A DNA stretch of 64,000 nt from Natrinema thermotolerans DSM 11552 (lineage in GTDB: Archaea; Halobacteriota; Halobacteria; Halobacteriales; Natrialbaceae). Shown here in pieces: positions 1-64,000 of the stretch (positions are counted from its first letter, which is position 1; each line of letters starts with the position of its first letter). The notes below the pieces were generated by a model, which worked only from the letters and a program-made list of their open reading frames with translations, was not told the DNA's origin and ran no database searches. A program made the translations under genes and the position numbers. The stretch covers positions 48,540 through 112,539 of the forward strand of contig AOIR01000055.1 in NCBI GenBank assembly GCA_000337115.1. Direction: 5' to 3'.

Positions 1-147
1 CACGGGTTTATGCGCGCGCCGGCGATCGGACAGCGACTCGCGGCCGAGATCCTCGGCGGCGACGGGATCGACGCGTTCGACCCGACCCGGTTCGACGGCG
101 ACGAAGAATTCGAGATCGCGGAAGGAATGTCGACGGAGCCGAACTGA
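1..147 (+). CDS. FAD-dependent oxidoreductase (DAO-like), C-terminal 48 residues only
   Basis: The window opens inside a gene; only the last 48 codons and the TGA stop are present. The visible tail contains HGFMRAPAIGQRLAAEIL, the C-terminal signature of the D-amino-acid dehydrogenase / sarcosine oxidase-like FAD fold, where a Gly-Phe loop lies near the flavin and a helix ends the FAD domain. An acidic linker and ...STEPN follow. Substrate and N-terminal nucleotide-binding motif cannot be judged because they lie outside the window. It ends one base before the convergent Hsp20 gene. Confidence 0.7.
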   Translation, partial: HGFMRAPAIGQRLAAEILGGDGIDAFDPTRFDGDEEFEIAEGMSTEPN

Positions 148-148
148 C

Positions 149-640
149 TTAGTCGTCGACGGTGACCGGTTCGGTCTCGGGGTCCGTCTCCGCGGATCCG
201 GTCCGGTCGGTCTGCTCGAGCGACTCGGGACTCGGCTCCGTCTCCTGTGACGACTCTTCGAGCGACGATCCCTTCGGGATTTCGACGCTCAGCGTGCCGG
301 TTTCGGTGAGTCGGGCGGTCCCAGCGTCGGGATCGACGACGGCGTCGCCGGGCAGTTCGGCGGCGCCGGATAACGACATCCCCCGGCCGGGGAACCGCAT
401 CTCGTAGCCCTCGTGGAATCCCCGGAAGCGATCGATCCGGATCTTGACGGTGCCATCGAGATATCGGACCTGCACGTCGTCGGGTTCGGCACCGGGTGCG
501 TCGAAGACGACCCGATAGGCGTCGTCGTTCTCGAGGATGTCGACGGGGAGCGAACGGTGGTTCTGGACGCGGCCGCTCGCGCGCCCGATCTGTCGATACA
601 GCGTGCTGCCGACCGATTCCCCGAAATCTTGGAGGCTCAC
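149..640 (-). CDS. Hsp20/alpha-crystallin family small heat-shock protein
   Basis: 163 aa, starting at a GTG (VSLQDFGESV...). Residues about 28-122 form the alpha-crystallin domain: an LPVDILENDDAYRVVFDAPG-type opening strand pair, then a predicted beta sandwich ending in the conserved TGTLSVEIPKG strand. The last 40 residues are a disordered Glu/Ser/Thr/Pro tail. Members form oligomers that hold unfolding proteins. This copy is divergent: it lacks a clear C-terminal I-x-I anchor, so ordinary Hsp20 oligomer assembly is uncertain. It is convergent with the oxidoreductase tail. The first 200 bp upstream hold no gene. Confidence 0.85.
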   Translation of the reverse strand: MSLQDFGESVGSTLYRQIGRASGRVQNHRSLPVDILENDDAYRVVFDAPGAEPDDVQVRYLDGTVKIRIDRFRGFHEGYEMRFPGRGMSLSGAAELPGDAVVDPDAGTARLTETGTLSVEIPKGSSLEESSQETEPSPESLEQTDRTGSAETDPETEPVTVDD

Positions 641-841
641 GGGACCTCACCCCGGGCGAGACGGCCGGTGCGGGCGGCGGTCGTGGGGACCGAGAGAAGG
701 GACTGACAGTACGTGGGAGACATGGCCGTACGAACGGATACGTGAGCCCGTTTCATATCTCTTTTGCCCATGCCAAAAGAAACGTCAGACGCGCGGCTCG
801 ACACCGTCCCAGCAAGGCGACGGACGGACGCCACTCCCCCG

Positions 842-1000
842 TCAGAGTTCGACCCGCTCGAGGCAGTCGGTCCCCCCACAGACCGGACACGACAGGTCGG
901 TGACGTCGAGGTCGTCGGGAACGTCGTAGGTGTAGTGGTTCTCGAAGATATCGAGAAAACAGTCGTCGTCCGTACACACGATCTCTTCCGTCGGCGGCAT
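842..1000 (-). CDS. Small zinc-finger protein (DUF7559-like)
   Basis: 52 aa (MPPTEEIVCTDDDC...). It has two widely spaced Cys pairs, C-T-D-D-D-C near the N-terminus and C-P-V-C-G-G-T-D-C near the C-terminus, which together would bind one Zn2+. The residues between are acidic (FENHYTYDVPDDLDV). I chose the internal ATG at 1000 rather than an upstream ATG at 1042 because the family usually begins MPPT-E-I-x-C. It is a single-gene unit of unknown function; small haloarchaeal zinc-finger proteins of this kind are commonly regulatory or RNA-associated, but nothing here proves that. Confidence 0.75.
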   Translation of the reverse strand: MPPTEEIVCTDDDCFLDIFENHYTYDVPDDLDVTDLSCPVCGGTDCLERVEL

Positions 1001-1069
1001 ACCCGTCCGTTCGGTCGGGAAACTAATCAACATTGGCTTCACCCACGACGACTGCAGGCTCCGGCCGGC

Positions 1070-1222
1070 TCACTCCTGCTCGAGGGCCGGCTCGATGCCG
1101 GGTGCGAGGCTCGTGATGACCGCCGGGCCGTCGCGGTCCCTGACGACGAGCCCGTCCTCCTCGCGGACCGGCGGCGGTAGCGATCCGGCGGCGGCGACCG
1201 TCGACCGAGGGCGTGTAGTCAC
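1070..1222 (-). CDS. Possible 50-aa hypothetical protein
   Basis: A GTG-initiated frame (VTTRPRSTVAAAG...) ends ...SLAPGIEPALEQE. Third codon positions are almost all G/C and a CTC-GAG Leu-Glu pair is in frame, as in real genes here. An ATG at 1255 in the same frame would overlap the start of the divergent radical SAM gene, so the GTG is preferred. No recognisable domain, no Cys cluster, no membrane segment. It could equally be a shadow in an otherwise gene-free 250-bp gap; conservation would decide. Confidence 0.3.
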   Translation of the reverse strand: MTTRPRSTVAAAGSLPPPVREEDGLVVRDRDGPAVITSLAPGIEPALEQE

Positions 1223-1253
1223 CGTTTTACCCCTCGAGGCGCTACCGGGAGCC

Positions 1254-2981
1254 ATGACTGACCCCGAGACGCTGTCGGTGACGATCGTCGACGGCTACGT
1301 CGACGAGCCCGCACACTTCGGGGTGCCGCCGTACATCTCGACGTATCCCCGGTACGCGGCGGGTGCGCTCGTCGACGCGGGCGTCCCGCGCGAGCAAATC
1401 ACCTATCACACGATCGACCGACTCCGCGACGAGCCCGATTACTGGCGGGACGTCGACGAGGCCGACCTCCTGCTCTATCTGGGCGGGATGACCGTTCCCG
1501 GCAAGTACGTCGGCGGGACGCCGGCCGAACCCGACGAGGTCCGCAAACTGGCCTGGACCGCCACCGGCACAAGCCTGATGGGCGGCCCCGTCAAGTTCGG
1601 CGTCGGCGAGGAAAACGCCGGCGCGACCGAGACCGAACGGCAGGATCTTGACTTCGATTTCGTCGCCAAGGGCGACGTCGAGGCCGCCGTTCACGACCTC
1701 GTCGAGAGCGGCCTCGAGGGCTTCAACAACCGGATGCGAGACATCGAGGAGGTCTCGCGGTGGGCACGGGAGGGCGCGTTCGTCGTCGAACAGCATCCCA
1801 ACCATCCGGACCATCTCATCGCCGAACTCGAGACCTCGCGGGGCTGTGCGTATCGGTGTTCGTTCTGTACGGAGCCGCTCTATGGCAACCCCGAGTTCCG
1901 ACCGCCGCCGACGGTCGTCGGCGAGGTCGACGCCCTCTCCGATTACGGCGTCAAACACTTCCGGCTCGGCCGGCAGGCCGACATCCTCGCCTACGGCGGG
2001 GATGGCGAGGCGCCCAATCCCGACGCCCTGCGCCAACTCTACGGCGGCATCCGCGAGGTCGCGCCCGACCTCGAGACGTTGCATCTGGACAATATGAACC
2101 CCATCACGATCGTCGAGTGGCCCGAGCAGAGCCGCGAGGGGATCCGGATCATCGCCGAACACAACACGCCCGGCGACACGGCCGCGTTCGGCCTCGAGTC
2201 GGCCGATCCGGTGGTTCAGGAGGAGAACAACCTCAACGTCACCGCCGAGGAGTGTTTCGAGGCGGTCAAGATCGTCAACCAGGAAGCGGGCTGGCGACCC
2301 GGCGAAGACCCCGGGGACGGCCCGAGCGTCGGTCGGGACACCCCGAACCGGCTCCCCAAGCTGCTTCCCGGCATCAACCTCCTGCACGGACTCAAGGGCG
2401 AGCGCGAGGAAACCTACGAGCGCAACCGCGAGTTCCTCCAGCGAGTCTACGACGAGGGCTACATGCTCCGGCGGATCAATATCCGGCAGGTGATGGCCTT
2501 CGACGGCACCGACATGAGCGACACCGGGGCCGAGATCGCCAACGACCACAAACAGCTGTTCAAACGCTACAAGAAGCGGGTCCGCGAGGAGATCGACAAC
2601 CCCATGCTCGAGCGGGTCGCCCCGCTCGGCACCGTCCTCCCCGACGTTCACCTCGAGTACCATCAGGACGGCAAGACCTTCGGCCGCCAACTCGGCACCT
2701 ACCCCCTGCTGGTCGGGATTCCGGGCGAGCGCGAACTCGGGCGGACGATCGACGTCGCGGTCGTCGACCACGGCTACCGCTCGGTGACCGGCGTCCCCCA
2801 CCCGCTGGATCTCAACGCGGCCTCGATGGACGAACTCACCGCCATCCCCGGCATCGGGGACAGTACCGCCGGCGACATCGTCGTCGACCGCCCCTACGAG
2901 ACCCTGTCCGATGCCGACTTCGGTACCGAGGTCGACCTCTCGCGGCTCGCGACGGTTCGCCCCCTCGAGCGCGCGGACTGA
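1254..2981 (+). CDS. Radical SAM protein with C-terminal helix-hairpin-helix
   Basis: 575 aa from the ATG at 1254 (MTDPETLSV...); longer frames upstream would overlap the promoter region. The N-terminal ~190 residues form an alpha/beta domain like the B12-binding-type region of this radical SAM branch. The cluster motif C-A-Y-R-C-S-F-C (Cx3Cx2C) near residue 200 holds the 4Fe-4S cluster that cleaves SAM. It is followed by a TIM-barrel-like core with LHLDNMNP and FGLESADP strands. The last ~70 residues carry LNAASMDELTAIPGIGDS, a helix-hairpin-helix typical of nucleic-acid binding. Substrate unknown; a tRNA- or DNA-linked reaction is an inference from that tail. Confidence 0.88.
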   Translation: MTDPETLSVTIVDGYVDEPAHFGVPPYISTYPRYAAGALVDAGVPREQITYHTIDRLRDEPDYWRDVDEADLLLYLGGMTVPGKYVGGTPAEPDEVRKLAWTATGTSLMGGPVKFGVGEENAGATETERQDLDFDFVAKGDVEAAVHDLVESGLEGFNNRMRDIEEVSRWAREGAFVVEQHPNHPDHLIAELETSRGCAYRCSFCTEPLYGNPEFRPPPTVVGEVDALSDYGVKHFRLGRQADILAYGGDGEAPNPDALRQLYGGIREVAPDLETLHLDNMNPITIVEWPEQSREGIRIIAEHNTPGDTAAFGLESADPVVQEENNLNVTAEECFEAVKIVNQEAGWRPGEDPGDGPSVGRDTPNRLPKLLPGINLLHGLKGEREETYERNREFLQRVYDEGYMLRRINIRQVMAFDGTDMSDTGAEIANDHKQLFKRYKKRVREEIDNPMLERVAPLGTVLPDVHLEYHQDGKTFGRQLGTYPLLVGIPGERELGRTIDVAVVDHGYRSVTGVPHPLDLNAASMDELTAIPGIGDSTAGDIVVDRPYETLSDADFGTEVDLSRLATVRPLERAD

Positions 2982-3131
2982 TTCCGTGCGTCTGGGACCG
3001 TCACACACTCGCATGGTCCCTCGAGCCCGCCGGTCGAACAGGTACACAAGCCTCTTTCCCCGTCAATCGACGGCTCGGTGTCGGTAGTTCTATTATGGAT
3101 GGGTCTCTGCAATGAAATAGAGGGTCTACCT

Positions 3132-3542
3132 GTGGAGATATCTGAAAAGCTGCTGTGTCTGTTCAGTACGGACGTTTCGGAGGAAGAGGATCGCTACGTC
3201 ATCGAAGTACCCCGTCAGGAGGTCGAAACCGGCGACATCGACCCCGGCGAGGTCTACCGCGTCGCGCTCATTTCGCGGGACGAGGCGGCCACCGAGGACG
3301 ACTCGGGGACGGCGAGCCAGCCCCAGAGCGCACCGTCGGAGCCGCAGCCACCGGTCGACGTCGGGGAAACCCGCTACGTCGAGATCGAGGACATCGGCAA
3401 GCAGGGCGACGGCATCGCCCGCGTCGAACGCGGCTACGTCATTATCGTGCCGGGTGCCGACGTCGGCGAACGGGTCAAGATCGAAGTCACCGAGGTCAAG
3501 TCGAACTTCGCGGTCGGCGAGATCATCGAGGACACCTTCTAG
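3132..3542 (+). CDS. TRAM-domain protein
   Basis: 136 aa from the GTG at 3132 (VEISEKLLCLFS...). The N-terminal 45 residues form a short haloarchaeal domain (EEEDRYVIEVPRQEV). A Ser/Pro/Gln linker follows, then a C-terminal TRAM OB-fold (about residues 78-136) with the family signature VEIEDIGKQGDGIARVERG and VPGADVGERVKIEV. TRAM domains bind tRNA or other RNA, and single-domain archaeal TRAM proteins have been linked to RNA chaperone activity. The gene stands alone and ends at a strong bidirectional terminator. Confidence 0.85.
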   Translation: MEISEKLLCLFSTDVSEEEDRYVIEVPRQEVETGDIDPGEVYRVALISRDEAATEDDSGTASQPQSAPSEPQPPVDVGETRYVEIEDIGKQGDGIARVERGYVIIVPGADVGERVKIEVTEVKSNFAVGEIIEDTF

Positions 3543-3550
3543 GACCCACC

Positions 3551-3594
3551 TTTTTTGCGCTCGGGTCGGCTTCGCCGACCACTCGCGCAAAAAA
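3551..3594. terminator. Bidirectional terminator between convergent genes
   Basis: A run TTTTTT plus GCGC (3551-3560) is mirrored by GCGC plus AAAAAA (3585-3594). Between them is the perfect hairpin GTCGGC-TTC-GCCGAC (3565-3579). Read on either strand, a GC stem is followed by a T tract. It separates the TRAM gene (+) from the YkgJ gene (-), as expected for a shared transcription stop. Confidence 0.7.
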
Positions 3595-3610
3595 TCTGGA
3601 CCAAAAAAGA

Positions 3611-3662
3611 CCGAGCGCGAGCGTCGCTCGCGCTCGGTGAAACGGCGCGCTCCGCGCGCCGT
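3611..3662. repeat. Two adjacent perfect GC hairpins
   Basis: The first hairpin is a 13-bp perfect inverted repeat with a single central base (CCGAGCGCGAGCG, 3611-3623, mirrored at 3625-3637). The second is a 9-bp stem (ACGGCGCGC at 3642-3650, 3-nt loop, partner to 3662). They sit just downstream of the YkgJ stop in its reading direction. They probably back up the terminator; the run of A/T on one side (CCAAAAAAGA, 3601-3610) supports this. Confidence 0.55.
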
Positions 3663-3713
3663 ACGATGACCGCTCCTGCGGTGCCTTCGTTCTCGAGCCA
3701 CAGCGTCTCTCCG

Positions 3714-4388
3714 TCACTCCTCGAGCGGCGTCCCGTCCGCCCGCTTCGCGCCCTCGGAGTCGTGAACGACGACCTCGCCGGGGTCGGGATCGGCGGGCGC
3801 GTACTCGTCGCGGACGGCAATGGCCTCCTCGAGTTCCCGCACGGCCCGTTCCTTCAGCGCTCGAGCCAGATCTTCGGCGTCGTCACGCGAAATGTCGCGA
3901 CCCAGTCCCTCGCACTCGTGGGCGCGGACCATGCCGGCCTCGTCGACGGCTTCACCCATCGGTTGACTGGTGCCCGCGAGCGCGACGCTGAAGGGGTAGG
4001 TGCGACAGATCAGCGGCCGGTCGTCGTGAGCGGTACACGCACCCGTGCCCGAGTCGTCTTCCTCGTAGAACGTACAGTCGCCACAGCCGTCGGTCTGGAG
4101 TGCCCACTCGAAGGTCTCGCCCTCGAGGCCGCCGTCGTCGGTCTCCGAGAGGCCGTACGGCATCGGTCGGGCGATATCGCGCCAGTCGTACTCCTCGTCG
4201 TATTCGTCGCTTTCCTCGAGATTCCGAACTTCGTCGGGAAAGACGGTCGCCGTGTGGTCGTCCGCGTCGTCGGCTTTGCAGCAGGCTCCACAGCGGGTAC
4301 ACTCGAAGCCGATCGATTCGATCGCGTCCGCGAGGTCGGCGATCGAGAGCTGGCGGGCGTCGTCGAGTTCGGCCTCGAGCGATTGCAC
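3714..4388 (-). CDS. YkgJ-family cysteine-cluster protein
   Basis: 224 aa. The N-terminal third has F-E-C-T-R-C-G-A-C-C (Cx2Cx2CC), the first half of the metal site. Further Cys residues lie in DGCGDCTFYE, GACTAHDDRP and the hallmark LICRTYPFSV. This Cx2Cx2CC plus CRxYPF pattern defines the Zn/Fe-chelating YkgJ (CxxCxxCC) family. A long helical, charged C-terminus follows. The metal and biological role are unknown for the family. It lies 30 bp downstream of the MBL-fold gene on the same strand, so co-transcription is likely. Confidence 0.85.
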   Translation of the reverse strand: MQSLEAELDDARQLSIADLADAIESIGFECTRCGACCKADDADDHTATVFPDEVRNLEESDEYDEEYDWRDIARPMPYGLSETDDGGLEGETFEWALQTDGCGDCTFYEEDDSGTGACTAHDDRPLICRTYPFSVALAGTSQPMGEAVDEAGMVRAHECEGLGRDISRDDAEDLARALKERAVRELEEAIAVRDEYAPADPDPGEVVVHDSEGAKRADGTPLEE

Positions 4389-4418
4389 GCTCGAGGGGAG
4401 GCGGTCGAGGCTGAAAAG

Positions 4419-5243
4419 TCAGTCGTCCGCGGACGGTGCAGCGCGCTCGCCGTCCCACTCGACCCGCCCCTCGACGGCGAGTTTCTCGAGGTGGGCGCGG
4501 ACCGTCGCCCGCGCGAGGTCCCGCACTCCCGAGAGGTCCTTGTCGTAGGCCGCTTCGAGGACCGCCTCGAGCGTGTCCGCGCCGCCGGTGACGGCCTCGC
4601 GGACGCGTTGCTCGCGGTCGGCCCGGTGGGTAAGCAGTCGCTCGAGAGTCTCGCGGGGCGCGTCGATCTCGGGCCCGTGACCGGGATACAGCGCCGGCGG
4701 ATCGGCCGCCCAGAGACGACGGAGAGTCGTCACGTACGCGCGCATGTCACCCTCGGGTGCGCCGACGACGACGCTACCCTCGCGGACGGCACAATCACCA
4801 CAGCAGATCGGGCCGCCGTGGCCGGCCTCGAGGGCGACGTGGTCCGGCGCGTGGCCGGGCGCGTCGAGAACGCGAACGCACTCCTCGCCGAGCGGAATTT
4901 CGGTCCCCGGCGTGACGGTGCGGTCGGGCTCGATCCCGGTCGCGTCGCGAAAGCGGTCGACGCGGCCGTAGCGGGCCCAGACCGTTGCGTCGGTTTCGGC
5001 CGCGTAGGCCGCGACGGCACCGACGTGATCGGGGTGGGTGTGGGTGACGAGGACGTGATCGACGGTTCGGTCGCGGACCGCCCGGTCGAGGGCGTCGGTT
5101 CGAGCCGCGGGGTCGACGAGGATCGCCGATTCGGGGCTGGATTCGCCGTCCGAGGTCGGTTTCGCTCCCTCGAGGAGGTACGCATTGGTGTCGCCGGACG
5201 GCGCGCGCGTCGCGACGGGGACGGACCACCGAGTAACGTGCAT
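4419..5243 (-). CDS. MBL-fold metallohydrolase (LACTB2-like)
   Basis: 274 aa from the ATG at 5243 (MHVTRWSVPVAT...). A much longer frame upstream lacks coding character and runs through the regulator gene. The metallo-beta-lactamase signature T-H-T-H-P-D-H is at about residue 70, followed by the downstream metal ligands in DAPGHAPDHV and YPGHGP. The C-terminal ~75 residues (RADREQRVREAVTGG... VRAHLEKLAVEGRV) form the winged-helix-like tail of the LACTB2 branch, whose characterised members are endoribonucleases or thioesterase-like hydrolases. Substrate here is unknown. Confidence 0.88.
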   Translation of the reverse strand: MHVTRWSVPVATRAPSGDTNAYLLEGAKPTSDGESSPESAILVDPAARTDALDRAVRDRTVDHVLVTHTHPDHVGAVAAYAAETDATVWARYGRVDRFRDATGIEPDRTVTPGTEIPLGEECVRVLDAPGHAPDHVALEAGHGGPICCGDCAVREGSVVVGAPEGDMRAYVTTLRRLWAADPPALYPGHGPEIDAPRETLERLLTHRADREQRVREAVTGGADTLEAVLEAAYDKDLSGVRDLARATVRAHLEKLAVEGRVEWDGERAAPSADD

Positions 5244-5344
5244 GTCAGGACAGTACGACCGGGTGAAAAAAGACGTATCGGCGGCGACCGGCACTCGATC
5301 CCTCTCCGCTCCCCCGAGCAGTGGAGACGTGGGCGGCGAGTCGG

Positions 5345-5626
5345 TCAGTGATTCAGGTAGTAGACCTGTTTGCGCGCGTCGCGGAAGCTGTATCGGGAGC
5401 CGACCAGTCCGACGTCCTCGAGGCGATTGAGGGCGTAGCGGACGGTGCGGTCGGGCAGCAGCGACTCCTCGGCGAGTTGGCCCTGCGAGAGCGGCGAGTC
5501 GGTCTCGAGAACTTTCGCAACGAGTTTCGCGCTCGGGGGCAGATCGCGGAGTCGGTCGCGGTATTCGTCCTCCGACAGCGTTTCTTCGGCAGCAGCGCCA
5601 CGGTCCTCGGCTGTACTCATGCTCAT
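5345..5626 (-). CDS. Small winged-helix (MarR-like) transcriptional regulator
   Basis: 93 aa using the ATG at 5626; an ATG two codons in (5620) and a GTG at 5632 are alternatives. Residues 25-90 are a compact winged helix: SAKLVAKVLETDSPLSQGQLAEESLLPDRTVRYALNRLEDVGLV, here split as helix 2 (SQGQLAEES), recognition helix (DRTVRYALNRL) and wing (GSRYSFRDARKQVYYL). This single-domain HTH is common and conserved in haloarchaea. No ligand domain. It faces the methyltransferase at 5837 across a ~210-bp AT-rich promoter region. Confidence 0.8.
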   Translation of the reverse strand: MSMSTAEDRGAAAEETLSEDEYRDRLRDLPPSAKLVAKVLETDSPLSQGQLAEESLLPDRTVRYALNRLEDVGLVGSRYSFRDARKQVYYLNH

Positions 5627-5836
5627 ACCCACTTGAGTGCAATCGCCAGTGGTAAAGCTTCCCTATATGTGGATACGAACAATGCAGTTTGTATAAGGCA
5701 TATGAATGAGGTATTAACACAATATATTGTGCCCGGCTCCGATCGACCGCAGGCGGATGGGTAACTGCCGTTGACACCGATTCGTCAGTCGACTCCAGTA
5801 TCGTTTTATCCCATCGCGACAGTAGATTCGCTCAGT
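5627..5836. promoter_or_regulatory. AT-rich divergent promoter region
   Basis: This 210-bp gap is far more AT-rich than its surroundings and holds no gene. It contains several TATA-like stretches, including CTATATG near 5665, CAATATATTG (a 10-bp palindrome near 5720) and TTTTATC near 5805. The last sits about 30 nt before the GTG start of the methyltransferase and is its likely TATA box. Facing the other way, a TTTACC element lies about 29 nt before the regulator start. Confidence 0.5.
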
Positions 5837-6544
5837 GTGAAAGGACAGGAGTGGTACCAAGCCGACGACATCGCCGAGGAATACGACGACAAGCGCTTCT
5901 CCCGGGGCGGCCAGCTGATCGACCGCCGGGAGAAGGAGGCCGTCCTCGAGGCCATCATGCCGGTCGAGGACCGCAAGGTCCTCGAGATCGCCTGTGGTAC
6001 CGGGCGGTTTACGGTCATGCTGGCCCACCAGGGGGCCGACGTCGTCGGACTCGACATCTCGGCGGCGATGTTACAGCAGGGACGACGGAAGGCGAAACAG
6101 GACGAGCTTTCGGGAACGCTGGAGTTCCTCCGGGGAGATGCGGGGCGGCTGCCGTTCCCGGACGATCACTTCGATACCGTCATCGCGATGCGGTTTTTCC
6201 ACCTCGCTGACGACCCCGAGGCCTTCCTCGAGGAGATGCGACGGGTGGCCCGCGATCAGATCGTCTTCGATACGTTCAATCGGTTCTCGAGCCGGAGCGT
6301 CTACAACTGGGCGCTGCCGATGGGGTCCCGACTCTACTCGAAGAGCGAAGTGGCGGTCCTGCTCGCGAAGACCGATCTCACGCTCGTCGACGTGGAAGAC
6401 GACTTCCTCCTTCCCTACGGGTTGTATCGATCGATTCCGAACGCGCTCGCCTCGCCACTTCGGGCGATCGACGAGGCGGTTGGGAAGCTCCCGGTCACCG
6501 ATCACTTCGCGTCGGTATCGTACTGGAACGCGCGCGTTCGGTGA
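5837..6544 (+). CDS. Class I SAM-dependent methyltransferase
   Basis: 235 aa, starting at GTG 5837 (VKGQEWYQADDIAEEYDDKR). The Rossmann SAM-binding motif is V-L-E-I-A-C-G-T-G-R-F at about residue 49, with the acidic loop VVGLDIS and motif ...FLRGDAGRLPFPDDHFDTV (post I and II). The domain is of the Methyltransf_11 kind, often acting on quinones, lipids or small metabolites. The C-terminal region may form a lid. Only 54 bp separate it from the glycosyltransferase downstream, so they may be read together. Substrate not predictable. Confidence 0.85.
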   Translation: MKGQEWYQADDIAEEYDDKRFSRGGQLIDRREKEAVLEAIMPVEDRKVLEIACGTGRFTVMLAHQGADVVGLDISAAMLQQGRRKAKQDELSGTLEFLRGDAGRLPFPDDHFDTVIAMRFFHLADDPEAFLEEMRRVARDQIVFDTFNRFSSRSVYNWALPMGSRLYSKSEVAVLLAKTDLTLVDVEDDFLLPYGLYRSIPNALASPLRAIDEAVGKLPVTDHFASVSYWNARVR

Positions 6545-6597
6545 CGGCATCGGGGTCAATCCAATCTATTTACTATCAGGAGCCCGTACCGGGACGT

Positions 6598-7497
6598 ATG
6601 GAGCTCTCGGTAGTCGTCTCGACGCTGAACGACCGGGAGCGGTTGCCGTCGTGTCTCGATGCCCTCGGGGGGCGAACGCCGTCGTCGACGGAAATCATCG
6701 TCGTCAACGGCCCGTCATCGGACGGGACCACCGGCGTCGTCCGTGATCGCGACGACGTCGACGTCCTCGTCGAGATCTCCGAGCGAAACCCCGGCGTCTC
6801 CCGGAACGCCGGCCTCGAACTCGCGACGGGAGACGCGATCGCCTTCCTCGACGGCGAGTACACGATCGATCACAGCTGGTATCCGGCCATCGAGGGGGCG
6901 ATGGCCGACGAGACCGACGTCGTCACCGGCCCCATCACCGGCGGTTCCGATCGTGAGCGCGATCGCTCGCCCCGGCGGATCGGCGGCCGGACGGTGACGG
7001 AGTTTCACGGCGACAACGTCGCCTTCGAGCGATCCGTCCTCGAGGCATTGGACGGGTTCGACGAGTACCTCGTCCAGGAAAGCGAGTGCGACTGTGCCCA
7101 CCGCGTTGCCGGCCTCGAGTACGAGGTCTCGTGGGACGCGGCGATGGCCGCCCGCCGTGAGGTCGGGACCGACGGCGGCCGGGCCGACCCCGACTGGGGG
7201 GCGACCTACCGCTCGCTGTCCTACCGACTCGCGAAGAACTACGGTCCCCGACCGAGCGTGTTCGCCCGGACCGTCGGGAGCGCGCTCCGGGACGGTGCCG
7301 GCGGCGTCCGCCGACTGGCCGCCGGCGAGGCGACGCCGACCGGCTGGGTCTCGGACGGCGTCGATGTCACCGAAAACATCGCACGCGGGCTCTGGGACGG
7401 CGTCCGCGCCCGCTATGCCGACCGCTCGAGCCGACGGAACCCCAACGGGCTCTCGGAGCGCCACGACCGGGCGGTTCGGGTCTACGACCGGCGCTGA
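6598..7497 (+). CDS. Family 2 glycosyltransferase
   Basis: 299 aa from ATG 6598. The GT-A fold starts MELSVVVSTLNDRERLPSCL, continues with EIIVVNGPSSDGT and PGVSRNAGLELATGDAIAFLDGE, the last holding the metal/nucleotide-binding acidic stretch in place of a classical DxD. The middle GDNVAFERSVLEALDGFDE segment is the acceptor side of GT2 enzymes. No C-terminal membrane helices are evident, so it acts in the cytoplasm or loosely at the membrane. A TATA-like CTATTTAC (about 6565) lies ~30 nt upstream. The haloarchaeal cousins serve surface polysaccharide or N-glycan assembly. Confidence 0.85.
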   Translation: MELSVVVSTLNDRERLPSCLDALGGRTPSSTEIIVVNGPSSDGTTGVVRDRDDVDVLVEISERNPGVSRNAGLELATGDAIAFLDGEYTIDHSWYPAIEGAMADETDVVTGPITGGSDRERDRSPRRIGGRTVTEFHGDNVAFERSVLEALDGFDEYLVQESECDCAHRVAGLEYEVSWDAAMAARREVGTDGGRADPDWGATYRSLSYRLAKNYGPRPSVFARTVGSALRDGAGGVRRLAAGEATPTGWVSDGVDVTENIARGLWDGVRARYADRSSRRNPNGLSERHDRAVRVYDRR

Positions 7498-7527
7498 CGT
7501 GCTATCACGGGCCCGCCTCACCACCTG

Positions 7528-8316
7528 TTATTCGCCGCGGAACTCGGGTTCCCGGCCCTCGAGTCGCGCCTCGAACCCTTCGCGGTAGTCGTGGGTGTCG
7601 TCTATTTCGTAGGCCAGTTGGCGCTCGTAGGCCAGCCCCTGCTCGAGGGGGGTCTCGAGGGCGGCGTTGAGGGCTTTCTTCGCGTTTCGAAGCCCGAGCG
7701 GCGCGTTCTCACAGAGGTCGTCGGCGAAGGCCTTCGCCCGCTCGTCGACGTCGTCGGTATCGACGACCTCGTGGGCCAGGCCGATGTCGGCGGCCTCCTC
7801 GGGGTCGACGAACTCGCCGGTCAGGACGATCTCTTTGGCCTTCGAGAGTCCGACCAGCCGGGGGAGCCGCTGCGTGCCCCCTGCATGGGGGAAGGTCCCC
7901 AGTTGGACCTCGAGCAGGCCGTACTTCGCGTTCCGGCCGATGATCCGGAAGTCACAGGGCAGCGTGAGTTCGAACGCGCCCGCGGGTGCGGCGCGTTTGA
8001 TGCCGGCCACGACCGGCTGCCGGGTCTCCTCGATCGTCTCGAGGACCTCGGGGAACTTGTTGCGGTCGATCTCGGCGTCGGGCTCGACCCGGTCGCGCAT
8101 CATCTCGAGGTCCATCCCGGCACAGAAGACCGGCCCCTCGCCGAGCAGGGTGGCGGCACGGATGTCTTCGTCGGCGTCGACCCGCTCGAAGGCCGTGATG
8201 AGGTCGTCCATGAGCGGGACGGTCATCGCGTTTCGCTTGTCGGGTCGCGAGAGGTAGACGTCGGCCCGGTCGTCGTGCCAGTCGATCGCCGCGAGGCCAC
8301 TGCCAACGGATTCCAT
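7528..8316 (-). CDS. Enoyl-CoA hydratase/isomerase family protein
   Basis: 262 aa crotonase. The first oxyanion-hole strand is V-F-C-A-G-M-D-L, the second is in AAPAGAFELTLPCDF. Both catalytic glutamates of enoyl-CoA hydratases are recognisable: the Glu in AFELTL and the Glu in GLLEVQLGTFPHAGGTQRL. That supports hydratase rather than a purely structural homologue. Such enzymes hydrate 2-enoyl-CoA in fatty-acid or branched-chain degradation. It is a single gene here, with no other beta-oxidation gene beside it. Confidence 0.9.
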   Translation of the reverse strand: MESVGSGLAAIDWHDDRADVYLSRPDKRNAMTVPLMDDLITAFERVDADEDIRAATLLGEGPVFCAGMDLEMMRDRVEPDAEIDRNKFPEVLETIEETRQPVVAGIKRAAPAGAFELTLPCDFRIIGRNAKYGLLEVQLGTFPHAGGTQRLPRLVGLSKAKEIVLTGEFVDPEEAADIGLAHEVVDTDDVDERAKAFADDLCENAPLGLRNAKKALNAALETPLEQGLAYERQLAYEIDDTHDYREGFEARLEGREPEFRGE

Positions 8317-8446
8317 GAGCGATGCATTGCACGGGGCCCGGTTAAGTGTGGCTGGGGCCGCACGTCCTGCCGATACCGCTGCTCGAGTGCGACTCGATTC
8401 CCGGATCAGTCGCGCCCGAGGCGGGTTCCGCGACTCGAGTCCGCGG

Positions 8447-9391
8447 TCAGTCCTCGATGTCGTAGAGGTCCGTCGAGAGGTAGCGTTCGCCGGTGTCGGG
8501 GAGGACGACGACGATCAGTTCGTCGGGGTTGTCGGCGGCGTAGTCGGCGGCGGCCGCGATCGCTGCACCGGCGGAGATGCCCACGAGCAACCCCTCCTCG
8601 CAGCCGAGTGTCCGGGCCGCGGCTCTGGCGTCGTCGGCCTCGACGGCCCGGACCTCGTCGACGAGTTCGGTCCGGAGGATCTCCGGGACGAAGCCGGGGC
8701 CGATCCCCTGGATGTCGTGGCCGTCGGAACTGAGTTCCGAGAGGGTCGGCGACTCGGCGGGTTCGACCGCGACCGACGTGAACTCGGTCTTCCCCCGCTC
8801 TTCCTTGATATACTCCGAGACGCCCGTGATCGTACCGCCGGTCCCGACACCGGCGACGACCGCGTCGACTGCGCCGTCCGTGGCCTCCCAGATCTCGGGG
8901 CCGGTCGTCTCCCGGTGGGCCGCCGGGTTGGCCTCGTTTTCGAACTGGCCCGCGAGGACGGCGTTCTCCCGATCGGCGACGATTTCCGCGGCCCGCTCGT
9001 TGGCGCCGCCCATCCCGTCCTCGGCGGGGGTCAGCTCGAGGTCAGCCCCCAGCGCCCACAGGAGTCGACGGCGCTCGGTCGACATCGATTCGGGCATCGT
9101 CAGCACACAGTCGTAGCCTCGAGCGGCCGAGACGGCCGCCAGCCCGATCCCCGTGTTGCCGCTGGTCGATTCGACGACGGTGCCGCCGGGCTCGAGAGCG
9201 CCCTCGCACTCGGCGGCATCGATGATCGCCCGTGCGATCCGGTCTTTGACGGAGTAGGGGTTGGCCGCCTCGACTTTCCCGACACAGTTGTCGGCGACGG
9301 TATCGAGTCGCAACAGCGGCGTCTCGCCGATCAGTTCGTCGACGGTCGCTGCGGCATCGATCTCGGCTGCGGCGGGAAGCGATGAGTCCAT
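8447..9391 (-). CDS. cysK: Cysteine synthase A (O-acetylserine sulfhydrylase type)
   Basis: 314 aa from ATG 9391. It is a fold-type II PLP enzyme: the Schiff-base lysine is in NPYSVKDRIARA, the asparagine/substrate loop is ESTSGNTGIGLA, and the phosphate loop is GVGTGGTITG. The C-terminus holds LLVGISAGAA. The common GGSVKDR is here PYSVKDR, a small departure at the residues before the lysine. It condenses O-acetylserine (or O-phosphoserine in some archaea) with sulfide to give cysteine. It is divergent from the SIMPL lipoprotein over a 136-bp gap. Confidence 0.9.
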   Translation of the reverse strand: MDSSLPAAAEIDAAATVDELIGETPLLRLDTVADNCVGKVEAANPYSVKDRIARAIIDAAECEGALEPGGTVVESTSGNTGIGLAAVSAARGYDCVLTMPESMSTERRRLLWALGADLELTPAEDGMGGANERAAEIVADRENAVLAGQFENEANPAAHRETTGPEIWEATDGAVDAVVAGVGTGGTITGVSEYIKEERGKTEFTSVAVEPAESPTLSELSSDGHDIQGIGPGFVPEILRTELVDEVRAVEADDARAAARTLGCEEGLLVGISAGAAIAAAADYAADNPDELIVVVLPDTGERYLSTDLYDIED

Positions 9392-9467
9392 CACCCGAAT
9401 CACTGGCGAGGACGCCAGTCCGCGTTATCCCGAACAGGTTCGTACGGGTTCGTGACTCGCGGTCCTG

Positions 9468-9487
9468 GCTCAAAGCCACGTTTGAGC
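9468..9487. promoter_or_regulatory. Dyad GCTCAAA-N6-TTTGAGC
   Basis: A perfect 7-bp inverted repeat with a 6-bp spacer lies between the divergent cysK and SIMPL-protein genes, 40-60 bp before the latter. It may be an operator or simply a weak hairpin. No regulator gene is adjacent. Confidence 0.35.
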
Positions 9488-9527
9488 TTGGGGCGGGCTT
9501 TTTTCCGTTTCCGAACGAGCGTTCAGT

Positions 9528-10289
9528 ATGGATCGACGACGATTCCTCGCGGCCTCGAGCGTCGGACTCGTGGCCGCAGTGGCAGGGTGTACCGGAAGCG
9601 CGACCGAGGGCGACGACGACCCCGAACCGGGATCGACTACGGGCTCGGATGCGAACGGCACCGACGCCGACGGCGAGATCACGGTGAGTGCCGACGGCGA
9701 GGTCGAGGCCGAACCGGATCAGGCGACGGTCGATGTCGGGGTCACTGCGACCGGCGAAAGCGCCGACGCGGTCACCGACGAACTCGCCAGCGGTGCCAAA
9801 CGGCTCCGCGAGACCTTCGACGACCTCGGCATCCCCGACGAGAACGTCGAGGAGGGGCGGTACCGCGTCCATCCCGCTCGCGGGCGCGAGACCGACGGGT
9901 TCGAGGGGTCTCACTCGTTCGACGTGACCCTCGCGGACGTCGATCGGGTCGGCGAGGTCATCGACGCCGCGATCGAGGCCGGTGCCGACGACGTCGGCCG
10001 GGTCCGGTTTACGCTACAGGAAGAGACCCGATCGACGCTACGCGAGGACGCGATCGACGCCGCGCTGGAAAACGCCGACGCGGAGGCGGCACACATCGCC
10101 GACAACCGCGAGGTCGAGATCACGGGAACGGCGGCCGTTACGACCGGTGACGTGCAGGTGCATGCGGTCCGTACCGAAGCCAGCGACGACGCGGCCGGAG
10201 GTGCCGGCGGGGCCCCGCCGACCGAGATCGATGCCGATCCGGTCAGCGTGACCGCGAGCGTGACGGTCACCTACGACTTCGAGGCGTGA
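9528..10289 (+). CDS. SIMPL (DUF541) domain lipoprotein
   Basis: 253 aa. The N-terminus is a Tat lipoprotein signal: MDRRRFLAASS (twin Arg), hydrophobic stretch, then lipobox V-A-G-C with Cys around residue 21. An acidic, Gly/Thr-rich linker follows. The SIMPL/DUF541 domain spans about residues 50-250, with ITVSADGEVEAEPDQATV, the typical family opening. The predicted product is lipid-anchored on the outer face of the membrane. Function is unknown across the family; some bacterial members affect oxidative-stress tolerance. Confidence 0.9.
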   Translation: MDRRRFLAASSVGLVAAVAGCTGSATEGDDDPEPGSTTGSDANGTDADGEITVSADGEVEAEPDQATVDVGVTATGESADAVTDELASGAKRLRETFDDLGIPDENVEEGRYRVHPARGRETDGFEGSHSFDVTLADVDRVGEVIDAAIEAGADDVGRVRFTLQEETRSTLREDAIDAALENADAEAAHIADNREVEITGTAAVTTGDVQVHAVRTEASDDAAGGAGGAPPTEIDADPVSVTASVTVTYDFEA

Positions 10290-10350
10290 CCGTTTCGGCG
10301 GGCCCGTCCGGCGGACCGCAACGTTTTCGGCCAGCCTAAAACCGAACGAT

Positions 10351-10374
10351 TTTTAAATAATTAGGCGCGCCTAA
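10351..10374 (+). promoter_or_regulatory. TATA box plus iron-regulator-type operator
   Basis: TTTTAAATAA (10351-10360) is an excellent haloarchaeal TATA box, centred ~25 nt before the ATG at 10380, so the transcript is leaderless. Directly after it lies a perfect 14-bp palindrome, TTAGGCGCGCCTAA (10361-10374), covering -19 to -6. A half site GCCTAAAA lies upstream at 10334-10341. TTAGG...CCTAA is the pattern recognised by DtxR-family metal regulators (known in haloarchaea as Idr/SirR). A repressor here would block preinitiation-complex assembly when metal is plentiful. Confidence 0.75.
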
Positions 10375-10379
10375 AACGT

Positions 10380-11555
10380 ATGGATCCGACCCCACACGCG
10401 GACCGGAGCCGTCGCGCGTTCGTCGCGACGGGTATCGCGGCCGGCAGTGCGGCAGTAGCCGGCTGTATCGGCGGAATCGATTCCGAATCGACGAGCGATG
10501 GCGACTCCTATACCGTCTCGATGGCCCCGATGGGCGAGGTCGAGTTCGATTCCGTGCCGCAGGACGCCTTCGTTACCTTCCCGCAGTACGCGGACATGGC
10601 CGTCGCGCTCGGCCACGGCGACGCGGTCAACTCCCTCTTCGCACCCGATATGTCCGGCGCGACGATGAACACCTACTACGACCGACTCGAGGGCGTGTCC
10701 TTCGAGTGGGAAGGACTCGAGAACCCCCTCGCGGAGGGACTCAGCGAAGAGCGACTCTACGCCCTCGACAGCGACGTTCACTTCCTCGACCCTTCCTACC
10801 CGGTCAAGACCGACGACGACTGGGACGACTCGAGGGTCGCGGACGTCGCCGATCAGATCGGCCCGTGGGTCGGCAACTTCCACAGTGGGGTCCACAGCGA
10901 GCCCGCGTCGGCCTACGCCGACAGCTACGAGTACTACACCCTCTGGGAGATGTTCGAGCGGGTCGCGGCGGTCTTTCGCGAGGAAGAACGCTACGAGGCG
11001 CTCGCCGAGGTCCACGCGGATCTGCGCTCGCAGATCGAGTCGAACCTCCCGCCGGAGAGCGAGCGGCCGACGGTCGCCCGCGTCACGTTGGGCCAGGGTC
11101 AGTTCTTCGCCTACCACCTCAATGCGGACGGCTACTGGCAGGCGGACACGCGCCCGCTCGGGGCCCGCGACGTCTTCGCCGACCGGGACTGGGAGCGCGA
11201 CTGGGGCACCGTCGGCTACGAGGCGATGCTCGACGCCGATCCCGACGTGATCCTCCACCTCTGGGGGATCACGCCTCGATACGCCATCGGCAACGTTCGC
11301 AAGCGACTGGAAAACGACTCCGCCGGCAGCCAGCTCACCGCGGTTCAGGACGACCGGGTCGTCCCCGGCGGGATGCGCTATCAGGGGCCGCTCATGAACC
11401 TCTTCCAGCTCGAGATGACGGCCAAGCAGCTCTACCCCGAGCGGTTCGGCGAGTGGCCCGGCTACGAGTCGGGCGAGTCCTACCCCGAGATTCCGGCCGA
11501 CGAGCAGCTGTTCGACCGCCAGCGCGTGGCCGAAATCGTCACCGAGGGCGCGTAG
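10380..11555 (+). CDS. Metal-siderophore/cobalamin-type ABC substrate-binding lipoprotein
   Basis: 391 aa. Tat lipoprotein signal with S-R-R-A-F-V and lipobox V-A-G-C (Cys near residue 29). The remainder fits the helical-backbone periplasmic binding fold of the FecB/BtuF class: VFVTFPQYADMAVALG, then a long central helix (YYTLWEMFERVAAVFREEER) joining two lobes, and LDADPDVILHLWG, the family's C-lobe strand. It should capture an iron chelate outside the cell. No permease or ATPase is adjacent, so it must share an importer encoded elsewhere. The operator in front argues for iron control. A 1-bp gap separates it from the flavoprotein. Confidence 0.83.
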   Translation: MDPTPHADRSRRAFVATGIAAGSAAVAGCIGGIDSESTSDGDSYTVSMAPMGEVEFDSVPQDAFVTFPQYADMAVALGHGDAVNSLFAPDMSGATMNTYYDRLEGVSFEWEGLENPLAEGLSEERLYALDSDVHFLDPSYPVKTDDDWDDSRVADVADQIGPWVGNFHSGVHSEPASAYADSYEYYTLWEMFERVAAVFREEERYEALAEVHADLRSQIESNLPPESERPTVARVTLGQGQFFAYHLNADGYWQADTRPLGARDVFADRDWERDWGTVGYEAMLDADPDVILHLWGITPRYAIGNVRKRLENDSAGSQLTAVQDDRVVPGGMRYQGPLMNLFQLEMTAKQLYPERFGEWPGYESGESYPEIPADEQLFDRQRVAEIVTEGA

Positions 11556-11556
11556 G

Positions 11557-12507
11557 ATGGGCACCGACGGCGACGACGCGACTGGCGGCACTGACCGCGA
11601 GTTCGACGCCGACGTGGCCGTCGTCGGCGGCGGGCCGACCGGCTGCGCCGCCGGCGTCTTCACCGCGCGAGCGGGCCTCGAGACGACGGTCTTCGACCGC
11701 GGCCCCTCGTCGCTACGGCGGTGTGTCTCCCTCGAGAACTACCTCGGCTTTCCCGGCGGGATCGACGTCGAGACCTTTCTCGATCTCGCGCGGGATCACG
11801 CCGAGACGGCGGGCTGTCGGTTCCACGAGGCCCTCGTCGAGTCGGTCGCGTTGCCGGCCGACGGCGGGTTTCGGCTCGAGACGCAAGACGGCGGCACCTA
11901 CCGGACGAGGTACGTGATCGCCGCGACCAAGTACGACGGCTCGTATCTCCGCGGGCTCGATGACCCCGACGCCCTGTTCGTCACCGAGGAGCGCGACGGC
12001 GAGACGGTCGAGCGCTTCGACGGGACCTATCCCGACGACGACGGGCGGACGCCGGTCGACGGCCTCTACGTCGCCGGCCCGCTGGCCGGCGGTGGCGATC
12101 AGGCGATCATCGCGGCCGGCCACGGCGCGACGGTCGCCCGGTCGTTACTCCGGGACCGCCGCGAGGACGCGGGCTACTGGGGCCGGTTCGCCGAGCGCTA
12201 CGACTGGCGACGCGATGCCGCGGACAGGGCCGAGGAGTGGGCCGATCCCGACCGCTGGGTCGAACTGTTCGAATCGGACGCTCCCGAGGAGTACGACCCG
12301 GCCGAGATCCGTCGCCTCGCCGAGGCCTACGCCGAGGAGCGCGACGACAGCTACGTCGACCCCGACACCGCGAGTCGGCGGGCCGACCGCGGACAGCGTC
12401 GGCTCGCGGCCGCGCTGGACGACGACGTACTGCTCGAGGCCGTCGACGACGACGCGATCCGCGCGTACGTTCGCGACACGAACGGAGACGATCCGACGGG
12501 GGACTGA
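11557..12507 (+). CDS. FAD/NAD(P)-binding flavoprotein (thioredoxin-reductase-like fold)
   Basis: 316 aa. The dinucleotide-binding loop is V-V-G-G-G-P-T-G-C at residues ~20-28, followed by TTVFDRG for the FAD ribose. The C-terminal FAD motif is DGLYVAGPLAGGGDQ. It resembles thioredoxin reductase but has no CxxC redox pair; single cysteines are in RRCVSLENYLGFPGG and TAGCRFHE. The last ~90 residues are an acidic helical extension. Because it is translationally coupled to the binding protein under an iron-type operator, a role in reductive iron release from an imported chelate is plausible but is inference only. Confidence 0.75.
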   Translation: MGTDGDDATGGTDREFDADVAVVGGGPTGCAAGVFTARAGLETTVFDRGPSSLRRCVSLENYLGFPGGIDVETFLDLARDHAETAGCRFHEALVESVALPADGGFRLETQDGGTYRTRYVIAATKYDGSYLRGLDDPDALFVTEERDGETVERFDGTYPDDDGRTPVDGLYVAGPLAGGGDQAIIAAGHGATVARSLLRDRREDAGYWGRFAERYDWRRDAADRAEEWADPDRWVELFESDAPEEYDPAEIRRLAEAYAEERDDSYVDPDTASRRADRGQRRLAAALDDDVLLEAVDDDAIRAYVRDTNGDDPTGD

Positions 12508-12634
12508 CCGGAGACGGCCCGCGAGCGGCGATTGCGTGTTCGATCGCACGCTCGAGCGGTCGGTTTCGCGTCGCTATCGATTTTGAAGGGGGACTGAAAA
12601 GCGACTATCGAACGGAAAACGAAGGTCGTGGCCG

Positions 12635-13714
12635 TTAGTCGTCGGCCGGAACCGCCTGCGAGTCTGCTCGCCCGGAAGCCATGGCGAGGACGTCGTCGAA
12701 GAAGTCGAGGGTGTCGTGCGGGCCGGGGTTGGCCTCGGGGTGGTACTGACGGGTGATCACGTCGTACTCGACGCCGTCGATTCCTTCCGGCGTGTCGTCG
12801 TTGACGTTGATCTGGGTGACCTCGAGGTGTTCCCCGGGGTCGGCAACGGTGTAGCCGTGGTTCTGGGTCGTCATCACGACCTGCCCGGACTCGAGATCGA
12901 GGACAGGCTGGTTGACGCCGCGGTGGCCGAAGGTCATCTTCTCGGTCGACCCGCCGAGGGCCTCGGCGACGATCTGCTGGCCGAGACAGATGCCGGCGAC
13001 GGGCGTGTCCTCGACGAACGCCTCGACGAGCGCGATCGCCTGCCCGAAGTTGACCGGGTCGCCGGGGCCGTTCGAGATGAAGAGCAGATCGGGGTCGACG
13101 GCCTCGACCGCGGACACGTCGGCATCGTAGGGCAGCACGTGAACAGTCGCGTCGCGCTCGAGCAGCGAACTGATGATCGACCCCTTCGCACCGCAGTCGA
13201 TCAGTGCGACCGTCTCGCCGTCGTTGTCCTCGCCGTAGACTTCGGGCTCGTCGACGCTGACCTGCGCGCCGATCTCGGTGTGGTCGCTCATCGCCTTGCA
13301 GGCCTCGAGTTGCTCGAGGGCGTCTTCCTCGGTGACGTCCTCGCCGACGGCGATACCGCATTTCATCGCGCCGCCGTCGCGGATGTCGGTGACGACGTCG
13401 CGGGTGTCGAGGTGGTCGACCGCCGGGATGCCCTCGCGCTCGAACCAGTCGACGATCTCGTCGGTGAACTCCTTGGCGATCGCGGCGCGGGGGTGGATGC
13501 GGTCGTCCTCGAAGCGCTCCTCGCGGACGCCGTAGTTGCCGATCAGCGGATACGAGAACGTGAGGATCTGCTCCTCGTAGGAGGGATCGGTGAGACTCTC
13601 CTCGTAGCCGGTATACGCTGTCGTGAATACGATTTCGCCGCGGGCCGTCCCGTCGGCACGACCACGTCCCTCGAGTACGTGGCCGCCTTCCAGTGCGACG
13701 TAGGCTTCCGTCAT
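12635..13714 (-). CDS. carA: Carbamoyl-phosphate synthase small subunit
   Basis: 359 aa, the usual length. The N-terminal CarA domain begins EAYVALEGGHVLEGRG and contains TAYTGYEESLTDPSY. The C-terminal class-I glutamine amidotransferase has the nucleophile elbow G-I-C-L-G-Q-Q, the TQNHGY segment, and the His/Glu pair in QYHPEANPGP. It hydrolyses glutamine and passes ammonia to CarB for arginine and pyrimidine synthesis. carB is not beside it in this window. It is divergent from an Lrp-type regulator, with dyad sites between them. Confidence 0.95.
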   Translation of the reverse strand: MTEAYVALEGGHVLEGRGRADGTARGEIVFTTAYTGYEESLTDPSYEEQILTFSYPLIGNYGVREERFEDDRIHPRAAIAKEFTDEIVDWFEREGIPAVDHLDTRDVVTDIRDGGAMKCGIAVGEDVTEEDALEQLEACKAMSDHTEIGAQVSVDEPEVYGEDNDGETVALIDCGAKGSIISSLLERDATVHVLPYDADVSAVEAVDPDLLFISNGPGDPVNFGQAIALVEAFVEDTPVAGICLGQQIVAEALGGSTEKMTFGHRGVNQPVLDLESGQVVMTTQNHGYTVADPGEHLEVTQINVNDDTPEGIDGVEYDVITRQYHPEANPGPHDTLDFFDDVLAMASGRADSQAVPADD

Positions 13715-13780
13715 TACGATCTACGTATCGGATGGACCGGCATAAGTGTTGTCTTCGAAGCTCAGTTACGATTTTCGTAA
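13714..13780. promoter_or_regulatory. Two operator-like dyads between carA and the Lrp gene
   Basis: A perfect palindrome TTACGA-TTT-TCGTAA lies at 13766-13780. A weaker related copy, TACG-ATCTA-CGTA within TTACGATCTACGTAT, lies at 13714-13728, abutting the carA start codon. Spacing between the two centres is about 52 bp (about five helical turns). Lrp/AsnC regulators bind such AT-flanked dyads in phased arrays, so auto-regulation and control of carA are plausible. Confidence 0.55.
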
Positions 13781-13816
13781 TCGGTAAGTGCGGGTTCGCC
13801 GTAGGTACGCATCTCC

Positions 13817-14230
13817 ATGGACGACCTGGACCGACAGATCCTCGATATTCTCCGGCGAGACAGCCGCACGCCCTACACGGAGATCGCCGACGAAGTAGGG
13901 ACCAGCGAGGGGACCGTCCGGAACCGCGTCGAGCGGATGCTAGACGACGACGTGATCGAGCGCTTTACGATCTCGACCCGGACGGGCAACGTCCAGGCGA
14001 TGATCGAACTCAGCGTCGCGGTCGATGTCGATACCAAGGCCGTCTCCGAACGGATCGCCGAGTGGGACGAGGTCGACTTCGTCTGGATGGTCTCTGGCGA
14101 ACAGGACGTCGTCCTCGTGGTCGACGCCGCGGACACGCGCGGGGTCAACGATCTGATCACCAAGGCCCGCGATCAGGAGGAGGTCGTGAGTACGAAAACG
14201 CGGCTGATTCTGGACGAGGAACTCGGCTGA
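13817..14230 (+). CDS. Lrp/AsnC-family transcriptional regulator
   Basis: 137 aa. The N-terminal helix-turn-helix (residues 1-50) reads DDLDRQILDILRRDSRTPYT, then EIADEVGTSEGTVRNRVERM as the recognition helix region. The C-terminal ~75 residues are the AsnC/RAM ligand domain with the GEQDVVLVVDAAD strand and the final VVSTKTRLILDEELG strand. Such proteins form dimers to octamers and sense amino acids. Its divergent placement beside carA suggests it senses glutamine or arginine status, which is an inference. Confidence 0.9.
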   Translation: MDDLDRQILDILRRDSRTPYTEIADEVGTSEGTVRNRVERMLDDDVIERFTISTRTGNVQAMIELSVAVDVDTKAVSERIAEWDEVDFVWMVSGEQDVVLVVDAADTRGVNDLITKARDQEEVVSTKTRLILDEELG

Positions 14231-14343
14231 ATCCGCCGCTTGCTTCGCTCCGGTCGGGAGCGGGCGACTCGAGTCGCGCCGGTGTTCCCGTTCGGTAGGC
14301 GAACTCCCTCGCTTTTTTGCCCGATGGGCCACATTCCGTTCTA

Positions 14344-16212
14344 ATGACCACCGAGAAACGCTCCGGAAATCGAAACGAGTCGGTCGCGGCCGATCGAACG
14401 GGGGATTCGAATCGGGACCGATCGGTGGCCCTCGACGAGGCCGAAACGCTGTTTCACGCCGTCGAAGAGGCCGTTTTTCTGATCGATGTCGAACGGACGG
14501 AGCGGGATCTCGAGTTCAGGTTCCGACGCGTCAACCCGGCCTACGAAGCGGCCACCGGCCTGACCGACGCGTCGGTCACTGGAACGTCCCTGCAGGACGT
14601 ATTCGAGTTGCGTCCCGACGGCGAGACGCTCCGCCGTTACCGGGAGTGTGTCGAGGGCGAGGAGCCGGTCGACGTCAGCGCGACGCGTTCGTTGCCGGTC
14701 GGGCAACGAACCGTCGAGACGACGCTGCACCCGGTCGACTCGAGCGGTCCGGTCCGCCGGATCGTCGGCATCGTTCGTGACATCTCCGAACGGGCGACGA
14801 CGGAGCGTGAACTCGAGCGGAACCGGGACCTCCTGACGAAAGCGGAGGACCTCGCGGCCGTCGGCGGGTGGGAACTCGATCTCCGAACGAACGATCTCCG
14901 GTGGACCGACGGGACGCGAGCGATCTTCGAGGTCGACGACGACTACGAGCCCACGCTTTCTGACGCGATCGAGTTCTATCGGCCCGCCGATCGGCCCCAG
15001 ATTCGGGCGTTCGTCGAGGCATGTCGACGCGACGAGGAGTCGTACGACGGCGTCCTCGAGATCGTCACGGCCGAGGGGAACGAACGATGGGTCCGGACGG
15101 TCGGGGAACCGGTCACGGAGGACGGAACCGTCGTCGCGTTACGCGGCGCGATTCAGAACGTCACGGCGCGGAAGGAACGCGAGCGGGAGTTGCAGCTCTT
15201 CCGAAAAGCGGTCGAACAGGCCGGTCACGGGATCATCATCACGGACCGCAGCGGGACCATCGAGTACGTCAACCCGGCCTACGAACGGGACACCGGATAC
15301 AGCCGCACGGAGGCCGTCGGCCTGAACCCGCGTATCGTCAAGTCGGGAAAGCACGACGAGGCGTTCTACGAGGACCTCTGGGACACGATCGGCTCGGGCG
15401 AGATCTGGGAAAGCGAACTCGTCAACCGGCGCAAGTCCGGCGAACTGTACCACGTCGACCAGACGATCGCACCGATCACCGACGACGCGGGCGAGATCAC
15501 GCATTTCGTGGCCATCGAGACCGATATCACGGCACAGCGGTTGCGGCGACAGCGTCTGGGCGTCCTCAACAGAATCCTGCGACACAACATCCGAAATGCG
15601 ATGAACGTCATCAAAGGGAACGCGACCCGGCTCCGGACGGTGTCCGCCGAAGAGGACCGTCACACCGCCGTGACGGCGATCGAAGAGCAGGCGGCCGACC
15701 TCCTCAAGATCAGCGAGAACGCGGCCGCCGTTCGGGACCTGTTCCAGCGGGAGCGAGACGCCGACGCGACCTGCGACGTCGGCACGATGGTCTCAAAGCT
15801 GGCGGCCGACTTCGACGAGCAGTACCCGGACGCCGCGATCACGGTCACGGCCCCCGATTCCGTCCCGGTACAGGCCGACGACCGCCTGGAGATGGCGATC
15901 CGGGAAGCGATCCACAACGCCGTCAGTCACAACGACCGCTCCGTCCCGGACGTGACGGTCGGCGTCACCCCGCCCGAGGCGACCGACAGCGGTGACTGGG
16001 TCGACATCGTGATCGCCGACAACGGCCCCGGCATCCCGGCGGAAGAACGACCGATGATCGAACTGGGTCACGAGACGCCGCTCGTCCACGGCACCGGCCT
16101 CGAGCTGTGGCTCATCTACTGGGTGACGAAGAACGTCGGGGGCGAACTGCGGATCAGCGAGAACGAGCCGCGTGGCACTATCGTCACGCTCCGGGTTCCG
16201 CCGGCGACGTAG
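14344..16212 (+). CDS. Three-PAS sensor histidine kinase
   Basis: 622 aa from ATG 14344. PAS domains lie at about 30-140 (VEEAVFLIDVERTERD), 155-275 (LAAVGGWELDLRTNDLRW) and 280-400 (ERDTGYSRTEAVGLNPRIVKS). The H-box is L-R-H-N-I-R-N-A-M-N-V near residue 425, the haloarchaeal HNxRN form. The ATPase N box is IREAIHNAVSHND, the G1 box ADNGPGIP, and G2 HGTGLELWL. No transmembrane helices, so it is a cytoplasmic sensor, and no receiver or output gene is next to it. It is an orphan; partner and signal are unknown. Confidence 0.9.
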   Translation: MTTEKRSGNRNESVAADRTGDSNRDRSVALDEAETLFHAVEEAVFLIDVERTERDLEFRFRRVNPAYEAATGLTDASVTGTSLQDVFELRPDGETLRRYRECVEGEEPVDVSATRSLPVGQRTVETTLHPVDSSGPVRRIVGIVRDISERATTERELERNRDLLTKAEDLAAVGGWELDLRTNDLRWTDGTRAIFEVDDDYEPTLSDAIEFYRPADRPQIRAFVEACRRDEESYDGVLEIVTAEGNERWVRTVGEPVTEDGTVVALRGAIQNVTARKERERELQLFRKAVEQAGHGIIITDRSGTIEYVNPAYERDTGYSRTEAVGLNPRIVKSGKHDEAFYEDLWDTIGSGEIWESELVNRRKSGELYHVDQTIAPITDDAGEITHFVAIETDITAQRLRRQRLGVLNRILRHNIRNAMNVIKGNATRLRTVSAEEDRHTAVTAIEEQAADLLKISENAAAVRDLFQRERDADATCDVGTMVSKLAADFDEQYPDAAITVTAPDSVPVQADDRLEMAIREAIHNAVSHNDRSVPDVTVGVTPPEATDSGDWVDIVIADNGPGIPAEERPMIELGHETPLVHGTGLELWLIYWVTKNVGGELRISENEPRGTIVTLRVPPAT

Positions 16213-16335
16213 CCCGCCCGCGGTGGGGGCGACTGTGCCGCCGCGGTTCGGAGACACGAACCGTCGGCGAGGCGTTGCATGCGGCCTCGAGCGGGCCACC
16301 GGCGGTCCTCGAGCGCCGGTCAGACGGCCCCCCTG

Positions 16336-16500
16336 TCAGTCCTCCCGATCGGGCGTCAACAGGGCCGGCGGCAGCGAGCAGCCACAGGGTTCGACGGTGC
16401 CGGTTGACGGCCCCGTGGCGACGACGAACGCGACCGGCTCGCCGCAGGTCGGACAGTCGGGAAACGGCGTGTCGTCGCCGTCCTCGGGATCGCTACTCAT
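16336..16500 (-). CDS. 54-aa zinc-ribbon microprotein
   Basis: An ATG at 16500 opens a 54-aa frame (MSSDPEDGDDTPFPDCPTCG...) ending ...LLTPDRED. It has two Cys pairs, C-P-T-C-G and C-G-C, 22 residues apart, a compact zinc ribbon. Codons end overwhelmingly in G or C, and the acidic leader and tail match other small haloarchaeal zinc-finger proteins. Two Tyr-free hydrophobic strands (AFVVATG, SLPPALL) complete the fold. The family name is not recognised. It is convergent with the histidine kinase. Confidence 0.75.
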   Translation of the reverse strand: MSSDPEDGDDTPFPDCPTCGEPVAFVVATGPSTGTVEPCGCSLPPALLTPDRED

Positions 16501-16611
16501 CGGCCCGCCTCCGCGGGTTCTCGAGCGAGTGGAGACGGACTCGAACGTGGTCGTGACTGGCGATGCGGCTGTCGTGCGGGACGTTTATATCCCGGTAGAA
16601 CGAACTGAATC

Positions 16612-16706
16612 ATGGCTTTCGAACCCTCTCGGGTTGGAAGCCGAGTCTCGGGTGCTAGGTCCACCCGGGACGTTTCGAGACGTCCCCTGTCGGAGATCGG
16701 CTTCCG
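16612..16706 (-). ncRNA. Candidate structured noncoding RNA (strand uncertain)
   Basis: A 9-bp stem (GGAAGCCGA at 16636-16644 with TCGGCTTCC at 16697-16705) closes a three-way junction. It holds CGGGTG-N7-CACCCG (about 16649-16667) and GGGACGT-N6-ACGTCCC (about 16667-16686). A fourth hairpin, AACCC-TCTC-GGGTT (16622-16635), is stacked directly against the outer stem. On the minus strand a TATA-like GATATAAG (16730-16737) sits ~28 nt before the first base of the stem, giving a leaderless RNA starting GGAAGCC. On the plus strand TTTATA (near 16584-16589) sits ~26 nt before 16612, so the direction is unsettled. It is not a tRNA: there is no TTCRANY-closed T arm. No credible ORF explains it. Confidence 0.45.
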
Positions 16707-16740
16707 TGCTAATTGTTGGTTAGTGGTCACTTATATCTAC

Positions 16741-16998
16741 TGCTGGCGTGGTGGAATCTGTCGGCGTTCGCTCGAGGCGGTCGGGCGGAAATAGCGCTCG
16801 AGAACCGATGTCTCCGAGGGGAAGTGTGCTGCTATCGTGGCAACACGGAGTAGCCACGCCCTCCCCAACCGATTCGCTCGCTCCAGAGTCGCTCGCTCAT
16901 CCCTCGCACGGTTTCGAACTGTGTCTCACTTCCGCTCGGCACAGTTCAGCGCGCGCCACCGCATGGCGGTTCGTCGATCCGCTGTGAGAGAGCAGTCG
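16741..16998. other. Gene-free stretch with a dispersed repeat copy
   Basis: No coding frame with haloarchaeal codon use is visible. The main content is the 57-bp repeat at 16824-16880. Around it are GC-rich sequences with repeated CTCGCTC-type words (16875-16900), often seen in haloarchaeal intergenic regions. The right end runs into the PHP-phosphoesterase stop. Confidence 0.5.
16824..16880 (-). repeat. Dispersed 57-bp intergenic repeat, copy 1
   Basis: On the minus strand this reads CGAGCGAATCGG...ACGATAGCAGCACAC. It matches the plus-strand stretch 22822-22878 at about 48 of 57 positions without gaps. Both copies lie between genes. The central words GTGGC, CTCC, TGTTGC and ACGATAGCAG are shared. 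It is a dispersed element of unknown role, not an inverted-repeat transposon by itself. Confidence 0.65.
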
Positions 16999-17724
16999 CT
17001 ACTGTTCGACTGTCCCCTCGTCCTCGCCGGGCGGTGTGCCCACGCCGGGCGTCGGGCGGTCGATTGCGTCGATCACCCCTTTCCGGTCGTGGATCGCGCG
17101 GTAGGCCCGTCGCAGCAGGCTGTCGAATCCCGATCGCGAGACCGTCGCGCTCACCCGGCCGTCGCGGATGGCCGCGACGACTGACTCGGGGGTAAGCCGG
17201 TCGGCCTCCACGACGGTGTAGGCCCGGCCCACCTCGACGGGGTAGTGGGCGTCGCTGCCGCCGACCAGCGGCAGATCGCGTTCGCCGGCCAGTTCCTCGA
17301 CCAGCGGCTGCGATCGGGGGTGTTTGCCGTTGACCTCGATCGCGTCGAAGGGGACGTCCTCGAGTTCCCGCACCGTGCTGTTCCGGAACGGGTGGGCGAC
17401 GATGGCGGCACAATCGCGGTCGTGGGCCAGCGCGACGGCCTCTTCGGGCGAGAGCGCGCCGGGTTTCGTCGCACGGGGCGGATCGGGGCCGACGACGAGG
17501 ACGTGGCCCCGATCCGTGGTGATCTCGATGCCCGGTAGCGTCGCCACGTCGGGCGCGGGATCGAACGGCGTGTAGTAGTCGTGGTTGGTGGTCGCGACCC
17601 CGTCGAGGCCGCGGCGTTCGGCCACCTCGGTGAGGAGTCTGACGCCCAGCGGATCGAACCGGTCGCCGAGCCCGCGGCGGCCGTGGAAGAATCGCGTGTG
17701 CGCGTGGAGGTCGACGGTGTACAC
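16999..17724 (-). CDS. PHP-domain metal-dependent phosphoesterase
   Basis: 241 aa from the GTG at 17724 (VYTVDLHAHTRFFHG); an ATG at 17775 would abut the divergent lipid kinase and leave no promoter. PHP metal ligands are visible in order: D-L-H-A-H-T, TNHDYYTPFDP, an EITTD segment, AHPFRNSTV, and GGSDAHYP. The fold is a trinuclear metal centre in a distorted TIM barrel. Stand-alone PHP proteins of this size act on phosphoester substrates such as nucleotide 3',5'-bisphosphates or histidinol phosphate. Substrate is not set by the sequence. Confidence 0.88.
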   Translation of the reverse strand: MYTVDLHAHTRFFHGRRGLGDRFDPLGVRLLTEVAERRGLDGVATTNHDYYTPFDPAPDVATLPGIEITTDRGHVLVVGPDPPRATKPGALSPEEAVALAHDRDCAAIVAHPFRNSTVRELEDVPFDAIEVNGKHPRSQPLVEELAGERDLPLVGGSDAHYPVEVGRAYTVVEADRLTPESVVAAIRDGRVSATVSRSGFDSLLRRAYRAIHDRKGVIDAIDRPTPGVGTPPGEDEGTVEQ

Positions 17725-17778
17725 GGCTACGCAGACGCCGGCCAGACCCTTTTGCGCTCGGCCGGCGTCTCCCATGGT

Positions 17779-18750
17779 ATGCAATCGGAGGGGCCGGACG
17801 ACGCTCGAGCGGCCGCGGATCGCGTCCTCGTCTGCAACCCGGTCAGCGGCAACGGGGACCACGTCGACACCGTTACCGGGCTCGCCGAGCAACACGGCTT
17901 CGAGATCCGACGGACCGAGGAGGCGGGCGACGCAACCCGACTCGCTCGCGAGGCCGCGCCCGCCGCCGACCTCGTCGCCGCGGCCGGCGGCGACGGCACG
18001 CTTAACGCCGTCGTCAACGGTGTCGCAGCCGCCGACGCCCTCGAGTCGACGACGGTCGCCGTCGTCCCGGCGGGCACAGGCAACAACTTCGCGACGAACG
18101 TCGGGATTCGGGGGATCGAGCATGCCTTTTCGGTGATCGAAGAGGGCCGCCGCCGGGAGATCGACGTCGGCTGGGCCAACGACCGAACCTTCGTCAACTC
18201 CTGTGTCGGGGGGATCACCGCCGAGGCCAGCAGCGAGACGACCCCCGAGAGCAAGGCCGAACTGGGGGTGCTGGCCTACGTCAAGAATACGATCGAGACG
18301 GTCGGGGAGTTCGACTCGCTCCCGCTGCGCGTCGAGACGGCCGCGGGCCCGAACGGCGAACGGGCCCGCGCCTGGGAGGGCGAGGCGATGTTCGTCCTCA
18401 TCGGGAACTGCCGGCGTTTTACCGGCGCACGGACCGCACAGGCCGATGTCGAGGACGGCCTGCTCGAGGTGACGATCGTCGAGGACGCCGCGACGACGGA
18501 CCTGCTGAGCGGCGCGGCCCTCGAGGGGTTGTTCGGCGGCGATAGCACGCATATCGTCCGCCGACGAACGCCGACGCTGTCGATCGAGAGCCGTGCGGAC
18601 GCCGTCGAGTACAGTCTGGACGGCGAGACTCTCGAGACCGAACGGCTGCGACTCGAGACCGAGCGCGGCGCGCTCACGATTCCCGTCGGGGAGGCGTACC
18701 GGCCCGATCCCGACGGGGGCGAGCTATGGTCGCTCGAACCCGCCGGATAG
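17779..18750 (+). CDS. Diacylglycerol/lipid kinase family protein (YegS-like)
   Basis: 323 aa from ATG 17779. The catalytic DAGK domain begins RVLVCNPVSGNG and carries the hallmark G-G-D-G-T-L-N at about residue 73, followed by VPAGTGNNFA. The C-terminal beta-sandwich (from about residue 125) has FVNSCVGGITAEAS and EYSLDGE. These enzymes phosphorylate lipid hydroxyls with ATP; archaeal members may act on archaeol-type or polyprenol lipids. It is divergent from the PHP gene by 54 bp. Confidence 0.9.
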   Translation: MQSEGPDDARAAADRVLVCNPVSGNGDHVDTVTGLAEQHGFEIRRTEEAGDATRLAREAAPAADLVAAAGGDGTLNAVVNGVAAADALESTTVAVVPAGTGNNFATNVGIRGIEHAFSVIEEGRRREIDVGWANDRTFVNSCVGGITAEASSETTPESKAELGVLAYVKNTIETVGEFDSLPLRVETAAGPNGERARAWEGEAMFVLIGNCRRFTGARTAQADVEDGLLEVTIVEDAATTDLLSGAALEGLFGGDSTHIVRRRTPTLSIESRADAVEYSLDGETLETERLRLETERGALTIPVGEAYRPDPDGGELWSLEPAG

Positions 18751-18820
18751 GGAGCATATCGATTCGAAACGGCCGTCACGAGACGATACTGGTTTCAGGA
18801 GTCACGGTAATTGTGCGGGT

Positions 18821-19381
18821 ATGAGTACGCCGGAGGAAGACCTCCAACACGAGAACGCCGGACAGGACGTGATCGCCGTCGACGCCGACGATACCGAACT
18901 CGAACTGGTCAACCGGCTCGACGCCCACACCGGCGACGGGATTCGTCACCGGGCATTTACCTCGCTCGTCTTCGACGGGGAGGGCAACATTTTGCTCGCA
19001 CAGCGCGCGCCGGACAAGCGCCTGTGGGGCACCTACTGGGACGGCACCGTCGCCTCCCACCCCGTCGAGGGCCAGAGTCAGGAGGAAGCGACCCGCCAGC
19101 GTCTCGAGGAGGAACTGGGGATCTCCCCGGACCAGTACGACGACCTGCAGCTGACCGACCGGTTCGAGTACAAGCGCTACTTCGAGAACGCGGGCGTCGA
19201 ACACGAGGTCTGTGCCGTCCTGCAGCTGACGCTGTCCGACCGGAGCCTCGATCCCAACGAGGAGGAGGTCGCCGGCCTGATGTGGGTCCCGTACGAGCGA
19301 CTCCACTCGAACCCGGAGTGGTACCGCCAACTGCGACTCTGCCCGTGGTTCGAGATCGCGATGCGACGGGACGTGCGATAA
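18821..19381 (+). CDS. IDI-like Nudix protein, catalytic Cys replaced
   Basis: 186 aa from ATG 18821. It aligns by eye with type I isopentenyl-diphosphate isomerase: HRAFTSLVFDGEGNILLAQR, LWGTYWDGTVASHPVEGQ, a Nudix-like EEATRQRLEEELG, and the second active-site Glu in HEVCAVLQL. In the E. coli enzyme the WTNSVCGHP loop holds the catalytic Cys67; here the equivalent position in TVASHP is Ala. The other catalytic Glu is kept. It may therefore catalyse a different diphosphate reaction, or use another residue. It lies 70 bp after the lipid kinase. Confidence 0.8.
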   Translation: MSTPEEDLQHENAGQDVIAVDADDTELELVNRLDAHTGDGIRHRAFTSLVFDGEGNILLAQRAPDKRLWGTYWDGTVASHPVEGQSQEEATRQRLEEELGISPDQYDDLQLTDRFEYKRYFENAGVEHEVCAVLQLTLSDRSLDPNEEEVAGLMWVPYERLHSNPEWYRQLRLCPWFEIAMRRDVR

Positions 19382-19467
19382 CCAAACGCACAACGAAACA
19401 CCCTCGAGAAACAGTACACGAGCGGGAGGTTTATAGGGGAGTGCCCACACATGGCGGATAGACTGCG

Positions 19468-20829
19468 ATGGTGATGGGTACGCTCAGACGGCTTCTCCGG
19501 GGGAGTATCAGTACGTCGGTCGCGTCGACGGGGGAGTCGACCGCCACGGCGGCGACGGCGGAGCCGTCGGCCGAGGCGAAGCGGCCCGCCGAACAGCTCG
19601 ATATCTGTCTGTTGAGCTACCGCTCGAACCCCTACTCCGGGGGACAGGGCGTCTACGTCAAGTACCTGAGCCGAGCGCTGACGGAGCTGGGCCACTCCGT
19701 CGACGTCATTTCGGGCAAACCGTATCCCGACCTCGACGACGACGTCGGACTGGTGAAACTCCCCGGCGAGAACGTGGTCGACGAACTCGACCGGCTGGGG
19801 CAGTTCGAACCCTCCTATCTGCGGGAGCCGCTGGCGCTCTACGAGTGGCTGAGCGCGCTCACCGGCGGCTTTCCCGATCCCTACGCCTTCGGCCGCCGGG
19901 TCGTCGACTACTTCGAGACACACGATCCCGACTACGACGTGATCCACGACAACCAGTCGCTGTGTCACGGCCTCCGGACGCTTCGCGAGCGCGGGCATCC
20001 CGTCGTGGCGACGGTACATCACCCGATCACCGTCGACCGCGACGCCGCGCTTGCGGCCGCCGACGACTGGACAGAACGGCTCCTGATCCGGCGGTGGTAC
20101 CGGTTCCTGCGGATGCAACGCGAAGTCGTTCGGGAGCTGCCCCACGTCCTGACCGTCTCGGAGTCGGCCAAACACCGCACCGTCACCGACTTCGGAGCCG
20201 ACCCCGACTCGATCCGGGTCGTCCACAACGGGATCGACACCGACCTGTTTCGCCCCGTCGACGGCGATCACGACCGCCCGCGCGTGATGACGACCGTCAG
20301 CGCCGACGTCCCGCTGAAGGGGGCCCGACACCTGCTCGAGGGGTTCGCGACCGTTCGGGAATCGATCGACGCCGAACTCGTCGTCGTCGGCGAGTTCGAC
20401 GAAGGCGGCGACTGCGATCGGCTGGTGTCGGAACTGGGGATCGCGGACGCGATCGAGACCCACAGCGAGATCAGCTACGAGCGGATGGTCGAACTCTACG
20501 GCACCGCCGACGTCGCCGTGGTCCCCTCAATCTACGAGGGCTTCGGCCTGCCGGCCGGCGAGGCGCTGGCCTGTGGCGTGCCGGTCGTCGCCACGACCGG
20601 CGGCGGTCTCCCCGAAGTGGTCGGCGATGCGGGGGTCCTCGTCGAACCGGGCGATTCCGACGCTATCGCCGACGCCGTTCGCGACCTGCTGGTCGATGAC
20701 GAGCGTCGACGGCAACTCGGCCAGCGTGGCCGGGAGCGCATCGTCGAGGAATTCGACTGGGAACGGGCCGCCCGCGAGACGGTCCGGGAGTATCGGGCCG
20801 CCATCGAAACCCGGTCGCGGGGTGTCTGA
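19468..20829 (+). CDS. Family 4 glycosyltransferase
   Basis: 453 aa, with an Ala/Thr/Glu-rich unstructured leader of ~45 residues before the first strand LDICLLSYRSNPYSGGQG. GT-B fold: N-lobe to about residue 190, then TVSESAKHRTV, VVHNGIDTDLF, and the C-lobe. The donor-binding EX7E motif is EGFGLPAGEALACGVPVVAT (Glu...Glu), typical of GT4 enzymes with nucleotide-sugar donors. A TATA-like GTTTATAG lies ~35 nt upstream (19429-19436). It is first in an operon with a 1-bp gap to the methyltransferase. Likely cytoplasmic-side assembly of a lipid-linked glycan. Confidence 0.9.
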   Translation: MVMGTLRRLLRGSISTSVASTGESTATAATAEPSAEAKRPAEQLDICLLSYRSNPYSGGQGVYVKYLSRALTELGHSVDVISGKPYPDLDDDVGLVKLPGENVVDELDRLGQFEPSYLREPLALYEWLSALTGGFPDPYAFGRRVVDYFETHDPDYDVIHDNQSLCHGLRTLRERGHPVVATVHHPITVDRDAALAAADDWTERLLIRRWYRFLRMQREVVRELPHVLTVSESAKHRTVTDFGADPDSIRVVHNGIDTDLFRPVDGDHDRPRVMTTVSADVPLKGARHLLEGFATVRESIDAELVVVGEFDEGGDCDRLVSELGIADAIETHSEISYERMVELYGTADVAVVPSIYEGFGLPAGEALACGVPVVATTGGGLPEVVGDAGVLVEPGDSDAIADAVRDLLVDDERRRQLGQRGRERIVEEFDWERAARETVREYRAAIETRSRGV

Positions 20830-20830
20830 G

Positions 20831-21553
20831 ATGGAGACGATCGACTTCGATCGGCTGACGCTGACCCCCGGCATGCGGGTCCTCGACGTCGGCTGTGGCG
20901 AGGGTCGTCACGTCAATGCTGCCGCCCTCGAGAACGTCGGCGAGGTCGTCGGACTCGACCTCGAGCGGGCGAACCTCGAGGCGGCCCGCGACGATCACGA
21001 CGAGTACATCGCGCCCGAGTCGGACGTGCCGGTCACGTTCCTCTCGGGGGACGCGCTCAGACTGCCCTTCGAGGACGGCGCGTTCGACGTCGTTCTCTGT
21101 ACCGAGGTCCTCGAACACATTCCCGACTACGAGGCTGCCATAGACGAACTCCGGCGGGTCTGTGCGCCGGGCGGGACGCTGGCGGTCAGCGTCCCCCGGG
21201 CCGGCCCCGAGCGGGTCTGCTGGGCTCTTTCCGACGAGTATCACGAGGTCGAGGGCGGCCACGTTCGGATCTTCGACCGCGAGGAACTGCGGGCGGCGAT
21301 CGAACGCCGCGGCTTCGAGCGGGTCGACGGCCACTTCGCCCACGCCCTGCATGCCCCCTACTGGTGGCTGAAGTGTCTCTGGTGGGACCGCGACCAACAG
21401 GGTGACGCGCCGCTGCCCCTGCGGGCCTACGACCGGTTCCTCGAGTGGGACGTCCTCGAGTCGCCCCGGCCCGTGCGGCTGCTCGAGCGCGGGCTCGACC
21501 CCGCGCTGGGCAAGAGCGTCGTCTACTACTTCGAACTGGAGGGGTCGGCGTGA
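20831..21553 (+). CDS. Class I SAM-dependent methyltransferase (glycan cluster)
   Basis: 240 aa from ATG 20831, one base after the glycosyltransferase stop. The SAM site is V-L-D-V-G-C-G-E-G-R-H, with VVGLDLERANLEAA and LRLPFEDGAFDVVLCTEVLEHI (motifs I-III), a Methyltransf_11 domain. The C-terminal ~80 residues are rich in Trp and Arg (YWWLKCLWWDRDQQG), unusual for a soluble enzyme and perhaps a membrane- or lipid-facing patch. Its context suggests methylation of a sugar or lipid carrier. It overlaps the next gene by 4 bp (GTGA). Confidence 0.85.
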   Translation: METIDFDRLTLTPGMRVLDVGCGEGRHVNAAALENVGEVVGLDLERANLEAARDDHDEYIAPESDVPVTFLSGDALRLPFEDGAFDVVLCTEVLEHIPDYEAAIDELRRVCAPGGTLAVSVPRAGPERVCWALSDEYHEVEGGHVRIFDREELRAAIERRGFERVDGHFAHALHAPYWWLKCLWWDRDQQGDAPLPLRAYDRFLEWDVLESPRPVRLLERGLDPALGKSVVYYFELEGSA

Positions 21554-22602
21554 GCAACGCTACGCTCGAGTCGCTTGCCGACTGGGGGCTCGAGCCCGCA
21601 CTCGAACACATCGAGCGCGCCCAGCGCTCGGACGGGCTCATCCTCTGGTATCCCGAGGGGCCGGCCGATCCGTGGGACCACGTCGAGAGCGCGATGGCGC
21701 TGTCGATCGCTGGCCGCGAGGATGCAGCCCGTCGCGCGTACCGTTGGATCGCCGACGCCCAGCACGACGACGGGGCGCTGTGGGCGACTTACGGCGAGGC
21801 CGAGGACAACGACGGGGCCCACGCCGGCGACGAGCCGCGCAAGGAAACCCACCGCAGCGCCTACGTCGCCGTCGGCGCCTGGCACCACTATCTCTGTACC
21901 GAAGACCGGGCATTTCTCCAGGAACTCTGGCCGACCGTCCGGGACGCCCTCGAGTTCGCTCGCCGCCAGCAGGCACCGACCGGCGAGATCTACTGGACCG
22001 TCGGCCCCGACGGCGAGCCCTACGAGGACGCACTGATTTCGGGCTGTGCCTCCCTCTACAAGAGTCTGGCCTGTGGCGCGGCGATCGCGGACGTGCTGGG
22101 CCACGACGAGGCCGGCGAGCGCTGGCTCACGGCCCGTACCGACCTCGGCGAGGCGATCCGAACCCGCCCCGACCGGTTCGACCGCACGTGGGAGAGCAAG
22201 TCCCGCTATGCGATGGACTGGTTCTACCCCGTCCTCTGTGGGGTGCTGACCGGGGACCCGGCACGGAACCGGCTCGAGGCCGGCTTCGATCGGTACCTCG
22301 AGGCGGGACTGGGCTGTCGTTGCGTCGCGGACGAGCCGTGGGTGACCGTCGCCGAGTCCTGCGAACTCGTCGTCTCGCTGGCCGCGGTGGGCCGGACGGA
22401 GCGCGCTCGCGAGATCTACGACTGGCTCTTCCAGTGGACCGACGATGAGGGGGTCTTCTGGACGGGCTACCAGTTCGAAGACGAGGAGTTCTGGCCGGGC
22501 GAGCGGCCGACGTGGACCGGCGGAGCGGCGGTGTTGGCTGCGGATGCGTTGTCGGGACTCTCCCCCGCCGCGGACCTATTCACCGACCCGCGACCGGAGT
22601 AA
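21550..22602 (+). CDS. Alpha/alpha-toroid (prenyltransferase-like/six-hairpin) protein
   Basis: 350 aa from GTG 21550, overlapping the previous stop by 4 bp. The protein is all-helical with repeated hairpins: PWDHVESAMALSIAGREDAA, RKETHRSAYVAVGAWHHYL, YEDALISGCASLYKSLACG, KSRYAMDWFYPVLCGVL, AESCELVVSLAAVGRTERA. Such toroids are shared by prenyltransferase-type and six-hairpin glycosidase-type folds. Trp/His/Asp-rich pockets (LILWYPEG, DEPWVTVAESCE) look like a glycoside-binding cleft. No signal peptide. It is probably an isoprenoid- or sugar-handling enzyme of the same glycan pathway; neither chemistry is proven. Confidence 0.7.
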   Translation: MSNATLESLADWGLEPALEHIERAQRSDGLILWYPEGPADPWDHVESAMALSIAGREDAARRAYRWIADAQHDDGALWATYGEAEDNDGAHAGDEPRKETHRSAYVAVGAWHHYLCTEDRAFLQELWPTVRDALEFARRQQAPTGEIYWTVGPDGEPYEDALISGCASLYKSLACGAAIADVLGHDEAGERWLTARTDLGEAIRTRPDRFDRTWESKSRYAMDWFYPVLCGVLTGDPARNRLEAGFDRYLEAGLGCRCVADEPWVTVAESCELVVSLAAVGRTERAREIYDWLFQWTDDEGVFWTGYQFEDEEFWPGERPTWTGGAAVLAADALSGLSPAADLFTDPRPE

Positions 22603-22821
22603 ACGCGGTTCGGACGGCGCAGGCGAACAGTAGTCGTCCAGTCTACGGAAATCACGTCTCCCCGCGGTCGGCTAATCGATCCGCGGCGGCGCGCGCTGAC
22701 GGTCGGCTGAGCGGTGCGAGGCCGACCGTAGTGAGGCCTCGATGGTGCGAACGGTGACTGAAGGATCCGTGAGCCGAGCGAGGGCGACCGACGACACTGC
22801 GCGAGGTTGTCGCGAGTGAAA
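22603..22821. other. Gap between convergent glycan genes
   Basis: No coding frame is convincing. Short inverted words such as CGGCGGCGCGCGCTG and GAGGCCGACC-N-GTGAGGCCTC occur, which could end transcription from the toroid-protein gene. The right part runs into the dispersed-repeat copy at 22822. Confidence 0.4.
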
Positions 22822-22878
22822 CGAGCGAATCGGCTGGGAAGGGTGTGGCGGCTCCCTGTTGCTACGATAGCAGTACGC
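22822..22878 (+). repeat. Dispersed 57-bp intergenic repeat, copy 2
   Basis: Reads CGAGCGAATCGG...ACGATAGCAGTACGC and matches the reverse complement of 16824-16880 at about 48 of 57 positions. It ends 10 bp before the stop of the convergent methyltransferase, so it may also take part in that gene's termination. The two copies flank the region 16.9-22.8 kb in opposite orientation. Confidence 0.65.
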
Positions 22879-22887
22879 CTCGCGTCG

Positions 22888-23634
22888 TCAGTACGCACTC
22901 TCCAACGGCGGTACTCGAGCGATCCCCGTATCGCAGACCACACACGATCGCAACCCGTTTGCCTCGGTAAACCGGTCGAACAGCCCGGAGAGCCGCACGT
23001 CGTGGCTGGCCAGGACCCCGCCGGACTCGAGATGCCCCAACGCCGTCTCGTACTCGAAGCGCATGTGGGGCAGCCGGTGGTCCGAGTCGTGCAGGAACAG
23101 ATCGACGGGGCCGACCGACTCGAGCAGGTCGGGCAACAACGCCCGCGCATCGCCCCGATGGAGTTCCCACTGGTCCCGACAGCGATCCGGGATCAAGTGG
23201 CCGTACTCGAAGGGGCCGGGCGGGCCGCCGGGCAGGTCCACCGCATGCAGCGTGCCGCCGCCGTTTTCGTGCATCGCGGCGAGGATGTGCGCGTCGAACG
23301 AGCCGAACAGCACGCCGGTTTCGACGGCCGTCTCGACCTCGAGCGCGCGACAGACGACGTACAGCGTCACCCCGTCGCGCCAGTGGGTCGTGTCGGTCGC
23401 GACGCCGGCGTCGTGGATCGCCGCCACGCGGTCGGCGTAGCTGTCGTGGAACCACTCGAGGTCGTCGTACTCGCGCTCGTATTCGCGGAGTTCGTCGGCC
23501 GAGGCCGGCAACACGTCGGCCAGCCGGTCGGCCCGTTCGCGCGTCTCCCGGCCGTAATCGAGCCGGCGGCGCTCGAGGCCGAGCCGGGCCTTTCGCAGCG
23601 CATAGATCGCGTCTCGGATCGGGGTCCCGTCCAT
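22888..23634 (-). CDS. Class I SAM methyltransferase (Methyltransf_24-like)
   Basis: 248 aa. The first ~75 residues are a charged helical region (RERADRLADVLPASADELRE). The SAM fold follows: AVETGVLFGSFDAHIL for motif I, LHAVDLPGG for the acidic loop, WELHRGDARALLPDLLE, then GPVDLFLHDSDHRLPHM, the D-S-D-H metal/catalytic stretch seen in catechol-type and glycan O-methyltransferases. The sequence overlaps the sulfatase-like gene by one base (TAATG), so the two are translated together. Likely methylates a sugar during surface-glycan maturation; this is inferred from context. Confidence 0.82.
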   Translation of the reverse strand: MDGTPIRDAIYALRKARLGLERRRLDYGRETRERADRLADVLPASADELREYEREYDDLEWFHDSYADRVAAIHDAGVATDTTHWRDGVTLYVVCRALEVETAVETGVLFGSFDAHILAAMHENGGGTLHAVDLPGGPPGPFEYGHLIPDRCRDQWELHRGDARALLPDLLESVGPVDLFLHDSDHRLPHMRFEYETALGHLESGGVLASHDVRLSGLFDRFTEANGLRSCVVCDTGIARVPPLESAY

Positions 23635-24689
23635 TATCGGTACCCCAGCGCCTCGAGGCGCGATTCGATCTCGCCGTCGTCGTCTCCGGCGGCCGAATCG
23701 CCCTCGCGGATCCCCGCCGGAAGGGCGGGATCACAGGTCTCCCGGTCGCGGCCCTCGCGGACGACCCAGGGGACCCGGCGCACGGCGGGGACGGGGGTAC
23801 CCGGCGGATGCGACCAGACGCCGAACTCGCCGAGGCCGTTGCCGTGGTCGCTGGTCAGTGCGAGCCGGCCGTCGCAGTTCTCCCAGAGCCGGGTCAGGTC
23901 GTCTAAGACCCACTCGAGGTTGTCCCGGTAGGCCGCCCAGACCGCCTCGCGGGAGAGGTCGCCCTCGCGGACCCGCAGCCAGGGGTCGTTCATCGAGTCA
24001 TCGTCGTCGTCGGCCTCGGCGAAGGCCTCGAGCGCCTCTCGTTCCTCGGCGGTCAGCGATTCGGGGTCGAACTCCTCGTCATCGTCGTCGGCCTCGACGA
24101 ACTGGCCCCAGTGTTCGATGTCGGCCGAGCCGAAGAACCAGTCCGGCTGGGACCGGAAGGGAGCATGGGGCTGCATGTAGTGGACGAGAACGCGATCGAT
24201 CCCCAGTCGCTCGCGGGCGCGCCAGACGGCGATCGCGGCGTCGGTCAGCGGCGCGGGCGGAATCGTCGAGATATCGTCGTCGACCCACTCGTCTCGCCAG
24301 GCCTCGTGGAGGACGCCGAAGTCGTCGGCCGAAAGTGGGAGGACCTCGTCGGAGGTCACGAGGATGTGGTCGCAGGGTTGCGAGGAAAAAGGGTTGCCGG
24401 TCACGTAGGCGGTCCGGGCCATCCGCTCGCGATGCTCGGGGGCGAAGGTCCGATCCATCCACTCTGCCGACTGGGAGCCGACCGACCACAGCGAGCCCAC
24501 CCCCTCGGGCCCCGGCAGCAACTCGTGGCCGGCGGCCGCGGTTTCGCGCATGAGATCGTACCGGCAGCCGTCGAGGACACAACAGACGTCCCACTCACGT
24601 TCCCAGACGGCCGTCGACGGGACGAGACGGGAGATCGCGTGTCCGACGCGGCCGGTCGCGATCGATTCCGTCAGCCTCGTGAGATCCAT
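23634..24689 (-). CDS. Alkaline-phosphatase/sulfatase superfamily protein
   Basis: 351 aa. The first metal motif is V-C-C-V-L-D-G-C-R-Y-D-L-M, the D-x-x-R-x-D opening typical of sulfatase-like and phosphoglycerol-transferase-like enzymes in haloarchaea. A second metal motif is LTSDHGNGLGEFG. In between are LVHYMQPHAPF and a long acidic loop with runs of Asp. No signal peptide or membrane segment, so it acts inside the cell. It may add or remove phosphate or sulfate on a glycan. It is the first gene of its operon with the overlapping methyltransferase. Confidence 0.82.
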   Translation of the reverse strand: MDLTRLTESIATGRVGHAISRLVPSTAVWEREWDVCCVLDGCRYDLMRETAAAGHELLPGPEGVGSLWSVGSQSAEWMDRTFAPEHRERMARTAYVTGNPFSSQPCDHILVTSDEVLPLSADDFGVLHEAWRDEWVDDDISTIPPAPLTDAAIAVWRARERLGIDRVLVHYMQPHAPFRSQPDWFFGSADIEHWGQFVEADDDDEEFDPESLTAEEREALEAFAEADDDDDSMNDPWLRVREGDLSREAVWAAYRDNLEWVLDDLTRLWENCDGRLALTSDHGNGLGEFGVWSHPPGTPVPAVRRVPWVVREGRDRETCDPALPAGIREGDSAAGDDDGEIESRLEALGYR

Positions 24690-24900
24690 TCGGTCGTCCC
24701 GTTCCTCGGGGCGATTCTGTTAGTAGCTTTTGATCGACGGCCGACCCGTTGTCGGCCGTGGGTCCGTCGGTCACCCCCGCGTGGCACGCGACCGTTGTAG
24801 TTTGGCGGAACGCGGCAATCATGCCACTCGGTAACAAGGCTTATTATCACGCTGTTCGTAGCGTTGCCTGAGGACCGACACCACGGTCCCGTCTGACGAA

Positions 24901-25206
24901 ATGAGTTCCTCACCACAAACCGAGACGTACGAAGTCACGCTCTCCCGAGACGAGCAATGGGTCGCCCATCACGTCCTGTCGAACCGGCTTGACGAGGCTC
25001 TCGACGGCGACGAGACACCGCCGGAGTGGGTACTCGAGTCGATCGACGCGGTCGAAGCCGACGGCGAGACGCGACTCACCGGTTCCCAGGCCGACCGGCT
25101 CTATACCGCGTTGGCCTCGTACGTCGACCGCGAGGACGCTCCGGAACGGGACGTCAGCCACGGGGCGGCCGTCCTCGAGACCCTCGAGGGCGTTCGCGAG
25201 CCCTAA
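24901..25206 (+). CDS. Small conserved haloarchaeal protein (DUF7853-like)
   Basis: 101 aa (MSSSPQTETYEVTLSRDEQW...). It is alpha-rich and acidic, with a conserved-looking core LSRDEQWVAHHVLSNRLDEA and a C-terminal YTALASYVDRED helix. No Cys, no membrane segment. I recall this as a haloarchaeal DUF; function unknown. A TATA-like GCTTATTATC about 60 nt upstream suggests a promoter with a 5' leader. Confidence 0.75.
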   Translation: MSSSPQTETYEVTLSRDEQWVAHHVLSNRLDEALDGDETPPEWVLESIDAVEADGETRLTGSQADRLYTALASYVDREDAPERDVSHGAAVLETLEGVREP

Positions 25207-25218
25207 GGGACCGCTTTT

Positions 25219-25530
25219 TCAGGGGCGCGTCGTCGCCCAGACGGCAGTCACAGCGAGCAGAATAGCTGGAGCCAGCGGCAGGATTAGTAATGCGAACCGA
25301 TATCCCTCCGCGCCGGGCGGGAAGAGATAGATCGCGGTCGGGGCGATCAGGAAGGCGAACACGAGGACGCCGACGAGGACCCAGCCGCGCCAGTCGAACT
25401 CCCGGTCGGCCGTCTCTGGGTGGGACGGGTCCCACCCATCGTCGTCGTCGGCCGACTCGTCGGTTTCCCCGTCGTCGGCGTCGAACGCCGCCGGATCGTG
25501 GACGTAGCCGCCGTCGTCGTTCGAACTCAC
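25219..25530 (-). CDS. Two-helix membrane protein
   Basis: 103 aa from GTG 25530 (VSSNDDGGYVHDP...). The N-terminal half is acidic and disordered (Asp/Glu runs). Two hydrophobic segments follow: WVLVGVLVFAFLIAPTAIYL and ALLILPLAPAILLAVTAVW, giving a hairpin with cytoplasmic acidic tail or the reverse. No motif recognised. It converges with the preceding gene (12-bp gap). Confidence 0.7.
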   Translation of the reverse strand: MSSNDDGGYVHDPAAFDADDGETDESADDDDGWDPSHPETADREFDWRGWVLVGVLVFAFLIAPTAIYLFPPGAEGYRFALLILPLAPAILLAVTAVWATTRP

Positions 25531-25603
25531 TATCGGACCCTTTGACCGCATCGTAAAAGCCCTCACGGTTGGCCAACCGGGTCGGCCGTGATCGAGACGG
25601 GGT

Positions 25604-26629
25604 TTAGAGTTCGCTGTCCGGCCGAACGACGACCTTGCCGAAGCCCTCCCGGTTCTCGATGATCTCGTGAGCGCGGGCCGTCTCGCTCATCGGCAACTCC
25701 TCGCGGATCGCGGGTTCGAAGGTGCCGTCCCAGACCAGTTCCATCACGTCGTCGACCTGCTCGGGCGTGGCCATCGTCGAGCCGATGATGGTGAGCTGTT
25801 CCCAGAAGATCCGCGGGATGTCCGTCTCGGGGTTGCCCCCGCCCGTGCCGCCACAGGTTACGAGCCGGCCGCCCTTGGTCAGGCTCTTCAGCGAGTCCCG
25901 CCAAGTGGGCGCACCGACGTGTTCGACGACTACGTCGACGCCACGGCCGTCCGTCTCCGAGAGAACCCAGTCCGCGAAGTTCTCCTCCTCGTAGTTACAG
26001 ACGTGATCCGCGCCGTGTTCCTCGGCGTACTCGAGTTTCTCCTCCGTGCTGCCGGTGGCGTAGACCTCCGCGCCCGCGTAGTCGGCGATCTGTAAGGCGG
26101 CGTGGCCGACCCCGCCGCTTGCACCCAGTACAAGGACGCTCTCGCCGGCCTCGAGGTCCGCCCGCTCGATGAGCATGCGCCACGCGGTCTGGAAGACCAG
26201 ACTGCTCGAGCCGGCGACCGCCCAGTCGACGCCCTCCGGGACGGGGATGAGGTTGTCCTCGGGGACGGCGGCGTACTCGGAGTGGACGCCCCGGACGTGT
26301 TCGCCGATGATGTGGAACGTCGGGTCGAGCGTCGGGTCGTCCATCCGCAGGTCGCCGACGCCGGCCGAGACCGCGACGCGGTCGCCTTCCTCGAAGCGGG
26401 TCACGTCCTCGCCGACCTCCTCGACGACGCCCGCCGCGTCGCTGCCCGGGATGTGGGGCATCTCGAGGTCCAGTCCCGGCATTCCGCGGCGCGTCCAGAT
26501 GTCCAGGTGGTTGAGCGCGGCCGCCTTGACGTCGACCAGTACCTCGTCCCGATCGATCTCGGGGTCGGGGAACTCGCCGTACTCGATGACGTCGGTGTCG
26601 CCGTGTTCCGTGATTTGGACTGCCTGCAT
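25604..26629 (-). CDS. Zinc-type MDR oxidoreductase (quinone-reductase-like)
   Basis: 341 aa. It starts MQAVQITEHGDTDV, the usual GroES-like domain with ALNHLDIWTRRGMPG and PHIPGSDAAGVVEEVG. The Rossmann NADPH loop is V-L-G-A-S-G-G-V-G-H. There are Cys residues in HVCNYEEEN and RLVTCGGTGG but no full set of structural-zinc ligands. MDR members reduce quinones or enones, or act as alcohol dehydrogenases. It is divergent from the ABC transporter operon over a 138-bp gap containing a strong dyad. Confidence 0.85.
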   Translation of the reverse strand: MQAVQITEHGDTDVIEYGEFPDPEIDRDEVLVDVKAAALNHLDIWTRRGMPGLDLEMPHIPGSDAAGVVEEVGEDVTRFEEGDRVAVSAGVGDLRMDDPTLDPTFHIIGEHVRGVHSEYAAVPEDNLIPVPEGVDWAVAGSSSLVFQTAWRMLIERADLEAGESVLVLGASGGVGHAALQIADYAGAEVYATGSTEEKLEYAEEHGADHVCNYEEENFADWVLSETDGRGVDVVVEHVGAPTWRDSLKSLTKGGRLVTCGGTGGGNPETDIPRIFWEQLTIIGSTMATPEQVDDVMELVWDGTFEPAIREELPMSETARAHEIIENREGFGKVVVRPDSEL

Positions 26630-26695
26630 ATACCGTGGCCAACGGAAACGGCGTCCATAACAGTTGGGCTACCAGCACTCCGGCGACGCCCCTTT

Positions 26696-26728
26696 GTTTG
26701 TACTGCAAAGTGACTTTGCAATGCAAAC
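26696..26728. promoter_or_regulatory. 33-bp operator dyad before the ABC operon
   Basis: Arms GTTTGTACTGCAAAG (26696-26710) and CTTTGCAATGCAAAC (26714-26728) are inverted around TGA, with 13 of 15 pairs. The inner core TGCAAAG-TGA-CTTTGCA is perfect. It lies 40-72 bp before the permease start (26768) and 67-99 bp before the oxidoreductase start, so it can serve either. The likely ligand is the winged-helix regulator that ends the operon (29167). Confidence 0.7.
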
Positions 26729-26767
26729 TACTTTCCGTGGGCCGTCCGTCGGGTCGACGCGAAGCCG

Positions 26768-27625
26768 ATGGCGACCGAGACACCGACGACGGAAGCGGCG
26801 GACGGCGTATCGACCGGGAGCCGCGGCGTCTGGTTCGCACAGGCCCGCGCGTTCACCGACCGGAGTCTCCGGGAAGTCCGGAACAGCGGTCTCATGTTGG
26901 CGTGGGTGATCGCGTTCCCCGCGATCACGTACCTGCTCCGGGTGACGCAAGGGACCGAAACGTCGGCCGCGGCCGACGCGAGCGTCGCGATCGGCACCGG
27001 CGTTCTCGGGGCGATGTTCGTCTCTCTGTTCCTCTTCGGGAGCCAGCTCGCGACGGACCTCGAGGATCGGCGGTACGCGGCCTACCGGTCGATGCCGATC
27101 TCGCCGTCGGCCGAACTGACCGGCCGGATGGCGGCCGGGCTCGTCCTCGCCGCGGGGTCGTTCGCCGTCACGATCGTCGTCGCGGTCGCGACCGGCGCGG
27201 CATTCGGGCTCCGCGGGCCCGCGTCGGTGCCGGTCGTCCTGCTCGCCGGGGTGGCGACCTGTCTGTTCTGGATGGTCGTCGCCGTCCCGTTCGTGGTCGT
27301 CGCGGGGAACAAACGCGTCGCGTCGATGGCGACGACGCTCGTGGCCGTCATGGCGTTCGTCCTCACCGGGCTCAACGGGGTCGTTCCGGCACAGTCGCCG
27401 ATCGACGGCCCGGCGTTGAACTACCTCCCGAACACGCTGGCGACGCGGCTGCTCGTAGCTCACCTCGTCCCCGCCGAGAACTGGACCGAACTCGGCGTCT
27501 CACCGCCCCAACTGCCGACCGAACCGGCGTTCCTCGCGTTGCTGACCGGCTACACGCTGATCGCGGTCGTCGCCGGCTCGGTACTGGTCACCCGGACCCT
27601 CTACGACCGGGGGTGGTGGACGTGA
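26768..27625 (+). CDS. ABC-2-type transporter permease
   Basis: 285 aa. Six hydrophobic segments are evident: LMLAWVIAFPAITYLL, VAIGTGVLGAMFVSLFLFGS, MAAGLVLAAGSFAVTIVVAVA, VPVVLLAGVATCLFWMVVAV, MATTLVAVMAFVLTGLNGVV, and LALLTGYTLIAVVAGSVLV. The loop ATDLEDRRYAAYRSMPISPS is the coupling-helix-like segment typical of ABC-2 exporters. It is the first gene of a four-gene operon with its ATPase, a membrane protein and a regulator, and overlaps the ATPase by 4 bp (GTGA). Confidence 0.85.
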   Translation: MATETPTTEAADGVSTGSRGVWFAQARAFTDRSLREVRNSGLMLAWVIAFPAITYLLRVTQGTETSAAADASVAIGTGVLGAMFVSLFLFGSQLATDLEDRRYAAYRSMPISPSAELTGRMAAGLVLAAGSFAVTIVVAVATGAAFGLRGPASVPVVLLAGVATCLFWMVVAVPFVVVAGNKRVASMATTLVAVMAFVLTGLNGVVPAQSPIDGPALNYLPNTLATRLLVAHLVPAENWTELGVSPPQLPTEPAFLALLTGYTLIAVVAGSVLVTRTLYDRGWWT

Positions 27626-28536
27626 CCGAGCCGGTCGCGACCGCCGACGGCGTCAGCAAGTCCTTCGGCGACGACGGCGTCCTCGAGGCGGTCGATCTCA
27701 CCGTCGAGGCGGGCGAACTGCTCGTGTTGATGGGGCCGAACGGGGTCGGCAAGTCGGTCTTGCTGTCGTGTCTCGCCGGCAGCCAGCGGCCGTCGGCGGG
27801 CGACGTCGAGGTCTTCGGCGAGCCCGCGACCGCCCGCGCGGACACCACGAGCTTCCTCCTGCAGGACGCGCTGGCGCTCGAGAAACTCACTGGCCGCGAG
27901 AACGTCAATTTCTATCGACGGCTCCACCCGCAGTTTACCGACGCGTGGCGCGACCACGTCGCGAGGCTGGGCATCGCGGACGACCTCGACAGGCCCGTCG
28001 CGGACTACTCCGGCGGGATGGTCCGGAAGCTCGAACTCGCGATCGCGGCCAGCATCGACGTGCCGCTGTACCTGTTCGACGAGCCGACGGCCGCGCTGGA
28101 TCTGGCGACGATCCCGACGGTCCACGAACTGTTCCGCGAGAAGCGAGCGGCCGGGAAGACCCTCGTCGTCGCCAGCCATCGGCCGATGAACGCCGACGTC
28201 GCCGATCGACTCGCCTTCCTCGCCGGCGGCCGGATCGTCGCGACGGGCGCGCCCGAGGAGCTGCTTGCGTCGGTCCCGCCGGTCCTCGAGACCCGCGCGG
28301 CGAACGCGAGCGCGCTGGCCGCCGTCGCTGACAGCGAGCCGTTCGCGGTAGCAGGCAACGTTCGTGCGGTTGTCCCGCGCGAATACGGGGGTGCGGCCGA
28401 CGACCCCGAGCGACTGCTCGCCAATCTGGCGGCCGAGACCGGAATCGATCGGGCCGATCTGTCGATCGTCGAGCCGACCTACACCGCCCTGTTTAATTAC
28501 TATACGAACGGTGTACCGACCACGAACGGACAGTAA
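27622..28536 (+). CDS. ABC transporter ATP-binding protein
   Basis: 304 aa from GTG 27622. Walker A is G-P-N-G-V-G-K-S, the Q loop is FLLQDALALEKLTGRENV, the signature is Y-S-G-G-M-V-R-K, Walker B is LYLFDEP, and the switch His is in VVASHRPM. It continues with a C-terminal ~80-residue extension (DPERLLANLAAETGIDRADL) often seen in multidrug-type exporters. It powers the ABC-2 permease encoded just upstream. Substrate is unknown; drug, lipid or hydrophobic-compound export is typical. Confidence 0.92.
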   Translation: MTEPVATADGVSKSFGDDGVLEAVDLTVEAGELLVLMGPNGVGKSVLLSCLAGSQRPSAGDVEVFGEPATARADTTSFLLQDALALEKLTGRENVNFYRRLHPQFTDAWRDHVARLGIADDLDRPVADYSGGMVRKLELAIAASIDVPLYLFDEPTAALDLATIPTVHELFREKRAAGKTLVVASHRPMNADVADRLAFLAGGRIVATGAPEELLASVPPVLETRAANASALAAVADSEPFAVAGNVRAVVPREYGGAADDPERLLANLAAETGIDRADLSIVEPTYTALFNYYTNGVPTTNGQ

Positions 28537-28538
28537 CG

Positions 28539-29165
28539 ATGGCCCGGAACGTCTCGGACGACGTCGATCCCGACCGGCTCGAGGCCGAACTCGCGGAGAT
28601 CAAGGGAGCCATGGGGCTCGCGTCGGACCACCCCTACTGGTGGCGGTTCTGGATCGTGGAGGGTGTTTGTACCGGGCTCCTCTTCACTATCGTCCAGTTC
28701 TGGCTCCGCGAGGGGTTTCGGCCGTGGATCGCCGTCGCGTTCGCCGGCGTCGTCGGCTGCTGTGAACTCGCGAAGCGACGCCTCCGGTCGAGCTACGAGC
28801 CGCCGGCCGCGGGGCTGCCGAGCCAGCGGCGCTGGTTCGTCGCGGTCCTCGCCGGCGTCATCGCCCTGGTCGTCGGACTTCGCCCGGTCTTCGAGTCGCT
28901 GGGCCCGACGAACGCGGTTCGGCTGGCGATCGTCGCCGCGGGCGCGGTCGTCGGCGTCGGCTACGTCCTCATGGGCCAGTTGCTCGCCGCGTACGACGTC
29001 AGGCCCGCCGACCGGTACGCGTTCGTCGTCGGCGGCGCGTGGATCATGGTCCTCTCGGCGGCCATCCCTTACATCCCCGCCTTCGAGGGCTGGGAGTACG
29101 CGGCGTTCGGCATCGGCATCGCACTGCATCACGTCGCGACCTACGTTGCTCTCTTCCGATACTGA
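28539..29165 (+). CDS. Multi-pass membrane protein of the ABC operon
   Basis: 208 aa, two bases after the ATPase stop. It begins with an acidic soluble stretch (DDVDPDRLEAELAEIKG), then six hydrophobic segments, among them VEGVCTGLLFTIVQFWL, WFVAVLAGVIALVVGL, AIVAAGAVVGVGYVLMGQLL and AYAFVVGGAWIMVLSAAIPYI. No motif beyond this is recognised. Its position between ATPase and regulator suggests an accessory subunit or a sensor for the exporter. Confidence 0.75.
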   Translation: MARNVSDDVDPDRLEAELAEIKGAMGLASDHPYWWRFWIVEGVCTGLLFTIVQFWLREGFRPWIAVAFAGVVGCCELAKRRLRSSYEPPAAGLPSQRRWFVAVLAGVIALVVGLRPVFESLGPTNAVRLAIVAAGAVVGVGYVLMGQLLAAYDVRPADRYAFVVGGAWIMVLSAAIPYIPAFEGWEYAAFGIGIALHHVATYVALFRY

Positions 29166-29166
29166 C

Positions 29167-29544
29167 ATGGAATTCAACAAACTAGTCCACCAACCGACGC
29201 GACTTCGGATCTTCGCACACCTCTACGCGAACGGTCCGACGGGGTTTACCGCCCTCACGTCGACCCTCGAGGTGACCAACGGGAACCTCGCCAGCCACAT
29301 CGACCGCATGGCCGAGGCCGACTGCGTCGCCGTCGAAAAGGAGTTCGTCGACGACACCCCCCAGACGACGTATCGACTCACCGACCGCGGCGAGGAACTG
29401 TTCGAGGACCACGTCCGCACCCTCGAGTCGCTCATCGCCGATCTCGACACCGACTCGGGGTCGGACCCGCCGTACGATCCCGACGCCATGCCGGACCGGG
29501 AGCGGGATCCGAACGGCGGGCCGGGGCCCGACCCCACGCCGTAA
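29167..29544 (+). CDS. Winged-helix transcriptional regulator of the ABC operon
   Basis: 125 aa from ATG 29167, one base after the previous stop. The winged helix fills residues 1-85: KLVHQPTRLRIFAHLYAN, FTALTSTLEVTNGNLASHID (turn and recognition helix), then the wing YRLTDRGEELF. This is the PF13601-type MarR/PadR-like fold. The C-terminal 35 residues are disordered (Asp/Pro/Gly-rich). Being the last gene of the operon and near the TGCAAAG dyad, it is most likely an auto-repressor. Confidence 0.85.
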   Translation: MEFNKLVHQPTRLRIFAHLYANGPTGFTALTSTLEVTNGNLASHIDRMAEADCVAVEKEFVDDTPQTTYRLTDRGEELFEDHVRTLESLIADLDTDSGSDPPYDPDAMPDRERDPNGGPGPDPTP

Positions 29545-29587
29545 CCCGCGTGCGTAGCTTTTACCCGCCGGCTTTCGAAGGCGACGT

Positions 29588-30154
29588 ATGGACGAAACGG
29601 ACGCCGACGCCGCCACGGGAACGCTGTGTACCGGCGTCATCACGATCGCCTCGGACCGCGGGCTCGAGGAGGACGCGGCCGGGGAGACGGTCACCGATCT
29701 CCTCGAGGCCGACGGACACGAGGTCGCGGTACGGGAACACGTCAACTCGGATCACGATACGGTCCAGTCGATCGTCTCACGGCTGCTCGACCGTGACGAC
29801 GTCGATATCGTGATCACGGCCGGCGCGACCGGTGTCGAGCCCGGCGATATCACGATCGAGGCGGTCGAACCGCTCCTGAAGAAGGAACTGGCCGCGTTCA
29901 GCGAACTCGTCACCGTTCTCGGCTACGAGCGGGTCGGCACGGCGGTCGTCGGCGCACGGACGCTCGCGGGCGTGGCCGACGGCACGCCGGTCTTCTGCCT
30001 GCCGGGGCACGTCGACGCGGTCCAGCTCGCCATCGAGGAGATCGTTCTCGAGGAGGCACCGTCCCTCGTCGAGCGCGCCGGGTACGAGGCGTCCGACGCC
30101 GACGAGGAACCGACCGACGCGAACGGGGCCGAACCCGCCGACGGGGGTGCCTGA
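29588..30154 (+). CDS. moaB: MogA/MoaB-family molybdenum cofactor protein
   Basis: 188 aa. The MPT-binding core is recognisable: GVITIASDRGLEEDAAGETV, ITAGATGVEPGDITIEAVEP, GTAVVGARTLAGVADG and VFCLPGHVDAVQLAIEE. Archaeal MoaB activates molybdopterin by adenylation before metal insertion. The last ~25 residues are an acidic tail. The next start is 2 bp after its stop, so the cyclo-ligase-like gene is co-transcribed. No other moa/moe gene is in the window. Confidence 0.88.
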   Translation: MDETDADAATGTLCTGVITIASDRGLEEDAAGETVTDLLEADGHEVAVREHVNSDHDTVQSIVSRLLDRDDVDIVITAGATGVEPGDITIEAVEPLLKKELAAFSELVTVLGYERVGTAVVGARTLAGVADGTPVFCLPGHVDAVQLAIEEIVLEEAPSLVERAGYEASDADEEPTDANGAEPADGGA

Positions 30155-30155
30155 C

Positions 30156-30884
30156 GTGGGTGAGACCCTCGAGAAGACGGCCGTCCGCGAGCGCGTCTGG
30201 GATGACTTGGAGGAGAGCGGCGAAGCCCGGTTCCCGTTCCCGCCCCACGGCCGGATCCCGAACTTCGCAGGGGCCGACGACGCCGCCGATCGACTGGCCG
30301 AGCAACCCGAGTGGGAGCGAGCGACGGCGATCAAGGCCAATCCCGACGCGCCGCAGCTGCCCGTCCGCCGGCGGGCGTTGCGCGAGGGCAAGACCGTCTA
30401 CATGGCCGTCCCGCGGCTCCGGGACGAGCAGTGCTTCCTGCAGCTCGACCCGGACGCCCTCACCGACTACGACGCGGCGACGACCGTCTCGGGCTCGTCG
30501 GACCACGGCGAGCAGGTCGGCCCCGACGAGGTCGATCGGGTCGATCTGATCGTCTCCGGGAGCGTCGCCGTGACGAAAGAAGGCGGCCGCATCGGCAAGG
30601 GCGAGGGGTACAGCGACCTCGAGTACGCCGTCCTCCGGGATCTCGGTCTCGTCGACGATTCGACGCCGGTCGCGACGACGGTCCACGAGCGGCAGGTGAT
30701 CGACGACGCGGTCGCGATCGGGAGCCACGACGTCGCGATGGATCTCGTGGTCACGCCCGACCGTACGTTCCGGCCCGAGACCGACGACCAGCCGACCGGG
30801 ATCGACTGGGAGTTGCTCGCGGACGAGCGACTCGCGGAGATTCCGATCCTCCGGCGGCTCCGGGAGCGGTATAGTAGCCACTGA
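30156..30884 (+). CDS. 5-formyltetrahydrofolate cyclo-ligase family protein
   Basis: 242 aa from GTG 30156 (VGETLEKTAVRERVWDDLE). It has FPPHGRIPNFAGADDAADRL and KTVYMAVPRLRDEQ of the MTHFS-like fold, then VSGSVAVTKEGGRIGKGEGYSDLEYAVL, whose GRIGKGEGY loop is the ATP/phosphate loop of this family. The C-terminal end TPVATTVHERQV and DVAMDLVVTPDR follows. Its last codons (Tyr-Ser-Ser-His-stop) lie inside a palindromic repeat. Typical members make methenyl-THF from 5-formyl-THF. In archaea that use methanopterin the true substrate may differ. Confidence 0.85.
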   Translation: MGETLEKTAVRERVWDDLEESGEARFPFPPHGRIPNFAGADDAADRLAEQPEWERATAIKANPDAPQLPVRRRALREGKTVYMAVPRLRDEQCFLQLDPDALTDYDAATTVSGSSDHGEQVGPDEVDRVDLIVSGSVAVTKEGGRIGKGEGYSDLEYAVLRDLGLVDDSTPVATTVHERQVIDDAVAIGSHDVAMDLVVTPDRTFRPETDDQPTGIDWELLADERLAEIPILRRLRERYSSH

Positions 30885-30953
30885 AACGATTCACACACTG
30901 ATCACAACGCTGTCGTGCGATCAGGTGTGCAATGACTTTCAGTGGCTACTATA
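30870..30953. repeat. Palindromic repeat element with 17-bp perfect arms
   Basis: TATAGTAGCCACTGAAA (30870-30886) is mirrored exactly by TTTCAGTGGCTACTATA (30937-30953). The inner 50 bp form an imperfect continuation (CACAC and TGATC words mirrored by GATCA and GTGTG). The left arm runs through the stop codon of the cyclo-ligase-like gene. It resembles short palindromic elements I recall scattered in haloarchaeal genomes. No target duplication is apparent. Confidence 0.7.
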
Positions 30954-31409
30954 GTTCGCGTCGAGGAAAGGGGATCCATCCCCGGGGCACGGTCGGGCCG
31001 TGCCCCGAATGCCAGGGTCGCAGGGTGTGACGCGAGCCGGTGGGGCGGGCTCGCGTCGGCGAGAATCGGTTGGCAGTGGTGGGGGAAGGGTGCTGTGGTG
31101 GGGTTGCTGGAAGTCGCGGGAACAGGTGGTGGGTGCCTTGGGGTCTGCCCGTCGACCTCCACGCGGTAGTAGCGGCCGATCCCACTTGAACGGCGGTGAT
31201 GGTATACCGCTCTTACGCCGAGTTTGACCGAATTCAACGCGGCTTTATCGGCTCGAGATCCGCAGTCAGACGGTTTATACTGGACGTCTCGGACGTAATG
31301 AAAGCGAACGCTGACGGTCGCCGGAACGGACGCTTCGCCGGCGTTCGGACGACGACGAATTCGGCTGCCATCGCCCCGGCTCCTCGTGACCGGTGTTCCG
31401 GCGGCTGCC
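30954..31409. other. Gene-free 456-bp stretch with two strong GC hairpins
   Basis: No frame here has gene-like codon use. It holds GGGGCACGG-N5-CCGTGCCCC (30984-31006) and GACGCGAGCC-N9-GGCTCGCGTC (31029-31057). It also has a G/T-rich strand (31060-31140) and a TATA-like GTTTATAC near 31272 followed by an ATG at 31298 whose frame runs into the DUF7126 gene; I do not accept that frame. Role unknown; terminator, repeat debris or an RNA are possible. Confidence 0.45.
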
Positions 31410-31739
31410 TCAGTCGACCAGTTCCTCGACGACGATGTCGGCGTCCATCAACTGCGGGTCGATCGCGATGTCGAGTTGGCCCTTGACGAACTCCGGGACC
31501 GTCCGGTTGGCGTAGACGACGGTCCGGACGTCGTCGTTCAGATCGCAGACGATCGGGATCGTCGTCGCCTGCCCGACGTCGGTCAGGACGTAGAGGTCGG
31601 CCTCGACGACGCCGGCCTCCTCGAGTTGGGGACGGGAGACGACGCCCGTGACGCGGGTCACGTCGACGCCTGCGTTCTCGAGGGCCGCGCCGATGCCGTC
31701 CTCGTCGTCGCCGGCGACGACCGCGGTCGTGGCGCTCAT
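31410..31739 (-). CDS. DUF7126-like small protein
   Basis: 109 aa. It has a Rossmann-like beginning [20 protein letters not shown] and a repeated alpha/beta pattern [29 protein letters not shown]. This matches a haloarchaeal family often mislabelled CTP synthetase because of its neighbours. It has no amidotransferase or synthase motifs. It overlaps the GMP synthase start by 4 bp and is last in the operon pyrG-guaA(b)-this gene. A TrkA-N-like nucleotide-sensing role is plausible but unproven. Confidence 0.75.
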
Positions 31740-32653
31740 TCGTACTCGATGGTCGCGGGCGGTTTGTGAGTCACGTCGTAGACGACGCGGGCGACGTTCT
31801 CGTGGGACCCCGTAATTCGGGACTGAATGCGCTGGAGGGTGTCCCAGTCGATCTCCTGGGCGCGGGCGGTCATTCCGTCGCGGGACTCGACCGAGCGCAC
31901 CGAGACGACCCAGCCGTGGACGCGGTTGTCACCCTTGACGCCGGTGGCCTTGCCGATGACGGCCGCCAGCGCCTGCCAGGGTTCGTACTCCTCGAGTTCT
32001 TCCTCGACGACGTGGTTGGCCTCGCGGGCCACCTCCAACTTCTCCTCGGTGATCTCGCCGATGATCCGCACGGCGAGGCCGGGGCCGGGGAACGGCATGC
32101 GTTCGGAGACGACCTCCTCGAGGTCGAGCGCGCGGGCGACCTCGCGGACCTCGTCCTTGTAGAGGTCGCGCATGGGCTCGACGATACCCTCGAAGTCGAC
32201 GACCTCCGGGAGGCCGCCGACGTTGTGGTGGGACTTGATCGTCCCCTCGCTTTCGATGCGGTCGGGGTAGATCGTCCCCTGCACGAGGTAGTCCGCGTCG
32301 ACCTCTTTCGCGACCGTCTCGAACTCCCGGATGAACTGCTCGCCGATGATGTGGCGTTTCTCCTCCGGGTCGGTGACGCCCTCGAGCGCCTCGAGGAAGC
32401 GGTCTTGGGCCTCCACGATCCGGAGACTGTCCATGTAGTCGAACGTCTCGCGGATCTCGTCGGTTTCGCCTTTCCGCATCAGGCCGGTGTCGACGTAGAC
32501 GGCCGTAAGCTGGGTGCCGATCGCCTCGTACGCCAGCGCGGCGGCCGTCGAGGAGTCGACGCCGCCCGAGAGGGCGATAACGGCGTTTGCATCGCCGATT
32601 TCGTCTTCGATCTCTGCGACTGCGTCGGGAACGAACGTCTCGGTATCTACCAT
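31736..32653 (-). CDS. guaAB: GMP synthase subunit B (PP-loop ATPase)
   Basis: 305 aa: only the ATP-PPase and dimerisation domains, since archaea encode the glutaminase separately. The pyrophosphatase loop is [10 protein letters not shown]. Next are [31 protein letters not shown] and the C-terminal [11 protein letters not shown], the family end. It aminates XMP to GMP with ammonia from subunit A. It shares the TGATG stop/start with pyrG, so CTP and GMP synthesis are translationally coupled. Confidence 0.95.
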
Positions 32654-34338
32654 CAGTGGGTTACCTCTGTTTCCGCGTCGGTGTCGTCGTCTGCGGGGTC
32701 GGTGTCGTCGTCATCGGCCGGTCCCTCGAGAACGGCCTCGACCAGCCCCAGGAACGGCGGGCTCGGCTGGCCGGGTCGGGACGTGTACTCGGGGTGGAAC
32801 TGCGTCCCGACGAAGAACGGATGATCCTCGAGTTCGAGGATCTCCATCCGGTTGCCCGCGGTGCCGGAGAACGTCAGCGGCTCGTCCTCGAAGGCGTCGA
32901 AGTACTCGGGGTTGACCTCGTAGCGGTGGCGGTGGCGCTCCGAACAGGAGGTGTCGCCGTACAGGTCGTAGGCCAGCGTTTCGGGCTCGATGACGGTCGT
33001 GTGTTCACCCAGCCGCATCGTCCCGCCCATGTCCTCGACCTCGTACTGCTCGGGCAGGATGTCGATGACGGGGTGGGGCGTGTCTTCCTCCATCTCGGCG
33101 GAGTGGGCCCCCTCGAAGCCCAGCACGTTCCGTGCGTACTCGACGACGGCCATCTGGAAGCCCAGACACAGGCCCAGGAACGGCACGTCGTTCTCGCGGG
33201 CGTACTGGACCGCGCGGATCTTCCCTTCGGAACCGCGCATCCCGAAGCCGCCGGGGACGATGACGCCGTCCATCCCCTCGAGTTGGCCGTCGTGGCCCTC
33301 GCTCAGTTCGTCGGCCGCGACCCAGTGGACGTTCACGTCGACGCCGACCTCGAAGCCGGCGTGTTTCAGCGACTCGTGGATCGACATGTACGCATCCTCG
33401 AGGTCGTACTTGCCGACCAGCGCGATGTCGACCGCACCGTCCTTCTCGCTCGTGACGATCTCGCGCCACTCGTTGGCACGTTCGCCTTCCGGCAGGGCCT
33501 CCTCGGCCAGCCCGAAGTGTTCGAGGACGTACTGGTCCAACCCTTCGTCCTCGACCATCAGCGGGACGTGATAGACGTCCTCGACGTCGGGGTTCGAGAA
33601 CACTGCCTCGGTCGGGATGTCACAGAACAGCGCGATCTTCTCTTTGGTCTCGGGATCGAGTCGATCCTCACAGCGGCCGACGATCACGTCGGGCTGGAGG
33701 CCGATCGAACGGACTTCCTTGACCGAGTGCTGGGTCGGCTTGGTCTTCTGCTCGCCGTTTTTCGAGTACGGGACGAGGGTCACGTGGGTGAAGAGGACGT
33801 TCTCCTCCGGTTCCTCGTGGGCGAACTGGCGCAGGGCCTCGAGGTAGGGCATCCCCTCGATGTCCCCGACGGTGCCGCCGACTTCGATGATACAGACGTC
33901 GGTGCCTTCGGCGGCCTCCCGGATCCGCCGTTTGATGTCGTTGGTGATATGCGGGATGATCTGGACGGTCTTGCCCAGGTAATCGCCGGCGCGTTCCTTC
34001 TCGATGACGTGCTGGTAGGTCTTCCCCGTCGTGATGTTGTGATCCGAGGTCATGTCGATGTCGAGGAACCGCTCGTAGTTCCCCAGATCGAGGTCGACCT
34101 CGCCCCCGTCTTCCAGTACGTAGACTTCCCCGTGCTGGTAGGGGTTCATCGTCCCCGCGTCGACGTTCAGGTACGGATCGATCTTCACTGCGGTGACGTC
34201 GAACCCGGCGTTTTTCAGGAGTCGGCCGGTACTCGCAGCCGTAATCCCCTTGCCGAGCCCCGACATGACGCCGCCGGTGACGAAGATGAACTTGTTCCCC
34301 AGCGAGGGGTCATAATGAGTGTCCGATTCCGTCGGCAT
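32653..34338 (-). CDS. pyrG: CTP synthase
   Basis: 561 aa from ATG 34338 ([12 protein letters not shown]...); a longer frame upstream is not supported. The amidoligase domain starts [20 protein letters not shown], with [19 protein letters not shown] and [17 protein letters not shown]. The C-terminal glutaminase has F-L-G-L-C-L-G-F-Q (nucleophile Cys), and the [10 protein letters not shown] His/Glu pair. The C-terminal tail is acidic and longer than in bacteria. It forms CTP from UTP, ATP and glutamine. It leads an operon with guaAB and a DUF7126 protein. Confidence 0.95.
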
Positions 34339-34470
34339 ACCGAGTGTGCGCGCGACCGCTTGAAAACGATTTCGGGAGCGAACCGCCCCGATAGGGGTTG
34401 TCACTCCCCATTGCCGTTGGAGACAGTCACTATCACGGCCACGACAGCCACGGTCGTCCACCGGCGACTC

Positions 34471-34821
34471 TCACCCGGGGGCTTCGTCCTGTACGTCGAC
34501 GATCTCGGCCCCCTCGAGGGATTCGTTCCCGCCCTCCATTCGTATCTGGATCGTCCGTCCGGGGAGTCCCGGATCCCCTTCGTCGGCGTCCTGTAGCACC
34601 GACACGGCGGTGACGCCGTCGATCGTGACCGACCGGCGCTGGATGGGGTCGCCCTCGTACTCGACGGTATCCCACGTCTCGACGTCGAACTCGTCCATCT
34701 CGGCCCCGAAGTAGTCGTCCGCATCGGGATTCACCGCGTCCTCGGTCTGGGACTCACCGGTCGTTCGGTTGTCGTCGAACTGGACCTCCTCGTGTTTGTA
34801 CTGGTAGAGCTGTACGAGCAT
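34471..34821 (-). CDS. Hypothetical haloarchaeal protein
   Basis: 116 aa, MLVQLYQYKHEEVQFDDN at the start. Predicted beta-rich, acidic, no Cys, no membrane segment; the core is EFDVETWDTVEYEGDPIQRR and SVTIDGVTAVSVLQD. Codon use is gene-like. No family is recognised. It is a single gene; a 7-bp dyad sits just in front (34839-34860). Confidence 0.6.
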   Translation of the reverse strand: MLVQLYQYKHEEVQFDDNRTTGESQTEDAVNPDADDYFGAEMDEFDVETWDTVEYEGDPIQRRSVTIDGVTAVSVLQDADEGDPGLPGRTIQIRMEGGNESLEGAEIVDVQDEAPG

Positions 34822-34838
34822 ACGCTAGCCATGACCTG

Positions 34839-34860
34839 CAGTGTGGTAACTCTCACACTG
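34839..34860. promoter_or_regulatory. Dyad CAGTGTG-N8-CACACTG
   Basis: A perfect 7-bp inverted repeat with an 8-bp spacer lies 18-39 bp upstream of the start of the hypothetical gene ending at 34471, in the position of a TATA/BRE region. It could be an operator. No regulator is adjacent. Confidence 0.35.
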
Positions 34861-35000
34861 GAACTCGCCGGGCGGTCTCGAGTCGCCGGTACGCCGTCGA
34901 CGAGAGCATACAGCGGCGGGTGAGTCGAGACCGGCGAGCGTGTAATCGGACTAAGGGTACCGGTTTTATTTTATGCTCGGGAATCGAAATCGCGAACACC

Positions 35001-35921
35001 GTGGCATCATACGACCGGCACCGTCCCCTCGAGGTGAGCGACCCCGACATTGGCTTCCAGGCCGGGTTCGGCTTCTATCTCGGGATCGTCGTCACCGGGA
35101 TCGTCGCGATCGCGGGGGTGTTCGCCGACGTGGGGACGGCGGCGCTGCTTGGCATCCTGCCGAGTACAGTGACTGCCGTCGCCATCGTCGGCCACATCTA
35201 CGCCAGCCGGGCGCGGGGACTGCCCGAGCGTATCGGCCGGAGCCGCTGGCGACGACTCGGCTGTTACGCCCCGGCAGCGGCGTTTACGGCACTTCTCTTT
35301 ACCGCCGGGACCATGCCGATCGCCGACACCGGTCGGTTCATCGTCCTGACCGTCGCCGCGGCCGTTCTGGCCGGCGTCTCGGGCTTTGGCCTCGAGCGGA
35401 TGGCGAAAAACCGGTACGTCGACGCGCTCACGACCGACGAACCCGCCGCGACGTGGACGTGGCAGCGAAGCGGTGGCTGGACCGGCGAACCGGCCTACAC
35501 CGTAATCATGGCGTTCATGATCCTCGCCGGACTGGTCAGCATCTGGCAGGGCGAGTGGTACCTCGGGCCGTTCTGGGTCGTTTACGGGGTCGTCATGATC
35601 CTCTCGAGACGGTACGACTGGTACGACCTCGAGGAGACCGGCCGCTGGAACCCGCCGGAGATCCGCGTCCACGAGGCGGGGCTCGTCGTCGACCGGTCGT
35701 TCTGGAAGGGGTTCATTCCCTGGGCGACGGTCGACGGCGTCCGACTGACCGGCGACGAACTCGTCGTCGAACGGCGGCGCTTTGGCCTCGACAGTAGCGT
35801 CTTCGATCTCCGCTGTGACCGCTCGGCGATCGACGACCCCGAGGCGGTCGCTGGGGCGCTCGAGCGCACGCGCGAACGGGCCACGAGCCGCGATTTGCGG
35901 GCCGTCGACACCGCCGACTGA
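35001..35921 (+). CDS. Multi-pass membrane protein with C-terminal soluble domain
   Basis: 306 aa from GTG 35001 (VASYDRHRPLEV...). A strong TATA box TTTTATTTTA (about 34962-34971) lies ~30 nt upstream, supporting this leaderless GTG rather than the upstream ATG at 34920. About six hydrophobic segments: LGIVVTGIVAIAGVFADV, LLGILPSTVTAVAIVG, PAAAFTALLFTAGTMPI, FIVLTVAAAVLAGVSGFG, YTVIMAFMILAGLVSIW, FWVVYGVVMILS. The last ~100 residues (ETGRWNPPEIRVHEAGLVVDR) form a PH-like domain. No family recognised. Confidence 0.78.
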   Translation: MASYDRHRPLEVSDPDIGFQAGFGFYLGIVVTGIVAIAGVFADVGTAALLGILPSTVTAVAIVGHIYASRARGLPERIGRSRWRRLGCYAPAAAFTALLFTAGTMPIADTGRFIVLTVAAAVLAGVSGFGLERMAKNRYVDALTTDEPAATWTWQRSGGWTGEPAYTVIMAFMILAGLVSIWQGEWYLGPFWVVYGVVMILSRRYDWYDLEETGRWNPPEIRVHEAGLVVDRSFWKGFIPWATVDGVRLTGDELVVERRRFGLDSSVFDLRCDRSAIDDPEAVAGALERTRERATSRDLRAVDTAD

Positions 35922-35969
35922 ACCGCTGCGGTCGCCGCTCCGGAGTCCCCGCCGTTCGTTGGATCGTCC

Positions 35970-36334
35970 ATGAGCGATCTCCGCGTTACCGTCGCCGACC
36001 GCGACCTGGGCCGACGACCCACCGGCCACCAGAGCCGCCCTCGAGGCGGCACTACCCGCCGCTGGCGAGCGACCCGCTGGGGCGACGAACGCTACGTCGA
36101 TCTCGAACTAGATGCACCGCTCGAGAACGCGCGGGAACGGTGTCCGAGGGTGCGATCGCCGACTGGCTGGCCGGCGGGAAACTGTGTCTGTTCTGAGGGC
36201 CGACACCGGCCAGCGAGGACGGGGAGCCGCGTGCTGCCGCGCCCGTGAACGTCGTCGCGCGCCTCGAGGATTCCGGATCGTTGTCCGGTCTTGACGGTAG
36301 GGCACGGGTTCGGCTCGAACGGTCCGAGGAATGA
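35970..36334 (+). pseudogene. Cyclophilin-like (TM1367-type) pseudogene
   Basis: A decayed gene read across three frames. It starts MSDLRVTVADR (35970). It continues after a shift as ATWADDPPATRAALEAALP (from about 36001), shifts again to ATRWGDERYVDLELDAP (from 36069), and a third shift gives VSEGAIADWLAGGKLCLF (from 36140). An in-frame TGA at 36194 replaces the Trp expected before GPTPASEDGEP, and the frame then runs on through APVNVVARLEDSGSL and RARVRLERSEE to the TGA at 36332. This is the small cyclophilin-like fold with GKLCLFWGPTPASED. At least three frameshifts and one nonsense codon rule out a functional product. Confidence 0.82.
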
Positions 36335-36444
36335 GTATACGGACGTTCCGGAAACGACCTGCTGTAGTACTCCTCAGAAGTAGACTCTAAGTACAGGTGA
36401 AGAACGTACCGCTGCCAGCGTCCGCGAACGAAGTGAGCGGTTCA

Positions 36445-36534
36445 CCGCCGGAACGGGCGAAGCCCGTGAAGGCGGCTTTTTAGCGTAGATTTTTGCGCCA
36501 GCGCGGGCCATGCGAACGGGCGCTGTGCGCCCGT
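36445..36534. terminator. Terminator-like hairpins between pseudogene and infB
   Basis: CCGCC (36445-36449) and GGCGG (36471-36475) enclose the inner stem ACGGGC-GAA-GCCCGT (36453-36467). A five-T run (36477-36481) follows, in plus orientation. A second hairpin ACGGGCGC-TGT-GCGCCCGT lies at 36516-36534, in front of infB's stop on the minus strand. The 256 bp from 36335 to 36590 otherwise hold no gene; the word CGAACGAAGTGAG recurs near 36426 and 36550. Confidence 0.6.
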
Positions 36535-36590
36535 GAGCAGACGAGAGGTTCCGAACGAAGTGAGGAAGCCCGAGGCGGAAAAAGGGACGT

Positions 36591-38390
36591 CTACTTGCCC
36601 CAGAACGGGTCCCGGTTGCGCTGCTTGTCGAGGTACATGTTCAGCGCCTCGAGTTCGTCGCCGGGGATCTCGCTTGCGAGTTCCTGCTCTAAGATCTTCG
36701 CGTGTTTCTCGGGGATCTCGGCCCAGAGTTCGTCGTCTTCCTCGATTCCGCGGCCGACGGTGGGGCCGTCGATGGCGACCGAGACACGGTTGCCCGCGCG
36801 GGCCTCGTCGACGTCCTCGCCCTGTTCCTGAATGCCTTTGACTTGGCCGACGCGTTCGGGCTCGTTGCCCTCGAACTTGACAACGTTGGCGTTGGTCTGG
36901 ATCGTCCCCGAGTTCACCTCGACGCCGACGACCGCGGGATCGTTCTGGCGGAAGGTGTGATCCGGCAGGATCCGGAATCGGGCCGGCCGGGTGATGTTCT
37001 CGAGGATGGTGTCTTGCTGGGCCTGCTCGATGTTTTCGACGTACTCCTCGTAGCCCTCGACGAGCTGGTAGATGACCTCGTCGGTGAAGATCGAGACGTC
37101 CTCGATCTCGGCGCGTTGCTCGGCGTCGTCTAACGTGTCGACGTTGAACCCGAGGATCACCTGCTGTTTCGGGTCCTCGGCGGTGGAGGCGACCGAGACG
37201 TCACGGGGTGCGACGTCGCCGACCTCCGCGCGGACGATCGGGACCTCGGCCTCGCCTAGGGCGTCGGCCATCGCCTCAAGGCTGCCCAGGGTGTCTGCCT
37301 TGACGACGACGCCTTCCTCGGCCGTGTCGACGGCGATGTCGGCCAGTTCGGCCTGAACCTCCGCGATGACCTCGTCGAGGTCGCGATCGCGAACGACCCG
37401 GACCGGTGCGCCGGCCATCGCGTCCGCGAGGTCGGGCGCGGCGACCTTGATCCCGGACGCGGCCGACACCTCATCGACCGTTTCGAAGCGGCTCTCGGTA
37501 CGAATTTCGGCCAGCGGCCGCGGCTGGAGCAGGGCCCGGACCTCGGTGACGATCGGCTCGTTTTGCCCGCCGACGACGAGCGTGTCGTCGGCCCGGATCG
37601 TCCCGTCGTACAGCACCGTGTCGATGGTCGTCCCGAACCCTTTCTCCTCTTTGACCTCGAGGACGGTGCCGACGCCGGGGCCGGCGACGTCGATCTCCAT
37701 CTCCTCTTTCATGTAGCGCTGGGACAGTCCCATCATGACGGTCAGGAGGTCGGGGACGCCCTCGCCGGTCATCGCCGAAACGGGGACGACGCCGACGTTG
37801 CGCTGGAAGTTCTGGACCCGCCAGTAGAGGTCCGCGGAGAACCCCTCGTCCGAGAGGTTGCCGATGATCTCGTAGAGGCTCTCGTCGAGTCGTTCGCGCA
37901 CGCGATCCGTTTGGGACTCGTAGGTGTCGTTGATCGGCGTGTCCTCGTGTTCCTTCCAGCCCGGGACGGTGTCGATCTTGTTCGCCGCGACGATAAACGG
38001 CGTTTCCGAGCGCTTGAGGATGTCTAGGGCCTCGAGCGTCTGGGGCTGGAAGCCGTCGTTGACGTCGACGACGAGGATGGCGATGTCGGCCAACGCGCCC
38101 CCGCGAGATCGCAGCGTCGTAAAGGAGTGGTGACCCGGCGTGTCGATAAAGAGGAGGCCAGGGAGGTCGAAATCGTCCGGGTCGACGAGATCGCCCGCGA
38201 TCGTCGAGATGATGTCCAGCGGCACGGCAGTCGCGCCGATGTGCTGGGTGATCGCGCCTGCTTCGCCCTCGATGACCGCGGAGCCGCGGATCTTATCGAG
38301 GAGACTTGTCTTGCCGTGATCGACGTGTCCGAGGACGGCGACGATCGGCGTTCTGAGGGATGTGGGGTCGCGTGTATCCGTGTCCGACAT
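36591..38390 (-). CDS. infB: Translation initiation factor aIF5B
   Basis: 599 aa, standard archaeal IF5B/IF2 length. The GTPase domain has P-loop G-H-V-D-H-G-K-T-S, G3 DTPGHHSF, and G4 NKID within AANKIDTVPG. Downstream are beta-barrel domain II (VGTVLEVKEEKGFGTTID), domain III, and the C-terminal domain IV that contacts initiator tRNA (FRILPDHTFRQNDPAVVGVE). The gene is divergent from the PRC-barrel gene by 200 bp. It promotes subunit joining at the start codon. Confidence 0.95.
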   Translation of the reverse strand: MSDTDTRDPTSLRTPIVAVLGHVDHGKTSLLDKIRGSAVIEGEAGAITQHIGATAVPLDIISTIAGDLVDPDDFDLPGLLFIDTPGHHSFTTLRSRGGALADIAILVVDVNDGFQPQTLEALDILKRSETPFIVAANKIDTVPGWKEHEDTPINDTYESQTDRVRERLDESLYEIIGNLSDEGFSADLYWRVQNFQRNVGVVPVSAMTGEGVPDLLTVMMGLSQRYMKEEMEIDVAGPGVGTVLEVKEEKGFGTTIDTVLYDGTIRADDTLVVGGQNEPIVTEVRALLQPRPLAEIRTESRFETVDEVSAASGIKVAAPDLADAMAGAPVRVVRDRDLDEVIAEVQAELADIAVDTAEEGVVVKADTLGSLEAMADALGEAEVPIVRAEVGDVAPRDVSVASTAEDPKQQVILGFNVDTLDDAEQRAEIEDVSIFTDEVIYQLVEGYEEYVENIEQAQQDTILENITRPARFRILPDHTFRQNDPAVVGVEVNSGTIQTNANVVKFEGNEPERVGQVKGIQEQGEDVDEARAGNRVSVAIDGPTVGRGIEEDDELWAEIPEKHAKILEQELASEIPGDELEALNMYLDKQRNRDPFWGK

Positions 38391-38590
38391 GATGAACCAC
38401 CCGAGAAGGTCTTACCTAAATCGTCCGTAGCGCCGTAGTTAAACCCATCGTCATCCGCGTTCCGGACCGCCGCGATCGACCGCCGAGTCTCGGCGGTCGT
38501 CGGCTCGAGTCGAGGGCGGCCGCTCCGGCGGTCCGCTCGCCTCGAGAGCGGTCCCAATCGTTTAATACCGATTAGTAAGTACGGGCATGC
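38391..38590. promoter_or_regulatory. Divergent promoter region infB / PRC-barrel operon
   Basis: A TATA-like TTTAATACC (about 38556-38564) lies ~30 nt before the PRC-barrel ATG. For infB the minus-strand GATTTAGG lies ~27 nt before its start. Between them is GC-rich sequence with no gene. Confidence 0.5.
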
Positions 38591-38836
38591 ATGAGCGATA
38601 TACTCGCTGAAAACCTCTCGGGGAAGTCCGTCATGGGTTCCGACGGCACCGAGCTCGGATTGCTCTATAACATCACCATGGATCTCAAATCGGGCACGCT
38701 TCACGATCTCGTCATCGAGCCCGACGAGGAGCTGTCGACCCGCGCCGTCGACTTCGACCTCGACGAGGGCGGTCACTTCCTCGTTCCCGTCAACCGTGTC
38801 CAAGCGGTGAAAGACTACATCGTCGTCCAGCGCTAA
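38591..38836 (+). CDS. PRC-barrel domain protein
   Basis: 81 aa: essentially one PRC-barrel. Start SDILAENLSGKSVMGSDG, then ELGLLYNITMDLKSGTLHDL and VPVNRVQAVKDYIVVQ, the usual two-strand repeats of this beta-barrel. PRC-barrels are small protein-interaction or RNA-processing modules. The next gene (Nob1) starts 4 bp after its stop, so the pair is co-transcribed; ribosome-maturation links are thus possible. Confidence 0.88.
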   Translation: MSDILAENLSGKSVMGSDGTELGLLYNITMDLKSGTLHDLVIEPDEELSTRAVDFDLDEGGHFLVPVNRVQAVKDYIVVQR

Positions 38837-38840
38837 CGGT

Positions 38841-39299
38841 ATGTACGTTCTCGACTCCTCGGCTTTTATCCACGATTTCCATACGACAGAACAGACTGCG
38901 ACGATCCCGCTCGTCCGCGAGGAACTCGAAGACGAGAGCGCTTATCGCTACGACGCGATGGAGGGATCGGGCATGCATATCCACATCCCGAACGACGACA
39001 CCACCGAAAAGGTCGAACGCGCGGCCCGGGAATCCGGGGATCTCGGCGTCCTCTCGGACACCGACGTTCGGCTCGTCGCTGCGAGTTTCGAACTCGACGC
39101 CACCTTGGTGACCGACGACTACGCGATGCAAAACGTCGCGGAGAAGCTCAACGTCGCGGTCGACGTGATCGCCCGGGAGGGGATCGACGAGCAGCGCCAC
39201 TGGACCTACCAGTGCCAGGGCTGTGGCCGCGAGTTCGACGAGGAGAAAGAGCGGTGTCCGATCTGTGGGTCGGAACTGGCCCGGAAGAACCCCTCGTAG
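38841..39299 (+). CDS. nob1: Nob1-like ribosome-maturation endonuclease
   Basis: 152 aa. The PIN domain begins MYVLDSSAFIH (first catalytic Asp) and has ESGDLGVLSDTDVRLVAAS and TDDYAMQNVAEKL (further acidic ligands). The C-terminal zinc ribbon is C-Q-G-C-G-R...C-P-I-C-G-S. This two-domain layout is that of archaeal Nob1, which cuts the 3' end of pre-16S rRNA at site D. Length fits the family. It follows a PRC-barrel gene and lies opposite aIF5B. Confidence 0.92.
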   Translation: MYVLDSSAFIHDFHTTEQTATIPLVREELEDESAYRYDAMEGSGMHIHIPNDDTTEKVERAARESGDLGVLSDTDVRLVAASFELDATLVTDDYAMQNVAEKLNVAVDVIAREGIDEQRHWTYQCQGCGREFDEEKERCPICGSELARKNPS

Positions 39300-39354
39300 C
39301 TCGCGATCGTTTCGGTCGCGGTCGATGTCCCCGTAAGCGTCGGCAGTCCCGCGC

Positions 39355-40470
39355 TCAGGCGTGGATGAAATAGAGGTTCAGGAACGTCAACGCGTTGTAT
39401 AACCCGTGGACCAGCGCCGGGATCAGGAGGTTCTCCGTTCGTTCGTAGATGACTCCGAGGACGATCGAGAGCCCGAAGATCGTCCCCAGACTGGCGATGA
39501 CCGCGCCCAGCCCGTTGGTGGCGTACGCGAGGACGTGGACCGCCGCGAAGATGACGCTCGCTACCGCGACGGCACCGAACCGCGAGAACGTCTCGTACAG
39601 CGACTTCTGGATCACGTTCCGGTAGAGGACCTCCTCGAACGGCCCGATTATCAGGATCGCGATCGGTACCATGATCAGCATCAGTCCGGGGTTGTCCGCG
39701 GCCCGCTGGGTGGTCGAGTGGTCCGCGCTCTCGACGCCGGTCGACTGCATGAGCGTCGAGATCGCGAACAACGCGCCGAAGAGGACGATGAGGCCGCCGA
39801 CGGTCCAGGCGACCTCCCGCAGCGTGGGCCACCGGAGATCGATGAACGACAGCCCCCGGTCCGTCCAGCGAAGAAAGGCGACGACCACGATCGCCGTGCC
39901 GATGACCACGCCGAGTTGGGTGATGAGCTGGGTGGCCACGAGCCGCTCGATCTCCGGCAGCGTCTCGAGGAACGGATAGACCGGTGCGGCAAAGAGAATC
40001 ATCAGTAGCTGCGGCAGGATGAGCCCGACGAGGCCGACCCCCGTCATGACGAGGGCCTGGCTGGTCCGGCGCTTGAGCCCGACGACGCCGATGCCGAAGA
40101 AGTCCGCGACCGCGACGCCGACGGTCAGCCCGGCGGTCACGAACGCCACGAACACGATCGGTATCGAGAGCAGCGACGTCGTGACCCCTTGATTCAACGC
40201 GTAGCCGGCGAGCAGGACGACGCCGACGCTCGAGCCGGCGGCGACCGCCGCGAGGAGCCGGGGTTCGCGCGAGCCGTGGCGGCGAACGAGGAAGGCGAGG
40301 ACGGCGGCGACGGCCAGGCCGGTGCCGGCCCAGACACTGGGGTCGTCGACGCCGTTGCGAACGGGGACGAACATGGCGACCAACGTGAGCCCGGCCAGCA
40401 GGGTTCCGATACCCGGGATCGCGCCGGACGCGACCGGGCCGGCGTCGTCGGCCCGTGCAGTCTCGGTCAT
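39355..40470 (-). CDS. CPBP-family intramembrane metalloprotease
   Basis: 371 aa from ATG 40470 (MTETARADDAG...). About ten hydrophobic segments. The catalytic CPBP motifs are G-P-F-E-E-V-L-Y-R (EExxxR), then HVLAYATNG (His), and HGLYNALTFLNLYF (second His), in the right order. These membrane enzymes process prenylated or bacteriocin-like peptides, or act in stress signalling; the substrate here is unknown. An unusual N-terminal four-helix part of ~140 residues precedes the CPBP core. Confidence 0.88.
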   Translation of the reverse strand: MTETARADDAGPVASGAIPGIGTLLAGLTLVAMFVPVRNGVDDPSVWAGTGLAVAAVLAFLVRRHGSREPRLLAAVAAGSSVGVVLLAGYALNQGVTTSLLSIPIVFVAFVTAGLTVGVAVADFFGIGVVGLKRRTSQALVMTGVGLVGLILPQLLMILFAAPVYPFLETLPEIERLVATQLITQLGVVIGTAIVVVAFLRWTDRGLSFIDLRWPTLREVAWTVGGLIVLFGALFAISTLMQSTGVESADHSTTQRAADNPGLMLIMVPIAILIIGPFEEVLYRNVIQKSLYETFSRFGAVAVASVIFAAVHVLAYATNGLGAVIASLGTIFGLSIVLGVIYERTENLLIPALVHGLYNALTFLNLYFIHA

Positions 40471-40540
40471 ACGTGAGTGTTCGTCCGAGGGCTCATATGC
40501 ACACCGCAACCGGACGACGGGTTCAGGTCGGCCCGGTCGG

Positions 40541-41836
40541 CTACCGCTCGACTCGAAGCTCGGTCTTCTCGGCGACCGCTTCCGCCTCCTCGAACTCGCC
40601 GCCGCCGAGTAGCCCGCGGGTGGCCTTCTTGGCCCATTCGACGGCCGGCTGCTCGAAGGTGTTCACGCCGTAGAGTTCCCCTGCGAGGACGCAGGCGGCC
40701 TCCATCCCGTAGAGGAAGCCGCCGAGTTCGTACTCGTCGACGGCCTCGAGTTCGACCCGGACGTTCGGCCGGCCGGCCGCGGCCAGGCTCGCCTCGGTGG
40801 CCTCGAACTCCGCCTCGAGTAGTTCACCCAGCGTCGCGTCGCCCAGATACGCGAGTTCCTCGACGTCGGTCGTGGGGATCGAGCGATCGGCGTCCGTGTC
40901 GGCGGTCACGAAGGTGACGAGTTTGTCCCGTGGGCCCGCCCGGTAGAGTTGCAGTTGGGAGTGCTGGTCGGTGACTCCCAGCGCCCGCACCGGGGTCTGG
41001 CCGAGGTCGTCCTTGCCGAGACTCTCGGCCCACAGCTGGGCGAACCACTCCGCCGAGGTCTCGAGCGATTCCGCGTAGGGCATCACGGCGTTTACTCCCG
41101 CACCTCGCCCGTCCAGCGCGTAGGTCGTCGCGCCGTAGGCGTAGGCCGGACACTCGAACAGCGAGCCCGAGAGCGTCTCTCGCTCGGCGGCCGCGCCCGC
41201 GAGCAGGGCCTCGAGGTCGTGGCCACAGACCGCGGCGGCGACCATGCCGACGGCCGACAGCGCCGAGAAACGGCCGGGAACGCCGTCGGGGACTTTCAGC
41301 GACGGCAGGTCGTGGCGGTCCGCGAGGTCCCGCAGCGGCCCCGACTCGCCGGTCGTGACGATGGTCCGCTCGGTCCAGTCGACGCCGGCGTCCTCGAAGG
41401 CCGCTCGGACGACGAGGAAGTTCGCCAGCGTCTCCGCGGTCGTCCCCGACCGCGAGACGACGTTGATCGCCGCGTTCTCGAGCGCCAGCCCGTCGAGGCG
41501 ACGCGATACCCACTCGGGGTCGACGTTGTCCAGAAAGACCGTCTCGGTGTCTGACTCGAGGGCGTCGACGATCGTCGCCGCGCCCAGCGAACTGCCGCCG
41601 ATACCGACGGTGATCAGGGCGTCGGCGTCGGCGACCGGCTCGACGGCCGCCCGGATCTCGTCGGGATCGGTCCGCTCGGGGAGATTCAGTGCTTCGTAGC
41701 CGTGGTCGGCGTTTGCCATGCCGCGCTCGATGCGCTCGTGGGCGGCCGCGACCTGTTCGTCCAGTCGCTCGAGGGACGCACGCGAGACGCCCGGCGAGGC
41801 GACCGACGCGAGCGCGTTCCCGATGTCGACGTTCAT
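40541..41836 (-). CDS. pgi: Glucose-6-phosphate isomerase
   Basis: 431 aa from ATG 41836 ([12 protein letters not shown]...). It is the sugar-isomerase superfamily Pgi with [39 protein letters not shown] (the substrate-phosphate loop), [17 protein letters not shown], and the C-terminal [20 protein letters not shown], the family's catalytic Lys region. It interconverts glucose- and fructose-6-phosphate for gluconeogenesis or polysaccharide supply. It is divergent from deoC by 122 bp. Confidence 0.93.
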
Positions 41837-41958
41837 ACTCGAGGAGGCGACCGCCGGGGCCAAAGGCGTTCCGAGACGGCCACGGACCGCACTGCGAGCG
41901 GCCGTTGGACTCGAGCCGACCGCCCGGCTTTTTGCCCGTTCGCCGAGTCGCCCCGCGT

Positions 41959-42594
41959 ATGGAGCGCAGCGAACTCGCCCCCCTGATCGATCACACGGTG
42001 CTTGGTCCCGAGACGACGCCGGCCGACGTTCGGCGGGTCCTCGACGAGGCGACCGAGTACGGGATGAACGCCTGTATCCCGCCGTACGCGGTCGAGATGG
42101 CCGCCGACTACGCCCCCGACGTCACCCTCGCGACGGTGGTCGGCTTCCCCCACGGCCAGCACGCGCCCGCGGCGAAACGCAAGGAAGGGGTCGGAGCCTG
42201 GCAGGACGGGGCGGACGAACTCGACGTGGTGATCAACGTCGGCCGGCTGCAGGCCGGTGCGGACGAGGCCGTCGAAACGGCACTCGCCGACCTGGTCGCG
42301 GCCGTCCCGATTCCAGTCAAGGTCATCATCGAGGCCCCACTACTGACCGACGCGGAGAAACGGCGGGCCTGCGAGGCCGCGGCCGCCGCCGACGCGGCGA
42401 TGGTGAAGACCGCGACCGGGTTCGGCGGGGGCGGCGCGACCGTCGACGACGTCGCCCTCATGAGCGACTTCCTCCCCGTCAAGGCCAGCGGCGGTATCGG
42501 CAGCTACGACGAGGCGATGGCCATGCTCGAGGCCGGCGCGGACCGTATCGGTGCCTCGAGCGGAGTCGCCATTCTCGAGAACGTGCCCGAATAG
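41959..42594 (+). CDS. deoC: Deoxyribose-phosphate aldolase
   Basis: 211 aa from ATG 41959. Class I aldolase barrel: [48 protein letters not shown]. The Schiff-base Lys lies in [14 protein letters not shown] and the second essential Lys in [15 protein letters not shown]. It cleaves deoxyribose 5-phosphate to acetaldehyde and glyceraldehyde 3-phosphate in nucleoside degradation. It is a single gene; the HPP/UspA gene follows after 80 bp. Confidence 0.95.
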
Positions 42595-42674
42595 GTCGTC
42601 GACGCTCGCTGGCGTCGCTGCTCGCCCGTGCGAGAAGCCAAACGGTTTTGGTCGTCGCTCGAGCAACGCCTCCC

Positions 42675-44093
42675 ATGCTCGAGGGGGTACGTGCGCGACT
42701 CCGCGCGCTCGCAAGGCGGCTTCGACGACTGGAACGACGTGAACTCGAGGCCGCCGTCCGATGGCTCGAGCAGACGGGAAACCTGCTTCACCTGTCGGTG
42801 CTGGTCTTCGTCCCCCTGCTGATCGCCGCGGTGACGTGGCTGGCGAACGCGACCCCCGTGATCTCGTTTCTGCTCTTTCCGCCGCTTGCCTCGGGGACCT
42901 TCACCCTCTTTGCGGAGCCGGAAGGGAAGTACGCCTCCCCGGGGAAGTTCGTCGGCGGGATGACCGTCGGGGCCTGCTGTGGCTGGCTCGCGCTCGCGCT
43001 GACGGCGGCCGTCGGACTGGGTGGCGGCATCAGCGCCTGGGGTGCCGCACTCGGGGTCTTCTGTACCGGCGTCTGCACGTGGGCGCTCGATCTCGAGGTG
43101 CCGACGGCGTTCTCGACGGCCCTGCTCGTTCTCGTGACCGGCAACGCACAGGTGGCCTACGTCCTCGGGATCGTTATCTCGAGTTCGTTCGTCGCGGCCG
43201 CGTTCGTCGTCTGGCGCGACCGGTTCTACGAGCAACGCGCCCGCTATCTCTATCGGACGACCAGCGGCGACGATCACGTCCTCGTCCCGATGACCGACTG
43301 CGAGGAGACGGTCGCCCGCTTCGCCGCGTCGATCGCCGGGGCCCACGACGCCGGCAAGGTGGTCCTCTTCGACGTCGTTGAGACGGTCGACGACGAGCAA
43401 CCGGACGCCTCGGCCGACGGCGACCCGGACGAACCGACGCCCGCCGAACGCGCGGCCACCGACGCCGGCCGCCGCCTCGAGTCGCTCGCGACTGACCTCC
43501 AGAGCGCATACGACGTCCCCTGCGAGGTCGTCGTCGCGGCCGACAGCGACCTCTCGTCGGGGCTCGTCCTCGAGACCGCGCGAGCGGAGAACTGCGATCT
43601 CATCGTCACGCCCTACGCCGAACGCGAGGGTGGCGGCCTCTCGTCGTTTATCACCGGGCTGTTCGAGGGCGAGATCGATACGATCGTCTTCCGCTCGAAC
43701 GGCGTGCGGCGGACGCGCTGGCGGAGCGGCCTCGTCGCAGTTCGCGGTGCGGGCGACACCGCTCGCGCGATGCTCGATTTCGCGATTCGGGTGACCGAGT
43801 CCGGCCGGCCGATCAGCGTCTGTACCTGCATCGATCGGGAGTCGCGCCGTCGGGCGGCCGAGGGGACGCTCGCGGATCTCGTCGATGCCTTTGCCGGTCC
43901 TTTCGAAACCCACGTGGTCACCGCCGCCGTCGAGGACTACCTCGCCCGCATCGCGCCCCGCTATGACGTCTGTTTCGTCGGCTCGAGTACCGACCGCTCG
44001 GCGGCCTCCCGCTTTGTCTCCCCGCCGACGTTCCGGAAACTCAGCGATCTGGAGGCGGACGTGGCGATCGTCCATCGGGGTCGCCGACGGTAG
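42675..44093 (+). CDS. HPP-family membrane protein fused to UspA-like domains
   Basis: 472 aa from ATG 42675. The N-terminal ~180 residues form a four-helix HPP domain with FLLFPPLASGTF (the His-Pro-Pro-like loop), FVGGMTVGACCGWLALAL and LDLEVPTAFSTALLVLVTG. The next ~280 residues are two tandem UspA-type domains: DDHVLVPMTDCEETVARFAA then GLVAVRGAGDTARAMLDFAI, with the ATP-loop-like sequence near CDLIVTPYAERE. An acidic linker lies at residues 240-260. Possibly a transporter gated by a nucleotide- or stress-sensing tail. It converges with the K+ channel gene, 1 bp apart. Confidence 0.85.
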   Translation: MLEGVRARLRALARRLRRLERRELEAAVRWLEQTGNLLHLSVLVFVPLLIAAVTWLANATPVISFLLFPPLASGTFTLFAEPEGKYASPGKFVGGMTVGACCGWLALALTAAVGLGGGISAWGAALGVFCTGVCTWALDLEVPTAFSTALLVLVTGNAQVAYVLGIVISSSFVAAAFVVWRDRFYEQRARYLYRTTSGDDHVLVPMTDCEETVARFAASIAGAHDAGKVVLFDVVETVDDEQPDASADGDPDEPTPAERAATDAGRRLESLATDLQSAYDVPCEVVVAADSDLSSGLVLETARAENCDLIVTPYAEREGGGLSSFITGLFEGEIDTIVFRSNGVRRTRWRSGLVAVRGAGDTARAMLDFAIRVTESGRPISVCTCIDRESRRRAAEGTLADLVDAFAGPFETHVVTAAVEDYLARIAPRYDVCFVGSSTDRSAASRFVSPPTFRKLSDLEADVAIVHRGRRR

Positions 44094-44094
44094 G

Positions 44095-45279
44095 TCACTC
44101 GCGCTCGAGAATGCGGTCGATCAGCACGCTCTCGTCGCTGCCAAGCGCCGATCGTACGAGCAGGTGCCCCCCAAGTACCGAGGGGCTGATCACCGCGTCC
44201 GCGCCGGCCCGGTCGAGTTTTTTCGTGTTCTCGCGGTCGGTCGCGGCGGCGACGATGCGGGTGTTCGGCGCGAGTTCGCGGGCCGTTAGGATCGCCAGCG
44301 CGTCCTCGGCGTCGTGGTTCGTGGCGACGAGGATCGCGGCCGCCCGGTCGATCTTTGCACGCCGGAGCGGCTCCTCGTCGCTGGGGTCGCCGGTGACGAC
44401 CGAGATGCCGCGGTCGGTGAGGTCCGTCGCGACCTCACGATCGCTGGTCACGACGACGAACTTGCGGCCGCCGTCGGCCAGTTCGTCGACGATCGGTTCC
44501 GTCAGTTCGCCGTAGCCGAGGACGAGGATGTGGTCCTCGAGGAGTTGCAGCTGTGAGTCGGTCATCTTTCCGAGTGTCTTCGAGATGCGGTCCTGAATGA
44601 GCGGGCCGACCAGCGCCCCGATGGCGATACCGAAGCTGGCCACGCCGAGAATGAGGACGGACATCGTAAACAACATCCCCTCGATCGACTCCTGATTCGG
44701 CGTGACGTCGCCGTAGCCGACCGTACTCGAGGTGATCAGCGTAAAATAAAAGGCATCGAGAATGTTGTTGATCCCGTCGAAGTGTTCCCGCATGGCGTAG
44801 CCGCCGATGGTGCCGTACAGCTGGACGCCGACCAGCGCCGCGCCGGCCGCGATCTGTGTCGTCGTCAGCGAGAGCGGTTTGTCGAACCGGCCGCGGGTCA
44901 ACAGGAGGGCCGGAATCGACACGATCGAGAGGACGACCAGCGGAACCGAGTACTGGCTCGACTGGAGGAGGCCCTGTCCCGCGGTCACCGGGAGCAACAG
45001 CAGCGTCGCCCACCAGCCGGCGCGGAGCCCGCGTCGGAGGGCGAGCGCACTGCCGACCATCATGAACCCGGTGAGCGCCCCGGTGAACGCGGCGGCGCTT
45101 TGAATCGCTTCGGGAACGTACCCGTGGAGCGGTCCCGGGTTCGGGGTCCAGATGTTGATGACCGCAGTGGCGACCGAGAGCAGCGCGACCAGCAGGACGA
45201 GGATCACGGTCGCCCGCGTCGTCAGCACGTGCTGCCAGTCGTCCGGGAGTCGCTCTCGAAGCGACCGGTCGTCGGCCAT
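44095..45279 (-). CDS. Potassium channel with RCK (TrkA-N) domain
   Basis: 394 aa from ATG 45279. There are several N-terminal hydrophobic segments (ATVILVLLVALLSVATAVI, AAFTGALTGFMMVGSALAL, PLVVLSIVSIPALLL, GAALVGVQLYG), then the pore region FYFTLITSSTVGYGDVTPN with the K+ selectivity filter TVGYGD. After a last helix (FTMSVLILGVASFGIAIG), the RCK-N domain begins ILVLGYGELTEPIVDELA (NAD-binding G-x-G-x-x loop variant). It would mediate gated K+ flux. In halophiles, K+ homeostasis is central. Confidence 0.9.
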   Translation of the reverse strand: MADDRSLRERLPDDWQHVLTTRATVILVLLVALLSVATAVINIWTPNPGPLHGYVPEAIQSAAAFTGALTGFMMVGSALALRRGLRAGWWATLLLLPVTAGQGLLQSSQYSVPLVVLSIVSIPALLLTRGRFDKPLSLTTTQIAAGAALVGVQLYGTIGGYAMREHFDGINNILDAFYFTLITSSTVGYGDVTPNQESIEGMLFTMSVLILGVASFGIAIGALVGPLIQDRISKTLGKMTDSQLQLLEDHILVLGYGELTEPIVDELADGGRKFVVVTSDREVATDLTDRGISVVTGDPSDEEPLRRAKIDRAAAILVATNHDAEDALAILTARELAPNTRIVAAATDRENTKKLDRAGADAVISPSVLGGHLLVRSALGSDESVLIDRILERE

Positions 45280-45396
45280 ACACACCGGTGAGCGACGGCG
45301 TCAGTTAAACGTCTCCGTTCGGAATTCGGGGGATCGCCGCTCGAGCCGAAGACGGCTGCCGGTGCTAATTTAACCGCTCCGGTCCACTGGCCCACA

Positions 45397-46635
45397 ATGC
45401 CATCCCTTCCGGTCGAAGTGTTGCTCGGTCTCTATCTCGGCCTCCTGACCGGTATCGTTCCCGCCTTCGTCGCCGGTTCGCTCGGCTTTCTCGTCCGGTA
45501 TTTCACCGGCGTTACCCTGCCCGGGTTCGGTGTCGTCGTCCTCGCGCTGTCGATCGCCAGCGTCCAGGGCGGACTGCTCGGGCTCGTCGAACCCACCATC
45601 GCCCAGTCACCGCGGCTGCTCGTTGCCGTGCTGGTTGTCCTCATGCTCGCGCTGTACGCCCACAACCAGGGCGACAAGCTCGGCGCGGAACTCCCGCGTC
45701 GGCTCTCGCTGACCTCGCTGCGCCAGCGGACCCTCTCGGCCGACGTCGTCGAACTCGTCGGCTCGGTCGGCCAGGTCACGGTGCGTCCCACCGGTGAGAT
45801 CCACGACATGGAAGGCTATCCGCCGCTGTCGGCCGACCTTCGCCGGACGTTGAAGGCAGGGTCGTGGCGGCTCCCCGCCGACCTCCCGCTCTCGGAACTC
45901 GAGGCCCGCCTCGAGGAGCGCCTGCGGACCGATCACGATCTCGCGGACGTCGCCGTCGCGATCGACGAACGGGCTCGGGCGACCATCACGGCCGCGCCGC
46001 CTTCGGGTGGTCTCTCCCGGCGCGTCCCGGCGGGCCGGCGGGCCGTCTCGCTGACGACGCTTGTCCCGACGGGACTCGCGAGCGGGGACGCGGTGAGCGT
46101 CCGGGCCGGCGACCGCTCGATCGGCGGGACCGTCGTCAGCGCCCGTACCGAGAGCGATGCCGACCGCGACGTCGATTCGACTGCGTCGGCGGACGCGGTC
46201 GCGACCGACGGCGGTGCGGACTCCGAGCCAGTTCCCTCGGCGAACCCGCACGCGGCGACCGCCGGCGGATCGGGTCGCGTGACGATCGCCGTCTCCCGAC
46301 GGGACGTGAAACCGATCCTCGAGGCCGATTCGCCCCGACTCGTCGTGCGATCTCGGGGAACCAGCCGGGAGTTCGAAGCCCTCTCGCTGGTCAAACGCGA
46401 GGGGTACGCCATCCGCCGACTGACCGTCGGCCCGGCCGGAGCGACCGACGAGACGATCGCCGGGACCGACGTGACGGTCCTTGCGGTCCGTCGACAGGGC
46501 AGCGAGACCGGTGAACGTCGCCACGGCTGGGTGTTCGCCCCCGGGATCGAACGGCGGCTCGAGGCCGGCGACGAGGCGTTCGTCGCGGGTCCCGACGACG
46601 CGGTCGAGGCGTTCGCGGAGGCGATCGCGCAATGA
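45397..46635 (+). CDS. Membrane protein with TrkA-C-like domains (1)
   Basis: 412 aa. Three N-terminal hydrophobic segments (LGLYLGLLTGIVPAFVAGSL, FGVVVLALSIASVQGGLLG, LLVAVLVVLMLALYAHN), then a soluble region. The latter has an RCK-C-like module around RVPAGRRAVSLTTLVP and EALSLVKREGYAIRRLTVG plus VTVLAVRRQG, as in TrkA-C/AspT-like ligand-binding domains. An acidic, Ser/Asp-rich linker (about residues 255-300) sits between. Overlaps the next gene by 4 bp (ATGA). Likely part of the neighbouring K+ regulation. Confidence 0.72.
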   Translation: MPSLPVEVLLGLYLGLLTGIVPAFVAGSLGFLVRYFTGVTLPGFGVVVLALSIASVQGGLLGLVEPTIAQSPRLLVAVLVVLMLALYAHNQGDKLGAELPRRLSLTSLRQRTLSADVVELVGSVGQVTVRPTGEIHDMEGYPPLSADLRRTLKAGSWRLPADLPLSELEARLEERLRTDHDLADVAVAIDERARATITAAPPSGGLSRRVPAGRRAVSLTTLVPTGLASGDAVSVRAGDRSIGGTVVSARTESDADRDVDSTASADAVATDGGADSEPVPSANPHAATAGGSGRVTIAVSRRDVKPILEADSPRLVVRSRGTSREFEALSLVKREGYAIRRLTVGPAGATDETIAGTDVTVLAVRRQGSETGERRHGWVFAPGIERRLEAGDEAFVAGPDDAVEAFAEAIAQ

Positions 46636-47885
46636 CTGCGATCGTCGCGGCGGCGGTCCCGACCGAGACGCTGCTCGAGGCGGTCGTCCGGATCCTCGGG
46701 TTCGCCCTGCTCGCGGCCGGCAGCGGGGCCGGCGTCGCCTTCGTCTATCGGTGGTACAGCGCCGACGGGATCCCGGAGGGCATCGCGGTGTTGTTCGGCG
46801 TCGCGCTCGTCGCGATCTGGCTGAACACCCAGACGGCGCTCCAGCAGGCGATCATCGGGAACACGGGCCTGCTCGAGCCCGGAACCGCGATCTACACGGT
46901 CGGTGCCTTCGCCGCCAGCGCGGTCGCGGCCGACGGCGGCCGGCGGCTCGGCGATTACCTCGCCCGGGACGTGTTCATGGTTGCGACCCCGCGGACGATC
47001 ACCGAGGTCACCCAACTCGTCCGCTCGGCTGGCCGGGTCGTCACGGTCGAACTTCCCGACGAGATCGACGACATCGAGGGCTACGACCCGGTCGACGAGT
47101 CGGTGAAGGCCGATCTCGCCGGGCAGACGTTTCTCCTCCCCCGGCGGCTTACCGACGAGGAACTGCGCGAGCGGCTCGTGGCCCGCCTCGAGCGCGACTT
47201 CGGGATCGGCCACGTCGACGTCGATCTCGAGCCCGACGGCACGGTCGCGTTCCTCGCCGTGGGTAGCCGGCCGGCCGGTATCGGCCCGACGCTCGCGCCG
47301 GGGACCGTCGCCGTCGCGCTCGAGGGCGATCCCGCGGCCGACGCCAGCCCCGGCGACGCGGTCCGTCTCTGGGCTCGCGGCGAGGACGGCGGTGCCCGAC
47401 GGATCGCGGGCGGGGAACTCCGCGGAACCGCCGGCGACGTCGCGACCGTCGCCATAGACGCCGAGGACGCCCGCGATATAGCACCCGATGGGGACTACCG
47501 GCTCGTGACGCTGCCGGGCAGTCCCGACGCCGAGCGCGACCTCGTCTCCCTCTTGCGGGCGGCCGACGAGACGGTCCGATCGATCACCGTCGAGGCCGAC
47601 GACCCCCTCGTCGGCCTGGCGGTCGACTCGCTGCCGGTACTGGTCCTCGCGCTCGAGCGCGAGGGCGACGGTGACGCCGAACACCGGCCGCTGCCGGCCG
47701 GGGACGTGCGACTCGCGGCCGGCGACGTCGCGTACGTCCTCGGCCGGCCGGACGCGCTTCGCCGGGTGACCGAACGGTCGCTGGCTGACGCGGACGAGTC
47801 CGCGACACCGCCGGCCGACGACGGCCAGCGGGCGGCCGCCGATCCGGATCACGGCCACGCGCCGGAACGGCCCCGAGAGCGGTAG
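46632..47885 (+). CDS. Membrane protein with TrkA-C-like domains (2)
   Basis: 417 aa, overlapping the previous gene by 4 bp. N-terminal hydrophobic segments (ILGFALLAAGSGAGVAFVY, GIAVLFGVALVAIWL, TAIYTVGAFAASAVA), then a soluble part with VFMVATPRTITEV and ELPDEIDDIEGYDPV. Near the end, VRSITVEADDPLVGLAVDSL and LPVLVLALEREGD then GDVAYVLGRPDALRRV are RCK-C-type ligand modules. This pairs with the gene before it as a probable two-subunit complex. The pair is followed after 32 bp by SAMP1. Confidence 0.72.
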   Translation: MTAIVAAAVPTETLLEAVVRILGFALLAAGSGAGVAFVYRWYSADGIPEGIAVLFGVALVAIWLNTQTALQQAIIGNTGLLEPGTAIYTVGAFAASAVAADGGRRLGDYLARDVFMVATPRTITEVTQLVRSAGRVVTVELPDEIDDIEGYDPVDESVKADLAGQTFLLPRRLTDEELRERLVARLERDFGIGHVDVDLEPDGTVAFLAVGSRPAGIGPTLAPGTVAVALEGDPAADASPGDAVRLWARGEDGGARRIAGGELRGTAGDVATVAIDAEDARDIAPDGDYRLVTLPGSPDAERDLVSLLRAADETVRSITVEADDPLVGLAVDSLPVLVLALEREGDGDAEHRPLPAGDVRLAAGDVAYVLGRPDALRRVTERSLADADESATPPADDGQRAAADPDHGHAPERPRER

Positions 47886-47916
47886 CTACTTGCCGCCGGC
47901 ACCGATACCGCCACGT

Positions 47917-48198
47917 ATGCCCACGGAGTGGAAACTGTTCGCGGATCTGGCCGAGCGCGCCGGCGACAAGCACGTGACCGTCGACGCCGAGGCCGGCGAC
48001 ACCGTCGGCGACGCCTTCGAGGAACTGCTCGAGGAGGCCCCCGCCCTCGAGGGCCGCGTCCTCGAGGACGGCGAACTGCGCTCCCAGATCAACGTGCTTC
48101 GCAACGGCACGAACGTCCTGGTCGAGGAGGAGGGGCTGGCGACGGTTCTCGAGGCGGGCGATGAACTGGCGCTGTTCCCGCCGGTCAGCGGCGGGTAG
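47917..48198 (+). CDS. samp1: Ubiquitin-like small archaeal modifier protein SAMP1
   Basis: 93 aa from ATG 47917 (MPTEWKLFADLAERAG). It is a MoaD/ThiS-type beta-grasp protein: EWKLFADLAERAGDKHVTV, GDTVGDAFEELLEEA, LFPPVSGG at the end. The C-terminal Gly-Gly, required for adenylation and conjugation, is present and is the last two residues. SAMP1 can be attached to lysines in haloarchaeal proteins and also supplies sulfur for molybdopterin. The E1-like UbaA is not in this window. Confidence 0.9.
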   Translation: MPTEWKLFADLAERAGDKHVTVDAEAGDTVGDAFEELLEEAPALEGRVLEDGELRSQINVLRNGTNVLVEEEGLATVLEAGDELALFPPVSGG

Positions 48199-48201
48199 CC
48201 G

Positions 48202-49164
48202 TCAGCGAGTCGCCGTCAGGTCGATCCCCAGCACGAAGTCCGGTTCCTCGGCGATATCGACTCCCGCGGCGGGCACGTCGGTGACGAATCGAGCGGTTTC
48301 GGGAATCAGGACGCGCGTCTTTTCCGCGCCGCAGTCGGCCGCGTCGCGAGCGATCGCGGCGAACAGCGAGCGGGCGGCCTCGACCCCGTCCCACGCGGCG
48401 ACGCCGTACTCGACCCACCGCTCGGTTTCGGGATCGTCGCTCGAGCCGTCCGTCGCGTCGCCGTCGACCGGCCGGTCGTAGCTTCGGGTGCGGTAGGCAG
48501 CGCCAGCGAGTCCATCCTCGCTCTCGACGGCGAAAACCGCCGTTTCGTCGGCCAACCGCTCGAAATCCTCGCGCGTGAGTTCGCGGACGGCCCACGATTC
48601 CTCGGGCGCGAGACCGAGCCCGCGCAGGTATTCGCGGGCGTCGCTGTGTGTCCAGTAGCGCCACGCCTCGGTCGGATCGCTCGAGACCGCGTGGGGTCCC
48701 GCGGCGTCCGGGTCGGGGTCGGGATGGGCGAAGCGAAACTCGGTGATCGGTTCGAAGCCGCTGGCTCGCGCCGCACCCAGCGAGGCCGCGTTCCACGAGA
48801 AGATCATCACGCGGCCGACGGTCGCGCCCTGCCGGCGGGCCCACTCGAAGGTCGCCTCGTTCAGCCGGTGGCTTACGCCCCGCCGGCGGTAGTCGGCCGC
48901 GACGCGCATTCCCTGGAACCAGGCCTCGTCGTCCGAGAGCATGACGGCCTGGACGATCCCCGCGGCCTCGCCGTCGACTTCGGCGAGGAAGGTCTTCTTG
49001 CCCTGTCCCGGCTCGTCCTCGAGCCAGTCGTGGTAGATTCGCGGGATGTAGTCGCCGCCGCGGTCGGGCCAGATATCGCCCGTGAAGTCGGCGACGGCGT
49101 CGTAGTCGTCGTGAGTAGCGCGGCGGATCTCGATGGCGGACTCGGAATCCAACTCTGATGCCAT
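48202..49164 (-). CDS. GNAT-family N-acetyltransferase
   Basis: 320 aa from ATG 49164. The first ~150 residues are a GNAT domain: IEIRRATHDDYDAVADFTGD, FLAEVDGEAAGIVQAVM, MRVAADYRRRGVSHRLNEA (acetyl-CoA pyrophosphate loop R-x-x-G-x-x) and ASLGAARASGFEPITEFRF. The remaining half is a second, weaker GNAT-like or helper domain. The two-domain layout is common in haloarchaeal acetyltransferases of unknown target. It converges with SAMP1, a 3-bp gap. Confidence 0.85.
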   Translation of the reverse strand: MASELDSESAIEIRRATHDDYDAVADFTGDIWPDRGGDYIPRIYHDWLEDEPGQGKKTFLAEVDGEAAGIVQAVMLSDDEAWFQGMRVAADYRRRGVSHRLNEATFEWARRQGATVGRVMIFSWNAASLGAARASGFEPITEFRFAHPDPDPDAAGPHAVSSDPTEAWRYWTHSDAREYLRGLGLAPEESWAVRELTREDFERLADETAVFAVESEDGLAGAAYRTRSYDRPVDGDATDGSSDDPETERWVEYGVAAWDGVEAARSLFAAIARDAADCGAEKTRVLIPETARFVTDVPAAGVDIAEEPDFVLGIDLTATR

Positions 49165-49329
49165 AGCTGTCGAGTATTGGCATCTCATGTGATCGCCCGT
49201 GAAAGAACTTCGCGGGCTCGAGGCGGGATCGACTGCGGTGGCACACGCTGTCGGCCGTCCGATTTCGAGCGCGCGTCGCAAAACAATCTCTCGACTCCGT
49301 CTCCGTTCAGCCGCGTCCAGCGGACGCGA

Positions 49330-50580
49330 TCACTCCCACGGAACCGACCGCTCCTGAATCTCGCCGGCCAGCGACGTGCCCATCGCCTCCGCGACGTCGT
49401 CGCTGTTTTCGAGCGCCCACATCAACTTGACTTTCGCCGTCCCGGGCAGCGTGTCGCCGGCCTCGACGACGCCGGCCTCGAGCAGGTCCCGACCCGTGTC
49501 GTAGACCCGGTCACAGACCCGCCCCTCGAGACATTGGCTGGTCATGACGACTGTCGTCCCGTCTGCGATGAGTTCCTCGATGCGGGGGATCAAATCGGTG
49601 TGGACGTGTCCGAGTCCGGTGCCCTCGATGATCAGGCCCTCGCTCCCCTCGACGACGTCGAGGAACGCGGGGTCCATTCCGGGGGTAAACTTCAGCAGTT
49701 CGACGTCGCCCTCGAGGTCGTCGCGGAGTTCCAACTCGCTCGCTCCGCGTTCCTGATACGTCCGACGGAACTCGACGGTCTCGGTCTCGTACTCGACCTC
49801 GCCGAGCGGTTCCGCGCCGACGGTCTCGAAGGCGTCCCGCCGCGAGGTGTGGTTCTTCCGCACGCGGGTCCCGCGGTGAAGGGCACAGCGGTCGTCCGAC
49901 TCGGTGGCGTGCATACAGACCATGACCTCCGCACAGTCGCTTTTGGCGGCCTCGACCGCCGAGACGGCGTTCATCACGTTATCCGAGGAGGGGCGGTCGG
50001 CCGAGCGCTGGGAGCCGGTGAAGACGATCGGCACCGGCGTCTCGAGCATGAACGCGAGGGCGGAGGCGGAGTACTGCATCGTGTCGGTGCCGTGCATGAC
50101 GACGACGCCGTCCGCGCCGGCCTCGATCTCCTCGCGGACCGCCTGCGCGAGGTCCCGCCAGATCGACGGCTCCATGTTCTCCGAGAGGATGTTGGCGACG
50201 ACGCGCCCGCGGTAGTTCGCCCGGCCGGCCAGATCCGGCACCGCCCGCAGGACGTCCTCGGCGTCGAACTGGGCGGTCACCGCGCCGGTGCGGTAGTCGA
50301 CCGTCGAGGCGATCGTCCCGCCGGTCGAGATCAGCGAGATCGTCGGCAGGTCGTCGTCGAACTCGATCTCCGAGGCCCCATCGTCGCCCGCGGCGTCGGT
50401 GCCGTCGATCCTGTAGACGTCCTCCGCGAGGACCTCCACGTCGGCCTCGCCCCGGTCGACGCCGACGTTGTAGCCGCCCTCGAGTTTCACCACGAGCTGG
50501 TCGTCCGTACTCGAGGGGAGCAACACGCCTTCGTACGTACGGTCCGCGCGATCGACGCGGACGCGGTCGCCTGGGTTCAT
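49330..50580 (-). CDS. gatD: Glu-tRNA(Gln) amidotransferase subunit D
   Basis: 416 aa from ATG 50580. An N-terminal ~75-residue AnPRC-like tRNA-contact domain (MNPGDRVRVDRADRTYEGVL) precedes the L-asparaginase-type domain: TISLISTGGTIASTVDYRTG with the nucleophilic Thr, VVMHGTDTMQYSASALAF with the Thr-Asp pair, and MTSQCLEGRVCDRVYDTG. GatD releases ammonia from glutamine for GatE, which converts Glu-tRNA(Gln) to Gln-tRNA(Gln). gatE is not adjacent here. Confidence 0.94.
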   Translation of the reverse strand: MNPGDRVRVDRADRTYEGVLLPSSTDDQLVVKLEGGYNVGVDRGEADVEVLAEDVYRIDGTDAAGDDGASEIEFDDDLPTISLISTGGTIASTVDYRTGAVTAQFDAEDVLRAVPDLAGRANYRGRVVANILSENMEPSIWRDLAQAVREEIEAGADGVVVMHGTDTMQYSASALAFMLETPVPIVFTGSQRSADRPSSDNVMNAVSAVEAAKSDCAEVMVCMHATESDDRCALHRGTRVRKNHTSRRDAFETVGAEPLGEVEYETETVEFRRTYQERGASELELRDDLEGDVELLKFTPGMDPAFLDVVEGSEGLIIEGTGLGHVHTDLIPRIEELIADGTTVVMTSQCLEGRVCDRVYDTGRDLLEAGVVEAGDTLPGTAKVKLMWALENSDDVAEAMGTSLAGEIQERSVPWE

Positions 50581-50738
50581 GCGTGGCCGTAGCGCGGCCC
50601 CGGACTTGAAGGCACGCTTTCGCGCTACCGGCGGCCGGGCCGGCAGACCCGCCCACGGAACCGAAGACGGCGAGGGAATCCCCTCGTGAAACGTCGGCAA
50701 ACGCAACAAATAAATCGATGACCGATTACATACGTGAT

Positions 50739-51824
50739 ATGCAAATCGAGCCGCAGGCGTTCGACCGGGTTCTCTCCTCGATGTGTACGGAACCCCACCC
50801 GGCGGCACGCGACGCGGCCGAGCGGTTTCTCGCGACCAACCCCGGCGATCCGGGCACCTACCCCGGCGTCTCGGAACTCGAGGACGACGCGGTCGCCCTG
50901 CTGAGCGAGATCGCCGGACTCCAAGAGCCGGCGGGCTATATCACCAGTGGCGGCACGGAAGCGAACATTCAGGCGGTCCGGATCGCCCGCGAACGGGCCG
51001 ATAGCCGGAATCCGAACGTCGTCATGCCCGAGTCGGGCCACTTCAGCTTCCAGAAGGCCGCGGACCTGCTCGGGATCGACCTCCGGATCGTGCCGACCGA
51101 CGACGACTACCGGGCCGACCTCGGGGCCGTCCGGGCCGCCGTCGACGAGGACACCGCCGCGGTGATCGGCGTCGCGGGGACGACCGAGTACGGCCGCGTC
51201 GATCCCATTCCGGAACTCGGCGAGATCGCCCGGTCGGTCGACGCGACGATGCACGTCGACGCCGCTTGGGGCGGCTTCGTCCTCCCGTTTACCGACTACG
51301 AGTGGAACTTCGACCACGCCGCGGTCGACACGATGGCGATCGATCCCCACAAGATGGGCCAAGCCGCCGTTCCCGCGGGCGGCCTGCTCGTTCGCGATTC
51401 GGCCCTACTCGACGAACTCGCCGTCGACACGCCCTACCTCGAGTCGACCTCACAGGCGACCCTGACCGGCACCCGCTCGGGTGCGGGCGTCGCCAGCGCC
51501 GTCGCCGCGATGGAGGAGCTGTGGCCGACCGGGTACCGCCGGCAGTACGTCCGCTCGCAGAACAACGCCGAGTGGCTCGCCGACGCCCTCGAGAAACGCG
51601 GCTACGAGGTCGCCGAACCGACGCTGCCGCTGGTGGCGGCCGACGTCCCCCGCTCGACCTTCGACGCGTTGCGGGCCAAGGGCTGGCGGATCTCGAGAAC
51701 CGCGACCGACGAACTGCGCGTGGTCTGTATGCCCCACGTCACCCGTGAGATGCTGGCCTCCTTTATCGGCGATCTCGACCGGCTCGAGGTGCGCGCGAGC
51801 GTCCCGATCACGAGCGACGACTGA
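50739..51824 (+). CDS. mfnA: L-tyrosine/L-aspartate decarboxylase MfnA-like
   Basis: 361 aa from ATG 50739 ([15 protein letters not shown]); a TATA-like ACAAATAAATC (50706-50716) lies ~27 nt upstream, excluding the ATG at 50718. PLP fold-type [31 protein letters not shown]-type aspartate in [14 protein letters not shown], and the Schiff-base Lys in [10 protein letters not shown]. The archaeal enzyme makes beta-alanine for CoA, or tyramine for methanofuran. In haloarchaea, beta-alanine for pantothenate is the sensible role. It is divergent from gatD. Confidence 0.92.
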
Positions 51825-51899
51825 TCGCCACCGCGTACCGCGGGTCCGCCCCCGATCGAAACCGGCGGGTTTTACGCCCGCGAGCGCGACGTGGCGATC

Positions 51900-53996
51900 A
51901 TGAGCCACGAGGACTTTCCGACGGACGAACCCGCCGTCGTGACCTGTGGGCTCCCCTACGCGAACGGGGACCTTCACATCGGTCACCTGCGGGGGTATAT
52001 CGGCGCGGACGCCTTTTCCCGCGCGCTCGAGACGCTGGGACAGGAGACGGCCTACGTCTGCGGCTCGGACATGCACGGCACCCCGGTCGCCGTCAACGCC
52101 GAACAGGAGGGCGTCGACCCCGAGGACTTCGCGTTAGACTGGCACCGCCAGTACGAGGAGACGTTCCCGAAGTTCAACGTCGAGTTCGACAACTACGGTC
52201 ACACCCACGACGAGACCAACGTCGAGACGACGCAGGAGATCGTCCGGACGCTGGACGACGAGGGCTACATCTACGAGAAGGAGATCCAGGTCGCCTACGA
52301 TCCCGACGCCGACCAGTACCTCCCCGACCGCTACGTCGAGGGGACCTGTCCCTACTGCGGCGCAAAAGCCCGCGGCGACGAGTGCGACGAGGGCTGTCAG
52401 CGCCACTTAGAGCCCGGCGAGGTCGAGGACCCGACCAGTACGATCACGGGCAACCCCGCGGAGTACCGCGAGCGCACCCACAAGTTCTTCGAGGTCTCCG
52501 AATTCGCGGACTTCCTCACCGACTTTTTGGACGGCCTCGAGGGGACCTCGAACGCTCGTAACCAGCCCCGGCAGTGGATCGAGGACGGGCTGCAGGACTG
52601 GTGTATCACGCGGGATATGGACTGGGGGATCGATTACCCGACCGCCGACGGTGAGGACGAGAGCGACCTCGTCCTCTACGTCTGGGTCGACGCGCCGATC
52701 GAGTACATCTCGAGTTCGAAGCAGTACTCCGAGCGCGTCGGCGAAGACGCATTCGACTGGGAGCAGGTCTGGAAGGGCGACGGCGAGATCATGCACGTCA
52801 TCGGCCGGGACATCATCCAGCACCACGCGATCTTCTGGCCGGCGATGCTCGAGGGCGCGGGTTACAACAAGCCCCGCGGGATCGCCGCGACCGGCTTCAT
52901 CACGATCAACGGCAAGGGGCTCTCGACGAGTCGCAACCGGGCGATCTGGGCGAAGGAATACCTCGAGGAAGGGTTCCACCCCGATCTGCTGCGGTACTAT
53001 CTGACGACGACCGGCGGGCTCCAACAGGACGTCGACTTCTCCTGGGACGCCTTCCAGGAGACGGTCAACGGCGAACTCGTCGGGACTATCGGCAACTTCT
53101 GGTACCGCTCACTGCTCTTTGCCTACCGCAACTACGAGGGGACGCCGGACGCGGACGTCTCCGAGGAAGTCCGCGAGCGTATCGAGGGCGCGATCGGCGA
53201 CGTGCGCGAGAACGTCAACGACTACTCCATGCGCGGGGTCGGCGGAGCGGCGACCGAACTCGCGCAGTTCGGCAACGAGTACATCCAGCGCAACGAGCCC
53301 TGGAAGCTCGACGCCGAGAGCGAGGACGCGACGCAGGTCATCCGCGACTGCGTCCAGATCGCCAAGGCCGTCGCCGTCCTGCTCGAGCCGATCACCCCCG
53401 ACAAGGCCCAGGCCCTCTGGGCACAGATCGGCGAGGACGGCGATATCGCCGACGCCCACCTCGAGGACGCGCTCGAGGCTCCGCCACGGGACTTCGACGA
53501 GCCCGGCGAACTCTTCGAGAAGATCGAGGACGACCGCGTCGACGAACTGACTGAAAAGCTCGAGGAACGCGTCGCGGCCGCCTCGGACGATGGCGACGAG
53601 GAAACCGAAAGCGACGAAAGCACCGACGCGGAAGCCGACGGTATGAGTGACACCGATGATCTCGAGCCGCTGGCCGACGAGCGGATCGGGTTCGAGGACT
53701 TTCAGGAACTGGACGTCCGGGTCGGCCGGATCGAATCCGCCGAAGGGATCGAAGGCGCGGACGACCTCGCGCGCCTCGAGGTCGACATCGGCTTCGAGAC
53801 GCGACAGATCGTCGCGGGGATCAAGCAACTACACGACCTCGAGGAACTGCCGGGCGAGAAGTGCGTCCTGCTCGCGAACATGGAGAAGGCCGAACTGTTC
53901 GGCGTCGAGTCCAACGGGATGATCCTCGCCGCGGGCGAGGAGGCCGATCTGCTGACGACCCACGGCGACGCCGCCGTCGGCGAGAAGATCAAGTAA
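51900..53996 (+). CDS. metG: Methionyl-tRNA synthetase
   Basis: 698 aa from ATG 51900 (MSHEDFPTDEPAV); TTTTACG about 28 nt upstream is the likely TATA box. The HIGH-type motif is DLHIGHLRGY. The zinc knuckle is C-P-Y-C-G...C-D-E-G-C. The second catalytic motif is KGLSTSRN (KMSKS variant). DWGIDYPTADGE and VIGRDIIQHHAIFWPAML follow the family. The last ~115 residues are a fused tRNA-binding OB fold (FQELDVRVGRIESAEG, VAGIKQLHDLEELPGEK), joined by an acidic linker. It charges initiator and elongator tRNA-Met. Confidence 0.95.
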   Translation: MSHEDFPTDEPAVVTCGLPYANGDLHIGHLRGYIGADAFSRALETLGQETAYVCGSDMHGTPVAVNAEQEGVDPEDFALDWHRQYEETFPKFNVEFDNYGHTHDETNVETTQEIVRTLDDEGYIYEKEIQVAYDPDADQYLPDRYVEGTCPYCGAKARGDECDEGCQRHLEPGEVEDPTSTITGNPAEYRERTHKFFEVSEFADFLTDFLDGLEGTSNARNQPRQWIEDGLQDWCITRDMDWGIDYPTADGEDESDLVLYVWVDAPIEYISSSKQYSERVGEDAFDWEQVWKGDGEIMHVIGRDIIQHHAIFWPAMLEGAGYNKPRGIAATGFITINGKGLSTSRNRAIWAKEYLEEGFHPDLLRYYLTTTGGLQQDVDFSWDAFQETVNGELVGTIGNFWYRSLLFAYRNYEGTPDADVSEEVRERIEGAIGDVRENVNDYSMRGVGGAATELAQFGNEYIQRNEPWKLDAESEDATQVIRDCVQIAKAVAVLLEPITPDKAQALWAQIGEDGDIADAHLEDALEAPPRDFDEPGELFEKIEDDRVDELTEKLEERVAAASDDGDEETESDESTDAEADGMSDTDDLEPLADERIGFEDFQELDVRVGRIESAEGIEGADDLARLEVDIGFETRQIVAGIKQLHDLEELPGEKCVLLANMEKAELFGVESNGMILAAGEEADLLTTHGDAAVGEKIK

Positions 53997-54074
53997 GCGA
54001 CTCGGTCGGGAACGGGTGGTTGGGCGGTCGTGTACCGGCCGTTCGACACCCCGCCACGGGACTATCTTTCTTTA
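53997..54074. other. metG downstream spacer and left target site
   Basis: No gene. The segment ends in CTTTCTTTA (54066-54074), the left copy of a 9-bp direct repeat that flanks the MITE. Confidence 0.5.
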
Positions 54075-54228
54075 CGCTCTTGCGTAGCACATTGTTGATG
54101 GAGAGCTGTCTTGCGATTCCGTAGTGAGTCAAGCGAATCGAGAACTCATGACTCAGCAGTTCTGACGGCCAGTTACTGAATGCGGTCCGCAACGAAAGGC
54201 TGTATCAACAATCTCCTACGGAAGAGCG
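54075..54228. mobile_element. 154-bp MITE with 25-bp terminal inverted repeats
   Basis: The left end CGCTCTTGCGTAGCACATTG plus TTGAT (54075-54099) and the right end (54204-54228) are inverted copies matching at 22 of 25 positions. Immediately outside each end is the same 9-bp sequence, CTTTCTTTA, at 54066-54074 and 54229-54237: a target-site duplication. The interior (~104 bp) has no transposase; a minus-strand fragment with RTAFSNWPSELLSHEFS-like residues is too short to be one. It is therefore a non-autonomous element moved by a transposase elsewhere; 9-bp duplications are typical of some IS4/IS5-type families. Confidence 0.8.
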
Positions 54229-54237
54229 CTTTCTTTA

Positions 54238-54605
54238 AACAGCGAGAGAATCCCGCCGTTTACGGCGGGCGTGAATCGCGTCGCTCAACTATATAATCAG
54301 CGTTCAGCGATAATGCGGATATTTAAGTAATAGTGTGTTGTAGAATGACATACACCGAGGCGGTCACACCGCCCACTCAAATGCACAATATCGGGACTCC
54401 GGGACCCAGAACGTTCGAGACACCCTCTCGAACCGCTGTGGTGTCTCGGTCACAAGATAACTCTGAGTCCCATGCTGGGATAGGAGTAACGGCAGTGTGG
54501 CCCTGCCATCGGCCTGTCATGCCGACAAGTCGTAAACCAGCAAATATCCCAACCCAGCGGTGCGGTGCCGTGGGAAGCCCTGTCGTTTACGACGGGGAGG
54601 AGGTC
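54238..54605 (+). mobile_element. IS200/IS605-type remnant (PATE-like)
   Basis: Two palindromes bound it: CCCGCCGT-TT-ACGGCGGG (54252-54269) and CCTGTCGT-TT-ACGACGGG (54579-54596, one GU pair). Such subterminal hairpins mark IS200/IS605/IS1341 ends; the sequence after the second (GGAGGAGGTCAC) is the familiar right end. The intervening ~310 bp resembles the 3' end of a TnpB gene and its following omega-RNA region, but no intact tnpA or tnpB remains. Haloarchaeal palindrome-associated elements (PATEs) have this layout. No target duplication, as expected for this family. Confidence 0.6.
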
Positions 54606-54659
54606 ACCTGTCAACCCGCCTCAAATACAGCTATGTGGCTAGATGCAATACGTTCTCAT

Positions 54660-54830
54660 ATGTCACAGAGTGACGGGCGCGCTCGAGGGGTCGTCGGTCG
54701 AGACGTGGGGTCGAACTGGCTCGCGGGACTTCCCGCCGCTTGCGGATCGGCGGAAGCCAGGGCGCTCGTCGTGATCGCCCTCTCGCTGTTTTCGCTCATG
54801 GCGCTTGGCAACCTCGCCGGCCTCTGGTAA
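54660..54830 (+). CDS. Putative 56-aa single-pass membrane protein
   Basis: From ATG 54660 (MSQSDGRARGVVG...). A polar N-terminal half is followed by one hydrophobic segment, ALVVIALSLFSLMALGNLAG, ending in LW. Codons are GC-rich at third positions, unlike the mobile-element debris before it. Positive charges before the segment predict an N-in topology. No family is recognised; a small regulator or subunit of a membrane complex is possible. Confidence 0.5.
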   Translation: MSQSDGRARGVVGRDVGSNWLAGLPAACGSAEARALVVIALSLFSLMALGNLAGLW

Positions 54831-54933
54831 CGGTCCGATCCGGGCCCGCCGCTTGAGGCGGCGCGGCGGACCGGCGTTCGTCGCCACGCGGGGGTGACGT
54901 CCGGGAGCGCTGTCGCCAGTCCGCTCGGACGGG

Positions 54934-55221
54934 TCATACCTCGTCGACCAACTCGGAGAAGTCGTCGGTATCGACGATCGGCATCGTCTCTCCCTCGAGG
55001 CCCTGACGGTGCAGCGTCAACGCGGACTTGAACGCCGCCTCGCGGTCAGTGGCCTCGAAGGTGATCAGAAAGTCGTGTTCGCCGAGCGCGGCGTAGGAGT
55101 CGAGCAACTCGGTGTCGTGTCCCTCGAACTCCGTCCGGATCTCACCCCAGATCGTCGCGAGTTCCTGTACGTTCTGGACGTCGCGATCGGCGAGGTCGAC
55201 GAGAGTGGCGTAGGTCGGCAT
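54934..55221 (-). CDS. GYD-domain protein
   Basis: 95 aa from ATG 55221 (MPTYATLVDLADRDVQNVQ). It is a dimeric ferredoxin-like (alpha/beta) fold of the GYD family: the strand TYATLVDL, helix VQELATIWGEIRTEF, the GEHDFLITFEATDREAAF core (in place of the GxYD-type turn), and FKSALTLHRQGLEGE. The function is unknown. It is divergent from pyruvate kinase by ~130 bp. Confidence 0.8.
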   Translation of the reverse strand: MPTYATLVDLADRDVQNVQELATIWGEIRTEFEGHDTELLDSYAALGEHDFLITFEATDREAAFKSALTLHRQGLEGETMPIVDTDDFSELVDEV

Positions 55222-55352
55222 AGGAAATCGGAGGGTCGATCCGCGGAAAACGGTTGGCGTGGCAGGCGACGGGACCGCAACCGGCGGTCCGAACTGGTAC
55301 TCGAGGGCGAGTAAGCGACCGGTTTTTACGCCACCTGGCGTTAGCCCCCGAC

Positions 55353-57110
55353 ATGAGAAACGCGAAGATCGTCTGTACGCTGGGACCGGCGTCGAACGAC
55401 CGGGGAACGATCCGGGAGTTGGCCGAGGCGGGGATGTCGGTCGCACGGCTGAACGCGAGCCACGGGAGCCGCGAGGACCGCGCCGCGTTGGTCGACCGGG
55501 TCCGCGCGGTCGACGAGGAGCGCACCGAGCCCGTCGCGGTCATGCTCGACATGCAGGGCCCCGAGATCCGGACCGCGCCCCTGCCCGAGGGGGAGACAGT
55601 GACGCTCGAGACGGGCTCGGAGATCCGCTTCGTCGAGGGCGAGACGGCGACGCCGGAGACCGTCGGGCTCTCGCTGTCGATCGACGCCGTCGAGCCCGGC
55701 GATCGGATCCTGCTCGACGACGGGTTGATCGAGGCAACCGTCCTCGGAACCGAGGGCGAGGGCGTCCGAGCCCGCGTCGATACCGGCGGCGACCTCGGCG
55801 GCCGCAAGGGGGTCAACGTCCCCGGCGTCGAACTCGACCTCGACGTCGTCACCGAGTCCGACCGAAAGGATCTCGAGCTGGCCGCCGAAAAGGAGGTGGA
55901 CTTCGTCGCCGCGAGTTTCGTCCGGGACGCCGACGACGTCTACGAGGTCGACGAGGTACTCGAGGCGGCCGGAGCCGACATTCCGGTCATCGCGAAGATC
56001 GAGCGAGCAGGCGCGGTCGAGAACTTGGACGAGATCATCGACGCGGCCTACGGCGTGATGGTCGCCCGCGGCGACCTCGGCGTCGAGTGTCCGATGGAGG
56101 ACGTCCCGATGATCCAAAAGCGGATCATCCGGAAGTGTCGCGAGGCGGGGCGACCGGTCATCACGGCGACGGAGATGCTCGACTCGATGGTGACGGCTCG
56201 CCGACCCACCCGCGCGGAGGCCTCCGACGTCGCCAACGCCGTCCTCGACGGCACCGACGCGGTCATGCTGTCGGCCGAGACCGCGATCGGTGACCACCCC
56301 GTCGCCGTCGTCGACGCGATGGACAGCATCGTCCGCGAAGTCGAGGGCTCCGTGGAACACGCCGAACTGTTCGAGCAACGGGTCCCGGCCGCGGGCGAGG
56401 CGCGGACGGACGCGCTGGCTCGTTCGGCCCGCTTTCTGGCCCGGGATATCGACGCGGACGCGGTCGTCGCCGCGACCGAGTCCGGCTACACCGCACTCAA
56501 GACGGCGAAGTATCGTCCGGGCGTACCCGTCGTCGCCTCGACGCCGAGTCAGGCGGTGCGTCGCCAGCTCGCGCTGACCTGGGGCGTGACGCCGCTGTAT
56601 GCCTCCGTCTCGGATCAGGGTGCCGACGCCGTCGTCGAGAAGGCCGTTCAGGCCGCGTTAGACGCCGGCATCGCTGAAAGCGGGGATACCGTCGTCGTCC
56701 TCTGTGGCATGATGACCGAACTCGAGGGGGCGAACACGACGAACATGCTGAAGGTCCACGTCGCGGCCGACGCCCTGACGACCGGCCAGGTGGTCGTCGA
56801 GGGCAGGGCGACCGGGCCGATCGTTCACGCCACCGACGGCGATCTCTCGGGAGTCCCCGAGGGAGCGATCCTCGCGCTGTCGGCCGACTTCGACGCGGAG
56901 TTCTCGAGCGAGACGGACCGGATCGGCGGGATCGTCAACGCCCAGCGGGGGATGACCGGTTATCCGGCGATGATCGCCCGCGAACTGGGCGTGCCGATGA
57001 TCAGCGACGCGGACGTGGCGGCGCTGTCGGCCGGCGAGACGGTCACCGTCGACGCCGAGCGCGGCGTCGTCTACGGCGGCGATATCGGGGGTCGTCCCGA
57101 GCGCCCCTGA
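55353..57110 (+). CDS. pyk: Pyruvate kinase with C-terminal PEP-utilizer mobile domain
   Basis: 585 aa from ATG 55353. The barrel domain has AKIVCTLGPASNDRG, VARLNASHGSREDRAAL, DMQGPEIRT, FVAASFVRDADDV, and the K+/Mg2+ and PEP site VIAKIERAGAVENLDEI, GVMVARGDLGVE, VITATEMLDSM. The regular C-lobe (AVDRPTRAEASDV...) is followed by ~90 residues of a PEP-utilizer mobile domain, VVEGRATGPIVHATDG and GIVNAQRGMTGYPAMIARELG, as in PEP synthase. It makes pyruvate and ATP from PEP and ADP. The extra domain is present in a subset of bacterial and haloarchaeal enzymes. Confidence 0.94.
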   Translation: MRNAKIVCTLGPASNDRGTIRELAEAGMSVARLNASHGSREDRAALVDRVRAVDEERTEPVAVMLDMQGPEIRTAPLPEGETVTLETGSEIRFVEGETATPETVGLSLSIDAVEPGDRILLDDGLIEATVLGTEGEGVRARVDTGGDLGGRKGVNVPGVELDLDVVTESDRKDLELAAEKEVDFVAASFVRDADDVYEVDEVLEAAGADIPVIAKIERAGAVENLDEIIDAAYGVMVARGDLGVECPMEDVPMIQKRIIRKCREAGRPVITATEMLDSMVTARRPTRAEASDVANAVLDGTDAVMLSAETAIGDHPVAVVDAMDSIVREVEGSVEHAELFEQRVPAAGEARTDALARSARFLARDIDADAVVAATESGYTALKTAKYRPGVPVVASTPSQAVRRQLALTWGVTPLYASVSDQGADAVVEKAVQAALDAGIAESGDTVVVLCGMMTELEGANTTNMLKVHVAADALTTGQVVVEGRATGPIVHATDGDLSGVPEGAILALSADFDAEFSSETDRIGGIVNAQRGMTGYPAMIARELGVPMISDADVAALSAGETVTVDAERGVVYGGDIGGRPERP

Positions 57111-57240
57111 GACCGACTGTTGGACCGATTTCCCGGTGTAACTGCAGGACATCGGGGTTGGACCGGTGATACCGTACAACGGGCCGTCCGCCCCGCGCTC
57201 GGACCACGGGTTTTTGACGGCGGATCCGTTACAATCAGCC

Positions 57241-57615
57241 ATGGCAGACGAACCGTCCGGGACGCGAGACGACGCCGACGACGACCGGACCGAGCGGTCG
57301 GTTACGGGGCCCGACGCGACCCGGACCGACTCGGGCGAGGGCTGGGACGTCGCCGACCGGAGCGGCGACGCGGACCGAGACGATTCCGTTCGGGACGAGC
57401 GCGTCGACGATGACGACCGCATCCCGCTCGACCTCTCGGACTCGAGCGATGACGCGGCCGACGTGGACGACGATGAGGACGAGTACGCGCCGGAGCCGAA
57501 CGAGACGCCCATCGAGCCCGGGGAGCCGGAACTGGAAAGCGCGCTGTTCGTCCTGCTGGGGGCGATCGCGATGGTGTTGGTTCTCGTTCGTCTCGTAATG
57601 ATTCCGCTCGGCTGA
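57241..57615 (+). CDS. DUF7312-like acidic single-pass membrane protein
   Basis: 124 aa from ATG 57241. The first ~95 residues are extremely acidic and disordered (Asp/Arg/Ser/Glu). One C-terminal hydrophobic segment, SALFVLLGAIAMVLVLVRLV, anchors it (tail-anchored layout). No enzymatic motif. I recall this as a haloarchaeal DUF. It follows pyruvate kinase after 130 bp. Confidence 0.75.
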   Translation: MADEPSGTRDDADDDRTERSVTGPDATRTDSGEGWDVADRSGDADRDDSVRDERVDDDDRIPLDLSDSSDDAADVDDDEDEYAPEPNETPIEPGEPELESALFVLLGAIAMVLVLVRLVMIPLG

Positions 57616-57720
57616 GGCGGACTCGTCGCCACCGATCGCGTGAGAGTCAGGGGACCGAACGATAAAATCACTCGGCGACTGCGGTAAACATTTAATCGGG
57701 GCGAGACCTTAGCCCCGGAT

Positions 57721-58362
57721 ATGGTGGAATCCCTCGCGGGGAACGTGCCGCTTTTGCTCCTAGTCGCGGGACTCGTGTTGATGGTCCTCGAGGCGGTGTC
57801 TCCCGGCGCACATCTCATCGTCATCGGCGTCGCGCTCGTCGGTGCCGGGCTGCTCGGTGTGTTGTTCTCGCCCTTCGCGAACGTCCTCGTGTTGGCCCTG
57901 TTGACGCTGCTTATCGGTGCCGCGGCCGCCTACGTCTACCGCGAGTTCGACTTCTACGGCGGCAAAGGTACTGCCAGGACGACCGACTCGGACTCGCTGG
58001 CCGGCGTGACGGGTTACGTCACCGAGACGGTCACGACCCGCAGCGGCGAGGTCAAACTCGAGGAGGGCGGCTTCGCTCCCTACTACAGCGCTCGGACCAC
58101 CGACGGACGGATCGAGGAGGGCTCGGAAATCATCGTCATCGACCCCGGCGGTGGGAACGTTCTGACCGTCGAGTCCCTCGATGCGATCGGCGAGGACGAG
58201 ATCGACCGCGCGCTCGCACGCGATCAGGCCGAGACCGAGGCGGCCGCTGAAGCCGATGCCGCCTCGGTGGCCGACACGGAGACCGACGACGAACCGGCCG
58301 ATGACGCCGCGGTCGACCCCAACGACACCGAACCGGAAACGGAGACGGAAACGGAACGGTGA
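57721..58362 (+). CDS. NfeD-family membrane protein
   Basis: 213 aa. Membrane part: LLLLVAGLVLMVLEAVSPGAH, LIVIGVALVGAGLLGVLFS, and VLVLALLTLLIGAAAAYVY. After it a soluble OB-fold domain (LAGVTGYVTETVTTRSGEV, GSEIIVIDPGGGNVLTV), the NfeD C-terminal domain. A long acidic tail (Glu/Thr/Asp) ends it. NfeD partners with SPFH/stomatin proteins, and the SPFH gene follows directly (71 bp). A TATA-like CATTTAATC lies just upstream. Confidence 0.9.
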   Translation: MVESLAGNVPLLLLVAGLVLMVLEAVSPGAHLIVIGVALVGAGLLGVLFSPFANVLVLALLTLLIGAAAAYVYREFDFYGGKGTARTTDSDSLAGVTGYVTETVTTRSGEVKLEEGGFAPYYSARTTDGRIEEGSEIIVIDPGGGNVLTVESLDAIGEDEIDRALARDQAETEAAAEADAASVADTETDDEPADDAAVDPNDTEPETETETER

Positions 58363-58410
58363 GGTCCCGATCGGGGCAGACATGTCGACGAAACAAGGGA
58401 ACGCTTTTCC

Positions 58411-58431
58411 CCCCGCCGCCGTAAGGCGGGG
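58411..58431 (+). promoter_or_regulatory. 5'-leader hairpin abutting the SPFH start codon
   Basis: CCCCGCC (58411-58417) pairs with GGCGGGG (58425-58431) around GCCGTAA, and the ATG starts at 58434. The stem would sequester the purine-rich GGCGGGG that could serve as a ribosome-binding site. It may slow or regulate translation of the stomatin, or be a terminator/attenuator of the NfeD gene upstream. Confidence 0.4.
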
Positions 58432-58433
58432 AT

Positions 58434-59618
58434 ATGGTGGTCCAACTCATACCGATGCAGGCCCTCGGTGGGGCCCTGCTACTCGTCGGTGCCCTCTTGC
58501 TCGTCCTCGTGATCGCCGCGCTGCTGAGCGCGATCGAGATCGTCGACGCCTACGAGAAACGCGCGCTAACCGTCTTCGGTGAGTACCGAAAACTGCTCGA
58601 GCCGGGGATCAACTTCGTCCCGCCGTTCGTCTCGAACACGTACGCGTTCGACATGCGAACCCAGACGCTGGACGTGCCCCGGCAGGAAGCGATCACGCGC
58701 GACAACTCGCCCGTGACCGCCGACGCCGTCGTCTACATCAAGGTGATGGACGCCAAGAAGGCGTTCCTGCAGGTCGACGACTACAAACGGGCCGTCTCGA
58801 ACCTCGCCCAGACGACGCTGCGTGCCGTGCTGGGTGACATGGAACTCGACGACACGCTGAACAAGCGCCAGGAGATCAACGCCCGCATCCGCCAGGAACT
58901 CGACGAACCCACCGACGAGTGGGGGATCCGCGTCGAATCGGTCGAGGTCCGCGAGGTCAACCCCTCGAAGGACGTCCAGCGCGCGATGGAGCAACAGACC
59001 TCCGCCGAACGGAAACGCCGTGCCATGATCCTCGAGGCACAGGGTGAACGCCGCAGTGCCGTCGAGAAGGCCGAAGGTGACAAACAGAGCGAGATCATCC
59101 GTGCCCAGGGTGAAAAGCAGAGCCAGATCCTGGAGGCACAGGGTGACTCCATTTCGACCGTGCTGCGAGCCCGCTCGGCCGAATCGATGGGCGAGCGCGC
59201 CATCATCGACAAAGGAATGGAGACGCTCGGCGAGATCGGCCAGGGCGAGTCGACGACGTTCGTCATGCCCCAGGAACTCACCTCGCTGGTCGGGCGCTAC
59301 GGCAAGCATCTCTCGGGCAGCGACGTCGAGGCGGACGGTCAGGAACTCGAGAGCCGCGAGTTCGACGACGAGACGCGCGAACTGATCGGCCTGGACGACA
59401 TCGCCGAGATCATCGGCGAGATCGACCAGGAGGCCGAGATGGACGTCGAGGCGATGGAACAGGAGGCCCAGGCGATCAAGGAAGGCCAGGACACGGCGGA
59501 CATCTCGGATCCCGACGAGGTCATCGAACAGATGGATCAGGACTTCCAGGGCCAGACCGACGGTGGGACCGGCGTGCCGAGCGACGAGGCCGGCGACGAC
59601 CCCTCGTCCAGCGACTGA
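58434..59618 (+). CDS. SPFH/band-7 (stomatin-like) protein
   Basis: 394 aa. One N-terminal membrane segment (ALGGALLLVGALLLVLVIAA), then the SPFH domain: SAIEIVDAYEKRALTVFGEY, PGINFVPPFVSNTYAFDMR, VPRQEAITRDNSPVTADAVV, QTTLRAVLGDMELDDTLN, and a long charged coiled coil (QQTSAERKRRAMILEAQGER, GDKQSEIIRAQGEKQ). The C-terminus is acidic. It forms large membrane-bound rings or scaffolds. With NfeD this is the classic stomatin-partner pair. Confidence 0.93.
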   Translation: MVVQLIPMQALGGALLLVGALLLVLVIAALLSAIEIVDAYEKRALTVFGEYRKLLEPGINFVPPFVSNTYAFDMRTQTLDVPRQEAITRDNSPVTADAVVYIKVMDAKKAFLQVDDYKRAVSNLAQTTLRAVLGDMELDDTLNKRQEINARIRQELDEPTDEWGIRVESVEVREVNPSKDVQRAMEQQTSAERKRRAMILEAQGERRSAVEKAEGDKQSEIIRAQGEKQSQILEAQGDSISTVLRARSAESMGERAIIDKGMETLGEIGQGESTTFVMPQELTSLVGRYGKHLSGSDVEADGQELESREFDDETRELIGLDDIAEIIGEIDQEAEMDVEAMEQEAQAIKEGQDTADISDPDEVIEQMDQDFQGQTDGGTGVPSDEAGDDPSSSD

Positions 59619-59734
59619 TCGGCCCGCCCCGCGCTCTTTTGCCGACGCAGCCGTCCAGTAACCGGTCACTATCGGAAAACAGGACGGAGCGAAACCTGTT
59701 TTACGGGTCGAACCGTTGTGGACCGTAGATAGAC

Positions 59735-60364
59735 ATGACGAAGCCCGACGGGGTCGACGACGAGAAACGAGCGACCCTGCGCCGATTCGCTGCCCTCGGT
59801 GCTGCCTCCCCGCTCGTCGGTCGCGCCGACACAGCGGCGGCTGAAACGGGCGAAAGCGACGCGCGCGACGCGATCGCGGGCTACCTCTCGACGACGCCCG
59901 GTGCCCACTTCTCGAAGATCCGCGATGACCTCCAGCTGGGGACCGGCGAGACCCAACACCACCTCCGCCGACTCGAGGACGCCGGCGCGATCGAACGCTA
60001 CCGCGACGGCGACTACAAGCGCTACGTCACCGCCGGCCGGTTCGACGAGTTCGAAAAACGGGCGCTTGGCTACCTCCGGCGGGAGACCCCACGTGGCATG
60101 CTGATCGAACTCCTCTTGACGCCGTCGGCGACGGCCGCCGATCTCGCGGACGCACTCGAGGTCTCCGCACCCACGGTCAGCAAGTACGCCGGCGAACTCG
60201 AGGAGGCGGGCCTGCTCTCGCGGGCGGACGGCTACGCCGTCGAACGCCCCGAGACGGTGCTGGTGCTGGTCGTTCGCCACGCCGACTCCTTCGGCGATCG
60301 CGCGCGGACGCTGGCCCGGAACGCCGACGGCTATCTAGCGTATCAGGGCGACGACGCCGAATAA
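59735..60364 (+). CDS. Two-winged-helix transcriptional regulator with Tat-like N-terminus
   Basis: 209 aa. The first ~38 residues read DDEKRATLRRFAALGAASPL followed by VGRADTAAAETG, resembling a Tat-type signal with a twin-Arg (RRF), hydrophobic patch and A-x-A site. The rest holds two winged-helix domains: HFSKIRDDLQLGTGETQHHL with wing GAIERYRDGDYKRYV, and TAADLADALEVSAPTVSKYA with LLSRADGYAVERPE. A DNA-binding protein behind a Tat-like leader is unexpected; see findings. The alternative is that the leader is simply a helical extension. Confidence 0.82.
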   Translation: MTKPDGVDDEKRATLRRFAALGAASPLVGRADTAAAETGESDARDAIAGYLSTTPGAHFSKIRDDLQLGTGETQHHLRRLEDAGAIERYRDGDYKRYVTAGRFDEFEKRALGYLRRETPRGMLIELLLTPSATAADLADALEVSAPTVSKYAGELEEAGLLSRADGYAVERPETVLVLVVRHADSFGDRARTLARNADGYLAYQGDDAE

Positions 60365-60371
60365 TTCGTTC

Positions 60372-61031
60372 TTACAGCGACTCGAGCGCCGCCGGGAGCC
60401 CCGTCAATCCCTCGAGTTCGACGGTCGCGTTCGGCGGCCGTTCATGAGCGCGGTTGTGGTCCCGTCGGACGTAGACCGTCTCGAGGCCCGCTGCCTGCCC
60501 CGCGGCGACGTCTTTGTGGGAGTCGCCGACGTAGACACCTTCCGCGACCCCGAGGGTGGCCAGCGCGTCCTCGATGTAGTCGGGGTCGGGCTTGCGCCGC
60601 TCGTACCCCTCGAACGTGGGGTCCCGTCCGCGGACGACGTCGAAGTCGATCCCGACGTAGTCGGCGACGAACGCGGCGGTCTCGTGGCGGTTGTTGGTTA
60701 CGAGCCCCACCGTCGTCCGGTCGGCGAGGTCCCGGATCGTCGCGACGTCGTCGTAGATCCCACGCTCGCCGGCACGGAGCCGATCGTGGGTGCCCCGCGA
60801 GGCGTAGCGCTCTTTCAACTCCCAGAAACGGTCGGGATCGACCCCCAACTCCTCGCAGTGGGTCCTGATCCGCTCGGCGTCGTGTCGCCTGAAGTCCTCG
60901 CGCTGTGCCGGCGACGGATCGACCTCGAGATCGGCTACGGCCGCGTCAGCGGCGTCGGCGTATACCTGCGGGTCGGTGCGCGGTCCCTCGAGAACGATCC
61001 CGTCCATGTCGAACAGTACCGTCGTCGTCAT
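60372..61031 (-). CDS. HAD-superfamily hydrolase
   Basis: 219 aa. Motif I is V-L-F-D-M-D-G-I-V (nucleophile and acid Asp), motif II is VGLVTNNRHE (Thr/Asn), motif III Lys in YERRKPDPDYIED, and motif IV GVYVGDSHKDVAAGQAAG (Asp-Asp-type). The helical cap lies between motifs I and II. It resembles phosphoglycolate-phosphatase-like HADs. The substrate is undefined. It is convergent with the winged-helix gene. Confidence 0.9.
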   Translation of the reverse strand: MTTTVLFDMDGIVLEGPRTDPQVYADAADAAVADLEVDPSPAQREDFRRHDAERIRTHCEELGVDPDRFWELKERYASRGTHDRLRAGERGIYDDVATIRDLADRTTVGLVTNNRHETAAFVADYVGIDFDVVRGRDPTFEGYERRKPDPDYIEDALATLGVAEGVYVGDSHKDVAAGQAAGLETVYVRRDHNRAHERPPNATVELEGLTGLPAALESL

Positions 61032-61134
61032 TCGGCGCTGCTAGGGGAGCGAGCGAAAAGAGGGTTCGGCAGCCGCGGGGCTCGTGAAACGATCGACAAA
61101 CGGCAGCGAAATGAGCCCCTTGATCGGTTCCGTC

Positions 61135-61368
61135 TCAGATGTCGACCTTCCAGGTGGTACTCGAGGAGTAGCCCCACTTCTCGATCTCGACGTCGTAGTC
61201 ACCCTCCTGGAGCGCTGTAATGTTCGAGCCGACCTCTTTGGCCGTCATCCCGAGTTCCTGGCCGATCAGACGGGATTTGAAGTACGTCTTCGTCGCCGCG
61301 TTGTTCCGAAGGTACTCCAGAATCCGGCGCTGTTTGCTCGTGAGGTCGGGGGCCATTGCAGTGCTCAT
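61135..61368 (-). CDS. DUF7123-like small winged-helix protein
   Basis: 77 aa; the start at 61368 (MSTAMAPDLTSKQ) is used, with an alternative four codons in. It has a single winged-helix-like core: TSKQRRILEYLRNNAATKTYF then FKSRLIGQELGMTAKEVGSN with wing DYDVEIEKWGYSSSTTW. It is a widely conserved haloarchaeal family, likely DNA-binding. Confidence 0.8.
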   Translation of the reverse strand: MSTAMAPDLTSKQRRILEYLRNNAATKTYFKSRLIGQELGMTAKEVGSNITALQEGDYDVEIEKWGYSSSTTWKVDI

Positions 61369-61600
61369 ACCCGATCGGATGGGAGGAACACCCTTAGGGG
61401 GTTTGGTACGTGCAGTTAACCCGCCGCTGTCCTGCGATTTTTGTGGCCGGTAATCGATGTATACTGCCGTCGAAAGCTTTCGTTGGTACGCGAGGTTAAT
61501 ATATATTTGCTGGCGACTGTCATCTGTACGTGTCCGTTTCCGATCGGCGGAATCGCCCGGCTGTCGGGCCGTGCAACCGGCGAGTTGGTGCCGGTGACGG
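61369..61600. promoter_or_regulatory. AT-rich intergenic region between two minus-strand genes
   Basis: 232 bp without a gene. It holds a palindrome CGAAAGCTTTCG (61471-61482) and a long AT tract TTAATATATATTT (61497-61508), which could be a strong TATA region for either strand. No coding frame or RNA structure is clear. Confidence 0.45.
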
Positions 61601-62125
61601 TCAGCTGTCGGCGTCGTAATAGTTCGTTAGGAACGGGCCAAACGAACATGCAACCGCCTGCCCGAGCGCCGCCGTCCGGTCGGTGAGCCGATCCGTGAAG
61701 ACGCCGACCGCTCCTGCCCCTTCGGCGAGTCCCTCGGTGCCGAGCAGTTCGTCCATCACCGGCCCCAACTCCCGGCCGTCCTCGAGTCGCGCCGCGACGT
61801 CGTCCGGAAGACGGATCGTCGGACCGGCACCACGTTCCAATCGATCGCCGTCGGTGACCGCGCCCCACATGATCAGCGAGAGGCCCGGTGTTCCCTCGAG
61901 TCGCGCGACCCCGCCCTCGAGGCCGACGCCGTAGTCGGCCCCGGTCGCCTCGAGCGCCCGTCGGGCACGGTTCTCCGCACCCGTGACCGTCTCCGCGACC
62001 GATCGGGGCTGTTCGCTCACGCCGGAGTCGACGGCGACCGGGCGGACGGTCGCTTCGTCTCGCTCGACGGTCCGTTCGACCGCGTCGATCTTGACCGGGT
62101 TCGTACTCCCGACTGCGATCTCCAT
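61601..62125 (-). CDS. DUF84-type inosine/xanthosine triphosphatase-like protein
   Basis: 174 aa. It starts MEIAVGSTNPVKIDAVER, the characteristic ITPase-like (YjjX/DUF84) phosphate-binding turn S-T-N-P-V-K. Next are VDSGVSEQPRSVAETVTGAE (acidic metal ligand Glu) and ADYGVGLEGGVARLEG, then VDTPGLSLIMWG-type strands. It should hydrolyse non-canonical nucleoside triphosphates. It is divergent from TFB. Confidence 0.88.
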   Translation of the reverse strand: MEIAVGSTNPVKIDAVERTVERDEATVRPVAVDSGVSEQPRSVAETVTGAENRARRALEATGADYGVGLEGGVARLEGTPGLSLIMWGAVTDGDRLERGAGPTIRLPDDVAARLEDGRELGPVMDELLGTEGLAEGAGAVGVFTDRLTDRTAALGQAVACSFGPFLTNYYDADS

Positions 62126-62340
62126 ATCGGCCGTTCGAGCGGGGCCGATTTGGGGGCTGTGTTTCCGCTCGTGTTCGCAGTTTTACTCCGCCTATCTATC
62201 ATGCTCTTTTGCCCGAATTACCCGTTTTCGGGGGATGTGCGGTTGGGATTTCGAAACCCTTAACCCTCGAGTGTCTGAACGTGGGAGGTAACGACTCCGC
62301 CCGGGCTTTTACGATCGGTTCGGCCGGGAGCATTCGCGAT

Positions 62341-63321
62341 ATGACTAACGCACCATCGAACACGAGAGTACGACGTAGCGAACCCGAAACGAACGAAACG
62401 GAAACCGAAACGGAAGAGGAGGATCTCGTCTGTCCGGAGTGTGCGGGCAATCTCGTCGTCGACGACGAACACGGCGAAACGGTCTGTGAGGACTGTGGAC
62501 TGGTCGTCGAGGAGGACTCCGTCGACCGCGGTCCCGAGTGGCGCGCGTTCGACGCCGCCGAGAAGAACGAGAAGTCCCGCGTGGGTGCGCCCACGACGAA
62601 CACGATGCACGACAAGGGGCTCTCGACGAACATCGACTGGCGCAACAAAGACGCCTACGGCAACTCGCTTGGCTCGCGCCAGCGCGAGAAGATGCAGCGC
62701 CTGCGCAAGTGGAACGAGCGCTTCCGAACTCGGGACTCCAAGGAGCGCAACCTGAAACAGGCCCTCGGCGAGATCGACCGCATGGCGTCTGCACTCGGCC
62801 TCCCGACGAACGTCCGCGAGACGGCGTCGGTCATCTACCGACGTGCACTCGACGAGGACCTGCTCCCCGGTCGCTCGATCGAGGGCGTCTCGACGGCCTG
62901 TGTCTACGCCGCCGCCCGGCAGGCCGGCGTCCCCCGAAGTCTCGACGAGATCGCCGACGTCTCCCGCGTCGAGAAAAACGAGATCGCACGCACCTACCGC
63001 TACGTGGTTCGGGAACTCGGCCTCGAGGTCCAGCCGGCCGATCCCGAGAGCTACGTGCCCCGCTTTGCTTCCGGACTGGAACTCTCCGACGAAGCCGAAC
63101 ACCGCGCGCGGAGCCTGCTCCAGAACGCCAAGGAGAAGGGCGTCCACAGCGGTAAGTCGCCGGTCGGCCTCGCCGCGGCAGCAGTCTATGCCGCCGCACT
63201 CCTGACCAACGAGAAGACCACGCAGGCCGCCGTCTCCGATGTCGCCGACATCTCCGAAGTCACGATTCGGAACCGCTACCACGAACTCCTCGAGGCCGAG
63301 GAGACTATCGGCCTGGCCTAA
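62341..63321 (+). CDS. tfb: Transcription initiation factor B
   Basis: 326 aa from ATG 62341. The N-terminal zinc ribbon is C-P-E-C-A...C-E-D-C-G, then the B-finger/linker (EWRAFDAAEKNEKSRVGAP). Two cyclin folds follow: LGLPTNVRETASVIYRRALD with IEGVSTACVYAAARQAG, then ESYVPRFASGLELSDEAEH with GLAAAAVYAAALLTNE. The final recognition helix VTIRNRYHELLEAEE binds the BRE. It recruits RNA polymerase with TBP. Haloarchaea usually have several TFBs; this is one of them. Confidence 0.95.
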   Translation: MTNAPSNTRVRRSEPETNETETETEEEDLVCPECAGNLVVDDEHGETVCEDCGLVVEEDSVDRGPEWRAFDAAEKNEKSRVGAPTTNTMHDKGLSTNIDWRNKDAYGNSLGSRQREKMQRLRKWNERFRTRDSKERNLKQALGEIDRMASALGLPTNVRETASVIYRRALDEDLLPGRSIEGVSTACVYAAARQAGVPRSLDEIADVSRVEKNEIARTYRYVVRELGLEVQPADPESYVPRFASGLELSDEAEHRARSLLQNAKEKGVHSGKSPVGLAAAAVYAAALLTNEKTTQAAVSDVADISEVTIRNRYHELLEAEETIGLA

Positions 63322-63382
63322 CTCGCGGCGACGTTCGCCGAAACGATACCGTTTTCCCCGCTCTCGTCCGCACTGCGTAGCA

Positions 63383-64000
63383 ATGAGCCTTCGATTCGAT
63401 TCGTTCGTTCTCGCGGCGTCGACGGCCGACCTCGCCGACGAGCCCGCGGCCCGCGACCACGCCGACGCGATCGAGTTCCGGATGGATCTGGCCGACGACC
63501 CCCTCGCCGCCCTCGAGGCCTACGACGGCGACCTCCCGATCCTCGCGACCAACCGCGCCGCGTGGGAGGGCGGCGAGTGGGACGGAACCGACGAGGACCG
63601 ACTCGAGGCGCTTGCCGAAGCGACCGCGCTCGCGGGCGTCGACGCGATCGACGTCGAACTCACGTCGATCCTCGAGGGTGGGGCCGAGGGGCTGCTCGAG
63701 ACGGCCCGCGACCGCGACGTCTCGATCGTCGCCTCGGCCCACGACTTCGAGGGGACGCCACCCCGCACGGAGTTGGTACGGACACTGACCGAAGCGGGCA
63801 AGTACGCCGACGTCGCGAAGCTGGCAGTGACCGCGGAGTCGACGGCGGACACCCTGGCGCTGCTGTCGGCGACCGAGCAACTGACCGCCCACGGGGACGC
63901 CGTCGCGACGATGGCGATGGGCGAGGTCGGGAGCCACACGCGTGCCGTCGCGCCGGTCTATGGGTCGAAGATCGGCTATGCACCCGTCGATCCGGCAGAG
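63383..64000 (+). CDS. aroD: 3-dehydroquinate dehydratase type I (3'-truncated by the window)
   Basis: 206 codons from ATG 63383 to the window edge; no stop is reached. Barrel enzyme: SFVLAASTADLADEPAARD, ADAIEFRMDLADD, PILATNRAAWEGGEWDG, DVELTSILEGGAEGLLE, SIVASAHDFEGTPP (the His of the Lys-His pair), and YADVAKLAVTAE (the Schiff-base Lys). It converts 3-dehydroquinate to 3-dehydroshikimate in aromatic-acid synthesis. Only a short C-terminus is missing. Confidence 0.93.
   Translation, partial: MSLRFDSFVLAASTADLADEPAARDHADAIEFRMDLADDPLAALEAYDGDLPILATNRAAWEGGEWDGTDEDRLEALAEATALAGVDAIDVELTSILEGGAEGLLETARDRDVSIVASAHDFEGTPPRTELVRTLTEAGKYADVAKLAVTAESTADTLALLSATEQLTAHGDAVATMAMGEVGSHTRAVAPVYGSKIGYAPVDPAE

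Follow-up and report, generated by a model that had tools for sequence, protein, structure and literature searches.

A structured haloarchaeal 5' leader RNA proposed to act as a two-state switch of translation

To our knowledge, archaea have few established cis-regulatory RNAs, and most translation in haloarchaea is believed to begin without leaders or Shine-Dalgarno elements. In some translational riboswitches the outer helix P1 provides a switching strand, and the purine riboswitches are aptamers built as three-way junctions. Three lines of published work come closest to the locus that we describe here. The Thermococcus fluoride (crcB) riboswitch is described as the only experimentally determined natural archaeal riboswitch (PMC8241225), an S15 leader candidate has been listed in Halobacteria (PMC7247131), and two papers deal with CPxCG zinc-finger micro-proteins of Haloferax volcanii (PMC11241148, PMC6562870). 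We found no description of the present leader element in a literature search whose scope left out bioRxiv and most subscription papers.

Fold, strand and position of the element

The element lies in a window of 64,000 nucleotides from Natrinema thermotolerans (the whole stretch of DNA that was analyzed). Its features, in the order of the proposed transcript, are the following.

16729-16742, minus strand: promoter TATA region CAGTAGATATAAGT proposed for the leader transcript, based on the TATA-like box in the family; predicted transcription start at about 16706
16614-16706, minus strand: putative structured 5' leader RNA with three-way junction, GNRA-type hairpin and pre-AUG segment, based on the fold and homologues (best own-genome match E 4.9e-19)
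16697-16705, minus strand: 5' strand of the outer stem P1, GGAAGCCGA, the predicted very 5' end of the transcript, based on the predicted fold and on double changes in all 9 P1 pairs of the alignment with distant members
16667-16686, minus strand: hairpin A of the junction, GGGACGU..ACGUCCC, with a conserved GAA(A) on the 3' side of its loop, based on fold and covariation
16650-16666, minus strand: hairpin B of the junction, GGGUG..CACCC, its stem nearly invariant, based on fold and covariation
16636-16644, minus strand: 3' strand of P1, UCGGCUUCC, the putative switching strand, with the 5' end or the pre-AUG segment as partner
16622-16635, minus strand: hairpin C, AACCC-GAGA-GGGUU, with a GNRA tetraloop, based on fold, covariation and loop counts
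16614-16618, minus strand: pre-AUG segment AAGCC, which duplicates part of the 5' strand of P1 and can pair with the switching strand
16497-16613, minus strand: small ORF of 38 aa, MIQFVLPGYKRPARQ..., from the conserved AUG (ATG conserved in 114 copies), its TGA overlapping the next ATG
16577-16594, minus strand: palindrome CGGGATATAAACGTCCCG inside the small ORF, the site of a 'plus-strand TATA' and a possible fifth hairpin, based on a pairing test
16336-16500, minus strand: CPxCG zinc-ribbon micro-protein of 54 aa, the second operon gene, with CPTCG and CGC motifs

The original prediction had drawn a three-way junction with a 9-bp closing stem, two inner stems and a fourth hairpin, and had stated that the element is not a tRNA. 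The fold contains all of these parts: a closing stem of 9 bp, with one bulge and four further pairs, two inner hairpins and a fourth one. Positions 16612-16706 have a minimum free energy of -47.7 kcal/mol when read as the minus strand (z = -4.2) and of -47.0 kcal/mol as the plus strand (z = -3.2); none of 200 shuffled sequences was as stable. A chance origin of the fold is excluded by the homologues, because there are five to six copies in the own genome and up to 33 in relatives, and because they show massive compensatory change. ARAGORN likewise recognized no tRNA or tmRNA fold in the stretch. No Rfam 15 family reached its gathering score on the element, and the best sub-threshold matches had only E 0.98 (a local region) and E 0.47, neither of them convincing. 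The RNA family is new to Rfam 15.

Further copies in the N. thermotolerans genome were found by blastn, and some match at E<=1 turned up in 83 of 100 relatives, most of those from the same genus having several strong matches. A covariance model (R1) detected five copies in the own genome at E<1e-5, where the total is five to six, and matches in 72 of 125 genomes of Natrialbaceae, covering 21 of 29 genera. Many Natrialbaceae have 5-33 matches, and three genomes have 26, 29 and 33 at E<=0.5. Covariance models built on more diverse alignments (R2 and R3) reach other families of Halobacteriales, including 39 of 116 and 33 of 119 genomes in two families, and give 12-19 matches in several genomes of one genus outside Natrialbaceae. 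Among 393 genomes searched across the phylum, none outside Halobacteriales was listed with a match, and the inspected named plasmid records with a Natrialbaceae-type element all belong to Natrialbaceae.

Not all host-genome copies are intact. A decayed copy (L005, G000:C51:69126-69162) has kept the palindrome and a CPxCG gene and lost the leader RNA and the ATG of the small ORF. Two weak leader-like matches (L154, G000:C53:230149-230255, and L155, G000:C51:73817-73920) precede a different small ORF (MQS..ATGDKAPVRPTDQYIATP...) and show a near-perfect hairpin ahead of its ATG.

Because consensus folding on MAFFT alignments misaligned the copies, we used covariance-model alignments instead. In 101 copies aligned in this way (A4), 94.5% of the cells are standard pairs and 20 of the 30 pairs show double changes. 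The covariation score of A4 is 0.260, compared with 0.110 for shuffled and at most 0.064 for slid controls (0 of 500 shuffles as high), and that of the alignment with distant members (A6) is 0.385, compared with 0.131 and at most 0.08; both alignments were fitted to the structure and the controls have to be read accordingly, but the margin is large. Compensatory changes at homologous loci had been set beforehand as the test of the fold, and A6 passes it with compensatory double changes in 26 of 30 pairs. The minus strand reads as the RNA strand, because the four-nucleotide loops of hairpin C are GNRA in 40 of 56 cases on this strand and in 0 in the reverse sense, and because G-U pairs outnumber A-C pairs there by 131 to 64.

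On the minus strand, a TATA box points to the first base of the outer stem (16706), where the RNA had been expected to start. This expectation is supported by the family: 109 of 114 Natrialbaceae-type copies have a TATA-like box 18-32 nt ahead of the RNA, and most loci in other families have their own TATA-like box about 30 nt upstream of the fold. At the other end, the ATG of the small ORF (16611-16613) follows right after the fold, and a conserved ATG lies within a few nucleotides of the fold end in 114 Natrialbaceae-type copies. In other families the ATG behind this fold belongs to unrelated genes, namely those for SWIM-type zinc proteins, other Cys-rich small proteins and two families of 101 aa and 70 aa. 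For instance, the model match in Haladaptatus caseinilyticus reaches to locus base 1499, and an independently annotated SWIM gene has its first base at 1501, 2 nt after the fold.

Since the AUG lies a few nucleotides past the fold in nearly all copies, ahead of unrelated genes, the element is better read as an mRNA leader than as a stand-alone small RNA. The comparison supports the view that it forms the complete 5' untranslated leader of a minus-strand mRNA, that is, a conserved structured domain in mRNA 5' leaders such as riboswitches have, and the genomic context appears to speak against a transcript of its own. The earlier suggestion of an undescribed haloarchaeal small RNA thus stands as to novelty, conserved structure and minus strand but not as to a free RNA. 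The accompanying statement that no ORF explains the conservation does not hold: a conserved start codon directly abuts the fold on the minus strand, and an ORF therefore does matter.

Two alternative helices ahead of the start codon

We consider it probable that the leader exerts a riboswitch-like, two-state control over translation of the minus-strand mRNA, with the 3' strand of P1, which closes the three-way junction, as the switching strand. This strand would be shared by two alternative helices. Paired with the 5' end of the transcript, it would complete the junction, leave the pre-AUG bases free and turn translation on. Paired with the pre-AUG segment, it would extend hairpin C up to the start codon and turn translation off. 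A ligand or protein that stabilizes or disrupts the junction would set the balance between the two states. We infer the switching and its direction, and likewise the transcription start and the regulation.

The alternative helix is predicted to form once P1 is blocked. With the first nine bases barred from pairing, at least four of the five pre-AUG bases are paired in 87% of the Natrialbaceae-type and 89% of the distant copies, compared with 28% and 44%, respectively, in the minimum-free-energy folds. The P1 state is favored over the P1-blocked fold by about 6 kcal/mol on average; this value, like the other energies, comes from a model for standard salt at 37 C rather than for molar KCl.

We also compared the complementarity of the switching strand and the pre-AUG segment within and between sequences. 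In 53 distant copies it is 5.60 within and 4.52 between sequences (sd 0.13; 0 of 500 swaps as high), and in the near set of 111 copies 5.12 and 4.98 (sd 0.03; above all 500 swaps); these swapped-strand controls, like the shuffles, leave shared ancestry in place. Four weak model matches that look false (L167, L188, L202 and L206) were excluded from the far-set swap test. The covariance models do not contain this pairing, and therefore the selection of hits did not impose it. Several types of switching strand and pre-AUG segment recur, including GGUCUUCC/GAAGACC, GGGUUCC/GAACCC and GGCUGUC/CAGCC. In some copies the alternative helix is imperfect (pre-AUG GGTTGCC or GTCACC). Taken as comparative evidence, these patterns support both alternative helices; the second covaries independently, is predicted to fold when P1 is blocked, and may serve as an expression platform that excludes the first.

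A leader that does not switch would explain part of these observations. Its compact 5'-terminal fold would guard the mRNA from 5'-3' decay or aid initiation without a Shine-Dalgarno element, and the pre-AUG repeat would be incidental or would tune initiation. The fold does span the distance from the expected transcription start to the AUG, P1 is the favored state by the margin given above, and a purely stabilizing leader would also show the first helix. It would not show the second, however, and covariation between the pre-AUG strand and the switching strand extends over unrelated types. Moreover, an extra C before the AUG tends to be absent where its partner G is absent. We regard this alternative as unlikely, though the strongest of those considered.

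Downstream genes and mobile-element context

In Natrialbaceae, the window included, the mRNA would code for a short basic peptide (from the small ORF) and for the CPxCG micro-protein. In the window, the TGA of the small ORF overlaps the ATG of the micro-protein gene as ATGA. For 101 of the 103 copies with a recognized second gene, this gene starts at -1 (64 copies), -5 (30), -8 (5) or +4 (2) from the stop of the small ORF; the start nearest to the stop was chosen, which favors short distances, though not to the degree observed. The small ORF and the micro-protein are probably translationally coupled. The micro-protein shows the CPxCG characteristics (<70 aa, paired CxxC/CxC motifs) and is predicted to bind zinc. 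Neither it nor the small-ORF peptide matched a Pfam or NCBIfam family above cut-off, and in two closely checked Natrialbaceae plasmid records neither of the small genes behind the leader is annotated. A scan of genome contigs with the micro-protein as query returned three loci only. Codon-position entropy revealed no excess variation at the third position of the small ORF; peptide-level selection is therefore not demonstrated, and the constraint likely acts at the nucleotide level.

The common-neighbor search around the Natrialbaceae copies gave no single partner gene besides the micro-protein. We recognized no ribosomal-protein gene downstream of the leader in the loci read and saw no ligand-type gene context (transporters, biosynthesis) around the leaders. 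In five copies (L094, L100, L126, L133 and L136) the first ORF is fused to a CPxCG domain or itself has one, and some of them then have a second CPxCG gene; L094 is a fusion of the small-ORF and micro-protein frames. A PAS-type histidine kinase-like gene (window 14317-16212) is convergent to the micro-protein gene, and a protein cluster possibly holding such regulators is found beside 10 of about 114 copies, perhaps by chance.

Elsewhere in Halobacteriales, the genes behind the leader code for other small proteins, most of them Cys-rich, and a divergent HTH gene often lies opposite; plasmids and at least one halovirus are among the carriers. Of 46 distant loci, 42 have a divergent acidic ORF that begins upstream. 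Blast clustering, with Pfam also checked, placed 31 of these ORFs in one HTH-like cluster and 5 in another small cluster that has halovirus relatives. Halovirus HJTV-4 carries the leader (E 2.3e-5) ahead of a small Cys-containing protein. Humcor1 and a Halorubrum tailed virus gave no model match; in both, the leaders of the divergent genes form a three-way junction on folding, and behind it lies a GCTGTC/GACAGC repeat whose halves could pair into a hairpin that touches the ATG. PhiCh1 and ChaoS9 have a related HTH protein and no model match, and DNA pattern scans of viral contigs gave chance matches only. In many distant loci (L189-L236) the stretch from the TATA box to the RNA start contains a palindrome such as CCAATTGCTACGTAGCAATTGG, a possible operator for the divergent HTH protein. 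One family of SWIM zinc-finger genes is repeated on Haladaptatus plasmids, with as many as 22 members on one megaplasmid.

The nature of the downstream proteins bears on autoregulation, in which the encoded Cys-rich zinc protein or a basic leader peptide would bind the junction and repress translation of its own operon. Cys-rich proteins follow the leader in 30 of 46 sampled loci from other families, compared with 16 of 117 background ORFs (a rough control), and the recognized second genes in Natrialbaceae are of the CPxCG type, which was itself the search criterion. But several leader-bearing genes, those of the 101-aa and 70-aa families, encode proteins without cysteines, and one common protein-RNA recognition would therefore need another explanation. 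We think autoregulation of this kind improbable.

The small ORF also bears on the promoters. The original prediction placed TATA-like boxes at both ends, one per strand. Both motifs are present, the plus-strand TTTATA at about 16584-16590, but this one is better read as in-frame sequence: it belongs to the palindrome CGGGACGTTTATATCCCG at 16577-16594, within the small ORF, and it is altered in diverged copies. The TATA-like core is TATAAA in 62 copies and CATAAA, CTTAAA or ACAAAAA in most others. The exact palindrome occurs in the own genome at family loci only, and allowing two mismatches adds one decayed family locus and one other match. Over 87 distinct copies it pairs in 80.7% of cells, compared with at most 45% when slid, with a GC/AT exchange at one pair and U-G/C-G at another. 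The motif is explained better by a short in-frame hairpin or DNA palindrome than by a conserved plus-strand promoter, although a plus-strand transcript may exist.

In a further account, the minus-strand promoter would yield a free, trans-acting small RNA, and the zinc-protein operon next to it would have a promoter of its own at the palindromic TATA. A TATA-like GATATAAACG stands ahead of the micro-protein gene in many copies, which this account would explain, yet the AUG abuts the fold for many unrelated genes and the motif changes in diverged copies, and we give the account little chance. A DNA-level repeat without RNA function (a mobile MITE-like or REP element, or a palindromic operator between convergent promoters) would suit the copy number and the palindrome but is scarcely credible given the compensatory changes, the GNRA loops, the G-U bias, the fixed position relative to the AUG and the deep divergence of the copies.

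Two-state control by the leader is thus the reading that we prefer. A wider version of it, which we put forward tentatively and hold to be somewhat short of an even chance, is a natural class of two-state RNA switches of haloarchaea and their mobile elements, in which the closing strand of a 5'-terminal three-way junction would alternate between the transcript's 5' end and the bases that adjoin the AUG. The class would govern early or regulatory genes of viruses and plasmids that lie next to a divergent HTH regulator, and in Natrialbaceae it would have multiplied to dozens of micro-protein operons.

Comparison with known systems

A class of leaders that combines strong covariation with a switching helix before the AUG, and that reaches about 30 copies in some genomes, would offer a direct and genetically testable case of RNA-based control of translation in haloarchaea. 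It would also connect the Cys-rich micro-proteins, whose annotation is poor, with genes of plasmids and control regions of haloviruses.

Like the S15 leader candidate of Halobacteria (PMC7247131), the element is a cis-acting, structured haloarchaeal 5' leader with covariation support. It is set apart by the genes downstream, which here encode small Cys-rich or plasmid- and virus-type proteins instead of a ribosomal protein. The second gene resembles the CPxCG micro-proteins of H. volcanii in being <70 aa with paired CxxC/CxC-type motifs, whereas we saw no description of the leader RNA, the overlapping small ORF or the multi-copy cassette in the papers found (PMC11241148 and PMC6562870 among them). 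With the Thermococcus fluoride riboswitch (PMC8241225) it shares the proposed role of an archaeal 5' leader in controlling translation, while structure, genes and lineage differ, the present element being found only in Halobacteriales in the phylum-wide search.

The closest likeness is to translational riboswitches. The haloarchaeal element differs from them in that it has no known ligand or Shine-Dalgarno element, matches no Rfam family at gathering score, and places its alternative strand against the AUG itself. It resembles them in its P1-closed three-way junction, in a P1 3' strand that would be shared with a downstream hairpin reaching the initiation region, and in its dispersal over many operons.
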